45,189 nucleotides of DNA, taken from positions 1 through 45,189 of the forward strand of contig CABYSN010000004.1 of the NCBI GenBank assembly GCA_902521645.1, given 5' to 3'. The position numbers were made by a program, and so were the translations under genes. How positions within the stretch are numbered: position 1 is the stretch's first letter; every line of letters starts with the position of its first letter. The notes under the pieces are model-generated. The model made no database searches. It saw only the letters and a program-made list of their open reading frames with translations, and had not been told where the DNA came from. Source of the stretch: Planctomycetota bacterium. Lineage in GTDB: Bacteria; Planctomycetota; Phycisphaerae; Phycisphaerales; SM1A02. This document shows, piece by piece, positions 1 through 45,189 of the stretch.

Positions 1-1
1 C

Positions 2-130
2 GGTTATGCGGCACAGATTCCCACTGACGATCGATGGGCGATCGCCGCCTACGTGAAAGCCCTCCAGAAATCACAGGATGCCCTGATCCAGGACGTCCCT
101 CCGCAAGAACGTGCGAGCTTGAACAAATGA
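2..130 (+). CDS. C-terminal fragment of a cytochrome c subunit of alternative complex III (ActE-like), truncated by window start
   Basis: Open frame from base 2 (GYAAQIPTDDRWAIAAYVKALQKSQDALIQDVPPQERASLNK*), typical cytochrome c C-terminal helix; stop overlaps the next ATG (ATGA). Confidence 0.7.
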   Translation, partial: GYAAQIPTDDRWAIAAYVKALQKSQDALIQDVPPQERASLNK

Positions 131-1431
131 GTCACGCCTCACCAACCATCGATCTCACCGATCGCAACATCGAGCTTGGTTCCACCGGTGGAACGAGTCG
201 GGTCGTGTGTCTGCTCGTGGGCGTCGTCTGTCTGGCTGCGGCCTTTCTTCTGGTCTTGATCGGCCAGATGGACTGGACCTCATTCTGGAAGGCATGGCTT
301 CAGAACTGGTTCTTCATCCTGGAGATCAGTCTTGGTGCGCTCTTCTTCGTCTTCATCCAGCATCTCACGAAAGCCGGTTGGAGCACGGCGATTCGTCGCC
401 CGGCGGAAGTGCTCGCATCCAATCTGAACTGGCTCTGGATCGGTTTCATCCCGTTTGCGGTCCTGCTCATCACGGGCAAGGCGGGGCATATCTTCCCCTG
501 GTCCGACATGGAGATGCTGGCGTCACACAATCCCGCAGAAGCGCATCTCGTTGAGGGCAAGCTCGCTTATCTCAACATGCCTTTCTTCATGATCCGGGCG
601 GTGATCTACTTCGTCGTCTGGGCCTTCTTTGGAACCTGGTTCCTGAAGGCCTCGCTCAAGCAGGGACGTACCGATGATTCCGGCCCGACCAGAGTCATGC
701 AGAAGATGGCCTGTCCGGCGGCGATCCTTTTCGGCCTCACCGTCACATTCGCCGCATTCGACTGGTTCATGTCACTCTCGCCCGGGTGGTTCAGCACCAT
801 GTTCGGTGTCTACGCATTCACCGGCACCGCCACTTGTGGATTTTCCGTTCTGATCATCACCTGCATCCTCCTCCAGAGGAATGGCGTCATGATCAACGTG
901 ATCACACGCGAGCATTACCAGGACATGGGTAAGTTGATGTTCGGTTTCGGGATGGTGTTCTGGGCCTACATCGGGTTCAGTCAGTACATGCTGATCTGGT
1001 ACGCCAACATTCCGGAGGAGACCGGTTGGTTCCTCGCACGGCAACTGGGTGACTGGGGCTGGTTCAGTGCCTGGTTGCTTTTCGGGCATTTCTGCATCCC
1101 ATTCGTCTTCCTGATCTCCAAGCACCCCAAGCGGGACTGGAAGACCCTTCTCCTGGCCGCCTGTTGGCTCCTGTTTTTCGGCTGGTTCGATGTTTATTGG
1201 CTGGTCATGCCGGTTATTCCTCATGATCTTGCCACCTTCGAGACCTATGATGCTGCTGTTCAGGCCTATGCTTCTGAGTCGACCGGAATCGGACATCCGG
1301 TCAACTGGCTTCTGATGGTTGGAATGCTGGGAATTTTCGCGTCAGCCACGATCGCTCGGCTACGAGCGCACCCGCTGCTCTGTCGCAAAGACCCCTGGCT
1401 CAAGGATTCCCTTGGTTTCGAGAATTTCTGA
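127..1431 (+). CDS. actF: Alternative complex III quinol:cytochrome c oxidoreductase membrane subunit, ActF-like
   Basis: Multi-TM protein with an ActF-like pattern (MQKMACPAAILFGLTVTFAAFDWFMSLSPGWFSTMFGVY); ATG at 127 overlaps upstream stop; followed by SCO/cox genes. Confidence 0.85.
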   Translation: MSHASPTIDLTDRNIELGSTGGTSRVVCLLVGVVCLAAAFLLVLIGQMDWTSFWKAWLQNWFFILEISLGALFFVFIQHLTKAGWSTAIRRPAEVLASNLNWLWIGFIPFAVLLITGKAGHIFPWSDMEMLASHNPAEAHLVEGKLAYLNMPFFMIRAVIYFVVWAFFGTWFLKASLKQGRTDDSGPTRVMQKMACPAAILFGLTVTFAAFDWFMSLSPGWFSTMFGVYAFTGTATCGFSVLIITCILLQRNGVMINVITREHYQDMGKLMFGFGMVFWAYIGFSQYMLIWYANIPEETGWFLARQLGDWGWFSAWLLFGHFCIPFVFLISKHPKRDWKTLLLAACWLLFFGWFDVYWLVMPVIPHDLATFETYDAAVQAYASESTGIGHPVNWLLMVGMLGIFASATIARLRAHPLLCRKDPWLKDSLGFENF

Positions 1432-1486
1432 TGTACGTCCTCCTACTTCGTCATGCGGAGGACACGAATGAAAGGCGCTTTTCACG

Positions 1487-1918
1487 ATGAGCTCTCATCA
1501 GAGTGAAGACAACCTAGAACCGGAGCAGCTCGATGATCCCGAAGCTGGATGGACCTGGTTCCTTTCACTGGCAAGCATCGTGCTGCTGGTGATCACAGTG
1601 GTCGCGGTCACGGTCCTCTTCTACTTCTTTCGGGACTTGGAAGTCGAGAAGAAGGTCATCGATCGTCCCGCCCGCCAGTTGAGCGAACTACGTACGGCAC
1701 AGGAGGGGCAGCTCGAGGGGTATGCCAAGTATCAGGTGATTCCCATCGGAGGTACCGAGGAGGATGCCGAGGATTTCATCCGCATTCCCATCGAACGTGC
1801 CATGGAGATCGTCAACGCCGAAGCTCGCGGACCCCGGTCGTCCGTCTCTCAGGAACTCGGTGAGGGTTCGCTCGTGCTGAGTGAAGAGCCCTCTCGAAAG
1901 GAAGACGTACCACAGTGA
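1487..1918 (+). CDS. Hypothetical single-TM protein within the ACIII-cox operon
   Basis: 143 aa ORF, one N-terminal TM (WFLSLASIVLLVITVVAVTVLFYF), GTGA overlap with the SCO gene. Confidence 0.75.
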   Translation: MSSHQSEDNLEPEQLDDPEAGWTWFLSLASIVLLVITVVAVTVLFYFFRDLEVEKKVIDRPARQLSELRTAQEGQLEGYAKYQVIPIGGTEEDAEDFIRIPIERAMEIVNAEARGPRSSVSQELGEGSLVLSEEPSRKEDVPQ

Positions 1919-2787
1919 GCCTCTTCAAAATCATTTCGACATTCGCTTTCGTGGCCGCACTCAATGCGTCCTGCGGTGTCGTGCATGGTCAGGCCAATCC
2001 CGGCATCCCTCATGAACTGGAGGGTGTCGAGATACAGGAGAATCTCAACGTCGAACTTCCTCTGGAGACCGTCTTCACCGATCACAACGGAAAGGTCATC
2101 GACTTCGGCGATCTGTTCACCGGTGAGCGTCCCGTGCTCCTGCAGCTGGGTTATTTCAAGTGTCCTCAGCTCTGCAACCTCGTTCTCAACGAGATGACTG
2201 ACACGCTTCGCGACATCGAGTGGACCACCGGCAAGGAATTCGACGTCGTGTCAATCAGCATCAATCCCGATGAGACACACGAACTTGCTGCTGCCAAGCG
2301 AACTTCCTACGTGCTCATGTACGATCGCCGCAAGAGCGGATCCGGGTGGCATTTCCTGACGGGTTCCGCGGAAAGCTCCAAGGCCATCGCCGATACCGTC
2401 GGATTCAAGTACCGTCTGCAGCCCGATGGCGAGTACGCTCACGCGGCGGGGCTTTTCGTCGTCACGCCTGATGGTCGTCTCTCGCGCTATCTCTACGGTG
2501 CCTCCCATGCCCCAGGGACGATGCGCCTCGCTCTTCTCGAGGCATCGGACGGTCGGATCGGATCCACTCTGGATCGATTCATCCTCTGGTGCCATGTCTA
2601 TGACCCTGATTCACGAAGCTACGTGCTGCTGGCGGTTCGCCTGATGCAGGTCGGAGGCTTTCTGACTCTCTTGATCATCGGCATCGGGCTCGGGTGGATG
2701 TGGCTTTCCGAGCGACGGAAGAACGGCTCTTCAAATGGGGAAGATCTTTCTCCTCCTGACGGATTGGTTCATGGAGTGGAACGATGA
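1915..2787 (+). CDS. SCO1/SenC family copper chaperone with C-terminal TM
   Basis: Thioredoxin-like fold with GYFKCPQLCNLVL (CxxxC) and SISINPDET motif; C-terminal TM; ATGA overlap with coxB. Confidence 0.9.
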   Translation: MSLFKIISTFAFVAALNASCGVVHGQANPGIPHELEGVEIQENLNVELPLETVFTDHNGKVIDFGDLFTGERPVLLQLGYFKCPQLCNLVLNEMTDTLRDIEWTTGKEFDVVSISINPDETHELAAAKRTSYVLMYDRRKSGSGWHFLTGSAESSKAIADTVGFKYRLQPDGEYAHAAGLFVVTPDGRLSRYLYGASHAPGTMRLALLEASDGRIGSTLDRFILWCHVYDPDSRSYVLLAVRLMQVGGFLTLLIIGIGLGWMWLSERRKNGSSNGEDLSPPDGLVHGVER

Positions 2788-4016
2788 TTTCGTCGATTGC
2801 GAACATTCTTCTGGGATTTGCGACCGCGGCCCCGGGTACGACGCCCGCCAACTTCTGGATGCCCGAAGGCGCCTCTGTGCAGGCTCCCAGGATCGATTTC
2901 ACTTTCGAAGTCATCAACTGGATCAATTATGTTTTCTTCGCCGGCATCACGATCGCTCTTCTCTATCTGGTGATCCGATATCGCCAGAGGGGCAAGAACG
3001 TTGAATTCTCTCCCGGACCCGAGCACAACACGCCACTGGAACTCACCTGGACGATCGTTCCCACTTTGATTCTGGTCGGAATCTTCTTCATGGGATTCGC
3101 AGGCTATCTCGATCTGCGTACATCGCCCAAGAACACCTATGACATCAAGGTCACCGCTCAGCAGTGGGCCTGGGAGTTCGAATATCCCAACGGTGCCAAG
3201 TCCACTTCCGAGCTTGTCGTCCCTCAGGGACGTCCCGTGCGTCTGATCATGCGCAGCAAGGACGTGCTCCACAGCCTGTTCATTCCAGATTTTCGTGTGA
3301 AGCAGGATCTGGTTCCCGGCCGGTACACGTACATGTGGTTCCAATCCGATGCGGCGAACGATCCCACCGATGATTCTGACTTCCACTGGCTTTTCTGCAC
3401 GGAATATTGCGGTGACAGTCATTGGAACATGAACGTCCACGTTCGAGTGTTTCCTCAGGAAGACTTCGAGAAGTGGACCAAGGAACAGGCCAGGTGGCTT
3501 GATGTCATTCCTGAAGAGGACCTGTACTTCATGGCCGGTCCGAAACTCTACGCTCGTTGCGCCACCTGTCACACGATCGACGGATCCGATGGGACCGGGC
3601 CCAGTTGGGGCCCCCGCGACGGCCTTCCCGCACTCTGGGAGCGGATCGTCAGCGGAAAGGGCAAGGTTTCCGGAGGATCGAAATTCATCCCAGGAAAGAC
3701 GAACCTCTCCGACTACATCGGTGACGGGAAGCTCTATCTGACGCCTGAAGACTACTTCAAGGATTCCATCTACAACCCCGGAGCTCTTCTGGTCTCTGGT
3801 TACGGAAACCAGATGCCGACCTTCCAGGGGCAGTTGAACGACCGTGCCATCGATGCACTGATCGGGATGAGCAGGAATCTCGATGAATTCAATGCCGACG
3901 GAACCTTCAAGGATCAGGCGAAACTCGCTGAAGCAGAAGCACGTATCGCTGAGGCCAAGGCGGCTGCGGCTGAATTGCCCGTTGAGGGCGGAAACTCGGG
4001 AGCCGTGACCGATTGA
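2784..4016 (+). CDS. coxB: Cytochrome c oxidase subunit II with fused cytochrome c domain (caa3 type)
   Basis: N-terminal TM hairpin, AQQWAWEFEYPNG, CuA motif FCTEYCGDSHWNM, C-terminal CATCH haem motif. Confidence 0.95.
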   Translation: MISSIANILLGFATAAPGTTPANFWMPEGASVQAPRIDFTFEVINWINYVFFAGITIALLYLVIRYRQRGKNVEFSPGPEHNTPLELTWTIVPTLILVGIFFMGFAGYLDLRTSPKNTYDIKVTAQQWAWEFEYPNGAKSTSELVVPQGRPVRLIMRSKDVLHSLFIPDFRVKQDLVPGRYTYMWFQSDAANDPTDDSDFHWLFCTEYCGDSHWNMNVHVRVFPQEDFEKWTKEQARWLDVIPEEDLYFMAGPKLYARCATCHTIDGSDGTGPSWGPRDGLPALWERIVSGKGKVSGGSKFIPGKTNLSDYIGDGKLYLTPEDYFKDSIYNPGALLVSGYGNQMPTFQGQLNDRAIDALIGMSRNLDEFNADGTFKDQAKLAEAEARIAEAKAAAAELPVEGGNSGAVTD

Positions 4017-4041
4017 CCCGTAATCGATTCGGAATAAAACC

Positions 4042-5751
4042 ATGACCACCATTGACACTCCAAGACCTGATGCAATCGCCGGCGAAAACTCCGCCGGTGC
4101 TCCCCGCGTTGACAACTATCTGACCTGGACCAAGGGTTTCCTCTCCTGGGCTCTCACGCTGGACCACAAACGGATCGGTGCGATGTACCTCCTGGGGATT
4201 CTTTTCTCCTTCCTGGTCGGAGGCGTTTTCGCCTTGATCGTGCGTACGGAACTGATCGCTCCGGGCCAGACCATCATCGAGCCCGAGACCTACAACATCT
4301 TCTTCACCCTCCATGGCGCGGTGATGGTGTTTCTGGTCATCGTTCCGAGCATCCCGGCTTCTCTAGGAAACTTCGTCCTTCCCATCATGCTTGGTGCGAA
4401 GGACGTGGCGTTTCCGCGACTAAACCTCTTCAGTTTCCACCTCTGGATCATCGGTGCGATCTTCACCGTTCTGGCATTGCTTCTTGGCGGGTTCGACACG
4501 GGTTGGACCTTCTATACCCCGTATTCGACCAAGACCGAGCTCGGAGGAGTCATTCCCGTGATCTTCGGGGTCTTCATCCTCGGCTTCAGTTCGATCTTCA
4601 CAGGCTTGAATTTCATCGTGACCGTGCACAAGATGCGACCGAAGGGCATGACATGGTTCCGCATGCCGCTCTTCCTCTGGGCGCTCTACGCGACGGCTTT
4701 GATTCAGATCCTCGCGACTCCCGTCCTTGCGATCACCCTTATGCTGGTCGGGATCGAGCGTGCCTTCCAGATCGGAATCTTCGATCCTGCGATGGGTGGT
4801 GATCCGGTGCTCTTCCAGCACTTCTTCTGGTTCTACTCCCACCCCGCGGTGTACATCATGATCCTGCCGGCCATGGGTATCATCTCCGAACTGATCACGG
4901 TCCACAGCCACCGTCACATCTTCGGATATCGGTTCATCGCCTATTCATCCGTGGCGATCGCGATCTTCAGCTTCCTGGTGTGGGGTCACCACATGTTCAC
5001 CTCGGGACAGAGCGCCCTGCTGAACACGATCTTCTCAGCCATCACCTTCAGTGTCGCGGTGCCGTCTGCGATCAAGGTGTTCAACTGGATGGCGACTCTC
5101 TACAAGGGTTCGATCGCTCTCAATACTTCGATGCTCTATGCGCTCGGTTTCATCTTCCTGTTCACCATCGGCGGACTCACGGGAATCTATCTGGGCACCT
5201 TGAACGTCGATGTGCATCTCCATGACACTTATTTCGTGGTCGCGCATTTCCACTACGTCATGATGGGTTCCGCACTCATCGGATTCATCGGTGGCCTGCA
5301 CCACTGGTGGCCCAAGATGTTCGGAAAGATGTACGACGAGAATCTCGGACGAATCGCCTTCGTCCTGGTATTCGTGGGCTTCAACGTCACGTTCTTCACG
5401 CAGTTCATGCTTGGAAGTCACGGGATGCCCCGTCGATATTACGACTATCAGCCTGAATTCACGACGTACCACCTGATCTCCACGATCGGATCCTACATCA
5501 TGGCGGCAGGTTTCTTCCTGACCGCGATGTATCTCGTGCACTCGCTCTTCTACGGGCGCAAGGCTCCCGCAAACCCCTGGGGCGGTCGGAGTCTTGAATG
5601 GCAGTGCACATCACCTCCGCCTCATGACAACTTCAAGACCACGCCCGAGGTCGGCGACTGCTATGACTTCAGCGTGGTTCGGTGGAACGAAGAGGAGGGT
5701 GGTTACGTCGTGCAACGCCCTGATGAGGATCCCGAGAGCGAGAATGTTTGA
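4042..5751 (+). CDS. coxA: Cytochrome c oxidase subunit I
   Basis: [44 protein letters not shown]. Confidence 0.97.
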
Positions 5752-5784
5752 GACCGGACGAACCGTGCCTTCAAGGGGACGACA

Positions 5785-6780
5785 GTGACTGCGATAGACG
5801 CCAAGCCAGAGGAAGATCCGAATCACGGAGATCATGATGACCATGGTCATCATGACAATCCGTTCCAGGCACACCATTTCGACACCCCGAAGCAGCAGTA
5901 CGAATCGGTCAAGCTCGGAATGTGGCTTTTCCTGGGAACGGAAATACTCTTCTTCGGTGCGCTTTTCGCCTTGTACACCATCCTTCGGGCCAATGACCCC
6001 GAAGTCTTCTCATATGCCAGTCAGTATCTGAACACCATCATGGGCGGCGTCAACACCGCCGTTCTCATCCTGAGCTCGCTTTCCATGGCGGCCGCCGTCC
6101 ACTATGCCCAGCGTTCCAGGCAGACGATGATGCTCATCTGTCTCTGGCTCACTCTGGTCGGAGCCGTCGGATTCCTCGTGATCAAGTACTTCGAATACGA
6201 ACACAAGTTCCATGTCAATCTGAAGTGGGGCCCCAGCTTCTACCTGCCGGTCGACGATGCCGAAGCGAAGGCGGTTGGAGAAGACGGCCAGGTGCTCACG
6301 ATCGCGGATGAAAACGCCATCGAGGCCACGGACGAATCCAAGACTCTGGCGCAAGCCAGTTCGGAAAGCCTTCCCGAACTGACCACGCCCAAGCTTGCCG
6401 CCATGCCACCCGTTGATACGGTCGCCGTGCAGCAGTCCGCTGTCGGGCCTGGAGGCCTCTCGACGGGCCGATCCCAGAAGAAGGAAAAGGTCGATGAACC
6501 CTTGGTGTCTCAGACTGAAAAGACCGAAAAACTTCATCTTGAGGACAAGACGCTCCCTGTCAACACGCACCGGTTCTTCGCCATCTACTACGCGATGACC
6601 GGTCTTCACGGGATTCACGTGGTGGTCGGTATGGTGATGATCGGCTGGTTGATCCTGCGAGGCATGAAAGGACACTTCAGCTCCAAGTACTACGCCCCCG
6701 TCGACCTTGGGGGCCTCTACTGGCACATCGTCGATCTCGTATGGATATTTCTCTTTCCGCTCTTCTATCTGATTCACTGA
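5785..6780 (+). CDS. coxC: Cytochrome c oxidase subunit III with His-rich N-terminus and about 100-aa hydrophilic insertion
   Basis: GTG start; KLGMWLFLGTEILFF and YYAMTGLHGIHVVVGMVMIGW...YWHIVDLVWIFLFPLFYL; internal charged low-complexity loop. Confidence 0.92.
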   Translation: MTAIDAKPEEDPNHGDHDDHGHHDNPFQAHHFDTPKQQYESVKLGMWLFLGTEILFFGALFALYTILRANDPEVFSYASQYLNTIMGGVNTAVLILSSLSMAAAVHYAQRSRQTMMLICLWLTLVGAVGFLVIKYFEYEHKFHVNLKWGPSFYLPVDDAEAKAVGEDGQVLTIADENAIEATDESKTLAQASSESLPELTTPKLAAMPPVDTVAVQQSAVGPGGLSTGRSQKKEKVDEPLVSQTEKTEKLHLEDKTLPVNTHRFFAIYYAMTGLHGIHVVVGMVMIGWLILRGMKGHFSSKYYAPVDLGGLYWHIVDLVWIFLFPLFYLIH

Positions 6781-6826
6781 GTCGCTTCCTCTGAAGCCAC
6801 GTCGTCTTCTCGAAGGATCTCTTCCG

Positions 6827-7252
6827 ATGTCCAGCAACACGCACGAACAACATGGTGATGATCATCCGATCGTCGGACATCTCGTCCCGATGTCCATTCT
6901 CATCTGGACCACCGTGGCCCTTCTCTTCCTGACGTTCGTGACCGTCGCCGTCATGTACATCGATGTGGGTGAGTTCAACATCGTGATCGCCATCGGTATC
7001 GCCGTTCTCAAGGCGACTCTGGTCGCGCTTTTCTTCATGCACTTGAAGTGGGATCGTCCGTTCAACCAGATCGTCTTCGTGGCATGCATGGCTTTCGTCA
7101 TCCTGCTGATCGTTCTGACGGTCATCGACACCGGTCAGAACAAGGATTCGCTCTACGACGGGAATCCGAGTCTGGTGCAAGAGACGTTGGATGCCAAAGC
7201 GCCTCTTGCTCCGATCTCACAGGAAACCGGCATCTCCTCACCGAACAGCTGA
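6827..7252 (+). CDS. Cytochrome c oxidase subunit IV family (prokaryotic small subunit)
   Basis: Three TM helices, ALFFMHLKWDRPFNQIVF typical of the bacterial COX4 family. Confidence 0.85.
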   Translation: MSSNTHEQHGDDHPIVGHLVPMSILIWTTVALLFLTFVTVAVMYIDVGEFNIVIAIGIAVLKATLVALFFMHLKWDRPFNQIVFVACMAFVILLIVLTVIDTGQNKDSLYDGNPSLVQETLDAKAPLAPISQETGISSPNS

Positions 7253-7254
7253 CA

Positions 7255-7884
7255 GTGAACGATGCCATCAACACCTCTCATGGCGTCTCGCCCATAGAAG
7301 ATGCCGACACACGCCATGCCGCCGGCATCATGGCGATGTGGATCTTCCTCATATCTCTCGCCATGGTTTTCCTGACGACGGTGATCGCCTATCTGGTCAT
7401 TCGCAGTCAGTTGATTTCCAGCGGAGAATGGAAACTCGAGGATCCCCCGGGGCTGCCGCGACTTCTGTACATCTCCACATTCTTTTTGCTCGCGGCAAGT
7501 CTCGCGTTTCGTGCGGCTTCGGTGTCATTGAATCATGTTTCCCGATCCCGGAAAACCGGTCGATGGATGCTCTTCGCGTGTCTTCTCGTGCTCGGTTTTC
7601 TGATCAGTCAGACCTTCGCCTGGATCGATCTGGCGACCAATGAAAAGCTTGCCTTCGACTCGTCGCTCTATGCCTGGTTGTTCTACGTTCTGACCGGACT
7701 CCACGTCGCGCACGTCCTCGCCGGTCTTCCGCCCCTGATCATCACGACCAGAAACGCACTTGCAGGTCGGTACGAGGCGACCGCGAAGGACGTGAGCGGA
7801 CTCACCTACTGCGTGATGTACTGGCATTTCCTCGATGGGGTGTGGGTCGTGCTTTTTCTGGTTCTGCTCTTCGGCATGCGCTGA
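7255..7884 (+). CDS. Second heme-copper oxidase subunit III-like protein
   Basis: GTG start just after upstream stop; GIMAMWIFLISLAMVFLTTVIAYLVIRSQL, LFYVLTGLHVAHVLAGL, MYWHFLDGVWVVLFLVL. Confidence 0.85.
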   Translation: MNDAINTSHGVSPIEDADTRHAAGIMAMWIFLISLAMVFLTTVIAYLVIRSQLISSGEWKLEDPPGLPRLLYISTFFLLAASLAFRAASVSLNHVSRSRKTGRWMLFACLLVLGFLISQTFAWIDLATNEKLAFDSSLYAWLFYVLTGLHVAHVLAGLPPLIITTRNALAGRYEATAKDVSGLTYCVMYWHFLDGVWVVLFLVLLFGMR

Positions 7885-7915
7885 TGATCCGTTCCCGGAT
7901 GTGTCCTGCGCGGGC

Positions 7916-9127
7916 TCAATAACCGTTGAAACTCTTCGGTGCCGTTCTTGGAGTCACGACGGCATCATCGGGCAGACGAGTGACCAGTTCCATGCCCGCG
8001 GTCTTTGGACGTGCGGCCCATGACGCGAAGAAGAGTCTGGGTTCGGTTTGTATCGGGGTTCCATCGACCGTCCTCACCAGGGCCGATTGAGGAAGCTTCC
8101 GGACCACGAATTCCAGTTCGACGTCTCCCTGGGAGACTCGGATCGTGCCTTCTTCGGAACCTTCATTCTCGAGCGCTTCGACCAACAGCGTGAGCGGCCA
8201 TATCCGTCGTTCACCACCTGCTGTCACCTCGATAACGCGGGCCTTGAGTCTGGGAAGTTCGATCTGGGTGCTACTCATCTCCGGAAGTGGCAGGACCGGA
8301 TACTTCAGGCTGTCGGAAAGGTCGTTGAAATATCGCAGATAGCTGAATGCCTTGTATCGCCGGTTTGAATTCTCCTCCGCCATCACCAGTGTCGTTTCGG
8401 GATGGGCCTCAAGCCAGTCTCGCCATGTGCACAGTGTCACATCCGGAATCTTTTTCAGTCGCTCGGGTGCGTCGCTTCGATTGATGGATCGGCCGAGGAG
8501 AGGGGAGTAGAGGGCCGGATCCTCCGAGTCCCGGTCGTAGGTGATCAGCGCACTGTTGCAGAGCAGCCCGCTGACACCATGGTTGATCCTGCCCTCGCCG
8601 ATCTGATTCTTCAGAACAACGGGTGCATCAGCGAATGGGGAGTAGGTGACGGTGATTGGGGTGCCGCCCAGCGTGTCATGGATGATCTCATGTGCGTTGA
8701 GGCAACGAACCGGATAGGCACGAGCTTCTCCACCGACAACGACTCCGACCACCCGGTCACGTGTCACGATCCATGGTCGCCGGTTTTCCGAGTTGTAGGT
8801 CATCAGGTCCTGTCCCAGGATCATGTTCGGATCCTCGTAGACCTGAAGAAAGTCACGACTGTTTCCACTGGCGGCGAGCGATCCTCTTGGAACATCGAGT
8901 TTCTCGAGTACGAATCCGTAGCTTTCCAGATTGGAACCATCGCCGATCGGTCGATCTCCGAAGATCACACCTGAAATCGCCCAGAAGATCAGGCCCAGCG
9001 AGATGAGTGCGGCGGCGAGGATCACCCATCCTCCCGACTTGAAGCTCAATGTCGGGCTGCCTCCCTCCGGGTTCGGGGCCGATTCGCTTCGCTTCGTTTC
9101 ATTTGCATCTTCTCGTCGATCATCCAT
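7916..9127 (-). CDS. DUF3179 domain-containing protein, N-terminal TM
   Basis: YNSENRRPWIVTRDRVVGVVVGGEARAYPVRCLNAHEIIHDTLGGTPITVTYSPF; ATG 9127 lies just after the ctaB stop (ORF track extends to 9163). Confidence 0.85.
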   Translation of the reverse strand: MDDRREDANETKRSESAPNPEGGSPTLSFKSGGWVILAAALISLGLIFWAISGVIFGDRPIGDGSNLESYGFVLEKLDVPRGSLAASGNSRDFLQVYEDPNMILGQDLMTYNSENRRPWIVTRDRVVGVVVGGEARAYPVRCLNAHEIIHDTLGGTPITVTYSPFADAPVVLKNQIGEGRINHGVSGLLCNSALITYDRDSEDPALYSPLLGRSINRSDAPERLKKIPDVTLCTWRDWLEAHPETTLVMAEENSNRRYKAFSYLRYFNDLSDSLKYPVLPLPEMSSTQIELPRLKARVIEVTAGGERRIWPLTLLVEALENEGSEEGTIRVSQGDVELEFVVRKLPQSALVRTVDGTPIQTEPRLFFASWAARPKTAGMELVTRLPDDAVVTPRTAPKSFNGY

Positions 9128-9131
9128 CGGA

Positions 9132-10190
9132 TTATTCCATTGGTCCGTCGTTTTCGAAATCATCCGCAGGCTGGACTCTATCCGGGAGTGGATTCATCGT
9201 TTCGTAGAGCTGCGGCGAGGGAATTGAGGGGCCTCTATCGAGCACCATCACGCCCAGAACCACCGGTAGGTATGCCAGCGTCGAGAAGAACACCTTGCGT
9301 GCCTGAGCGCCATCGCGATTGAGATAGAGCTTGAGAGCGTTCCAGGCCATCCAGAGGCTCATGATCAGAGAGACCGCTGCGTACCACGGCCCCGCCACAC
9401 CGATCGCGGTGACCGAAAGGCCCAGAGGAACAAGCATGAGGCTCGTCGTGAGAATCACCTGGACCGTGACCTCTCCTCGGTGATCCTTCACCGGAAGCAT
9501 CACGAATCCACCCCGTTCGTAATCGACCTTGTACATCACGGCCAGTGCGAAGAAGTGGGGCAGCTGCCAGACGAAGAGAATCAGACCGAGCAGCCATGCG
9601 CCTCCCGAGATCTCTCCCGTCGCAGCCGCCCAACCGATCATCGGGGGAATGGCTCCGCAGATCGCACCGACAAGAGTGTTCAGCGTGGTGCGGGTCTTCA
9701 TCGGCGTGTACATCACGATGTAGATGAGCAGATTGACCAATGCCAGGCCGCTGCACAGAAGATTGACCTTCAGCCCCAGAATCACCACGCCTCCGTAGGC
9801 GAGGAGCATGCTGGTGATGAAGACGCTGCGCTTGGAGACCAGCCCCGCGGGGAGCGGTCTGCGTTCGGTTCTCTTCATCTTCCGATCGAGTTCGACTTCC
9901 GCCAACTGATTCATCATGGCTGAGGAAGCCGCCACCAGGCCGGTTCCGACCATGGTCCAGAAGAGGATCATCGCCGTCTGTTGAACGGGTGCGACCGCGA
10001 ATCCCACCGCTGTGGTTCCCAGTACAAGTGCGTTCAGTCTCGCCTTGCTCAGTTCCGAAAAATTCGGCAGCAATCCGTCTCTGGAAGGCTTTTTGCCGCC
10101 GCTGGCTTTGGATCCCACATGCCCGCTTTCGTCGGTCACGGTCTCCGAAGTCAGGTTCTCGTCGATCTGGATTTCGTTGCCTTGTTTCAT
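9132..10190 (-). CDS. ctaB: Protoheme IX farnesyltransferase (heme O synthase)
   Basis: UbiA-family TM protein: MMNQLAEVELDRKMKRTERRPLPAG, YTPMKTRTTLNTLVGAICGAIPPMIGW. ATG 10190 (GAGGATC upstream) preferred over 10271. Confidence 0.92.
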   Translation of the reverse strand: MKQGNEIQIDENLTSETVTDESGHVGSKASGGKKPSRDGLLPNFSELSKARLNALVLGTTAVGFAVAPVQQTAMILFWTMVGTGLVAASSAMMNQLAEVELDRKMKRTERRPLPAGLVSKRSVFITSMLLAYGGVVILGLKVNLLCSGLALVNLLIYIVMYTPMKTRTTLNTLVGAICGAIPPMIGWAAATGEISGGAWLLGLILFVWQLPHFFALAVMYKVDYERGGFVMLPVKDHRGEVTVQVILTTSLMLVPLGLSVTAIGVAGPWYAAVSLIMSLWMAWNALKLYLNRDGAQARKVFFSTLAYLPVVLGVMVLDRGPSIPSPQLYETMNPLPDRVQPADDFENDGPME

Positions 10191-10264
10191 GATCCTCGTC
10201 GTGACTGGTTTCCTCGAACTGCCTAGTATAGGAGGCTTGAAGGATTCAACGCGGGGTTTCATCG

Positions 10265-11656
10265 ATGTCAACGGTCAGCATCTCGGTTTGCAGCACTTCC
10301 GCCATTCCGGTCTCATTGAGAGCGGCCTGGGGAATGCGCTTTGCCCTGGGCTTTCTGCTCACGGTCGTCCTCTGGGGCATCTGCTATTTCGTGCTCATGG
10401 GGCCCGGTGTTCTCGTCGGTGATGTGCTCTTCACGATGATGTGCTTCTGCATTCTTCCCGGAGGTCTCCTCGCGGGTCGTTGGCGGGCGATGATCGATCC
10501 GCGATCGAACTCCGCGGTCAAGTCAGGATTCATCGTCGGGTTTCTCTGTGCCTTCTTCAATCTGCTGATCGTGGGAAGCATGTTCCAGGAGGGTGCCAGC
10601 TCGATGGAGATGGCAGGATGGCTTTTCGGTCTGTTCGCGATCTGTTCAGGTCTTGGGGCGATCGGGGGAGCGATCTCACTGACCACCCCTGCGGCATCGA
10701 TCGATCGGATTCCGTCGCCCTTGGGACTTCTTTCTTCCGTGCTTGCCTCGGCGATCCTTCTGCTTCTGATGAGCGGTGGTCTCGTCACCGGTCTCGAGGC
10801 CGGACTGGCCGTTCCCGACTGGCCGGGCTCCTTCGGGCACAACATGCTTCTGTATCCGATGCGGGAGATGACCGCGGACACCGGCGTCTTCTTCGAGCAT
10901 GCGCATCGCCTCTATGGAATGCTTGTGGGCACGGGTGCGCTGACGCTGCTGGTCTTTGGAATCCTCAATGATCAGCGAAGCTGGATCCGCTGTCTGGTGG
11001 TCGTGCTTCTGGCGATGATCTGCCTGCAGGGCCTGATGGGTGGGTTGCGTGTCACCGAGACCAGCACTCTGCTCGCTCTTGTCCATGGCGTCTTCGGGCA
11101 GCTGGTGTTCACCATCGCGCTCCTGCTCGCCGCCTTCACCACCTACCGATGGCTCTCGACGAGGTCCAGCGCGGAGCATCCTGCCGCCGGCGCCGACCGT
11201 CCGTTCGCCTTCGCGTTGGTCATCTGCCTGGTCGGGCAGCTCATCTTCGGGGCCTGCGTGCGACATCTTCAGGTCATGGCGACCGATGGCGCCGGTCTGG
11301 ACATCCCCTATTGGGCGGTGATGGTTCACATCATGCTGGGCGTCCTGATCTTCGCGATCGCCACTCTGCTCGGTTTCAGGTCCGGCTCCCTCTATCGATC
11401 GATCCCTCTCCTCAGACTGCTCGGTACGGCCCTGCTCCTGGTGGTCTCGATCCAGCTCCTGCTTGGGATCGTCGCTCTCGTGGCCGTTTCCGCTCGTGCC
11501 GACTCGACGCCCCCCATCTGGGAGGTCATCTTCACATCGATGCACCAGGCGACAGGAGCTCTCCTGCTGGGTCTTTCCGCGCTGTTTCTGATCTGGCATC
11601 TTCGGCTGGTGAAACCCGAGACGACCGATGATGCCAGTGTCGCGGCCGTCCACTGA
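10265..11656 (+). CDS. ctaA: COX15/CtaA family heme A synthase with N-terminal extra TM region
   Basis: LVTGLEAGLAVPDWPGSFG, EHAHRLYGMLVG, MVHIMLGVLIF, MHQATGALLLG; about 150 aa hydrophobic extension before the CtaA core. Start could be as late as 10334. Confidence 0.85.
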   Translation: MSTVSISVCSTSAIPVSLRAAWGMRFALGFLLTVVLWGICYFVLMGPGVLVGDVLFTMMCFCILPGGLLAGRWRAMIDPRSNSAVKSGFIVGFLCAFFNLLIVGSMFQEGASSMEMAGWLFGLFAICSGLGAIGGAISLTTPAASIDRIPSPLGLLSSVLASAILLLLMSGGLVTGLEAGLAVPDWPGSFGHNMLLYPMREMTADTGVFFEHAHRLYGMLVGTGALTLLVFGILNDQRSWIRCLVVVLLAMICLQGLMGGLRVTETSTLLALVHGVFGQLVFTIALLLAAFTTYRWLSTRSSAEHPAAGADRPFAFALVICLVGQLIFGACVRHLQVMATDGAGLDIPYWAVMVHIMLGVLIFAIATLLGFRSGSLYRSIPLLRLLGTALLLVVSIQLLLGIVALVAVSARADSTPPIWEVIFTSMHQATGALLLGLSALFLIWHLRLVKPETTDDASVAAVH

Positions 11657-11671
11657 CGAATCGCAGCGTCG

Positions 11672-12073
11672 TCAATTCCATCGAACCAGGCGGAATGCTG
11701 ATTCCGGGGGCCGGGCCTCCGAACTTTCGTCGGTCCAGGCTTCGAAGACGGCGGTGACTTGTTCGCGGGTGCCATTGAGTTCCGCCTCGTAGGTGCGGGC
11801 GATCTCCCAACCGACGTTCCAGTCCAGTGGATCCGTCGTCTCTGGTTCGATCGAACGAACCATGCGTTGTTCATGGCCTTCCTCATTGAGTGTCTTTTCG
11901 ACCTCCATGAGTCCCATGCCTTCTCGGAGCATCATGGAGAGGCTTGAGGCGGCGTCGGCCAGTTCGCCCATTTTCGTGGGGTCATCCTCTTGAAGGTGGT
12001 GGGTATCGACCTTTTCCAGGGCCATGCCACATGTGAGGACGGTGAGGGAGATGATGGAGAGTGTCTTGAGCAT
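11672..12073 (-). CDS. Hypothetical exported protein
   Basis: 133 aa ORF with signal-peptide-like N-terminus (MLKTLSIISLTVLTCGMALE); no family recognised. Confidence 0.6.
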   Translation of the reverse strand: MLKTLSIISLTVLTCGMALEKVDTHHLQEDDPTKMGELADAASSLSMMLREGMGLMEVEKTLNEEGHEQRMVRSIEPETTDPLDWNVGWEIARTYEAELNGTREQVTAVFEAWTDESSEARPPESAFRLVRWN

Positions 12074-12280
12074 GGATGGAATCCTGAAGAGGGCGTTTTT
12101 GGCCGAATCAACTCGGCTTCATCAGCATTCCGGCGATATTGGTGGTTTCTCTCAGCATCTTCAGAGCTTTTTTTCATTTGGGGGTCCCCCGGCCCCAGTC
12201 GCTCGAGACCTGCCCTCGTCCGACCGCCTCTTCCGGTCATGGCCTCCTGATGCAGGATCAAGGTCGGATTTCGACCAGGA

Positions 12281-13624
12281 TCATTTCCTGATCGGCTTGA
12301 GTACCTCTTCCAAGGCGAGAATGCTGTACGCCGTGGTCAAGACCGCTTCCGATTCCAGCCATCGATCCTCGGAGTTGACCCAGGATCCATCCGATCTTTG
12401 AAGGCCATGAAGTCGTTCGACGAGTTCCTCTCTCCAATCGTGGACGACACCGTCCTCGGTCTTGATGGTCTTCCAGCCTGCGGCGGACAGTGCTCGTGAG
12501 AGCGCGTGGAAGTAGTAGTAGAGACCCTGTTGACCGACTCCCGGATTCTCTTCGAGTGTCCAGTTCCTTCTTATCCAGTCCATGGCGGCATCGACTCTGG
12601 GGTCATGCTCATTCAGGCCCGCGTGGAGGAGACTCTTGAAGCCCGCGTACGTCATCGAGCCATAGGATCGAAGTCTTCTCGGATCCGATTCAAGAAGAAG
12701 TTCTCCGTATCGACCTTCGCCGACATATTGACTGGCCATCGACTCTCCACCATTGGCGGGGGTGTAGATGAAGCCTCCATCATCCGAGCCTGCCTGGGCC
12801 CATGGTGACGGATTGGTCGCCTTGAGATTCTGGCTTCTGCTGACGAACACCAGCGCCTCCTGAATCGCTGGGTCTTCGGGACTGACACCGGCATCATGCA
12901 ATGCCTCGAGCATCATCTGAGTGTTGGAGAGATCCGGGCGCCCGTGTCTTCCGTATCCAACGCCTCCATACCAGTCCTCTTCGGGGCTGATCTGATCCTC
13001 CGCTCGCCACTGGGATGATCTGAGCCATGTGATCGCTTCCTGCATGCGGTCATGTTGCTGCAGATCGCCCAGGCTCGACAGCCCCGAGACGATGGTCGAT
13101 GCGACGTAGGTTCCGATCTTTCCACCCTTGCTCGGATTGAAGTCCTTTGACGCCAGTCCCGTGCCCATGATGATCCCGTGCGTGACTTTCTCGAGTGCCT
13201 CGGTGGATCTTCCCGTTTGCGCGAGAGCCTTCATGACCAGTGCGGACACCGCGAGATCGACCGGAACGGCTTCCTCCCAGTCTGGTTGGTTGGTGGGTTG
13301 TGCCCGACTCTGAATCAGCCACAGACCGTTCTCATTCTGTCGACTCATCAACCAGGCCAGACCTTCATCGATCATCCGCTTCGCATGTTCCGCAGTGGCC
13401 TTCGTGAGGTCGCACGATTCATGGTCCTCGGTGATGCGGTGGACCGCGGGTCCGATCGACGTCACCCCGGAGGCCGCCGGCGGAGGGGAGGATCGGGTGA
13501 TCTTCTGCCTGTCGATGGGCTGTGCCATCTCTTCCGCGTCCTGGGAGAATGCCTGGGTGCCCGTGGCGGCACCGATTGCGATCGTCCCTGCGAGGAGCAG
13601 GGCTCCATCATGTCTCCGCTTCAT
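12281..13624 (-). CDS. Prenyltransferase/squalene oxidase repeat-containing secreted protein
   Basis: Signal peptide; alpha/alpha-toroid repeats (GLAWLMSRQNENGLW, WLRSSQWRAEDQ, GLQRSDGSWVNSEDRWLESEAVLTTAYSILALEEV). ATG 13624 forms an ATGA overlap with the upstream gene. Confidence 0.8.
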   Translation of the reverse strand: MKRRHDGALLLAGTIAIGAATGTQAFSQDAEEMAQPIDRQKITRSSPPPAASGVTSIGPAVHRITEDHESCDLTKATAEHAKRMIDEGLAWLMSRQNENGLWLIQSRAQPTNQPDWEEAVPVDLAVSALVMKALAQTGRSTEALEKVTHGIIMGTGLASKDFNPSKGGKIGTYVASTIVSGLSSLGDLQQHDRMQEAITWLRSSQWRAEDQISPEEDWYGGVGYGRHGRPDLSNTQMMLEALHDAGVSPEDPAIQEALVFVSRSQNLKATNPSPWAQAGSDDGGFIYTPANGGESMASQYVGEGRYGELLLESDPRRLRSYGSMTYAGFKSLLHAGLNEHDPRVDAAMDWIRRNWTLEENPGVGQQGLYYYFHALSRALSAAGWKTIKTEDGVVHDWREELVERLHGLQRSDGSWVNSEDRWLESEAVLTTAYSILALEEVLKPIRK

Positions 13625-14739
13625 TCGACCCATCCATAACACAGGTGCTCCGCGGACTGTGCGCCATCTCCGAAACTCAGGGTCGTCGTGAAGAGACCCT
13701 TCGGCGTGTCGGGGGCGACCGAGATCATCGTCGTGATCAGGATGTCGTTCCCATCCGGTTTTTCCTCTGAGATAAATGCCGTGATGAGCGGATTGCTGCT
13801 GGTCACCGAGGTGATCGGGCGTCTCAGTTTCTTGAAGACCACTTCGATGGGGACCATGTCTCCAGGCGGGATCACCCCTGCACTCGATCTGAAATCACTC
13901 ATGGGCAGCCTTGGAGTGACCTTGGTGCAGGGATCGTGCCTGACTCGAACATCGAACAATTGGGCCTTGGGGTGATCGGTTCTCACGATCCAGTAGGGGG
14001 GGATCTTCTCGCATGAAAGCGCCGAGAAGTCGTAGCGCACACGATATTGATTTCGCGGTGCATCCTTGTCCGGATCGAAACCGACGAACAGGGGCGGTCG
14101 GCCCATGATGGACAGCACTGAAAACGGCTTCTTGTCGACTGATTCGAGCAGAACGCTTCCCGTCAACTGTTCCGGCTTCTGGCGGTTCTCCCTCACCGGG
14201 AGGTAGGAAGGAACGGAACGGACCCCCCAGCTGTTCTCCGCGATCAGATTGATCTTGGCGAAGCGACCGTATCCAGCCACCTGCATCTGTACGATCGCCT
14301 TCCTTATTCCGATCGAGCGATTCGTCTTCATCGAGACCGGCACGGTGATCGATCCACGAGCTGGGACCACCTTGCCTGCCAGGTCCACCGTGGTGCAGGT
14401 GCAACTGGGTTTCGCGTTGACGATCGTCAATGGTCTGTCCGAGGTGTTTGTCAAGATCACTTCGGTTTCAAGCGTGCTGCCCGGTTGAACCACCCCGAAA
14501 TCCACCGGTTCGGGCATCACCACGATCGGAGGGGTCTGAACGGTGGGGGTTCCCTGTGCGTTTCCGGCGGGGCTGGCCGGACTCTTCGCGGGGGAGGATG
14601 CGCTTGGCGGGCTGTTCGTTGTCGAGGGCGTCTTGTTCGCCTTTTCTGAATCACCTCCAGTGCAGGCGAGAAGCAGGCTCATGACGATGCCGCCCAGACC
14701 GATGATGAATGGTGTCTTGTGCGTGCGTTTGAGGATCAT
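13621..14739 (-). CDS. DUF1573 domain-containing lipoprotein
   Basis: MILKRTHKTPFIIGLGGIVMSLLLACTGG lipobox; VDFGVVQPGSTLETEVILTNTSDRPLTIVNAKPSCTCTT. Confidence 0.82.
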   Translation of the reverse strand: MILKRTHKTPFIIGLGGIVMSLLLACTGGDSEKANKTPSTTNSPPSASSPAKSPASPAGNAQGTPTVQTPPIVVMPEPVDFGVVQPGSTLETEVILTNTSDRPLTIVNAKPSCTCTTVDLAGKVVPARGSITVPVSMKTNRSIGIRKAIVQMQVAGYGRFAKINLIAENSWGVRSVPSYLPVRENRQKPEQLTGSVLLESVDKKPFSVLSIMGRPPLFVGFDPDKDAPRNQYRVRYDFSALSCEKIPPYWIVRTDHPKAQLFDVRVRHDPCTKVTPRLPMSDFRSSAGVIPPGDMVPIEVVFKKLRRPITSVTSSNPLITAFISEEKPDGNDILITTMISVAPDTPKGLFTTTLSFGDGAQSAEHLCYGWVE

Positions 14740-14830
14740 TCCGTTCTCCGGTGGTTTGGGACTTGATGCTACCAGCCATTCTGCTTCCGGGAGGCACAGG
14801 TGGGGTCCTCTTGGCGGTAGAGTGCCTTTC

Positions 14831-15862
14831 ATGAAAGCATTGCAGATACGTCGTCAAGGAGAGCCTGTCGCCGAAAACGTCGTCTTGAACGACGACTGCC
14901 CCCGTCCCGAGCCAGGCACAGGCACGTTGCGGGTTCGCACCGAGGCCTCGGCATTGAATCAACTCGACTTGTGGGTTGGAAGAGGGGTTCCCGGCTTCGA
15001 TGTCGCGTATCCCGCGATTTCGGGTTCTGATGGCGTCGGCATCGTCGATGCGGTCGGGGATGGTGTCTCCGAGGAGTGGCTTGGCCGACGGGTGATTTTG
15101 AACGCCGCCGTGGTCGAGTCTTCCTCGCCACGCCCAGACGACGCAGAGCCCGCGCCCGGGACGCACATGATCGGTGAACATGGTCCCGGCACGATGGCGG
15201 AATTCTTCGTGGCCCCGGTTGGAAACGTCTGTGACATCGGTGATGTCGATCCGCTGGAAGCGGCCGCTTTCGGCCTGGTCCATCTGACCGCATGGCGCAT
15301 GCTCGTCACTCGCGCGAACCTCCGGCACGGCTCGACCGTGCTGATTCCGGGAATCGGCGGGGGGGTGGCTCTGGCACTCCTTGGAATCGCTCGCTGGCAT
15401 GGTTGTCGGGTGATCGTCACCAGCCGTGATCAGTCGAAACTGGATCGTGCGATCGAACTTGGTGCCGACGAAGGGGTTCTCGACGATGGCGGTGATTTCT
15501 CCAGGACGATCCGTGGAATGACCCATCGCAGAGGTGTCGACGTGTGTGCTGACTCCGTCGGTCAGGCCGTGCACACCGCCTGTCTCAAAAGTCTTGCTCG
15601 AGGGGGCGTGTTCGTGACCTGTGGGTGCACGAGTGGACCGAAGGCGGAGACCGATCTTGCTCGAATCTTCTGGAACCAATTGACCGTGATGGGTTCCACC
15701 ATGGGGGGGATGGCGGAATTTCGTGAGGTGCTCAGTCTGTTGCGCAATGGTCTGCTCCGACCGACCATCGATTCGATCCATTCCAGTCGGGAGGGAGCGA
15801 AGGCGTTTGCCCGACTTGAATCGGGTGCTCAGTTTGGAAAGGTCGTGATCGACTGGCGCTAG
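14831..15862 (+). CDS. MDR-family zinc-type alcohol dehydrogenase / quinone oxidoreductase-like
   Basis: MKALQIRRQGEP..., PAISGSDGVGIVDAVG, TVLIPGIGGGVALALLGIARWHGCRVIVTSRDQSKLDRAIELGAD. Confidence 0.9.
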   Translation: MKALQIRRQGEPVAENVVLNDDCPRPEPGTGTLRVRTEASALNQLDLWVGRGVPGFDVAYPAISGSDGVGIVDAVGDGVSEEWLGRRVILNAAVVESSSPRPDDAEPAPGTHMIGEHGPGTMAEFFVAPVGNVCDIGDVDPLEAAAFGLVHLTAWRMLVTRANLRHGSTVLIPGIGGGVALALLGIARWHGCRVIVTSRDQSKLDRAIELGADEGVLDDGGDFSRTIRGMTHRRGVDVCADSVGQAVHTACLKSLARGGVFVTCGCTSGPKAETDLARIFWNQLTVMGSTMGGMAEFREVLSLLRNGLLRPTIDSIHSSREGAKAFARLESGAQFGKVVIDWR

Positions 15863-15868
15863 CCACTT

Positions 15869-15886
15869 CTGGCGCTCATGCGCCAG
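15869..15886. other. Hairpin CTGGCGC-TCAT-GCGCCAG immediately downstream of the MDR gene
   Basis: Perfect 7-bp inverted repeat 3' of the stop codon, no clear U-tract. Confidence 0.4.
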
Positions 15887-16270
15887 TCCCGGGGTTCCAA
15901 CGCTCTGGGGCCCCGTCCAAGGTTCAAGTGAGTCCGATAAAAGCATATTCGAGCGTTTTTTTTCAAAAACACCTCGCGTCGTCTTTTCAATTCGAACCTG
16001 CAACCATTGTCCTATGAGCTCCAAAGGGGGGTTTTTTTGGAGGCTCGCTTTTCTCGTTCTCAGGAGCTCCTGAGGGGCTCTGAAACCTCTTCATTTTCCC
16101 TGCTTGGTGTTTGGTGCTTGTGCAGTCATGAGATACGCTCGTGTATGCGTATTCAGGATGTGGGTACAGGATGTCAATCCGAAACGTTTGTATTGGCCCC
16201 ACACCGTCATTTGCCCGTATCCATATCCTTATGGACTATCAAGAGATTTGAAGATCTGGAGGACTCTTAA

Positions 16271-18238
16271 ATGAGTAACTATTCTTTCATCGCCGGTGCA
16301 GCCGTTCTGGCTTGTACGTCCGGCTTGGCCTTCGGCCAGTGTGACGTTGATCCGTCCACGGCGACATTCCAGCAGAATGATCCAACCGTCTGTGGTGGTG
16401 ATGATCCTGCAAACGACCCGAACTATGGCTGTGTCACGCCACCCGCCGAAACTGGTGGTATCCAGGACATCGGCGTGCTTTCCGCAGGTGACACCGTCGT
16501 TGCCGGTACATGTGGCTTCTCAGCCGCACTTGCGACCGACTACGACAACTACAACTTCGAGCTGACCCAGCCCGGTTTCCTCACCTACACCGTTCGAACC
16601 GACCTCGACGGTCTGGGTACTGAAACGTCACCCGGCATCGTGGTGCTCACCGGTGCTCAGTCCCTCGACTGCGCCACCAACGAACTCGGTGGTTTCTACC
16701 TCATGCCATGTGATTCCCAGCCCTGGGGCGTCGACGTCCTGACGCAGCCCGGACGCTACGGCATCGAGGTCTGGAACTTCGATGATGGAAGTGGTTACAC
16801 GCTCTCCGACTGCTCCACCGAGTACTCGGTCACGATCTCCTTCACCCCACTGGCATACGCCGAGTGCGGTGACCCCGCTTCAGGCAACTGCACCGAAGTC
16901 ATCGCTGGTGTCGGCGGCTGTCAGGACGTGTCCTGCTGCGAATTCGTCTGTGACCTCGACTCCGCATGCTGCGAGACCGAGTGGGATGCGTTCTGCGTCC
17001 AGTTCGCAGTCGACGGCTGTGGCTTCTACATCTACGAATGCACCGATCCCAACGCTACAGTCGCCAACGACTGTGTTGGTGGTGCGGTCTCCTACGCGGT
17101 TCCCGGCGACGACTCCGTCGCCGTGTCATTCGACACCACCGGTTGCAACACCGACGGTCCTCCTCAGGATCAGTGTGGTTCGGGCGTCGGCTTCGAACAG
17201 CTCCAGAACGACATCTGGTACGTCGTTTCGACCGACATCGATGGCTTCCTCTCCGCTTCCACCTGCGACGGTGGTGCTGAATGGGACACCAAGATCGCGG
17301 TCTACAACTACGATGCCGCCAGCTTCGATCCTGCGTCACTGCCGGATCTCTATCTGGCATGCAACGAAGACTGTGGTGACGCATTCTTCGCTTCAAGCGT
17401 CCAGTGGGAAGTCACTGCTGGTACCACCTATCTCGTTCGAGTCGGTGGCTACGATGCGGCTTCGTTCGGACCCGGCGTGATGACTCTGACGAGTGCTTCA
17501 CTGCCCACGTTCGTCTGTGATGCACCTGTTGATGCAGTGTCCGTCACTCAGAACGCTGATCCGACCGTTGCAGAAGGCGGCGTCTCCTGCGCTGGTGGTG
17601 GCATCACCACTGCCAACGAGTACGCTCGTAAGTTCCTCAGCCGTCCTGCGGAACTCATCGGTTGCGTCGACTTCGGCGTCAACAACGGCGGTAGTGCACA
17701 GCTCTCCTCCATTCGAATCTTCGCTGATTCGGACGCCGGAGCGGCTCCCGTGCTCGCCAGCATGACCGAGATCAATGGCACCGAGGTCTACATCCCCGGT
17801 GGCGGTTACCAGGGTCTGGTCACCGTGTCCTATGAAGCTCAGGTTGAAATTCCTGACGGCACCAACGTCGTCGTGGTCTATGACAGTGTGGCCAGCACAG
17901 ATGGTTTCAGCACCATCGGTGCCAACCAGCTTGGTGAGACCAGTGAGACCTACATCCGTTCCGACGCATGTGGTATCGCTGACTATCTCGCATACTCAGC
18001 CATCGGGTTCCCCGGTGTTGCCTGGGTGATGGACTACAAGACCTGGGATGGTGGCGGACCCGTCACCTGTACCGGCGACCTCAACCTTGACGGTGAAGTC
18101 AACGGTGCCGACCTCACGATCCTGCTCGGCAGCTGGGGAACCAACGACCCTGTCGCTGATCTCTCCGGTGACGGTCTTGTCGGCGGTGCCGACCTGACCA
18201 TCATGCTCGGTAGCTGGGGCTCCTGCCCTGCGCCGTAA
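16271..18238 (+). CDS. Secreted Cys-rich protein with C-terminal dockerin-like double Ca-loop motif
   Basis: Signal peptide ([15 protein letters not shown]); Cys motif [26 protein letters not shown]-terminal [22 protein letters not shown]...[23 protein letters not shown]. Confidence 0.9.
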
Positions 18239-18295
18239 GGCACTGATCGGAGTCGATGTTCCTTCCGGAACGTCGACGCACACATCATGAATTCC

Positions 18296-18323
18296 AGCAC
18301 CCTCGACTTCGGTCGGGGGTGCT
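18296..18323 (+). terminator. Putative terminator hairpin after the Cys-rich dockerin-like gene
   Basis: AGCACCCTCGAC-TTCG-GTCGGGGGTGCT, then GTGCTTTTG. Confidence 0.55.
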
Positions 18324-18374
18324 GTGCTTTTGAGTGCACGTTCTGTCTTGTTCATCCCTCGTCGAGATCATGAA

Positions 18375-18401
18375 AAGCGCACGTCATCGTGACGTGCGCT
18401 T
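18375..18401 (-). terminator. Putative terminator for the sigma factor/hypothetical pair (minus strand)
   Basis: Perfect 12-bp stem AAGCGCACGTCA-TCG-TGACGTGCGCTT; minus-strand read-out continues into TTTC. Confidence 0.6.
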
Positions 18402-18422
18402 CACAGGATTCGATTCTTCCGT

Positions 18423-18839
18423 TCAGTCCTCGCGACTCATCCGCTCGAGGGCTCGTTCAGCCACGGCATGGAGCGGTCCCGGCAACTGGGTGTCATTGCG
18501 CAGGTCCGTGAAGGCACGAATCAACCGTTCCCGGCTCTGGGTCGTGATGATCCGATCATGGAAGACGAAGGCGCCCGCAATCGAGATGGCATACAGTCGT
18601 GCGCCCAGGCGTCGATCCGATACGGTCTCGCCCTGGACTCGCAGCTGTTTGAAGACCCGCTTGAGGGTTCGGAATTCATCCAGAGTCGTTTCCGCCGAGG
18701 TGAGCGCGGTCACGGCATCGGTCTTCTCTTCGAGAGCATCCCTGACAAGCCAGTTCGCGAGCATGAAAAAGGGGTCGACGTCCGTCTCCATCGCCCATTC
18801 GATTGGTTGTTTCATGCCTGTCTGTGTCGAATCATTCAT
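18423..18839 (-). CDS. Hypothetical helical protein, partner of the sigma factor gene
   Basis: 138 aa ORF starting 3 bp after the sigma factor stop; no recognised family. Confidence 0.75.
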   Translation of the reverse strand: MNDSTQTGMKQPIEWAMETDVDPFFMLANWLVRDALEEKTDAVTALTSAETTLDEFRTLKRVFKQLRVQGETVSDRRLGARLYAISIAGAFVFHDRIITTQSRERLIRAFTDLRNDTQLPGPLHAVAERALERMSRED

Positions 18840-18842
18840 CGC

Positions 18843-19676
18843 TTAATTTCCAAGTGCCTTGAAGAGTTCGCGAAGTTCGAGAGAGGGGTCCTGATTTTCA
18901 GGAAGGGTGTCTCGAACATTCAGGAGTAGGGTTCGTGCAAACCGTCTTTTCGCCGTGACCAGGTAGTTGGAGACCTGGGGCAGCCCGTTGAGGTTCCATT
19001 TGGCGGAAAGCTCCTCATGTGGAACCGGCTTCGCGCCTGTGAGGCAAGGGTCCAGCACACGATGCTTGAAGATGTCCCAATGGGCGCCCTGTCCGTTGGC
19101 GATCAAGGCTGCCTTGGTCTCTTCCGAGCTTCTGAGAATCAGTTCATCGATCCATCGGATGTTGAACGCCGATTCCGCAGTCAGATTCGCCTGATCCGCC
19201 ATTTCCATCGCGTAGTGCGCGTCCAGACTGCCTGGTGGACCGCTCTCAGGTGATCTTCTTTTCGTGGTCTGTTTTCTGTAATCGTCGGCAAGGTAGTTTC
19301 TGACCGAACTGAGCAGAAGCGAGCGAAAGCGGCCTCTCGCCTCTTCGGCTTTGGAAAGAAGATCTCTGCCGAGGAAAACATCGCAGATGAATCCCTGAGT
19401 GAGATCTTCGGCAACCGCGACCGAACGTCCCGAAGCCCTTATGAAAGCGAAGATCGCCGGCCAGTATCTCCTGGTGAGCTCTTCTCGACTTCCCTTGGTG
19501 GTCGGTGAGTTCTCGTTGAGTGCATCGCCGATCATCGTCCAGCAGGTGGCCGTCGTGCTGGGGTTCGCGGGTTGATCCCCCTCGCCTTCCGGGATCTTGA
19601 GCCAGTCGTCGAGGGGGCGTTCCTGAGAAGCCTCCTGAATCTGATCTTTGTCCGAGATGGTGTGCTTCTCCGCCAT
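18843..19676 (-). CDS. ECF-like RNA polymerase sigma factor
   Basis: TRRYWPAIFAFIRASGRSVAVAEDLTQGFICDVFLGRDLLSKAEEARGRFRSLLLSSVRNYLADDYRKQ: sigma-70 region 2-like. Confidence 0.78.
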   Translation of the reverse strand: MAEKHTISDKDQIQEASQERPLDDWLKIPEGEGDQPANPSTTATCWTMIGDALNENSPTTKGSREELTRRYWPAIFAFIRASGRSVAVAEDLTQGFICDVFLGRDLLSKAEEARGRFRSLLLSSVRNYLADDYRKQTTKRRSPESGPPGSLDAHYAMEMADQANLTAESAFNIRWIDELILRSSEETKAALIANGQGAHWDIFKHRVLDPCLTGAKPVPHEELSAKWNLNGLPQVSNYLVTAKRRFARTLLLNVRDTLPENQDPSLELRELFKALGN

Positions 19677-19800
19677 ACCTCAAGTGATACGTATTTCAGG
19701 GGGAGAGTTCGACTTGATTTGATTCCTACGTTCAAAAAAAGAGATGAAACCGCCTTCAGATCGTCTCAGAGGCTTCTTTCACGCCGTCTTTGCAACGGGG

Positions 19801-22551
19801 TCAGTCACAGGGGCCCCAACGGGTCAGCAGGCGCGTCAGATCTGCTCCGTCCACGATGGCATTCCCATCGAGATCTCCCGGGCCGGTCGTGCCCCATGCG
19901 GTCAGCATCTTCGTCAGATCCTCCCCGTCTATGGTCCCGTCATGATTCAGATCTCCTTCGCAGAGTTCCGGAGCAGACTCATGCAGTGACGGGTCATCGA
20001 AGGGGTAGGCGACGTACCGAAGAAGTGCTTCACGCTCCTCCGCATTCATGGCGAGGACGACCGCTCGAGAACCTGCGGCCTCGCCGTCATGCCAGAGGAT
20101 CGCCTCCATGAGGCTTCGAGCTCTCCCGTCGTGGAGGTAGTTTGGGGCTTGATCTCCTGAATAGGGGTCGCTGCATTCTTCCGGCACGCCAAGCACGTGT
20201 CCGACGTAGTGTGCGCCCCAGAGCGGCGCTGTGCGCCACTCGGAACCGATCGCTTCGTATTCGATGAAATTGTCCGCGAGACCCGGACCCATGTCATGCA
20301 GCAGGAGATCTGTGAATGCTTCAATGCGCTGGTCTCGATAGGCGACGGTCTCATGATCGGAGCGTGTTCGCATCGAAGGTGTGTGACATGCCTGGCAATT
20401 CGCGTTCTTGAAGAGCTGCATTCCGATGATCGCCATCGGGTCCTCATGATTCAAACGTGGTGGGGGAGCGAGACCGGCGACGTATTCGGCCACGAGTTCG
20501 ACCGAGGTGGTGCTCAGTTCGGGTGTGGAATCGGGCGGGCAATCCGTCGATTCCGATCCGCAATCGTGATTAGGAAGGTACTCCGATGTGATTCCCAGAT
20601 CGCGCTGATAGGCGACCGCGGTTTGTTGAACGAGCCCGGGCTGGCCGGCTTTCCAACCGAATCGGCCGAGCGCGATTTCGTCCGTCAATACGTCATGGAC
20701 CCAGTTCGCGCGCCCCGAAATTCCGTCGCCATCGATGTCCTCCGGATCCTCACGTGAGAGGATCTCGGAGACCTGCAAGGCCTCGAGAAGGCCGGTGCCA
20801 GCCAGCATGGGGGCGATTCGAGCGGATTGCCGTGCGTTGTCGGGAACGCCGTGGAGCGTGTCCTCGAAGCGATAGCTGGGCTTGCGCAACTGATAGGGGG
20901 TCCCATCATCGAACGTCCCTTCGATCATCTCGTAGTCGACTTGAAGGCGTCCTTCCGGCTGGTATCCCTCCACTGAAGCGGTATCGAACTGGCGTCCGTA
21001 GCGGGCGTCCGGGACAGGCGCACCGAAGGCGTCGACCTCGTCCGTCGAAAGCTGCATCACCAACGAGGTCAACGTGTCCTCCTGCCCGGTCGGTGTCGCG
21101 CCACGACCGTCCAGTTGGTGGCACGCGATGCAACTTGGTGCGTTGAAGACAGGTCCCAGTGCTTCCGGGCGTGCATGGGCGCTTTCTTTCAAGCCGAAAC
21201 CGATCGGTCCCGAGCAGCAATCGAACCAGGTCGGAAAGTTCTTCAGAAGACCGTCTTCATGGTCCGTCTCGAAGCGTTCCTTGCCAGCGAGAAAATGGTC
21301 GAGTTCCTCGATCGTCAGGTTGTTTGCGTGTTGGGCGAATGCGAAACGGGGTGACGTGACCAACGCGATCGAGGCGTCTCCCGCCGGCCTTGCTCGTGGA
21401 TTGCTCTGCGCCAGGCCGAGTTTTCCCCGACCTGCGTGGTAGTAGAAGTATTCGGTGTAGTACTGGATCACGCCTCCCTCGCCATCGGGGACGCCGACAT
21501 GGGTGAAGTCGAATTCGATGATCTGGCCGGGGGTGATGTCCGGAATGCCACTGTGAAAGACGTGGGATTCTGTCTGGTCACGGTCCATCACCAGATTCAC
21601 CGCGGTGATGGGTCGATCGCACATCGCCCCCGGGGCGCTCTGGATGTAGTACTTGAAGTCGACTCGTTCCGGACCGCTGGTCCGATCGGTCACGACGGTC
21701 ATCTCGAGTGAGTCACCGTGGTCTGTCACGACCATCTCGAAGGTCTTGCCTCCGGCGTAGTTCGCGACATAGTGATCGAATCGCCATTCATTGGGATGGC
21801 GGTCCCGGAATCGACCGGCGAATCGTGCCTCAATCGGGAACTCGGCGGACGGTGGATCCTTCTGGCCCACGATGCGTGTGAACAACGTGCTCTCGACCGT
21901 TTGTTCGCCCACTTGTTGTTCGAACCAGTAGATCACCTTCGAACCGGGACCGATGCCCATGAGATCCGCTTCGAAGAATCTTTGATCGGTCGTCGCCATT
22001 CGTGTTCTGGCGAACACTCCTCCATCGACTCGAAAGCGAACGTCGACGGAGCTGGTCGCCGGAATCAGATAGTTTCCCGGATTCGCTTCGAAGGTGATCC
22101 TGATCGAATCCGGATTCGTGGTGAAATCATGCCTGAATCCTCGAATCGGAGGTGGCAGGACGTCGTCGCGTTCGAAGGACAGACAGCCCTCGTCCAGTGA
22201 CATGGTGTGCACCGGAAAGCTGAATTGCATCGGATTCTGCAACAGAAGATTGAACTGGATCTGCTGTCCGACCGGGCTGTTCATGTCGCGACGGAAGAGG
22301 CCCGGTTCCACCTGCGAGAGGTACCAGCCGCCACCGGGTGGCGTCGCGTAGAGCAGCACGTTCTGCACGTCGGTTTCAGTGGACACCTCGTAACGAACGG
22401 TCTGGGCGTCCAGTCGGCAGACGGTGCCTTGATAATCAGGCGTCTGTCCCACTGCGATGTTCGATTCGAGGCCGAGTGTCAGCAGAAGCAGAGCTGCAAC
22501 GGCCACAAGACGTGCCGAAGCACGTTGATTCCCCTGGCATGTCCCGTACAT
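19801..22551 (-). CDS. Di-heme oxidoreductase (DUF1111/DHOR-like) with C-terminal dockerin-like motif
   Basis: Two haem motifs CIACHQLDG and CQACHTPSM; C-terminal CEGDLNHDGTIDGEDLTKMLTAWG...GDLDGNAIVDGADLTRLLTRWGPCD. Confidence 0.87.
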   Translation of the reverse strand: MYGTCQGNQRASARLVAVAALLLLTLGLESNIAVGQTPDYQGTVCRLDAQTVRYEVSTETDVQNVLLYATPPGGGWYLSQVEPGLFRRDMNSPVGQQIQFNLLLQNPMQFSFPVHTMSLDEGCLSFERDDVLPPPIRGFRHDFTTNPDSIRITFEANPGNYLIPATSSVDVRFRVDGGVFARTRMATTDQRFFEADLMGIGPGSKVIYWFEQQVGEQTVESTLFTRIVGQKDPPSAEFPIEARFAGRFRDRHPNEWRFDHYVANYAGGKTFEMVVTDHGDSLEMTVVTDRTSGPERVDFKYYIQSAPGAMCDRPITAVNLVMDRDQTESHVFHSGIPDITPGQIIEFDFTHVGVPDGEGGVIQYYTEYFYYHAGRGKLGLAQSNPRARPAGDASIALVTSPRFAFAQHANNLTIEELDHFLAGKERFETDHEDGLLKNFPTWFDCCSGPIGFGLKESAHARPEALGPVFNAPSCIACHQLDGRGATPTGQEDTLTSLVMQLSTDEVDAFGAPVPDARYGRQFDTASVEGYQPEGRLQVDYEMIEGTFDDGTPYQLRKPSYRFEDTLHGVPDNARQSARIAPMLAGTGLLEALQVSEILSREDPEDIDGDGISGRANWVHDVLTDEIALGRFGWKAGQPGLVQQTAVAYQRDLGITSEYLPNHDCGSESTDCPPDSTPELSTTSVELVAEYVAGLAPPPRLNHEDPMAIIGMQLFKNANCQACHTPSMRTRSDHETVAYRDQRIEAFTDLLLHDMGPGLADNFIEYEAIGSEWRTAPLWGAHYVGHVLGVPEECSDPYSGDQAPNYLHDGRARSLMEAILWHDGEAAGSRAVVLAMNAEEREALLRYVAYPFDDPSLHESAPELCEGDLNHDGTIDGEDLTKMLTAWGTTGPGDLDGNAIVDGADLTRLLTRWGPCD

Positions 22552-22772
22552 GAAAGTGACTCCTCATGCCCCTGCATGTGATCGATGGTGATCCCATCGA
22601 GCACTTCCTCGACAACGAACCTATCCGGTTCCAGGGAAAGTGAAAGGCTGAAGTGGTGGTATTTGGTGAAAGTGACTTCCTGCACAAGGCCGGCAGGCGT
22701 GCACCCTTTCAGTCATTTTCGGATCTCCGACCGGAATCGGCTCCGATCGTGGTTTCGGGCCGTACATGCAGC

Positions 22773-22806
22773 ACGCTCCGCGCGGCCTGTCGGCCGCGCG
22801 GAGCGT
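22773..22806 (-). terminator. Strong hairpin downstream of tmRNA (probable terminator or processing structure)
   Basis: 15-bp perfect stem ACGCTCCGCGCGGCC-tgtc-GGCCGCGCGGAGCGT; no obvious U-tract. Confidence 0.5.
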
Positions 22807-22812
22807 GTTCAA

Positions 22813-23157
22813 TGGAGCCGGGGGGATTCGAACCCCCGTGTCGGAACGGCGAAGCTGCCGCGTCTACGTGTGTAACCATCTCTTTGTTCTCGTCCTGTGG
22901 AACGGCTGATGGTGGCCAACCACAGGACATGGCATACAAGTTTCTCGTTCCGCCGAAGTATGCCGGCCCATTGGAACCAGCCCGATGATGTTCCACTGGC
23001 CACCTCATCGGGCGTCGGGTGACCAGCGGTCGCGGCTTAGGCTGCGAGTGAGTACTGCGTGTTGGCAGTTGTGTTTTTGCATCCTTTTTACGTGGCCTGG
23101 ATGCTCCACGACACGCAACGACAACATCGAAACGTCCGATCGATGCCGTTCGGCCCC
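22813..23157 (-). ncRNA. ssrA: tmRNA (ssrA), one-piece, CCA not encoded
   Basis: Minus strand: 5' GGGGCCG pairs with 3' CGGCTCC(A) as a 7-bp acceptor stem (one G-U); T-arm GGGGGTTCGAATCCCCC; CACGTAAAAAGGATGCAAAAAC resembles the E. coli ssrA pre-tag segment; tag ORF ends TAA; GTAGACGCGGC near the 3' end. Confidence 0.93.
23037..23066 (-). other. tmRNA tag-peptide reading frame: ANTQYSLAA-stop
   Basis: GCC AAC ACG CAG TAC TCA CTC GCA GCC TAA on minus strand, matching the AN...Y(A/S)LAA layout. Confidence 0.88.
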
Positions 23158-23320
23158 TGATGTCAAAGAAGTACGTCCTGAGACGTGGATGTCCATGGTA
23201 CCCCCCGTAGGACAAGTTGGATCGTGGATCCTGACGGATTGTGGTGACTTCCCTGCGGAATCGCCCAGAGATACTCTGTATCCGATGAAAAAACGGACGC
23301 ATTTGTCGCGTCCATCCTGA

Positions 23321-23785
23321 TTGGAGCCATTCTTGCATCGAATACTCTTCATCTGCATGGGAAACATCTGTCGCAGCCCTTTGGCCGAGGGTCTGTTCCT
23401 TCATCGTCTCAGGGAGCGTTCCCTGGCCGACCGATTCGAAGTCGACTCCGCTGGTACGGGGGGATGGCATGCCGGCAATCCGCCTGACGAACGGAGCAAC
23501 GATGTTGCGGCGCGCAATGGCGTGGCGCTCGTCTCTCGAGCCAGGCAGGTCGTCAACGACGATTTCGAACACTTCGACCTGCTGGTCTGCATGGACGACC
23601 AGAATGTCCAGGAACTCCTGGAGATGGACTGCCCCCCAGACAGGATTCGAAACTTGATGTCCTATGCGCCCGATTCGGATCACGACCACGTCCCCGATCC
23701 CTACTACGGTGGCGCGGACGGTTTTGAATTGATGTACCGATTGATCGACGCCGCGGTTCTCGGCCTCATCGATTCATTCGATTGA
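23321..23785 (+). CDS. Low-molecular-weight protein-tyrosine phosphatase
   Basis: ILFICMGNICRSPLAEGLF P-loop and C-terminal VPDPYYGGADGFELMY. Exact start uncertain. Confidence 0.9.
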   Translation: MEPFLHRILFICMGNICRSPLAEGLFLHRLRERSLADRFEVDSAGTGGWHAGNPPDERSNDVAARNGVALVSRARQVVNDDFEHFDLLVCMDDQNVQELLEMDCPPDRIRNLMSYAPDSDHDHVPDPYYGGADGFELMYRLIDAAVLGLIDSFD

Positions 23786-23851
23786 CGGTGCGGTCAGGTT
23801 CTCTTCATATCCGCATCGAGTATCCTGTCGATCGAAACACGGAGGTTCTCG

Positions 23852-24964
23852 ATGATTCGCACATTTCTCGTCTGTTCGTTCCTCATGTCGACGACTGCCT
23901 TCGCTCGGCAGGATTCCATCACCGAGGCACCTTCTCTGCACGATGTCCAGGTGCTGGTCATGGAGGGGACGGAGCCTCTTCCCGAGCATGATCGTATTCG
24001 TTCCCTCATCGGGTCCTGGGACTATTCCATGCTGGTGACGATGCCCGGCATGCCCGCCATGCGGACCGCGGGGACATCGCGAGGCAGCGGTCTGCTGGGA
24101 GGGCGTTTCGTCCAGTTGGAATCGACCTCGAACGAAACACCCCATGTCTCCAGTCTTCACATCTTCGGGTACGACGGAGGTGTGGGGCGCGAGTCCTATT
24201 TCGTCCTCACGCTCGACACCCTCGGTCAGTATTACACCGATACGCATGGTGACTGGGATGAGAATTCCGCCTCTCTCGAGCTGAAAGGTGAGGAAATGGA
24301 TTCCTTCACCGGCATGCAGCAGGGTTTCAGGCAGGTGTACAGCTTTCTCAGCAGAGACACCATCACCTGCGAGGTCTTCATCATGCCGACCGGTTCCTCG
24401 GAAGAGGTTCGCATGGCGACCATCGTCTACGAGCGTCAGTCGGAATCGACCGCCGATACCGGTGCCGCGGCCGGAACCACGGAAAACAAGCGTCTTTCAC
24501 AACTGGGCGTTCGTTCCCATCAGCAGATCTCCGGTGTCTCGATCCCCGCTCATACGGCGGAGCAGATCCAGTCGATGGATCGGGCTTCTCTGCAGTCGTC
24601 GATCCTTCAGATCATGCGCGCAAGAACTCTGAACGACATCGATCCCGGTATCCGGGCGAGTCTCGATTCCCAGTACGACGCCGCGATGTCACGGCTTCGC
24701 TCGATGCGCCGTGGCGACACGCGGGCACTTGGCATGCTGATGCAGCCGACTGCGCCCGGTCTTCCCGTCTATTCCGAAGCCGATGTGAAGGCACTTGATC
24801 CGGCTCAGGCCAGGCGCGCCTTGATGGAGGTCGCCACGGCCCGGAGAGATCCAAGTCTCGCACCCGAGGAACGTGAGCGATTGCGGACTCTCTTTCGAGA
24901 TCTCTACGACCAGATCCAGGAGACGCGCCGAACGCGTCCCTCGGATCTCATCGACGAGGAATGA
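23852..24964 (+). CDS. DUF1579 domain-containing secreted protein
   Basis: Signal peptide; LIGSWDYSMLVTMPGMPAM..GTSRGSGLLGGRFVQLE..IFGYDGGVGRESYFVLTLDTLG. Confidence 0.78.
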   Translation: MIRTFLVCSFLMSTTAFARQDSITEAPSLHDVQVLVMEGTEPLPEHDRIRSLIGSWDYSMLVTMPGMPAMRTAGTSRGSGLLGGRFVQLESTSNETPHVSSLHIFGYDGGVGRESYFVLTLDTLGQYYTDTHGDWDENSASLELKGEEMDSFTGMQQGFRQVYSFLSRDTITCEVFIMPTGSSEEVRMATIVYERQSESTADTGAAAGTTENKRLSQLGVRSHQQISGVSIPAHTAEQIQSMDRASLQSSILQIMRARTLNDIDPGIRASLDSQYDAAMSRLRSMRRGDTRALGMLMQPTAPGLPVYSEADVKALDPAQARRALMEVATARRDPSLAPEERERLRTLFRDLYDQIQETRRTRPSDLIDEE

Positions 24965-26074
24965 TCAACCGTTTCGAGCGGCGAAATCATTCATCAACGC
25001 GGCAAGGGCTTCGCATCCGGAACGCGGAAACGCGTTGTAGATCGAAGCGCGCATGCCACCGACCGAACGGTGTCCCTTGAGCGTGCTCATGCCGTTCTCC
25101 TGAGCTTCGGCGATGAATCGCTTGTCCATTTCCGGATCACTGGTCCTGAAGGGGATGTTCATCATCGATCGTGAGTCTTTTTCGGCGTGCGCGATCCAGA
25201 ATCCGCCGGAACCGTCGATGGCATCGTAGATGATGGCGGCCTTCTCACGATTTCGCGCCTCGAGTTCCGACACGCCACCTTGCTGCTTGATCCACTTGAA
25301 GACCAGCCCCATCATGTAGATGGTGAACACGGGTGGTGTGTTCAGGCGTGATTCCTTGTCAGCGTTCGCGGCGTAGGAGAAGATCTTCGGAAGACCGGGA
25401 TTGGTCCTTTCAAGAAGATCCTTCCTGATGATCAGGCATGATCCCGCAGCCGGACCGAGATTCTTCTGGGCGCATGCATAGCTGACCGCGTGTCCCGAGT
25501 AATCCCATGTGCGTGAGAACATCTCCGAGCTCATGTCCACGAACAGGGGGGCACTCGTCTTCGGCGGAGCTTCGAAGCTCGTGCCGTAGATGGTGTTGTT
25601 CGAACAGTAATGGACGTACGCCGGGTCATCTGAAAACGTGACTTCGTCGTTTGCGGGAATTCTGTCGTAGACGCTGGCCTTCCCGTCGAACGCCACATGA
25701 GTCCGTCCGTACGAGTCGGCGTATTCCTTCGCCACCCGGGCCCAGTTTCCGGTGAGCAGATAGTCCGCGGTGCGGCCCTCCGGAAGGAAGTTCATCGCAA
25801 GCATCGCGGCGTGATGACTTCCGCCTCCCGACAGGAAGAGGATTTCATGATCATCTCCCACGCCGGAGAGTTCCCGGCAGAGTTCGAGGCTTTCAGTGAA
25901 GACCTCGGTGATGGTCGCGCCACGATGGCTGTGTTCGAGCACGCCGATTCCCGTTCCCTGGATGTCGAGCAGATCCTCCCGGGCCTGCTCCAGAACGGAT
26001 TCGGGCAGGGTCGAAGGGCCCGCCGAGAAGTTGTAGATGCGTTCGGTCGTCTTCTGTGCGTTCATCATGGTCAT
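24965..26074 (-). CDS. serC: Phosphoserine aminotransferase
   Basis: YNFSAGPSTLPESVLEQAREDLLD, SHRGATITEV, YACAQKNLGPAAGSCLIIRKDLL. Confidence 0.96.
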   Translation of the reverse strand: MTMMNAQKTTERIYNFSAGPSTLPESVLEQAREDLLDIQGTGIGVLEHSHRGATITEVFTESLELCRELSGVGDDHEILFLSGGGSHHAAMLAMNFLPEGRTADYLLTGNWARVAKEYADSYGRTHVAFDGKASVYDRIPANDEVTFSDDPAYVHYCSNNTIYGTSFEAPPKTSAPLFVDMSSEMFSRTWDYSGHAVSYACAQKNLGPAAGSCLIIRKDLLERTNPGLPKIFSYAANADKESRLNTPPVFTIYMMGLVFKWIKQQGGVSELEARNREKAAIIYDAIDGSGGFWIAHAEKDSRSMMNIPFRTSDPEMDKRFIAEAQENGMSTLKGHRSVGGMRASIYNAFPRSGCEALAALMNDFAARNG

Positions 26075-26080
26075 GATCTC

Positions 26081-27295
26081 TCAGTCCTTGCTCTCAATGC
26101 TCGCGACGGAAACGCCGAGTACGGTCACTTCCTCCTCGATCGCCTTCACTTCACCGATGGAAGGGGTCTTGCCCAGCTGGATTCTCGCGCAAGCGGATTC
26201 GCCACCTTCGTAGATGAGATTCTCCATTTCTTCGACGTTCAGGGCCGCCTGGCCGAGAATGTCGAAGACCTTTGCAAGCACGCCCGGTTTGTTCATGTGC
26301 CGTACGGTCAGCAGCGCCGCACTGCGACCTGCGTTGGCGCGATTCACGCAGTTCGGAACCTCTCCGGAGTTCCTGTATGAGAGGATGATTCGAACGACTT
26401 CCATCGCGATCGATTCCTGTGCCTGGTCGGTGGAAGCGCCGACATGATGTGTCCCATAGACACCGGGCATTGAAATCAGTTCGTTCGTGAAGTCGCTCGT
26501 GCCGGAGGATGGTTCGTTCTCGTAGACGTCGAGGCCGGCTCGAATCCCTTTTTCCTCGATGCCCCGACGGAGCGCCTTCTCATCGACGAGAGCGCCACGG
26601 CTGGTGTTGATGAGGATCCCGCCCGGGCGCATGGAATCGATGAACTTGTCGTTGATGAGGTGCTTCGTCTCAGGCACCGAAGGGAGGTGGACCGTCACCA
26701 CGTCGCTCATCTTCGCGAGATTGACGAGACTCTCGCAGTGTGTCAGCTCGAGCGCTCTTGCCTGCTCTTCGGTCATCGAGCGGTCCCAGGTCGCGACCTT
26801 CATCTCAAATGCCTTCGCTCTGTCGATCACGGCTCGTCCGATTCTGCCCGCGCCGATGACTCCGATCGTTCTTCCAGCCAATCCCGACGACTTCCCGTAT
26901 TCCTTCTTCTTCCAGCTTCCATCACGGAGGTCGGCGGTCTGGTCTGGTATGCGTCTGTCGCAGGCGAGGATCAATCCCCATGCGAGCTCTGCGACCGCGA
27001 GTGCGTTCTTTCCAGGGCAGTTCGCCACGAAAACGCCCTTGGTGCTCGCCCGATCCAGATCGATGGTGTCGTATCCCGCACCAGCTCGAATGATCAGAGA
27101 GAGATTCGTTCCCCGATCGATCGCATCGGCGGTGACCTTGGTGGATCGAACGACCACGATGTCTGGATCGACTTCAGCCATGGCATCGGGAAGGTCGTCC
27201 GCGGTCAGACCCGGATCATGGGTGATTTCAAAGCTTTCCGCGCGAAGTGCTTCCACTCCGGAGTCGTCGAAACTGTCTGCGATGAGAATCCTCAT
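26081..27295 (-). CDS. serA: D-3-phosphoglycerate dehydrogenase
   Basis: VVRSTKVTADAID, GRTIGVIGAGRIGRAVIDRAKAFEMKV, INTSRGALVDEKAL; C-terminal ACT-like region. Confidence 0.92.
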   Translation of the reverse strand: MRILIADSFDDSGVEALRAESFEITHDPGLTADDLPDAMAEVDPDIVVVRSTKVTADAIDRGTNLSLIIRAGAGYDTIDLDRASTKGVFVANCPGKNALAVAELAWGLILACDRRIPDQTADLRDGSWKKKEYGKSSGLAGRTIGVIGAGRIGRAVIDRAKAFEMKVATWDRSMTEEQARALELTHCESLVNLAKMSDVVTVHLPSVPETKHLINDKFIDSMRPGGILINTSRGALVDEKALRRGIEEKGIRAGLDVYENEPSSGTSDFTNELISMPGVYGTHHVGASTDQAQESIAMEVVRIILSYRNSGEVPNCVNRANAGRSAALLTVRHMNKPGVLAKVFDILGQAALNVEEMENLIYEGGESACARIQLGKTPSIGEVKAIEEEVTVLGVSVASIESKD

Positions 27296-28527
27296 GATGA
27301 GCTCCCTGAAAAATCATGGACGAAGAGTCCGCTTCTCAATTTTGGTTCGAACCAGGTTGATTTCGGTGGCATGGTCATCCCGCTGTCGGCGACGGAGAGA
27401 AGCTCTCCCATCGAAGTCGGGTGCATCGAAAAGGCGACTCCTGTGGATCCGGCCTTCGCCGCCAGTTCATCGACCGTCCTTATGCCACCCACGAATTGAA
27501 TCCTTTGATTGGTCCGCGGGTCATCGATCTCGAGCATCGGCTCCAGAACCAATGATTGAAGCAGCGCGCAGTCCAGAGACTCCACGGGATCTGAGGCATC
27601 GATTCGAGCCGCATCGAATCGCAGTTCATGCCATGCGCCGTCGAGGTGGACGCAGACCACGCCTCGCTCGGAAGGTGTCGGATCCTGCGTGGGGACGACC
27701 GTTCCCACCGTGGAGAGACGCTCCAGAAATTCGGTCTTGGTCATGCCGGCGAGATCCTGAACGACCCTGTTGTAGGGCAGAATGCGCAGTTCGCTCGAGG
27801 GGAAGCAGACGGCAAGAAGGTGGTTGTACGCTTCGTCACCCGTGTGTTTCGGATTCGCGCCCATCAGGGTGGTGGCCGCTCGCTCGGCTGCGGCCGAGCG
27901 GTGGTGTCCATCCGCGATGTACAGGGCATCGAGTCGCTCGAACGCTCGTACATAGGACTGCGGATCCTTCACCTTCCAGCACTCATGGGTGACCTCGTCA
28001 TCGGCTTCGAAGGAACAATAGGGTTCGTTTTCGAGATCCGTCCGAACCAGTGATGCGATGGTCTCGTCGTCATGAAAGGCCAGGAAGACCGGCTCGGCAT
28101 GGGCCTCCGTGACCTGCAGATGACGTGTTCGGTCATCTTCCTTGTCCGGTCTCGTGAATTCATGTTTCTTCACCAGGCCTTCTCGATACTGCTGGGCATC
28201 ACAACAGCAGACGATGCCCGTCTGGGACATGCCCTTCCATGTCAATCGGTAGAGGTAGATGCCGGATTCGAGATCTCTGACAAGGACCCCTGAGTCTCTG
28301 AGTCGATTCAGATTGGTCTTCGCCATCGCATAGACCTCGTCCGCATAGGGGCCCGTCTCCGAGGGAAGATCGATCTCGGGTCTGACCACGTGGAGGAACG
28401 ACTGGTCGTTTCCGGATGCGAGGTCTCGCGCCTCTTCCGTCGAGATGACGTCGTAGGGCACCGAAGCGACCGCTCCCGAGAGTGGCGCGGGAGGTCTTTC
28501 CGCTTCGAATGGATGAATCTTGATCAT
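27292..28527 (-). CDS. DUF1015 domain-containing protein
   Basis: IHPFEAERP...SVPYDVISTEEARDLA, LYIADGHHRSAAAER; overlaps serA start. Confidence 0.88.
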   Translation of the reverse strand: MIKIHPFEAERPPAPLSGAVASVPYDVISTEEARDLASGNDQSFLHVVRPEIDLPSETGPYADEVYAMAKTNLNRLRDSGVLVRDLESGIYLYRLTWKGMSQTGIVCCCDAQQYREGLVKKHEFTRPDKEDDRTRHLQVTEAHAEPVFLAFHDDETIASLVRTDLENEPYCSFEADDEVTHECWKVKDPQSYVRAFERLDALYIADGHHRSAAAERAATTLMGANPKHTGDEAYNHLLAVCFPSSELRILPYNRVVQDLAGMTKTEFLERLSTVGTVVPTQDPTPSERGVVCVHLDGAWHELRFDAARIDASDPVESLDCALLQSLVLEPMLEIDDPRTNQRIQFVGGIRTVDELAAKAGSTGVAFSMHPTSMGELLSVADSGMTMPPKSTWFEPKLRSGLFVHDFSGSSS

Positions 28528-28771
28528 TGCTGGGCTCTCTCACGCATGAAGGGCATGCCGATTTTCGAACGCCCTCCATGGTACCTCCCATCCGTCTCTG
28601 CAGCTTTGAAGGGGAACATCCGATTTGCCTCCGTATTCAGGATTCTTCTGAACTGAAGATCGTGAAAGTCCGAAAAGAATCTTCCGCACTCGTGCTTGTC
28701 GAACGCACGACCGTTTCATTTTTCAATGACCGGTAATTTCCACGATCCTCGATCCAAAAGGGATTTCAGCC

Positions 28772-29167
28772 ATGACCAACGCATCCATCGCCGAATACGC
28801 CAGCGCCCAGGTCGTCACCGGGAGCGAGCTCGCGGAGGAGTCCCATGAGACTGCGGCATGCATCACCATCATCGATCTGCCGGCCGCACCCAGGCCTGCC
28901 CTGAAAGGGGATCCGGTCACCGGCAAGGTGAGCCTGATGATGCTGGCAGGGGAGGAATTCGGACGGATTCTCGAACTCGAGGACCTCAGGATTCATGATG
29001 GCCGGCTCTACGGGCGCAGCAGGGAATCGGTCCCCACCGGATCGATCGTCACCATCGGCTGGCAGGATCCCAGTCGGACCGCATGTCGGGGGGTGGTCGC
29101 ATTGGCGCTGCCGTCATCGGCGGGATGGCGAATCACGGTGGAACTGGAATCGAAGCTCGCGGCCTGA
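28772..29167 (+). CDS. Hypothetical protein
   Basis: 131 aa ORF, ATG start; no clear family. Confidence 0.65.
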   Translation: MTNASIAEYASAQVVTGSELAEESHETAACITIIDLPAAPRPALKGDPVTGKVSLMMLAGEEFGRILELEDLRIHDGRLYGRSRESVPTGSIVTIGWQDPSRTACRGVVALALPSSAGWRITVELESKLAA

Positions 29168-29487
29168 ATGCGGATCATGCGATCTGCGTGGTCTGTGTGG
29201 ATTGGTTTGCAACAAGCTCGTCGATTCCGTGATGACCACTTCAGTCCGAATCGTACGTTTCCGATTGGAGTCGTGGTGGGGAACCATGCCGCGCGGAGGG
29301 GGGCATGGGGATCCGTCTTCAGCATCGTCGTCGTCTCCGAAAGGATGCCTCGACGCTTCAGGTTTTCGAAGTCGTTTTCGAAAGCGGGGAAATCAGAGGA
29401 TTTCCGAATTTGTATCGGGTCCTTTCCAGAAGGACCACTCGAACACCGGGCGAATCGTCGCCGAACTCTTTGAAGGGACGCATCACC

Positions 29488-29856
29488 ATGCGCAACATTC
29501 GTACTGCCAGGCGCGGATTCACTCTGATCGAAATTCTGATCGTCGTCGTGATTCTCGGCATTCTCGCCTCGATCGTGATTCCCCAGTTCACCAACGCATC
29601 TGACCAGGCCGCTGCCAGTCAGGCACGAACCCAGCTTCAATCGATGCGCAGTCAGTGTCAGTTGTTCCGTGCCCAGAACAGTCGCCTTCCCGGCGATCTC
29701 GATTCAAGCGGTGGCATCGACTCCGTCGCGGCTTGTTTCACGGAACTCGTGGACAGCTCCTACATCCCCATGGAACCCACCGTCGGTGGCAGTTACGAGT
29801 GGGGATTGAGCAGCGACAACTCTCGTCTCGTCATCGTCGGTGAAGCCGACTGGTGA
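29488..29856 (+). CDS. Type IV pilin / major pseudopilin-like protein (pilin 1)
   Basis: Prepilin N-terminus RRG|FTLIEILIVVVILGILASIVIPQF. Confidence 0.93.
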   Translation: MRNIRTARRGFTLIEILIVVVILGILASIVIPQFTNASDQAAASQARTQLQSMRSQCQLFRAQNSRLPGDLDSSGGIDSVAACFTELVDSSYIPMEPTVGGSYEWGLSSDNSRLVIVGEADW

Positions 29857-29889
29857 ATCCCGTCAGGGACGATCATTCGAAGAACACCG

Positions 29890-29917
29890 AACCGCGGCAG
29901 CGATGCCGCGGTTTTTT
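29890..29917 (+). terminator. Rho-independent terminator after pilin 1
   Basis: AACCGCGGCA-GCGA-TGCCGCGGTT followed by TTTT. Confidence 0.88.
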
Positions 29918-30111
29918 CATGCCGACTGACGGTGACGTATCCGGACCATTTGGAACAGACCGAACGGCATGTCGCCTATCCCGACATCCTGATTTGATTC
30001 AGCGTTTCTGAATTCGATCGTCTAATCGGTGTGTGAGCACCGAAGCTTCTGGGGTCAATACGAAGATGGCCGGCCTGCAAGCCGCGTCGTCGATGGCACA
30101 AGGAGTTTCTC

Positions 30112-30522
30112 ATGAAGGGTCTCACGTTGCATGACCGATCCCGATGCCGGCCGACGGGATTCACGCTGATCGAAATACTGATCGTGGTGGTCATTCTGGG
30201 AATTCTGGCGGCATTCACCGTTCCGCGGTTTACCGATGCCACGACACAGGCCGAAAATGCGACGGCGCATTCCCAGTTGAACGTTCTACGAGGTCAGATG
30301 GCCTTGTTCTGGGTCTACGAGGGCACGAACGCACCGCTCGGTTCCGACATCACGGAGGTCATCGACTCACTCGAATCCTACGGACTGCTTTCATCTCCCA
30401 TCGTGGATTCGGCACCCGATGTTTCGGGATTCCAGATCAGTGGGAATCACACTCTGACCTGGGATCAAAGCATCGGAGTCGTTCGTGTCTTTGATTCCGA
30501 CGGTTTTCCCTGTGATTGGTGA
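30112..30522 (+). CDS. Type IV pilin / pseudopilin-like protein (pilin 2)
   Basis: RPTG|FTLIEILIVVVILGILAAFTVPRF. Confidence 0.92.
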   Translation: MKGLTLHDRSRCRPTGFTLIEILIVVVILGILAAFTVPRFTDATTQAENATAHSQLNVLRGQMALFWVYEGTNAPLGSDITEVIDSLESYGLLSSPIVDSAPDVSGFQISGNHTLTWDQSIGVVRVFDSDGFPCDW

Positions 30523-31076
30523 CAGTGGTGTCTTCAAGCGAACGAAAATCGATCGCACGATCAATGCTCTTCATCTGCATCGTCACGCTGATTGCATTCG
30601 TGAACGTTCCTGGAGATCCTCGTCAGGACGATGGCGTTTCTCAGCCCAGATGCTTCCTTCAGAATGCTGTTCACAGGACGGTGGACTTCGACGAGGCCTG
30701 GACCGTGGTGGCACGACCTGCGCGACCCGGTACCGGGGAATGGGCGCTGGTCGTCGCGCATCAGTCGTTCCATGATTCGGTCGGGCCGTCCAGGCGATCC
30801 ATCATCGTCTTCGAATCGTGGCCTGGAGCGAATGCCCTGATCTGCTCATACGCACTCGATGGGGGAGGTGGCGGGGAGGCTCTCTCGGTATCGGATCTGG
30901 GAACCGCTCGTTTCATTCGTCGATTGCGTGGTGATCTCGACTATCAGATTCATGCATTTCCAACTGTCTCCGCCCGGGATGCGATAGGCCTTGTCCGGAT
31001 GATTCTGGCCGAAAGGGTCCGAGAATTCGAACAACCCCACATTTTACTCACGTCGGGTGGGCTGCCTGCCGATTGA
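30516..31076 (+). CDS. Hypothetical protein with N-terminal TM/signal segment
   Basis: 186 aa ORF overlapping the pilin 2 stop; SMLFICIVTLIAFVNV hydrophobic segment. Confidence 0.65.
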   Translation: MVTVVSSSERKSIARSMLFICIVTLIAFVNVPGDPRQDDGVSQPRCFLQNAVHRTVDFDEAWTVVARPARPGTGEWALVVAHQSFHDSVGPSRRSIIVFESWPGANALICSYALDGGGGGEALSVSDLGTARFIRRLRGDLDYQIHAFPTVSARDAIGLVRMILAERVREFEQPHILLTSGGLPAD

Positions 31077-31107
31077 ACCCCAGTTCACGCCTTTCAGGAG
31101 ACGGCAC

Positions 31108-31590
31108 ATGATTCGAAAACGCATTGTGAAAATCGCAGGACCTTCGTTGCTGCTTCTCGGCTCCGTGATGCTCTTCGGTGCGATGCGCGATCATGTCGCG
31201 ACGTCAGCTGCAGACGCGAGTCCTTCCCATGAGCAATCCGCCGGAGATCTCCCTGAAATCGGGCAGGTTTCCAAGGGGCCCTTGTTCAATCGAAGCGCGA
31301 ATGAACAACGTGCCACACAGACCCGGATCCTCGAACAGATACTCGACGAGCTCCGTGCCACGCGTCAGCTTCTGGCGAATGGGAACGCCCGTGTCAGGGT
31401 TGAATCGGTCGCGATCGATTACGACCGACTGAGCGAGTTGATCCAGGGTGTTCATTCGTCCGGTGGTGGTGCGGCAGATGCTACGATCCAGGAGGAAGCG
31501 GAAGCGACACCCGCACCAGCAGGGTCCGGAAGCGGATCGATCAGGCGCATCAGCTCTGCAGGATCAGATCAAGTGAACACGGCCCGATGA
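31108..31590 (+). CDS. Hypothetical single-TM protein of the pilus/secretion locus
   Basis: MIRKRIVKIAGPSLLLLGSVMLFGA; ATGA overlap with the next gene. Confidence 0.72.
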   Translation: MIRKRIVKIAGPSLLLLGSVMLFGAMRDHVATSAADASPSHEQSAGDLPEIGQVSKGPLFNRSANEQRATQTRILEQILDELRATRQLLANGNARVRVESVAIDYDRLSELIQGVHSSGGGAADATIQEEAEATPAPAGSGSGSIRRISSAGSDQVNTAR

Positions 31591-32186
31591 GGCTCCGATC
31601 GAAGTCACACCGGAATCATTCCGGCTACACCCTGGTCGAGATGCTGGTCGGCATAGGCATTCTGAGCATCGCCGGAATGCTTCTCATTCCGAATCTCATC
31701 GATCGGGAGACCTTCGCGATTCAAGCCGCTGCCCGATCGATCGTCTCCGACATCGTGTTCGCTCAATCCGATGCGCTGGCGAATCAGGAGTATCGACGAT
31801 TCCAGTTCATCGAGACTCCCGAGGGAGAGAGCGGCTACCTCGGTTACTGCGTGGTCAGAGTCTCACCCGAATCCTTTTCCTATCCGTACGATCCCGTGTC
31901 GGCCGACTATGTCTCTGATCCTCTCGGTACCACCGGCAATGACGGACACTACATCATCGACTTCTCTTCAGACGATCGATTCGACGGCGTTTTGATCGAA
32001 TCCGTCGATCTCGATTCCGGACTCGACTACACGACCTTCGACGAATACGGAGGTTCGGTGTCCTCCAGTGGCGGGGTGCCCGGGACCGGTGGGACGATCG
32101 ATCTGGTGTGCCAGGGAAGTCGTTACAGAGTGACCGTATCGGCATTCACGGCCAAGACAACGGTCGAAGTTCTTTCGACTCCCTGA
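31587..32186 (+). CDS. Pseudopilin, GspH-like
   Basis: HSG|YTLVEMLVGIGILSIAGMLLIPNLI prepilin motif with beta-rich C-terminal region. Confidence 0.83.
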   Translation: MRLRSKSHRNHSGYTLVEMLVGIGILSIAGMLLIPNLIDRETFAIQAAARSIVSDIVFAQSDALANQEYRRFQFIETPEGESGYLGYCVVRVSPESFSYPYDPVSADYVSDPLGTTGNDGHYIIDFSSDDRFDGVLIESVDLDSGLDYTTFDEYGGSVSSSGGVPGTGGTIDLVCQGSRYRVTVSAFTAKTTVEVLSTP

Positions 32187-32290
32187 GCCCGCGTCGATCC
32201 TGTTATCGGGATCACCGGCACAGACCGACCCCTCCATCAGAAGGTTCGACCCCGAACTCATCACGCCTTGAATGCGGGCCGATGAATCAG

Positions 32291-32320
32291 GTGTCACCGA
32301 TTCTTGATATCGGTCGACAC
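32291..32320 (+). promoter_or_regulatory. RNA hairpin just upstream of the pilM-like gene
   Basis: GTGTC-ACCGAT-tcttgat-ATCGGT-c/g-GACAC, one-base bulge, ends 13 nt before ATG 32334. Confidence 0.4.
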
Positions 32321-32333
32321 CAGGGAGTCATCA

Positions 32334-33458
32334 ATGAGGTCCGGTATCTCACTGTCAATCCTCGCGAGGCGAACGCCCATCGGAATCGATGTGGGCGATG
32401 ATGCCGTTCGTGCGATCCAATTGGATTCAAGGACTTCCGAGATCAAGGCCGCGGCGATGTTTCCGCTTCCCGAATCCGATGCTCGTGACACCCACCTGTA
32501 TTCCGGACAGCTGCGCAAGTCCCTGCGACGATCAGGTTTCACGGGCTCGCGATGCGTCATCGGCGCCCCTCGAGAGCATGTCCACGTTCATCCCATCAGA
32601 GTCCCGCACATGTCCTCGAAGGAGCTGCAGGAGTCCCTGGCCTGGGAGGCGTCCGAACGTTTTTCCATTCCCCGTGATTCAGTGCAGGTCGACGGTGTGA
32701 TGACCGGAGCGCGAGCTCCTGGTGTCGATGATGACCGTGCGGAAGTGGTTCTCTTCGCGCTTGACGAGCGAAACATCGTCTCCTGGCTCGATCTGCTCAT
32801 GGAATCCGGTCTTTCCCCCTTGTGTCTCGAGCCAGGTTTCTGTGGTGTCGCCCGTGCCCACAGTCTGCACTGTCGCCGGGAACAGGACCGAGATCGAGTT
32901 CGCGTGGTTCTGGATTTCTCCGCTCGAGGGACCACCCTGATCTATCTTCGTGGTGATCGAATCGGATTCTGCAAGACATTCGACATCGGTGGTGAGTTGC
33001 TCGATTGCGCCACTTCCGAGTCGCTGGGCATGGATCTCGTGAGTGCTGCTGCGCTTCGACGTGATCGCCTCATGGCCTCCAGCAGAAGCCATTCCATGGA
33101 TGTTTCGGCTCAATCCGGTGCTTCTGATGCCGTCGCTCAGATTCTCCACCGCCTCGTCGAGGATGTGGCTCTTTGTCTTCGTCACTGTGCCGTCGCTTTT
33201 CGTGGTGCCCGTCCCGAATGCATCGTGCTCTCCGGACGGGAGTCTCTCGAACCTCGATTCTGCGAGATGCTTGAATCTGGAACCGGGATCCCCGTCACGC
33301 TTGATGACGAGAAGAGAACGATCGATTCCATCGGTCAGGCTCTCAGAAAGAACGGCATTCGTTCCGAATCGGCCTCGGCCTGGTCCGCTGCCTACGGCCT
33401 GGCATCACGTCCGCTCCGAAGCGGACGTGCCTCGAACAAGTCGGGGAGGGCGGCATGA
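32334..33458 (+). CDS. PilM-like actin-fold pilus assembly protein
   Basis: RTPIGIDVGDDAVRAIQLD; GFCGVARAHSLH; VVLDFSARGTTLIYLRGDRIGFCKTFDIGGELL. Confidence 0.8.
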   Translation: MRSGISLSILARRTPIGIDVGDDAVRAIQLDSRTSEIKAAAMFPLPESDARDTHLYSGQLRKSLRRSGFTGSRCVIGAPREHVHVHPIRVPHMSSKELQESLAWEASERFSIPRDSVQVDGVMTGARAPGVDDDRAEVVLFALDERNIVSWLDLLMESGLSPLCLEPGFCGVARAHSLHCRREQDRDRVRVVLDFSARGTTLIYLRGDRIGFCKTFDIGGELLDCATSESLGMDLVSAAALRRDRLMASSRSHSMDVSAQSGASDAVAQILHRLVEDVALCLRHCAVAFRGARPECIVLSGRESLEPRFCEMLESGTGIPVTLDDEKRTIDSIGQALRKNGIRSESASAWSAAYGLASRPLRSGRASNKSGRAA

Positions 33459-34078
33459 ATCAGGGACGTCTCGATCTTCTTCCACCGATGTATGGCGCCC
33501 GGGCCCGCATGCGGCTCGTCAATCGCAGAATCATCATCTGCGGTCTCGGCATGACCATCCTGCTGGTCGGTCTGGTGCTCCATGCCCGGATGGCCCGATC
33601 CTCGTCCGAAACCCTCCTGGTCCTGGCTCAGGAACAGGCGGAGAAGGTTCTCGTGGCGGAACGTCTCGAGGCGCGTTTGATCGAGGAGCTCGAGCTCAGT
33701 CGTCGCAGAATCGAATCCTGGCGGAAGATCGCACTTCCGATTCCCGTGGGTTCACTGCTCGTGACGATGGCGAACGTCGTGCCTGATTCCATCGTGCTCG
33801 AGGAATTGCACATCGACATGACCGGGATTCGACAGGGATATCGACGCGAGAGCTCTGTGGATCGGCGACTCATCGCCCGGATCGAGGGATTCGCACCAGA
33901 CGAACAGACGGTCCGACGTCTCGTTGAAACGCTGCGTGAACGGCATCCTTTCGAGGAGGTCAGGAGAGGTTTCACGGCTCTTCATGAGGAGAACGACCTC
34001 ATCCGGACCAAATTCTCGCTTGGGTTTGAAATCGACATGGAAACACCTTCATTCGTTGTCACAGGAGAAGAGAGATGA
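33455..34078 (+). CDS. PilN/GspL-like inner membrane protein
   Basis: Short N-term, one TM, coiled coil, ferredoxin-like C-term (VPDSIVLEELHID); ATGA overlaps both sides. Confidence 0.7.
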   Translation: MNQGRLDLLPPMYGARARMRLVNRRIIICGLGMTILLVGLVLHARMARSSSETLLVLAQEQAEKVLVAERLEARLIEELELSRRRIESWRKIALPIPVGSLLVTMANVVPDSIVLEELHIDMTGIRQGYRRESSVDRRLIARIEGFAPDEQTVRRLVETLRERHPFEEVRRGFTALHEENDLIRTKFSLGFEIDMETPSFVVTGEER

Positions 34079-34659
34079 AGAACGAAATCAGTGAGATCGA
34101 TCGTGATATCCGGCGTCGTGTCCAGTTTTCAGCCCTGATCATGGCGGCGGCAGCCGCAGCGGCATTCTTTCTGATCATTCATCCCGAGCACAGCCGTGCA
34201 TCGATGGCGAACGTCGAGGTTGATCGCCTGGAGCATGAAAGCGGTTCCATGGTCGCCACCGAATCGATGCTTCAGGAACTGAAGATCGAGCGTTCGCATC
34301 GCCTCGCCATCGAGCGCGACCAGCTCGAGATGATTCCCGTAGATGCCAGTGAATCCAGGCTGACCGATGCGCTTGCATTGAAAGTGGACGATGGAGCCGC
34401 CACATCATGGTCGGTCCGTCTTCTGCCCGTCGAGAAGATCGATGTTCCTGACGAGACCCGGGATTTCAAGAGTCTTCCCATGGCGGTTGAGATGAGCGGT
34501 CGTTTCGCTGCCGTGCTTGAAGCACTGCAGCGGGTGGAATCATCCGACCGACTGGTTCGGCTTCGTTCGCTTCGCGTCACACGTTCCCGAAGTGATTCTG
34601 AAATGGTCGAAGCGAACTTCGAGCTGGACACAGTCTTCGCGACGGAGGTGACCGAATGA
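34075..34659 (+). CDS. PilO/GspM-like inner membrane protein
   Basis: One N-terminal TM, coiled coil, position after PilN-like gene. Confidence 0.62.
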   Translation: MKNEISEIDRDIRRRVQFSALIMAAAAAAAFFLIIHPEHSRASMANVEVDRLEHESGSMVATESMLQELKIERSHRLAIERDQLEMIPVDASESRLTDALALKVDDGAATSWSVRLLPVEKIDVPDETRDFKSLPMAVEMSGRFAAVLEALQRVESSDRLVRLRSLRVTRSRSDSEMVEANFELDTVFATEVTE

Positions 34660-35324
34660 GCCATTTTCATTCTGAAAAAGACTCGTACGAAGCCGATGCC
34701 CGGTGGGGGATCCCTGCCTTTCTCGAACGGATTCGTCTGAGACTCGGCGCCTCACATCGCCAGTTCATGGTGTTCGGGCTACTCGTCCTCACCGGTGGAG
34801 TGATGATGGCCAGACCGGCGGGCATGCTTCTATGGCATCGACTTCGCATCATCTCCGGCATGCCACGCACCGCCATCGCCGACCAGGATCCCGAGATCGT
34901 CGCGGCACGCACGAGCCCCATGTTCGAAACCGTCTCGGAAGGACGCTCGATTCGACTGGATGTCTCGCTGGTCCGAGATCCCTTCGAGAGCCCGATCTTT
35001 CAATCGGTTCAGATCGCAACGGCGACCACAGGAGAATCGGAGGACCCTTCCGTCTCCAGTCCGATCGTGAGCCATGAACAGTCCAGATTGGTCGGCGCGC
35101 TCTCGAGCATTCGACTCACTGGAACTGCAAAGGGGCTTGGAACGGCGCTCATCAATGGTTCCGTCAGGTCGGTCGGGTCTCGATTCGAGGTCTCCGAGTA
35201 CACCTTTCAGTTGACCACCGTCGATGCCGGATCGATCCAGCTTGAAGTGGTTGAAAACCCTCTTTTCAAGGGGTGGCGTTGCATCGTGGGTCGAGAAGGG
35301 GCCACCTTACTTCACTCCGAGTGA
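34656..35324 (+). CDS. PilP/GspC-like protein
   Basis: One TM; RDPFESPIF...RLTGTAKGLGTALINGSVRSVGSRFEVSEYTFQLTTVDAGSIQLEV resembles PilP/GspC HR layout. Confidence 0.62.
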   Translation: MSHFHSEKDSYEADARWGIPAFLERIRLRLGASHRQFMVFGLLVLTGGVMMARPAGMLLWHRLRIISGMPRTAIADQDPEIVAARTSPMFETVSEGRSIRLDVSLVRDPFESPIFQSVQIATATTGESEDPSVSSPIVSHEQSRLVGALSSIRLTGTAKGLGTALINGSVRSVGSRFEVSEYTFQLTTVDAGSIQLEVVENPLFKGWRCIVGREGATLLHSE

Positions 35325-35352
35325 CGCACCTTCGTTATCCGGACCCTGACTG

Positions 35353-35376
35353 AACTGCGGGACTCGCAGTTTTTTT
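35353..35376 (+). terminator. Rho-independent terminator after the PilP-like gene
   Basis: AACTGCG-GGACT-CGCAGTT followed by a T run. Confidence 0.8.
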
Positions 35377-35544
35377 CGGTGATTTCACCTCAACGTGGTG
35401 GTTTGGGCAAAGTCGGGGGGATGCAGGGCCGAAAAGTGATTACCGGCGTCGGGCGCCGGTAACCGCCACGTAGGGCACGGCGGTGCACGGGCCGTCTTAC
35501 TCCAGGGCTCAGTGAATACCTCAGGCAACGAGGAGCGCCAATCG
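35377..35544 (+). promoter_or_regulatory. Structured 5' leader of the secretin gene (unassigned)
   Basis: Hairpin TTACCGGCG-TCGGG-CGCCGGTAA at 35440-35462; further complementarity CCGCC/GGCGG and GCAC/GTGC; between a terminator and the secretin start. Confidence 0.4.
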
Positions 35545-37629
35545 ATGACGAATCAACTCTCATGCACTTCCAGAATGACTCCACTTCGCGTTCTCATCGC
35601 GATGTCATGTCTGTTCATGACGCCCATGGCTTTCGGGCAATCTGGTGATGGGGGCCCTGACGGACAGGTTCCGACTGAAAAGAAGTCCGGGGGCGAGGAA
35701 GTCATCGATGAATTCGGTACCTTCGAGATCGCAGTGGAGGACGTCCCCCTTCCGCAGGTCCTCAACATGCTCGCGATCCAGAGCCGAAGGAACATCATCA
35801 CCAGCAAGAGAGTCGGAAGTGTCTCGGTGACCGCGAACCTCTTCGATGTCACATTCTACGAAGCACTCGAGAGCATTCTTCACATCGCGAGTCTCTGCTA
35901 CGACGAGCAGGGGAATTTCATCTACGTGATGACCTGCGAGGAGAAGATGCAGCGTGAGAATGCGAACCGTGTCATGGAGGACAGGGTCTTCTATCTCGAT
36001 CACATCTCGCCGATCGACGCGGAGGCGTTGGCGAAGCCGCTTCTTTCGGACAATGGGACCATGTCCCGTCTCGGAGAGATCCAGATGGGATTCGCTCCCG
36101 GCAAGACGGATGCAGGTGGTGATTCATGGGCGCACGAACCGGTGCTCGTGGTTCGCGACTATCAGGAGAATCTCAAGGCCGTGGAGTCACTGCTGGACGA
36201 CGTGGACACTCCGCCCAAGCAGGTCATGGTCGAATCGACGATTCTCGTCACCGAAGCAAGCGGTGATTACGCCTGGGGCATGGACGTGAGTGTGCTTCTG
36301 AAGGGTTCGTTCACCGATCTGATCAATCCGTTGAATCCGGTGAGCTGGCTTCAGAATCAGAACAACCCGACCCCGGGGGGCACAGTGCCAACCTCCAATG
36401 ATCTGGCGATCCAGTCGACCGTCGGTGCGACCACCGAACGCGGTGGTTTCAAGCTCGGAGTTCTCAACGAGAACGTCGGCGTCTTCATGCGTCTTCTTGA
36501 TGAGGTCTCCGACACCATGATTCTCGCACGCCCGAAGATTCTGGCGTTGAACAGACAGAGGGCTCAGGTCCTGGTCGGCGAACGAGTCGCCTATCTGTCG
36601 ACCACTCAGACGGAAACGGCTTCCACCCAGTCCGTTCAGTATCTCGACACGGGCATCAATCTTATTCTTCGTCCCTTCATCAGTCGTGACGGTTCGATCC
36701 GTCTCGAGCTCTTTCCGAGTGTGAGTGAGTACACGATTCGAAAGATCGGCAACCCTCTCAGCGCCGGATACACAGAAGTTCCGGATGAATCAACGCATGA
36801 AATCACCACCAATGTCCGTGTCCGTGATGGTGAGACGATCGTCCTCGGCGGTCTCTTCAAGGACAAGGCGATCACCAGCAGAAGAAGCGTTCCCGGTCTC
36901 GGTGACGTTCCACTCGTTGGCGCCGCTTTTCAGGGACAGGACGACGAAGTCACTCGCCAGGAGATCATCTTTCTTGTGACCCCGACGGTCATCAAGGAAG
37001 AGGTCATGACCGCCGCTTCCGACGAAGCCGACAACCTGGTCCGAAACGTGCAGGTCGGCGTGCGAGAGGGTCTTCTTCCCTGGTCGCGCGAGAAGATCGC
37101 CGCGAATCTGAATCACGATGCTCACGTGGCACTTGGTGACGGCGAGACCGATCGTGCGATTTCGTACATCAACAGATCCCTTCGCAATGATCCCAATCAG
37201 CCCGAAATGGTCGACATGCGCAGTCAGCTTCTTGGTGAAAGATCCATCTACAGCGAAAGCGGAGACGTCCTGACCAACATCTTCGATCGGATGATTCGAA
37301 AGTCACTCGATTCGACGGACGACGAGGAGTCACTGCCGCACTCCGACCCGCTCTCATTCGTGATGCCCCGGGGCGAACACTCCGATTCCACGCTGTTTGA
37401 AGCATCGCTCGAGGCATCACTCGCCGAGGAGTCGTTCGTCAACGCCCGGACTGATTCCTCGAATGACCCGGAATCTCAATCGCTTGACGGAGAGGTCGCG
37501 GATTATCCCGGCATCTTCAATCTGTTCACCGAGACCCGATATCGAACCAAGCTCACTGATTGGTGGGTGTCGCTCGTCGCGGCTGACGCTGCAACTCAGA
37601 CTGAAATGGCCACCGCCGAAGTCGAATGA
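35545..37629 (+). CDS. Secretin (GspD/PilQ-like) with long C-terminal extension
   Basis: FEIAVEDVPLPQVLNMLAIQSRRNII; KQVMVESTILVTEAS; VPGLGDVPLVGAAFQGQDDEVTRQEIIFLVTPTVI. AGGAG upstream of ATG 35545. Confidence 0.92.
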   Translation: MTNQLSCTSRMTPLRVLIAMSCLFMTPMAFGQSGDGGPDGQVPTEKKSGGEEVIDEFGTFEIAVEDVPLPQVLNMLAIQSRRNIITSKRVGSVSVTANLFDVTFYEALESILHIASLCYDEQGNFIYVMTCEEKMQRENANRVMEDRVFYLDHISPIDAEALAKPLLSDNGTMSRLGEIQMGFAPGKTDAGGDSWAHEPVLVVRDYQENLKAVESLLDDVDTPPKQVMVESTILVTEASGDYAWGMDVSVLLKGSFTDLINPLNPVSWLQNQNNPTPGGTVPTSNDLAIQSTVGATTERGGFKLGVLNENVGVFMRLLDEVSDTMILARPKILALNRQRAQVLVGERVAYLSTTQTETASTQSVQYLDTGINLILRPFISRDGSIRLELFPSVSEYTIRKIGNPLSAGYTEVPDESTHEITTNVRVRDGETIVLGGLFKDKAITSRRSVPGLGDVPLVGAAFQGQDDEVTRQEIIFLVTPTVIKEEVMTAASDEADNLVRNVQVGVREGLLPWSREKIAANLNHDAHVALGDGETDRAISYINRSLRNDPNQPEMVDMRSQLLGERSIYSESGDVLTNIFDRMIRKSLDSTDDEESLPHSDPLSFVMPRGEHSDSTLFEASLEASLAEESFVNARTDSSNDPESQSLDGEVADYPGIFNLFTETRYRTKLTDWWVSLVAADAATQTEMATAEVE

Positions 37630-37658
37630 TCCGAGCATCCACTCGTACCACCTGGAGA

Positions 37659-38900
37659 ATGAACGTGACCTCAATGAAGTACATCATCATGACACTTGGA
37701 GCCGTCGGCCTGCTTTCGCTCGCCGCCTGTTCCACGACCCCCGGCGCGAATGGTGTCAAGAATCGAATCGAATCCCAGAAGCGGGTCGCAGGACATGCAG
37801 CTCGGCTGGAATTGGAGCAGGCCTACCGTTCGTACACCACCGGGATGTTCGATCAGGCGATGAAATACGCTGAACAGGCCCGAATGCGGACTCCACAGGA
37901 TCCTTCGGCCTACATGTTGATGGCCAGGATCTGTCTCGAGCAGGGGCGTCTGGAGTCTTCCGACACCTTGATCGGTGAGGCGCTCAGACTCGACGCCTCC
38001 ATCCCCGACGCTCATTACCTCAGAGGTGTCATCTACCAAAGGTGGAGTCGGGACGAACAGGCTTTGGACGCCTACATGTCCGCCTGGAACGTCGATCCGA
38101 GCAGTGTTCAAAGCGTCCACTATCTGCTTGCCGCCGGTGAAGTGCTCGTCGACATGAAGCGATACAGGATGGCCCGTGAACTGCTCATTCCAAAGCTCGG
38201 TTATTTCGAGAACAACGCCGCGATGCATCACCTCCTGGGGACCATCGCCGTCCTCGAGAAGAATGGCGATCTGGCGATCGAACATCTCGGTCAGGCCTAT
38301 CTGATCGGTGGAGAGGATGAGATCATCCTTGCCGATCTCGCCCGTGCCCAGCTTGATCACGAAGAATACCGTGCGTGTCTCCGCAATCTCGACACGCTCG
38401 AGAACATGTTCGACGAATCCGTTCCAGGCTGGCTCTACGAGTTGCGTGCACGTTGCTACAAGGCGATGGGATCTCCTCGTGAAGCGCGAAGTTCCTATGT
38501 CCAGTTGCTCAGGATCGAGCCGGAAAACGTGGATGCCTGGATCGAGTACGGCGACATGGCGCATCAGATCGGTGATTACGGCCGTCTTGAAACCTGTGGT
38601 GCCCGTCTGATTTCGATCGCGCCCGATCGTTTCGAAGGCTACTTCTACAAGGGAATCGTCTATCTCGAAGCGGGCAAGCTTGATGCGGCGAAAGTCTGGT
38701 TCACGAAGGCCAGGCAGGTCGCTCCCGCGGATGAATCGATCCCGTCGCTTGCCGTCGCCCATGTCGAGATGATCCGTGGTGACAGGTTGGCCGCTCGTGA
38801 TGCCTTCAAGGACGTGCTCGATCGCTCTCCTGATGATCCCAGGACGCGCTCCTACGTCGAGACCATCGCGACAGGTTCACTCGACTTCATTCCTGATTGA
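37659..38900 (+). CDS. TPR-repeat lipoprotein
   Basis: Lipobox LSLAACSTT; multiple TPR units. Start could be 37626 or 37674. Confidence 0.85.
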   Translation: MNVTSMKYIIMTLGAVGLLSLAACSTTPGANGVKNRIESQKRVAGHAARLELEQAYRSYTTGMFDQAMKYAEQARMRTPQDPSAYMLMARICLEQGRLESSDTLIGEALRLDASIPDAHYLRGVIYQRWSRDEQALDAYMSAWNVDPSSVQSVHYLLAAGEVLVDMKRYRMARELLIPKLGYFENNAAMHHLLGTIAVLEKNGDLAIEHLGQAYLIGGEDEIILADLARAQLDHEEYRACLRNLDTLENMFDESVPGWLYELRARCYKAMGSPREARSSYVQLLRIEPENVDAWIEYGDMAHQIGDYGRLETCGARLISIAPDRFEGYFYKGIVYLEAGKLDAAKVWFTKARQVAPADESIPSLAVAHVEMIRGDRLAARDAFKDVLDRSPDDPRTRSYVETIATGSLDFIPD

Positions 38901-40333
38901 TGCGAAAGGGAAGCAGGGACATGGTGAGGCGATTCGTCTGGGACAATCTGATCTTGATCGCGCTGTCATCGGCGACCGCGACCGCTCTGGGTGGAATCTC
39001 CGTCGCAGTCTTCGGATTCGAACCTGTCGGCATGCTCGGACTCGTCGGTGCTTCGATCATCGGTGCATGCATCATCTATTCTGTCTCTGCGCGGTCATCC
39101 GAAAGAGTCGTTCGTGAAGTCATCGATCAGATGGAATCGATCATCGCCAACGATGAGCAGGTGAATCTCGTCGGGTCCGATCGACTTCTCGATATTCATG
39201 ATCAGATCTCCCGAATGCATGCCCGCAGTCGTGAGGAGATCGCATCCCGACATGTCGCCGTCTCACGGTCGGAAGAGCTTCTCAAGGTCCTGAGCATGCT
39301 CGAGGGTCCGGTCATCGTGTTCGATCGGATGGGTGCCATCCGTCTCACCAACGCCGCATCGGACGCTCTGTTCGGTTGTGCGAAAAGCCCTGTCGGCACC
39401 GGAATCATCCAGATGCTCGATGATTGCCTGCTTCGTGATCAGATACTGGACGGACTTTCCGAAGGCGCCGTCCACGGTCGCATCTTCGACTGCGAGTACG
39501 ACACCCGGCAGGATGACGAGGATTCGCTTCGCCAGTTCAAGGCAAGCATCGTCTCCCTGGCTGATTCGGAGGAGGGTCCCTTCGTCCTTTCGCTTCTCGA
39601 CCTCACCAGAGAGAATCGGGTCTCGAGGATGAAATCGGATTTCGTCTCCAAGGCCAGCCATGAACTGCGGACTCCGATGGCCTCGATTCGCGCGTATCTG
39701 GAGATGCTCGTCGACGACGAGATCATCGATGAAGCGGAGCGGAGGAAGGTTCTGACATCCATGCTCCAGGACACGGATCGTCTGTCCGCACTCGTCGACA
39801 ACATGTTGAACATCAGCAGGATCGAAGCGGGCATGGTCCGTCCAGTCCTCGAAAAGACGGATCTGGGCCTCGTCTCCGAGCGTGTCCTGCACCGCCTGGG
39901 TCCTGCCGCGTCCGAGAAAAACATCTCTCTTTCGACCTCACCATCGACCGTCGATCTCACGGTCGAAGCCGACGCAGCGATGCTCGAACAGGTGGTCGAA
40001 AATCTGGCTTCCAACGCCATCAAATACACGCCTGAAGGTGGGCGTGTCTCCATCGCGATAGATACGGATCCGCTTGAACGCACCGTGGTGGTCTCGATAA
40101 CCGATACCGGACTTGGAATCCCCTCTGACGCCCAGGAAAGGGTGTTTGAGAAGTTTTTCCGAGTCACCAGCTACGAGCGCATGGCCAAAGGCACGGGCCT
40201 GGGACTGAACTTGTGCAGAAACATTGTGGAATCAGTTCATCAAGGCCGCATAGGTGTCGATTCAAGGGTAGGGGAAGGCTCGAGATTCTGGTTCTCGGTC
40301 CCCGTCGGATTCGCAGGCGCGCGCGCCGCATAA
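38900..40333 (+). CDS. Membrane-associated sensor histidine kinase (TM, PAS-like, HisKA, HATPase)
   Basis: SKASHELRTPMASIRAYLEM H-box; NLASNAIKYTPEGG; DTGLGIP; GTGLGLNLC; two N-terminal TMs. Confidence 0.93.
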   Translation: MRKGSRDMVRRFVWDNLILIALSSATATALGGISVAVFGFEPVGMLGLVGASIIGACIIYSVSARSSERVVREVIDQMESIIANDEQVNLVGSDRLLDIHDQISRMHARSREEIASRHVAVSRSEELLKVLSMLEGPVIVFDRMGAIRLTNAASDALFGCAKSPVGTGIIQMLDDCLLRDQILDGLSEGAVHGRIFDCEYDTRQDDEDSLRQFKASIVSLADSEEGPFVLSLLDLTRENRVSRMKSDFVSKASHELRTPMASIRAYLEMLVDDEIIDEAERRKVLTSMLQDTDRLSALVDNMLNISRIEAGMVRPVLEKTDLGLVSERVLHRLGPAASEKNISLSTSPSTVDLTVEADAAMLEQVVENLASNAIKYTPEGGRVSIAIDTDPLERTVVVSITDTGLGIPSDAQERVFEKFFRVTSYERMAKGTGLGLNLCRNIVESVHQGRIGVDSRVGEGSRFWFSVPVGFAGARAA

Positions 40334-40349
40334 GTGATTGGAGGCGACA

Positions 40350-40739
40350 ATGAGTCTGATACTGGTCGCCGATGATGAAAGTCACATCGTTCAGGTTCTT
40401 GCCTTGAAGTTCCGCAATGCGGGACATGATGTCATCGAAGCCAATGATGGTGAAGAGGCATTGGGACTCGCCCGTCAGCACCAGCCCGACGTGCTGGTCA
40501 CCGACATGCAGATGCCGTTCATGAACGGCATGGAGCTCGCAGGTGCGCTTCTCGATGATGCGCGGACGTCTGCTATCCCGGTTCTGGTACTGACCGCTCG
40601 TGGTTGGGCCATGGACGACTGCATCGCGACCCTTTCCAACGTCAAGTCCGTTCAAAGCAAGCCTTTCAGTCCACGTGAGATCCTGTCACTGGTCGAAGGT
40701 CTCATGTCCGACGCCGAACGGGGCAGTGAGTGCACATGA
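40350..40739 (+). CDS. Single-domain response regulator (CheY-like receiver)
   Basis: LILVADDESHIVQVL...DVLVTDMQMPFMNGMEL...VQSKPFSPREIL. Confidence 0.93.
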   Translation: MSLILVADDESHIVQVLALKFRNAGHDVIEANDGEEALGLARQHQPDVLVTDMQMPFMNGMELAGALLDDARTSAIPVLVLTARGWAMDDCIATLSNVKSVQSKPFSPREILSLVEGLMSDAERGSECT

Positions 40740-42376
40740 ATTCATCCACCAGGCATATTCAGATCACCGACAACGACGAGGTGCTTCGTCGCATGGGTGT
40801 GGTTCGTCGGACCATCGCCGAGAATGGCGACGCCGTCTTCGCTCCCGGCGCCGACTGGCTCGAGACCTTTCTTTTCTCCAGCGCGCCCGTGCGAAATCGA
40901 CTCGATGAAATCCTCGAAGGCATGGATTCGAACGGGACGAACGAATCGGCGGTTTCCTGCGAGGTGCTCCCCGGTCTCTGGATGATGGTCTTCTCGCGGA
41001 ATGCGAGACGCGAATCGGCGACGACCGTCGCGATGATGCTCACCATCGAGATCCTGGGAAGCGCCTATTTCGAAATGCTCTGTCAGGCTGCCCAGGTCGA
41101 TCGGATTCTGGTCCGATCCATGCTTGAAGAGATGAATCTGATCCAATCCTGCGAGGTCGAACGGACGGTCGAATTCATCAGTCTTCTCACTCGTAGCGAG
41201 GGAGAAACCGCACAAAGAACGAACATGCTGGCCGACCTCGGCAAGCAGCTTGGTGAAAGCTACGAGGAGATCCATCTCTATCACAGCCTGATCGGATGCA
41301 CCAGCGTCTCGACCAGTCCCATGGCTTTTCTCACAACCGTCGCCGAAGAGCTCAAGACGGTTCTTCCGTTCTCATGGATTGCGATCAGGATCCTCACGGA
41401 TCGGATCAATCTCACCGAGGATTTCGACGGCTTCGTCGTGGGTGGTGATCTTGGTCGACAGCATCCGGTGCTTGCAACCGTGGGAGAGCGAATCGCTCTC
41501 TCGATCGAGGGGCGGACACCGGTGATCATTCGTACGGAATCCGATCCTCGATTCGAGGGGACTTTCGGATTCGCATCCAACGTCGTGGCATGCCCCATCG
41601 CGGGGGATTCCGGCACCATCGGTGTGCTCTTCGCCGGAAACGACGCGCAAAACGACGATGAGGCGTCAAACATCGAAATGAAGCTTCTCGGTGCGGCCTC
41701 CGAACACGTTTCCGTGTTCCTGCGCAACGCCTCCTTGTATGAAAACCTGGATTCGATGTTCCTGGGCACCGTCCAGGCGATGGTCTCCGCGATCGATGCC
41801 AAGGACAGATACACCTGTGGTCATTCACAGCGAGTCGCATGGCTCGCTCGTGAGCTCGCGATCAATTGCGGTCATGACCCGGAGTTCGTCAGGCGGGTCC
41901 ACCTCGCAGGTCTCGTCCATGATGTGGGCAAGATCGGTGTACCCGAAAAGGTTCTCAGCAAGCCGGGCCGTCTTGACGACGAGGAGTTCAAGGCCATTCA
42001 GATGCACCCCGAGATCGGCAGCCGGATCCTCAGGGACATCCCTCAGATGGACGGGATTCTTCCGGCGGTGATGCACCATCATGAACGGTGGGATGGTCGT
42101 GGTTATCCCCACGCCATTTCCGGAGAGGACATCCCACTGATCGCGAGAATCGTCGCGATCGCGGATGCCTTCGATGCGATGAGTTCAACCAGGACATATC
42201 GTTCCGCACGCCCACGTCACGAAGTGCTTGCCGAGATGAATCGCTGTCGCGGGACGCAGTTCGACCCTGATCTGGTCCGTCCTTTTCTCGCAATAGATTT
42301 CACCGAATACGACAAGATGATCCATGGCGCTCTCCGGGCCTTCGAACAGGATCAGGAAGGCCGAGCCGCCGCATGA
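40736..42376 (+). CDS. HD-GYP domain protein with GAF-like sensory region
   Basis: HSQRVAWLARELA, LVHDVGKIGVPEKVL, HPEIGSRIL, HHERWDGRGYP, ADAFDAMSSTRTYR; ATGA overlaps both sides. Confidence 0.93.
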   Translation: MNSSTRHIQITDNDEVLRRMGVVRRTIAENGDAVFAPGADWLETFLFSSAPVRNRLDEILEGMDSNGTNESAVSCEVLPGLWMMVFSRNARRESATTVAMMLTIEILGSAYFEMLCQAAQVDRILVRSMLEEMNLIQSCEVERTVEFISLLTRSEGETAQRTNMLADLGKQLGESYEEIHLYHSLIGCTSVSTSPMAFLTTVAEELKTVLPFSWIAIRILTDRINLTEDFDGFVVGGDLGRQHPVLATVGERIALSIEGRTPVIIRTESDPRFEGTFGFASNVVACPIAGDSGTIGVLFAGNDAQNDDEASNIEMKLLGAASEHVSVFLRNASLYENLDSMFLGTVQAMVSAIDAKDRYTCGHSQRVAWLARELAINCGHDPEFVRRVHLAGLVHDVGKIGVPEKVLSKPGRLDDEEFKAIQMHPEIGSRILRDIPQMDGILPAVMHHHERWDGRGYPHAISGEDIPLIARIVAIADAFDAMSSTRTYRSARPRHEVLAEMNRCRGTQFDPDLVRPFLAIDFTEYDKMIHGALRAFEQDQEGRAAA

Positions 42377-42708
42377 GAATTTCACATGAAGATCATGGTG
42401 CGACCTCGTTGGTGGCACTTGCAGGTGATTTCCTCGAGGAGAGTTCGGAGGTCTTCAAGAAGACCGTCTCCGAACGTTTCGAATCGGGAATCAGGAACAT
42501 CGTGCTCGACATGACCGGAGTCGGCTCGATCGATTCCGTCGGACTCGAATCCCTCCTCTGGGTCAATGATGAATCCACGAGGAATTCCGGAAGGTTCAAG
42601 CTGGTCGGAGTCGTGGACGCGGTTTCCGAAGCCTTGACGGTCACCAGACTCGTCCGTCGTTTCGATCTCGAGGAAAGCGTTGAAAGCGCTGCCCGTTCGC
42701 TCAGGTAA
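42373..42708 (+). CDS. STAS domain protein (anti-anti-sigma-like)
   Basis: IVLDMTGVGSIDSVGLESLLWV STAS signature. Confidence 0.87.
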   Translation: MRISHEDHGATSLVALAGDFLEESSEVFKKTVSERFESGIRNIVLDMTGVGSIDSVGLESLLWVNDESTRNSGRFKLVGVVDAVSEALTVTRLVRRFDLEESVESAARSLR

Positions 42709-42723
42709 GGAGGTCTTGCAATC

Positions 42724-44469
42724 ATGGAAAGCAATCCGACATTCGCATCACGTGTCCGCTCGTTCGATCGATCGATCGCGAGTCCCGTGCCTCTCGGACA
42801 GGTTCTCATCGAACGTGGCCTGGTCACCGACGAAGCCCTCCAGGAAGCTCTGGATGTCCAGAGACAGGATGGTCGCGGAAGACTCATCGGGGAGATCCTG
42901 GTCGAACAGGGGATCGTCGATGAAGCGGCGGTGATGGAGGTCGTCGCCGAGGCCTACGGACTGCCTTTCGTCCGTGGTGTGGCGAGGCTTGCCGATCCGT
43001 CGATCGTGGACTGCATCGCGCGTGAGTTCGTCGAGGAACACGGGGTCCTGCCTCTCTACAGAGTGCGTGGCATGTTGACGGTCGCTGTCGCCGAACCTGC
43101 GAATCTGTATCTGATCGAGGAGATCCGCCGCATCTCCGGTTGTGAAGTCCAGCTCGCGGTCGCGACGAGGGCGGACATAGACGCCTCCATCAAGAGCTAT
43201 CTCCCAACGGCGAGCGTCTTCGTCATCGACGACATCTACGAGGATGTCGCTGAAACCGATTTCAGCGTGATCGAGCGTGAAGCCGCCGAGATATCCGATC
43301 TTCGGGAGGTCTCAGGTCATTCGCCGGTCGTGAAACTCGTCAATTACATGATCTTCACCGCCGTTCAGGAGGGTGCATCCGACATCCATGTCGAACCCGG
43401 CGACCATGAACTCCGAGTCCGCTATCGGATCGACGGGAAGCTTTTCGAGAAACTCGCGCCACCACATCAGATGTCTCCCGCGATCGTGAGCCGCATCAAG
43501 ATCATGGCCGGCCTCGACATCTCCGAAAGACGCCTTCCTCAGGATGGGGACATCCATGTGCGAATGGAAAGCCGACCCATCGATCTGCGTGTCTCCACGA
43601 TGCCCGGTCGATGGGGTGAGAAGGTCGTGATCCGAGTGATCGACGCCCGAAACACGAATGTCGAGCTCGATCGCCTGGGCATGTCCGCCGAAACGCTCGT
43701 TCGCTGGCAGGAAGTCATCGAGAACCCCAATGGTGTGATTCTCGTCACTGGTCCCACCGGATCGGGGAAGTCGACAACGCTCTATTCCGTCCTGTCTCGC
43801 CTTGATCGGACGGAGCGAAATGTCTCGACCATCGAGGATCCTGTCGAATCGACTCTTGAGGGCGTCAATCAGTTCCAGGTGAATGAAAAAGCGGGTTTCG
43901 GATTCGCCGATGCGCTCAGATCGATGCTCCGCCAGGATCCGGATGTCATGATGGTCGGCGAGATTCGTGATGTCGAGACGGCGGCCCTCGCCACTCAGGC
44001 CGCCTTGACCGGGCATCTGGTGTATTCGACGCTGCATACGAACGAGGCGTGCGGCGCGATCACACGCATGATCAATCTGCAGGTGGAACCGTATCTGGTG
44101 GCTGCCACCCTGCGAGGCATCCTCGCTCAGAGGCTCGTTCGAAAGACCTGCCCTCATTGCCGCACCGCCTATCGCCCTGATGACAACATACGAGCCGTTC
44201 TCGGAATGACCGGTGCCGGCGATTCGCTCTGGAGAGGAACCGGCTGTCAGAAATGTCGCGACACCGGATTTTCAGGTCGACTTGGGATCTTCGAACTTCT
44301 GAATCCTGATGAAGCCTTCCTCGATGGGGTCGGCCGATGTGCACCGATTTCGGAATTGAGAACGCATGCCATCGGAGCTGGAATGGTTCCTCTCCGAGAA
44401 GATGGTTTCGCCAAGGCGATCGAAGGTCTGACCACCGTCGAGGAAGTGTTGAATGCCGCTCGCAGTTGA
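42724..44469 (+). CDS. gspE: GspE/PilB family assembly ATPase with MshEN-like N-terminal region
   Basis: Walker A GPTGSGKSTTLYSVL; Asp box/Walker B DPDVMMVGEIRDVETA; CPHC...CQKC; N-term PLGQVLIERGLVTDEALQEALDVQ...RLIGEILVEQGIVDEAAVMEV. Confidence 0.95.
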   Translation: MESNPTFASRVRSFDRSIASPVPLGQVLIERGLVTDEALQEALDVQRQDGRGRLIGEILVEQGIVDEAAVMEVVAEAYGLPFVRGVARLADPSIVDCIAREFVEEHGVLPLYRVRGMLTVAVAEPANLYLIEEIRRISGCEVQLAVATRADIDASIKSYLPTASVFVIDDIYEDVAETDFSVIEREAAEISDLREVSGHSPVVKLVNYMIFTAVQEGASDIHVEPGDHELRVRYRIDGKLFEKLAPPHQMSPAIVSRIKIMAGLDISERRLPQDGDIHVRMESRPIDLRVSTMPGRWGEKVVIRVIDARNTNVELDRLGMSAETLVRWQEVIENPNGVILVTGPTGSGKSTTLYSVLSRLDRTERNVSTIEDPVESTLEGVNQFQVNEKAGFGFADALRSMLRQDPDVMMVGEIRDVETAALATQAALTGHLVYSTLHTNEACGAITRMINLQVEPYLVAATLRGILAQRLVRKTCPHCRTAYRPDDNIRAVLGMTGAGDSLWRGTGCQKCRDTGFSGRLGIFELLNPDEAFLDGVGRCAPISELRTHAIGAGMVPLREDGFAKAIEGLTTVEEVLNAARS

Positions 44470-45189
44470 TACGACATTCGTTCAAGGGCAATCCGCCGCC
44501 GAATCGACGTACGCATGGCGTGCCCGTGATGCGGATGGATCGATCTCCTCCGGAACTCTGAGTGCCGTCTCAGAGAACGAAGTCGCATCCCGACTTCGTT
44601 CAGAAGGGCGGTTCGTCATCTCGATCAGGCAGAGTGCCTCCGGTGAATCGGAACCCGTGATACAGATGGGTCATTCGAGGCGGTTCAATCGCAATGACGT
44701 CATCACCTTCTTCCGTCAGCTTTCGGTGATGTTGTCTGCCGGTGTGTCGATATCGGAATCACTCGATGCGATCGTCCGACAGTCCGCTGACACTCAGAGA
44801 CGTGATTTCATTCTCAAGATCCAATCCGAAGTCGAATCAGGGGAGTCGTTCTCCACCGTTCTCTCCCGACGCGGACGTCAGTTCCCGCTTTCGGTCGTCA
44901 GTCTGATTCGTGCGGCTGAAGCGACCGGTCAGCTCGATGTCATGACACGTCGCGCCGCAGAGCATCTCGAGAAGGACCGTCGCGTCCGCGGGCAGGTGAA
45001 GACTGCCATCACCTACCCAGCTTTCATGGCGGTCGCAGGATTCGGGATCATCGTCGCCTTGCTGGTCCTGGTTCTGCCCCGATTCGCGGCGATCTATGAA
45101 TCTAAATCCGCTCTGCTGCCCGCGCCGACACGTTTCCTTCTGGAGTTTTCAGGTTTTCTGCGATCCGAGTGGTACTGGTATCTTCCGGC
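44453..45189 (+). CDS. gspF: GspF/PilC inner-membrane platform protein, truncated by window end
   Basis: TYAWRARDADGSISSGTLSA, FFRQLSVMLSAGVSISESLDAI, KTAITYPAFMAVAGFGIIVALLVLVLPRF; not in the ORF track because it runs off the end; start overlaps gspE. Confidence 0.9.
   Translation, partial: MPLAVDTTFVQGQSAAESTYAWRARDADGSISSGTLSAVSENEVASRLRSEGRFVISIRQSASGESEPVIQMGHSRRFNRNDVITFFRQLSVMLSAGVSISESLDAIVRQSADTQRRDFILKIQSEVESGESFSTVLSRRGRQFPLSVVSLIRAAEATGQLDVMTRRAAEHLEKDRRVRGQVKTAITYPAFMAVAGFGIIVALLVLVLPRFAAIYESKSALLPAPTRFLLEFSGFLRSEWYWYLP

Follow-up and report, generated by a model that had tools for sequence, protein, structure and literature searches.

Control of pilus and secretion motors is known largely from a few proteobacteria and cyanobacteria. 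In Vibrio, the assembly ATPase MshE is controlled by c-di-GMP bound to its N-terminal MshEN domain, an input that is shared by other MshEN ATPases (PMC5013675). In Xanthomonas, the RpfC/RpfG two-component system feeds an HD-GYP protein; RpfG, which contains REC and HD-GYP in one protein, forms complexes that reach the retraction motors PilT and PilU via GGDEF and PilZ adaptor proteins, with no STAS protein and possibly by protein contact (PMC3749722). In cyanobacteria, the PATAN-CheY regulator PixE, a receiver, is reported to bind the motor PilB1 (PMC7690835).

The window considered here, that is, the whole stretch of 45,189 nucleotides that was analysed, carries genes for a histidine kinase (HK), a stand-alone receiver (REC), an HD-GYP protein and a STAS protein directly before the gene for a PilB-type motor. 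Like RpfC/RpfG, this locus would join two-component input and an HD-GYP protein to a type IV pilus ATPase as output; unlike RpfG, its REC is encoded by a gene of its own within the pilus operon, and it is the assembly motor that would be acted on. As with PixE, a receiver may control a PilB motor by contact, judged here from genes alone, but the REC is bare, without PATAN, and a kinase, an HD-GYP protein and a STAS protein are added. We propose that these four genes are a cassette dedicated to the post-translational control of PilB, the motor of a type IV pilus (T4P)/type II secretion-like machine, and put the probability of this reading at roughly 0.57. Searches of the open-access literature found no paper on a STAS-PilB link, which may have been described earlier elsewhere, and no paper that treats planctomycete type IV pili, PilB and c-di-GMP together, while one candidate paper (PMC6440734) proved not to be relevant; the motor control unit is apparently undescribed.

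Layout of the locus

The features of the locus are as follows.

29488..29856 (+): prepilin, likely the major subunit, with GFTLIEILIVVVILGILA methylation motif (N_methyl Pfam match; ATG at 29488 from the sequence)
30112-30522 and 31587-32186 (+): two further prepilins (N_methyl Pfam matches)
32304-33458 (+): PilM (PilM_2 Pfam match over cut-off)
33455-34078 (+): PilN (weak Pfam match, below cut-off)
34075-34659 (+): PilO (named by position and conservation in relatives)
34656-35324 (+): PilP-like protein (named by position and conservation in relatives)
35512..37629 (+): secretin of PilQ/GspD type (Pfam Secretin, E 2e-40)
37626..38900 (+): TPR lipoprotein with LSLAAC lipobox, PilW/pilotin-like (TPR Pfam matches; weak PilW similarity)
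38900..40333 (+): sensor histidine kinase, HisKA (SHELRTP) and HATPase_c (Pfam; His motif conserved in relatives)
40350..40739 (+): stand-alone receiver, REC (Response_reg, E 1.5e-19)
40736..42376 (+): HD-GYP protein (HD_5 Pfam match)
42373..42708 (+): single-domain STAS protein of SpoIIAA/RsbV fold (STAS/ant_ant_sig matches)
42724..44469 (+): PilB/GspE-type assembly ATPase (T2SSE, E 1e-130; MshEN, E 1e-16)
44453..45187 (+): GspF/PilC inner-membrane platform protein, truncated by the contig end (T2SSF, E 8e-29)

The preliminary description had read HK, REC, HD-GYP, STAS and GspE/PilB as an adjacent, co-directional run, several of the genes having ATGA overlaps (40736-40739 and 42373-42376). 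The ORFs and domains bear out this run, and both overlaps match the sequence exactly. The full run, with most of its genes overlapping, is HK-REC-HD-GYP-STAS-PilB/GspE-PilC, situated inside a PilM-N-O-P/secretin/TPR operon. The STAS and PilB genes are separated by 15 bases, PilB having an AAGGAGGT, and the PilB and PilC genes overlap by 17 bases. The REC gene starts at an ATG behind GGAGG at 40340-40344; the longest ORF begins at 40338. At its upstream end, the kinase gene directly overlaps the TPR/secretin operon, its start and the TPR stop sharing one base (TGATG, 38898-38902), a junction that the preliminary description did not include.

The surroundings are those of a type IV filament machine (T4P/T2SS): prepilins, PilM/N/O, a secretin, a T2SSE motor and a T2SSF protein lie in one co-directional array, with the weak PilN match and PilO named from its position. 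The assembly platform genes, PilM to the PilP-like gene, span 32304..35324 (+). Against the curated PilB/GspE models the motor scores below both cut-offs (TIGR02533, 579.8 against 630.25; TIGR02538, 561.1 against 675.65). No PilT retraction ATPase is present in the window cluster, which ends inside PilC, and none was detected 3' of PilC in relatives; other T2SSE matches of the genome sit on other contigs.

Kinase, receiver, HD-GYP protein and motor

Judged from its sequence, the kinase has two predicted membrane helices and a PAS-like linker, without a large extracytoplasmic domain. Response_reg is the sole Pfam domain of the REC protein, in which no PATAN domain was found; the acidic pair (ADDE), the phospho-Asp (in TDMQMP) and the Lys (in KPFSPR) are conserved among 36 aligned sequences. 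REC and HD-GYP are encoded as two overlapping genes, not as an RpfG-type single polypeptide.

The HD-GYP protein consists of an N-terminal alpha/beta domain, a coiled coil, a GAF-like domain and the HD-GYP domain, and a structure model and a PDB match relate it to 4mcw. Its HDxGK and HHExxDGxGYP motifs are present as HDVGK and HHERWDGRGYP, and the residues H395, D396, G398, K399, H448, H449, E450, D453, G454, G456 and Y457 are invariant in 22 orthologs; the protein is a predicted c-di-GMP phosphodiesterase. A loss of c-di-GMP signalling in the small genomes that keep the cassette was considered and rejected, since GGDEF proteins, and with them c-di-GMP capacity, are present in 33 of 34 genomes carrying the cassette.

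Like MshE, PilB has an N-terminal MshEN domain (residues about 23-162), which scores over the family cut-offs (NF053729, 53.4 bits, cut-off 38; Pfam MshEN, 60.7, cut-off 23.1). In the first 24-residue motif, RLGxx..LxxxLxxQ, Gly25, Leu43 and Gln46 are found in 37/37 orthologs and Leu24 and Leu39 in most, whereas the Arg, present in only 7/37, is Pro in this PilB. Unlike that of MshE, the second half-site lacks the consensus Arg and Gln in all 37 aligned orthologs, with Leu for Arg and Ala, Gly or Ser for Gln, and the spacer has 7 residues instead of 5; a further difference is the phosphodiesterase gene beside the motor gene. Because of the degenerate second half-site, the Pro for the first Arg and the 7-residue spacer, binding of c-di-GMP by PilB is uncertain. 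Neither this MshEN domain nor the GAF-like domain of the HD-GYP protein had been recorded in the preliminary description.

Conservation in Phycisphaerae

A gene-neighbourhood search found the HK-REC-HDGYP-STAS-PilB order throughout Phycisphaerales and in about 20 Phycisphaerae families; an arrangement unique to this genome is thereby rejected. In particular, Secretin-TPR-HK-REC-HDGYP-STAS-PilB-PilC occurs in every family sampled within the order (f1-f6) and in most families of the class. At the 35 PilB loci of the order for which 6.5 kb or more of upstream sequence was available, the upstream genes include STAS in 33 (in each case directly upstream), HD-GYP in 32, REC in 32 and HK in 31. At 20 paralogous PilB loci of the same genomes, HD-GYP and REC are never upstream and STAS is upstream in 4, all of which belong to a second cluster type, HK-STAS-PilB. 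The recurrence across order and class, together with 0/20 paralogs having HD-GYP or REC, indicates that the arrangement is more than chance, and clustering with just any PilB gene is rejected by the same 20 loci. Among 150 genomes of the class, HD-GYP is present in 117, of which at least 85 have STAS downstream, either directly or at a distance of 1.3-1.8 kb.

The cassette genes also diverge together with PilB (correlation r of 0.85 for HK, 0.71 for REC, 0.74 for HDGYP and 0.76 for STAS; 0.77 for the secretin), with 0/1000 in a permutation test. Where the order is rearranged, the parts stay together, as in REC-HDGYP-HK-STAS-PilB (L111) or in L227, where STAS/HK and REC-HDGYP are divergent.

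These data bear on a rather improbable explanation, co-expression without contact, according to which the products of the two-component and HD-GYP genes bring down the c-di-GMP level of the cell during production of the machine, as in motile to sessile decisions, and the operon ties expression only. The overlapping genes in one operon-like array fit it, as do three genomes that have lost HK along with PilB and PilC but retain TPR and HD-GYP, with REC also kept in two. Homologs of the HD-GYP protein in other planctomycete classes, which lie mostly away from pili (exception L240), fit it too. In one contig scan, the matches beyond the top 20 were mostly generic HD-GYP proteins. The explanation does not, however, account for a cassette that accompanies a single PilB lineage and not the paralogous pilus clusters found in these same genomes, for the MshEN domain of the motor, or for the adjacency and fusion of STAS and PilB (see below).

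The preliminary description had called the genes "one signalling module controlling the assembly machine". As a dedicated unit this is well supported by comparative genomics, that is, by synteny across the class, by the contrast with the paralogs, by co-inheritance with PilB, by rearranged and divergent loci that still have the parts together and by one STAS-PilB fusion; we infer its action on the ATPase. The unit is not indivisible, since HK-STAS-PilB occurs without adjoining REC-HD-GYP, and PilB, PilC and HK can be lost with TPR and HD-GYP kept. Several HK-(REC)-STAS-PilB clusters lack HD-GYP, which therefore cannot be essential to the wiring; for this reason the core seems to be HK-STAS-PilB, with REC-HD-GYP as an add-on.

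STAS-PilB adjacency and a proposed mode of control

The STAS protein is modelled with an AlphaFold pLDDT of 96 and a TM of 0.86-0.93 to TM1442 and SpoIIAA. Its D54-S55 is aligned with the phospho-acceptor position of SpoIIAA and is invariant in relatives. Close PilB relatives in a delta-proteobacterial class have STAS directly upstream or fused in 9/9 cases: it adjoins PilB in 8 and is fused in the remaining one, a 690-aa STAS-MshEN-ATPase ORF of one delta-proteobacterial metagenome-assembled genome only. No such fusion was seen within Phycisphaerae; long ORFs, for example in L087 and L093, were rejected as fusions, being upstream STAS-frame extensions that do not include PilB.

Fold and phospho-acceptor serine are shared with SpoIIAA/RsbV partner-switch proteins, which raises the possibility, in our view unlikely, of a transcriptional partner switch: STAS would be an anti-anti-sigma factor titrating an RsbW-type kinase encoded elsewhere and thereby controlling the sigma factor of a pilus/biofilm regulon, HD-GYP would set global c-di-GMP, and the operon would serve only feedback co-expression. 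The idea that cassette genomes lack STAS kinases was rejected, as stand-alone HATPase_c_2 (RsbW-type) proteins, the potential partners, exist in nearly all of them, unlinked to the cassette. However, several of these genes already have their own adjoining STAS (G179:C7, G187:C11, G044:C3), and unlike SpoIIAA/RsbV, the cassette STAS has no RsbW-type kinase, PP2C phosphatase or sigma factor gene nearby, either in the window cluster or in the conserved cassette of relatives. Its constant neighbour is the pilus motor, and a position directly before PilB in two phyla, with one fusion, is not predicted by an anti-sigma role.

Structures of MlaB (6xgy, 6zy2) are among the structural matches of the STAS protein. 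MlaB, itself a STAS protein, binds an ABC ATPase and serves an ABC transporter. The cassette STAS may similarly be the small partner of an ATPase, though one of the secretion-type hexameric kind.

Under the control cassette reading, the membrane-bound kinase would sense a cue at or in the membrane and phosphorylate the stand-alone receiver, which would contact the partner encoded by the overlapping gene, the GAF-HD-GYP phosphodiesterase. This enzyme would lower c-di-GMP near the machine; if PilB reads c-di-GMP via its MshEN domain, the phosphodiesterase would therefore turn assembly down. STAS would dock on PilB and gate its assembly or activity by the state of the conserved serine. Weighing against this reading, the cassette itself contains neither a kinase nor a phosphatase for STAS, and the fusion comes from a single genome. 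More tentatively, at somewhat less than even odds, STAS could be a regulatory subunit of the type IV filament motor and HK-STAS-PilB an ancient cross-phylum unit that brings a partner-switch protein onto an assembly ATPase, with the REC-HD-GYP add-on as a local c-di-GMP off-switch.

STAS docking would fit equally well a role in placement, in which REC and STAS position PilB at a pole, bud or stalk without switching its activity, as response regulators steer cyanobacterial PilB1, through which receiver proteins reportedly change the direction of movement (PMC7690835). Such a role would leave the HD-GYP enzyme and the MshEN domain without a part to play, the sequence says nothing about localisation, and we regard this explanation as very unlikely.

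If the genes do form a control cassette for PilB, two-component, c-di-GMP and STAS signalling would meet on one ATPase, with the parts encoded beside the motor across a whole class of planctomycetes and some of them also in a class of delta-proteobacteria. With small purified proteins, the particular contacts proposed here can be tested, and filament motors would join sigma factors and transporters as targets of STAS switching.

Layout of the locus and its gene junctions

The window is an entire contig of a metagenome-assembled genome of 1.39 Mb that is 54% complete. The genes considered here are arranged as follows.

Upstream of the cassette: three prepilins, PilM, N, O and P-like proteins (PilO and PilP-like assigned by position), a secretin and a TPR lipoprotein
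38900-44469, + strand: the cassette, i.e. sensor histidine kinase (HK), stand-alone receiver (REC), HD-GYP protein and STAS protein, followed by the PilB/GspE assembly ATPase, in that order
After the PilB/GspE gene, running to the contig end, + strand: the platform protein GspF/PilC

The preliminary description had listed the five genes at 38900-44469 as consecutive and co-directional, with ATGA overlaps at 40736 and 42373; the gene order is as claimed, and both overlaps, read from the sequence, are exact. In addition, the stop codon of the TPR gene is overlapped by the kinase start (TGATG), and the PilC start lies within the 3' end of the PilB gene. The domain search also finds an MshEN domain, a c-di-GMP receptor-type domain absent from that description, at the N-terminus of the ATPase. 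Immediately 5' of the first prepilin, a 131-aa ORF (28772-29167) has no family match.

A putative secreted protein of about 345 aa (L067:5496-6533), with a DRWMYPFN..PG motif and, in locus L067, a weak dockerin-like C-terminal end, has homologs in L068-L071, L098, L100 and L103, making eight relatives in all. Its gene is convergent and lies just 3' of PilC (in loci that have lost PilB, just 3' of HD-GYP), a position that the window contig stops short of; it is a candidate substrate of the machine. Three close relatives (L067:2599-4361, L068 and L069) carry a second GAF/HD-GYP gene downstream of PilC, which is split into two ORFs in L067.

Conservation in the order and the class

The gene order is not unique to this genome; it recurs across the order, taken as Phycisphaerales, and the class, taken as Phycisphaerae. 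PilB and HD-GYP orthologs lie about 370 bases apart in most of 60 relatives, and the order Secretin-TPR-HK-REC-HDGYP-STAS-PilB-PilC is nearly invariant in 40 regions fetched from families f1 to f6. A PilB match preceded by 6.5 kb or more of sequence is present at 35 loci; of these, STAS precedes PilB in 33, HD-GYP and REC in 32 each, and HK in 31. The order-level regions were chosen via HD-GYP or PilB matches, so these counts should not be read as a census.

Of 150 genomes sampled evenly across the class, 117 encode the HD-GYP protein (E up to 1e-75). A same-strand STAS gene follows within 700 bases in at least 79 of the 117, and 1.3 to 1.8 kb downstream in at least six further genomes. Forty regions from about 20 families of the class contain the same cluster in most families; it is mostly absent from family f9. 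A second form, in which HK-REC-HDGYP is separated by a gap from STAS-PilB-PilC-PilM, is found in families f19 and f22 and also in another planctomycete class (L240). Further versions of this second form have STAS-HK divergent from REC-HDGYP (L227) or the rearranged order REC-HDGYP-HK-STAS-PilB (L111).

As a control, the same method was applied to 20 further PilB-family genes, drawn from ten of these genomes. HD-GYP and REC precede none of them and STAS precedes four, all in the order HK-STAS-PilB; the cassette is thus tied to particular motor lineages rather than to pili in general. Pairwise divergence was compared across the 47 loci that carry the full set of eight genes. Its correlation with PilB divergence is 0.85 for HK, 0.71 for REC, 0.74 for HDGYP and 0.76 for STAS, as strong as for the secretin (0.77); the tested values were not attained in any of 1000 permutations. 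These correlations indicate inheritance as a block, not contact, because shared ancestry alone yields them.

Possible sub-units and a STAS-PilB fusion

In three genomes, G001 (L070), G016 (L097) and G029 (L098), PilB, PilC and HK are lost while the secretin, TPR and HD-GYP genes are kept, with REC alongside HD-GYP in two of them. Together with the HK-STAS-PilB clusters that lack HD-GYP, these losses suggest that the cassette consists of two sub-units, HK-STAS-PilB and REC-HD-GYP. The earlier proposal of one signalling module controlling the assembly machine is partly supported: the block is conserved across most families of the class, but HK-STAS-PilB occurs without HD-GYP, and HD-GYP, in two genomes with REC, persists without HK and PilB.

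The arrangement extends to a second phylum: the nine closest PilB loci among 147 sampled genomes of a delta-proteobacterial class have STAS directly upstream or fused in 9/9, HK in 9/9, REC directly in 7/9 and HD-GYP in 3/9. One of these, L170 (JAFDFZ010000007.1), contains HK-REC-HDGYP, then a 690-residue ORF comprising STAS (21-116), MshEN and T2SSE domains, and then PilC. Of all the sequence features, this fusion, from one assembled genome, hints most strongly at STAS and PilB working in contact.

Motifs and possible control of the motor

The HisKA His, the Asp and Lys of the receiver, and the motifs HDxGK and HHExxDGxGYP are all conserved. The HD-GYP protein model resembles 4mcw across its GAF and HD-GYP parts; its N-terminal alpha/beta domain (residues ~12-130) gave no match in Pfam or in a PDB fold search. 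In other planctomycete classes, full-length HD-GYP proteins of similar type are encoded away from pili.

The PilB MshEN domain passes curated cut-offs. Compared with the published motif (PMC5013675), half-site 1 keeps Leu24, Gly25, Leu39, Leu43 and Gln46 with Pro in place of Arg, and in half-site 2 both Arg and Gln are missing from the cassette orthologs; the spacer is 7. Since Gly and Leu residues matter most for MshE binding and Arg or Gln changes cut it at most about fivefold (PMC5013675), c-di-GMP binding by this domain is possible. GGDEF proteins are encoded in 33 of 34 cassette-bearing genomes, the exception being 75% complete.

The STAS model (pLDDT 96) matches SpoIIAA and TM1442; Ser55, invariant in the cassette, falls on the phospho-serine in the alignment, and the delta-proteobacterial proteins likewise retain the DS pair. 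The main rival explanation is sigma-factor control through a partner switch. RsbW-type kinases are present in almost every one of 34 genomes tested but are unlinked to the cassette, and several adjoin a STAS of their own.

HD-GYP complexes (PMC3749722), MshEN (PMC5013675) and receivers (PMC7690835) are each known separately to control pilus motors; among the open-access papers searched, none links STAS to PilB or describes the cassette. What the sequences establish is the list of parts, its conservation and its motifs; the most likely role of the cassette is local gating of the PilB motor. The kinase would signal to the receiver, which would act on the HD-GYP protein; the latter would work against c-di-GMP, which MshEN would read, and STAS would dock on PilB.

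Follow-up and report, generated by a model that had tools for sequence, protein, structure and literature searches.

The window, by which we mean the whole stretch of 45,189 nucleotides of Planctomycetota DNA that was analyzed, harbors a gene cluster for a secretion or pilus machine, encoded on the forward strand. It includes a pseudopilin-like protein with a prepilin N-methylation signal (31587..32186; PF07963), as well as PilM, PilN-like and PilO-like proteins and a small protein in the position of PilP (32304..35324; PF11104, weak PilN/PilO matches and synteny). There follows, on a single strand, the gene order secretin-TPR-HK-RR-HD-GYP-STAS-GspE-GspF, that is, a PilQ/GspD-like secretin (35512..37629; PF00263, E=2.3e-40), a TPR lipoprotein-like protein that may be a pilotin-like partner (37626..38900), a PnpS/PhoR-like sensor histidine kinase (HK; 38897..40333; HisKA and HATPase_c), a stand-alone receiver domain acting as response regulator (RR; 40338..40739; PF00072, E=1.5e-19), a 548-aa HD-GYP protein (40730..42376), a 111-aa STAS protein of the anti-sigma-factor-antagonist type (42373..42708; TIGR00377, 53.8 bits with a cut-off of 53.45; PF01740, E=8e-14), whose Asp-Ser was kept in 21/21 sequences, a 581-aa assembly ATPase (42724..44469) and a GspF/PilC inner-membrane platform protein that runs past the window end (44453..45189; PF00482, E=7.8e-29). 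In line with a preliminary description of this DNA, which had called the HD-GYP gene close to the ATPase gene, the former ends 348 bp upstream of the latter, with one STAS gene between them; the HD-GYP and STAS genes overlap by 4 bp, and the end of the STAS gene lies 15 bp from the ATPase gene. Judging by these overlaps and short gaps, the genes from the secretin on may be co-transcribed. The space that divides the secretin gene from the PilP-position gene holds a terminator-like hairpin with a T run behind it (35352-35372, forward strand), which may be either an operon boundary or an attenuator that separates the PilM-P part; in the promoter and terminator scan, matches were overall no commoner than chance. 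PilT was not seen in the window cluster, where PilM/N/O and a secretin are present, and the machine may be of either the T2SS or the T4P type.

The ATPase is a member of the GspE/PilB family (T2SSE, E=1.4e-130, Pfam). Its scores were 579.8 for TIGR02533 (GspE, cut-off 630) and 561.1 for TIGR02538 (PilB, cut-off 675.7) and, since both lie below the respective equivalog cut-offs, the family name is the safe one. The T2SSE ATPase domain (residues 197-576; 43312..44451) carries the Walker A motif GPTGSGKST and a CxxC...CxxC zinc motif. An MshEN repeat had been proposed for the N-terminus of this protein, where positions 42724-42975 (forward strand) encode residues 1-84, and this was borne out by two profiles that both scored over their curated cut-offs: NF053729 ('cyclic di-GMP-binding domain, MshE-related'; NCBIfam) matched residues 23-76 (E=1.7e-14, 53.4 bits, cut-off 38), and PF05157 (MshEN; Pfam) matched the MshEN_C subdomain at residues 78-162 (42955..43209; E=1.4e-16, 60.7 bits, cut-off 23.1). 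When the PDB was searched by sequence, the N-domains of PilF, PilB, MshE and XpsE were matched. Because solved PilB, PilF and MshE domains match in this way, the likeness is far beyond chance; a chance resemblance of the repeats was also ruled out by the profile E-values together with the structure. The MshEN domain on this ATPase is a true c-di-GMP receptor fold.

The register of the two motifs was derived from an alignment with PilF and PilB and mapped onto MshE numbering, with residue roles as reported (PMC5013675, PMC11731258). Motif I (residues 23-46, PLG...Q, PLGQVLIERGLVTDEALQEALDVQ; 42790..42861) and motif II (residues 54-77, LIG...A, LIGEILVEQGIVDEAAVMEVVAEA; 42883..42954) flank the 7-residue spacer RQDGRGR (42862..42882), compared with 5 residues in MshE and 7 also in Geobacter PilB. 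In motif I, Arg9, Leu10, Gly11, Leu25, Leu29 and Gln32 of MshE correspond to Pro23, Leu24, Gly25, Leu39, Leu43 and Gln46 of the window ATPase; in motif II, Arg38, Leu39, Gly40, Leu54, Leu58 and Gln61 correspond to Leu54, Ile55, Gly56, Val70, Val74 and Ala77; and in MshEN_C, Asp108 corresponds to Glu124. Set against the published motif (R/K/L)LG...LxxxLxxQ, motif I keeps the LG, both leucines and the Gln, with a Pro outside the published R/K/L set at the first position. Motif II does not match it, as L-I-G and the V/V hydrophobics are kept and the Gln is replaced by Ala, which makes the ATPase a member of the MshEN fold family whose binding motif is a variant one. The second Gln is the sole loss when the polar side-chain contacts within the N-subdomain are considered. 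The two tandem units previously pointed out were both recovered, but unit II had been begun at R53, one residue early, so that Arg38 wrongly seemed to be kept, its true equivalent being Leu54. Similarly, the Pro noted in place of Arg in the first unit was confirmed, while the changes of Gln61, Leu54 and Leu58 in the second had gone unmentioned.

An AlphaFold model from 30 orthologues (pLDDT 86) displayed the four-helix and alpha/beta subdomains. In a Foldseek search with the model of this ATPase domain, the top match was 5HTL, i.e., MshE with c-di-GMP (E=6.9e-11, TM 0.76-0.81), followed by c-di-GMP complexes of PilF GSPII-B, including that of the Q218E mutant (9GLG), which is without the equivalent Gln. 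Such a similarity between a modelled fold and c-di-GMP-bound structures is no proof of binding. In MshE, the two Gln contact ribose and phosphate, the guanines are packed against clusters of Leu residues, and their O6/N7 atoms are recognized by the backbone amides of the glycines (PMC5013675). In PilF GSPII-B, the motif arginine is not needed and Leu is favorable at the first motif position; the Q218E variant, changed in the second Gln, binds with a KD of 460 nM and Q190E, changed in the first, with 950 nM, binding being abolished in the double mutant only, and GSPII-C, in which one motif starts with Pro (Pro335), binds c-di-GMP at about 0.3-0.5 micromolar (PMC11731258).

For the conservation analysis, 30 same-family orthologues of 56-92% identity (the window itself excepted) were aligned, as were 80 loci from named genomes, which overlap with the 30 orthologues so that counts are not additive. 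Gly11, Leu29, Gln32, the leucine at Arg38 and Gly40 (Gly25, Leu43, Gln46, Leu54 and Gly56 in window numbering) were invariant in 81/81 aligned family sequences, and so was a Glu at position 57. The position of Gln61 was occupied by Ala (31 sequences), Gly (26), Ser (17), Thr (3), Cys (2) or Glu (2), and by Gln in none of the 81. That of Arg9 was mostly Pro or Gln, that of Asp108 was Glu, and the motif II leucines were Val, Ile or Leu; NF053729 was matched by 30/30 orthologues. The preliminary description had named a loss of the ligand residues in all orthologues as evidence against its claim, and such a loss is half realized, no orthologue having the second-motif Gln. Elsewhere in the window genome, a separate PilB-PilT-PilB-PilC set was found on contig C7 (L167, 2988-9946, reverse strand), in which one PilB carries both MshEN Gln, while the other has Ala in place of the motif I Gln and keeps that of motif II; the latter PilB thus mirrors the window ATPase, a pattern repeated in a second genome (G002, L073). 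In orthologous ATPases from other classes of the phylum (L175-L183), motif I has its Arg, Gln32 is kept and the Gln61 position is mostly Glu.

The catalytic domain of the HD-GYP protein (residues 351-515; 41780..42274; PF13487, E=4.4e-38) carries HDVGK and HHHERWDGRGYP. His365, His397, Asp398, Lys401, His426, His450, His451, Asp479 and Asp482 were invariant in 20 orthologues, in which all bimetal ligands of the HD and HHExxDGxGYP motifs were found, with small changes in the GYP flank. Tyr361 aligns with the extra Glu of the trimetal PmGH, presumably its third-metal ligand, and this replacement would point to a bimetal enzyme. Profiles and the model place a GAF-like part in the middle of the protein, with Pfam GAF found in 9/20 orthologues, whereas the N-terminus may be PAS-like as judged by the secondary structure of an AlphaFold model that is moderate (pLDDT 75, pTM 0.43), which makes this assignment a weak one. 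From its sequence, the protein is a putative c-di-GMP phosphodiesterase that could prefer another cyclic dinucleotide. Its neighborhood with the ATPase proved stronger than had been claimed: the ATPase gene has the HD-GYP gene upstream of it in all same-family orthologues (30/30) and all testable named loci (75/75), the gene order was kept in 20/20 long same-family loci, and in genomes of the same order and class (L168-L174, L182) the HD-GYP gene still adjoins the ATPase gene. A few of the named loci are labelled as lying outside the phylum and are probably mis-binned contigs. In one congener (G013, L160:5000-12600, reverse strand), TPR is followed directly by HD-GYP, and HK, RR, STAS, GspE and GspF are missing there, through either a true loss or an assembly effect.

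Taken together, we give a probability of about one half to the reading in which the asymmetric MshEN domain binds c-di-GMP and the motor is promoted, while the co-encoded HD-GYP protein lowers occupancy and the STAS protein serves as an adaptor. In this mechanism, the ATPase of a T2SS/T4P-like machine would bind the ligand by means of a motif I that is complete save for Arg9 and a motif II that would offer the Leu stack and the backbone amides without the phosphate/ribose Gln. Its affinity, predicted at roughly 0.1 to tens of micromolar, would fall clearly short of that of the best MshEN domains, and binding would favor assembly or activity of the motor, by analogy with MshE and PilF. The HD-GYP protein would hydrolyze c-di-GMP as directed by its PAS/GAF-like part and perhaps by the operon kinase and receiver, whose roles are presumed, whereupon occupancy of the ATPase would fall; the STAS protein may be a switchable adaptor. 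Binding with reduced affinity is the best prediction because PilF minus the equivalent Gln retains a KD of 460 nM and gave a ligand-bound crystal structure. These single-Gln data were obtained with a domain that binds very tightly, and binding by the window ATPase could be too weak to matter. Further points against this reading are the deviations at Arg9, Asp108, the motif II leucines and the spacer, the half-site of relatives in which no HD-GYP gene adjoins the ATPase gene, and the congener that has HD-GYP but not the ATPase at this locus. The position of an MshEN ATPase behind an HD-GYP gene suggests a built-in on/off circuit. It had been proposed as a feedback circuit, a reading that we dropped since no return arm was found, and 'local degradation control' is therefore the better wording.

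A different function for the domain, which we consider doubtful, would be that it has ceased to bind c-di-GMP in vivo and, in an XpsE-like manner, provides structural N1 docking on the PilM/PilN (GspL-like) platform, with the HD-GYP protein as a merely co-expressed global regulator. The loss of Gln61 in 81/81 sequences and the deviations at Arg9, Asp108 and the spacer fit this explanation, and XpsE lost binding via several such changes in its ligand site, with Gly11, Gly40, Leu29 and more gone (PMC5013675). Furthermore, a paralogue from the same genome group (45-48% identical, with similar subdomain divergence) is clearly without the site, as Gln32, Gly40 and Leu29 were each kept in 1/7, so the MshEN fold can dispense with those residues. 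In contrast to XpsE, however, the window family never varies at Leu29, Gln32 or either motif glycine, and PilF tolerates losing the equivalent Gln. The nine ligand columns had a mean entropy of 0.42 bits, compared with 1.75 for the remaining N-subdomain (81 sequences; Mann-Whitney p=6e-5, a comparison of columns and not of independent events because the sequences are related), and they were also more conserved than other hydrophobic positions (p=7e-4, 81 sequences). A total loss of the site as in XpsE was not supported, given that the residues lost in XpsE, the second Gln excepted, are invariant here; their retention, with the second Gln alone missing, would best be explained by reduced-affinity binding.

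It is less probable that the ATPase binds c-di-GMP whereas the HD-GYP protein sets the global and not the local pool, the operon ensuring joint expression only. The c-di-GMP gene set was surveyed in the window genome (assembly 54% complete) and in its four nearest genomes (92-96% complete). Among the cyclases of the window genome, one REC-GGDEF protein carries GGEEF, another GGDEF protein has its motif intact, and an HDOD-GGDEF protein is degenerate; there are two HD-GYPs in the window genome and at most two in the nearest genomes, and neither EAL nor PilZ was found in any of these five assemblies. The intact cyclases and the lack of EAL and PilZ also fit the favored reading. With no EAL and at most two HD-GYPs in near relatives, the HD-GYP protein would dominate total degradation, and the half-site is also present in sister ATPases that have no HD-GYP beside them and in other classes, where no HD-GYP match lies within 1.5 kb. 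This latter distribution likewise rules out a common origin of half-site and HD-GYP linkage, the half-site appearing to be older than, or independent of, the linkage. On the other hand, the strict HD-GYP-STAS-ATPase order, the 4-bp and 15-bp junctions and the near-universal synteny fit physical or stoichiometric coupling, and the two other MshEN ATPases of the genome sit in a different cluster. In the absence of PilZ, the MshEN ATPases were the only recognized c-di-GMP receptors in a tally of protein receptors, from which riboswitches and other receptor types were left out. The second HD-GYP gene adjoins a pseudopilin gene on contig C74 and, in a congener (G051), comes ~5 kb downstream of the ATPase gene, and both HD-GYPs are therefore in or near the secretion cluster. 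In this second GAF-HD-GYP (L164:240-1988 and L161:1107-2870, both reverse strand), an insertion after the GYP motif was observed.

We also weighed, as an unlikely case, whether the ATPase is controlled mainly by HK-RR phosphorylation and STAS partner switching, with nucleotide binding being secondary. In the named Phycisphaerae/Planctomycetota loci, where contigs reach, HK (69/69), RR (74/74) and STAS (74/77) were as conserved as HD-GYP, with values of 55/55 for the secretin and 68/69 for GspF. HK, RR and STAS also extend to other classes of the phylum, in which HK-RR-STAS-ATPase or HK-RR-ATPase was found with no HD-GYP match within the 1.5 kb flank, and a paralogous HK-STAS-ATPase-platform operon without RR or HD-GYP (L071:4408-8323, reverse strand) suggests that the STAS-ATPase pairing recurs. 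Nevertheless, a partner-switch kinase or phosphatase was not recognized in the window operon, and control of this kind leaves the retained ligand residues unexplained. In several of the loci L175-L183, STAS or HK-RR(-STAS) was seen upstream of the ATPase gene. Finally, a different ligand such as 3',3'-cGAMP, which might suit the asymmetric site and be degraded by the HD-GYP protein, is very improbable, for although the nearest solved HD-GYP by sequence is the V. cholerae cGAMP phosphodiesterase V-cGAP3, M. xanthus PmxA prefers cGAMP (PMC8844925) and MshE binds it weakly (KD 3.3e-4 M; PMC5013675), the backbone of each motif recognizes guanine O6/N7, both glycines are kept, and the c-di-GMP enzyme PmGH ranked first in the structure search with the HD-GYP model.

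The arrangement itself is real and widely conserved, and is a variant within the known MshEN/HD-GYP repertoire; what is unexpected is the consistent one-glutamine site and its near-fixed linkage to a putative phosphodiesterase and a STAS protein. No description of c-di-GMP control of Planctomycetota secretion or pilus machines was found in the open-access papers searched, and those on Phycisphaerae/Planctomycetes T2SS, T4P or HD-GYP gave no account of the window operon. Going beyond the favored reading, we tentatively propose that the one-glutamine MshEN might be a tuned, conserved gate for c-di-GMP of lower affinity, rather than a product of decay, within a phylum-level HK-RR-(HD-GYP)-STAS-ATPase module. 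If such a module is true, the motor would be encoded together with its controllers, namely a two-component pair, a phosphodiesterase and a switch of the STAS type, in genomes whose few MshEN ATPases and one or two HD-GYPs, with neither PilZ nor EAL in near relatives, would make a compact test system for local c-di-GMP signaling. It would also mean that MshEN is tunable by dropping one of its two ligand Gln, and that motif searches asking for both wrongly discard such domains.

Among known systems, MshE (V. cholerae, 5HTL) resembles the window ATPase in its two 24-residue motifs, in a four-helix subdomain that leads into an alpha/beta one, in its place on a T2SS/T4P ATPase, and in the glycines, the hydrophobic clamp and Gln32, and differs from it by Arg9, Arg38, Gln61 and Asp108, here Pro, Leu, Ala and Glu. 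T. thermophilus PilF GSPII-B (8PDK) requires no motif arginine and its motif II also opens with Leu, and its mutant without the motif II Gln (9GLG), the residue also missing from the window ATPase, still binds c-di-GMP; by contrast, its wild type has both Gln, with a KD of 6 nM, and PilF contains three tandem GSPII domains in one protein. The N-domain of XpsE (Xanthomonas, 2D27) shares the fold and the loss of the motif II Gln, but it is non-binding and lacks Gly11, Gly40 and Leu29, all of them invariant in the window family. With regard to the enzyme, PmGH (4MCW), PA4781 and V-cGAP3 have in common with the window HD-GYP protein the HD motif, the additional His metal ligands and the HHE and GYP motifs, from which the latter is set apart by its PAS-like/GAF-like N-terminus and its fixed linkage to an MshEN ATPase.
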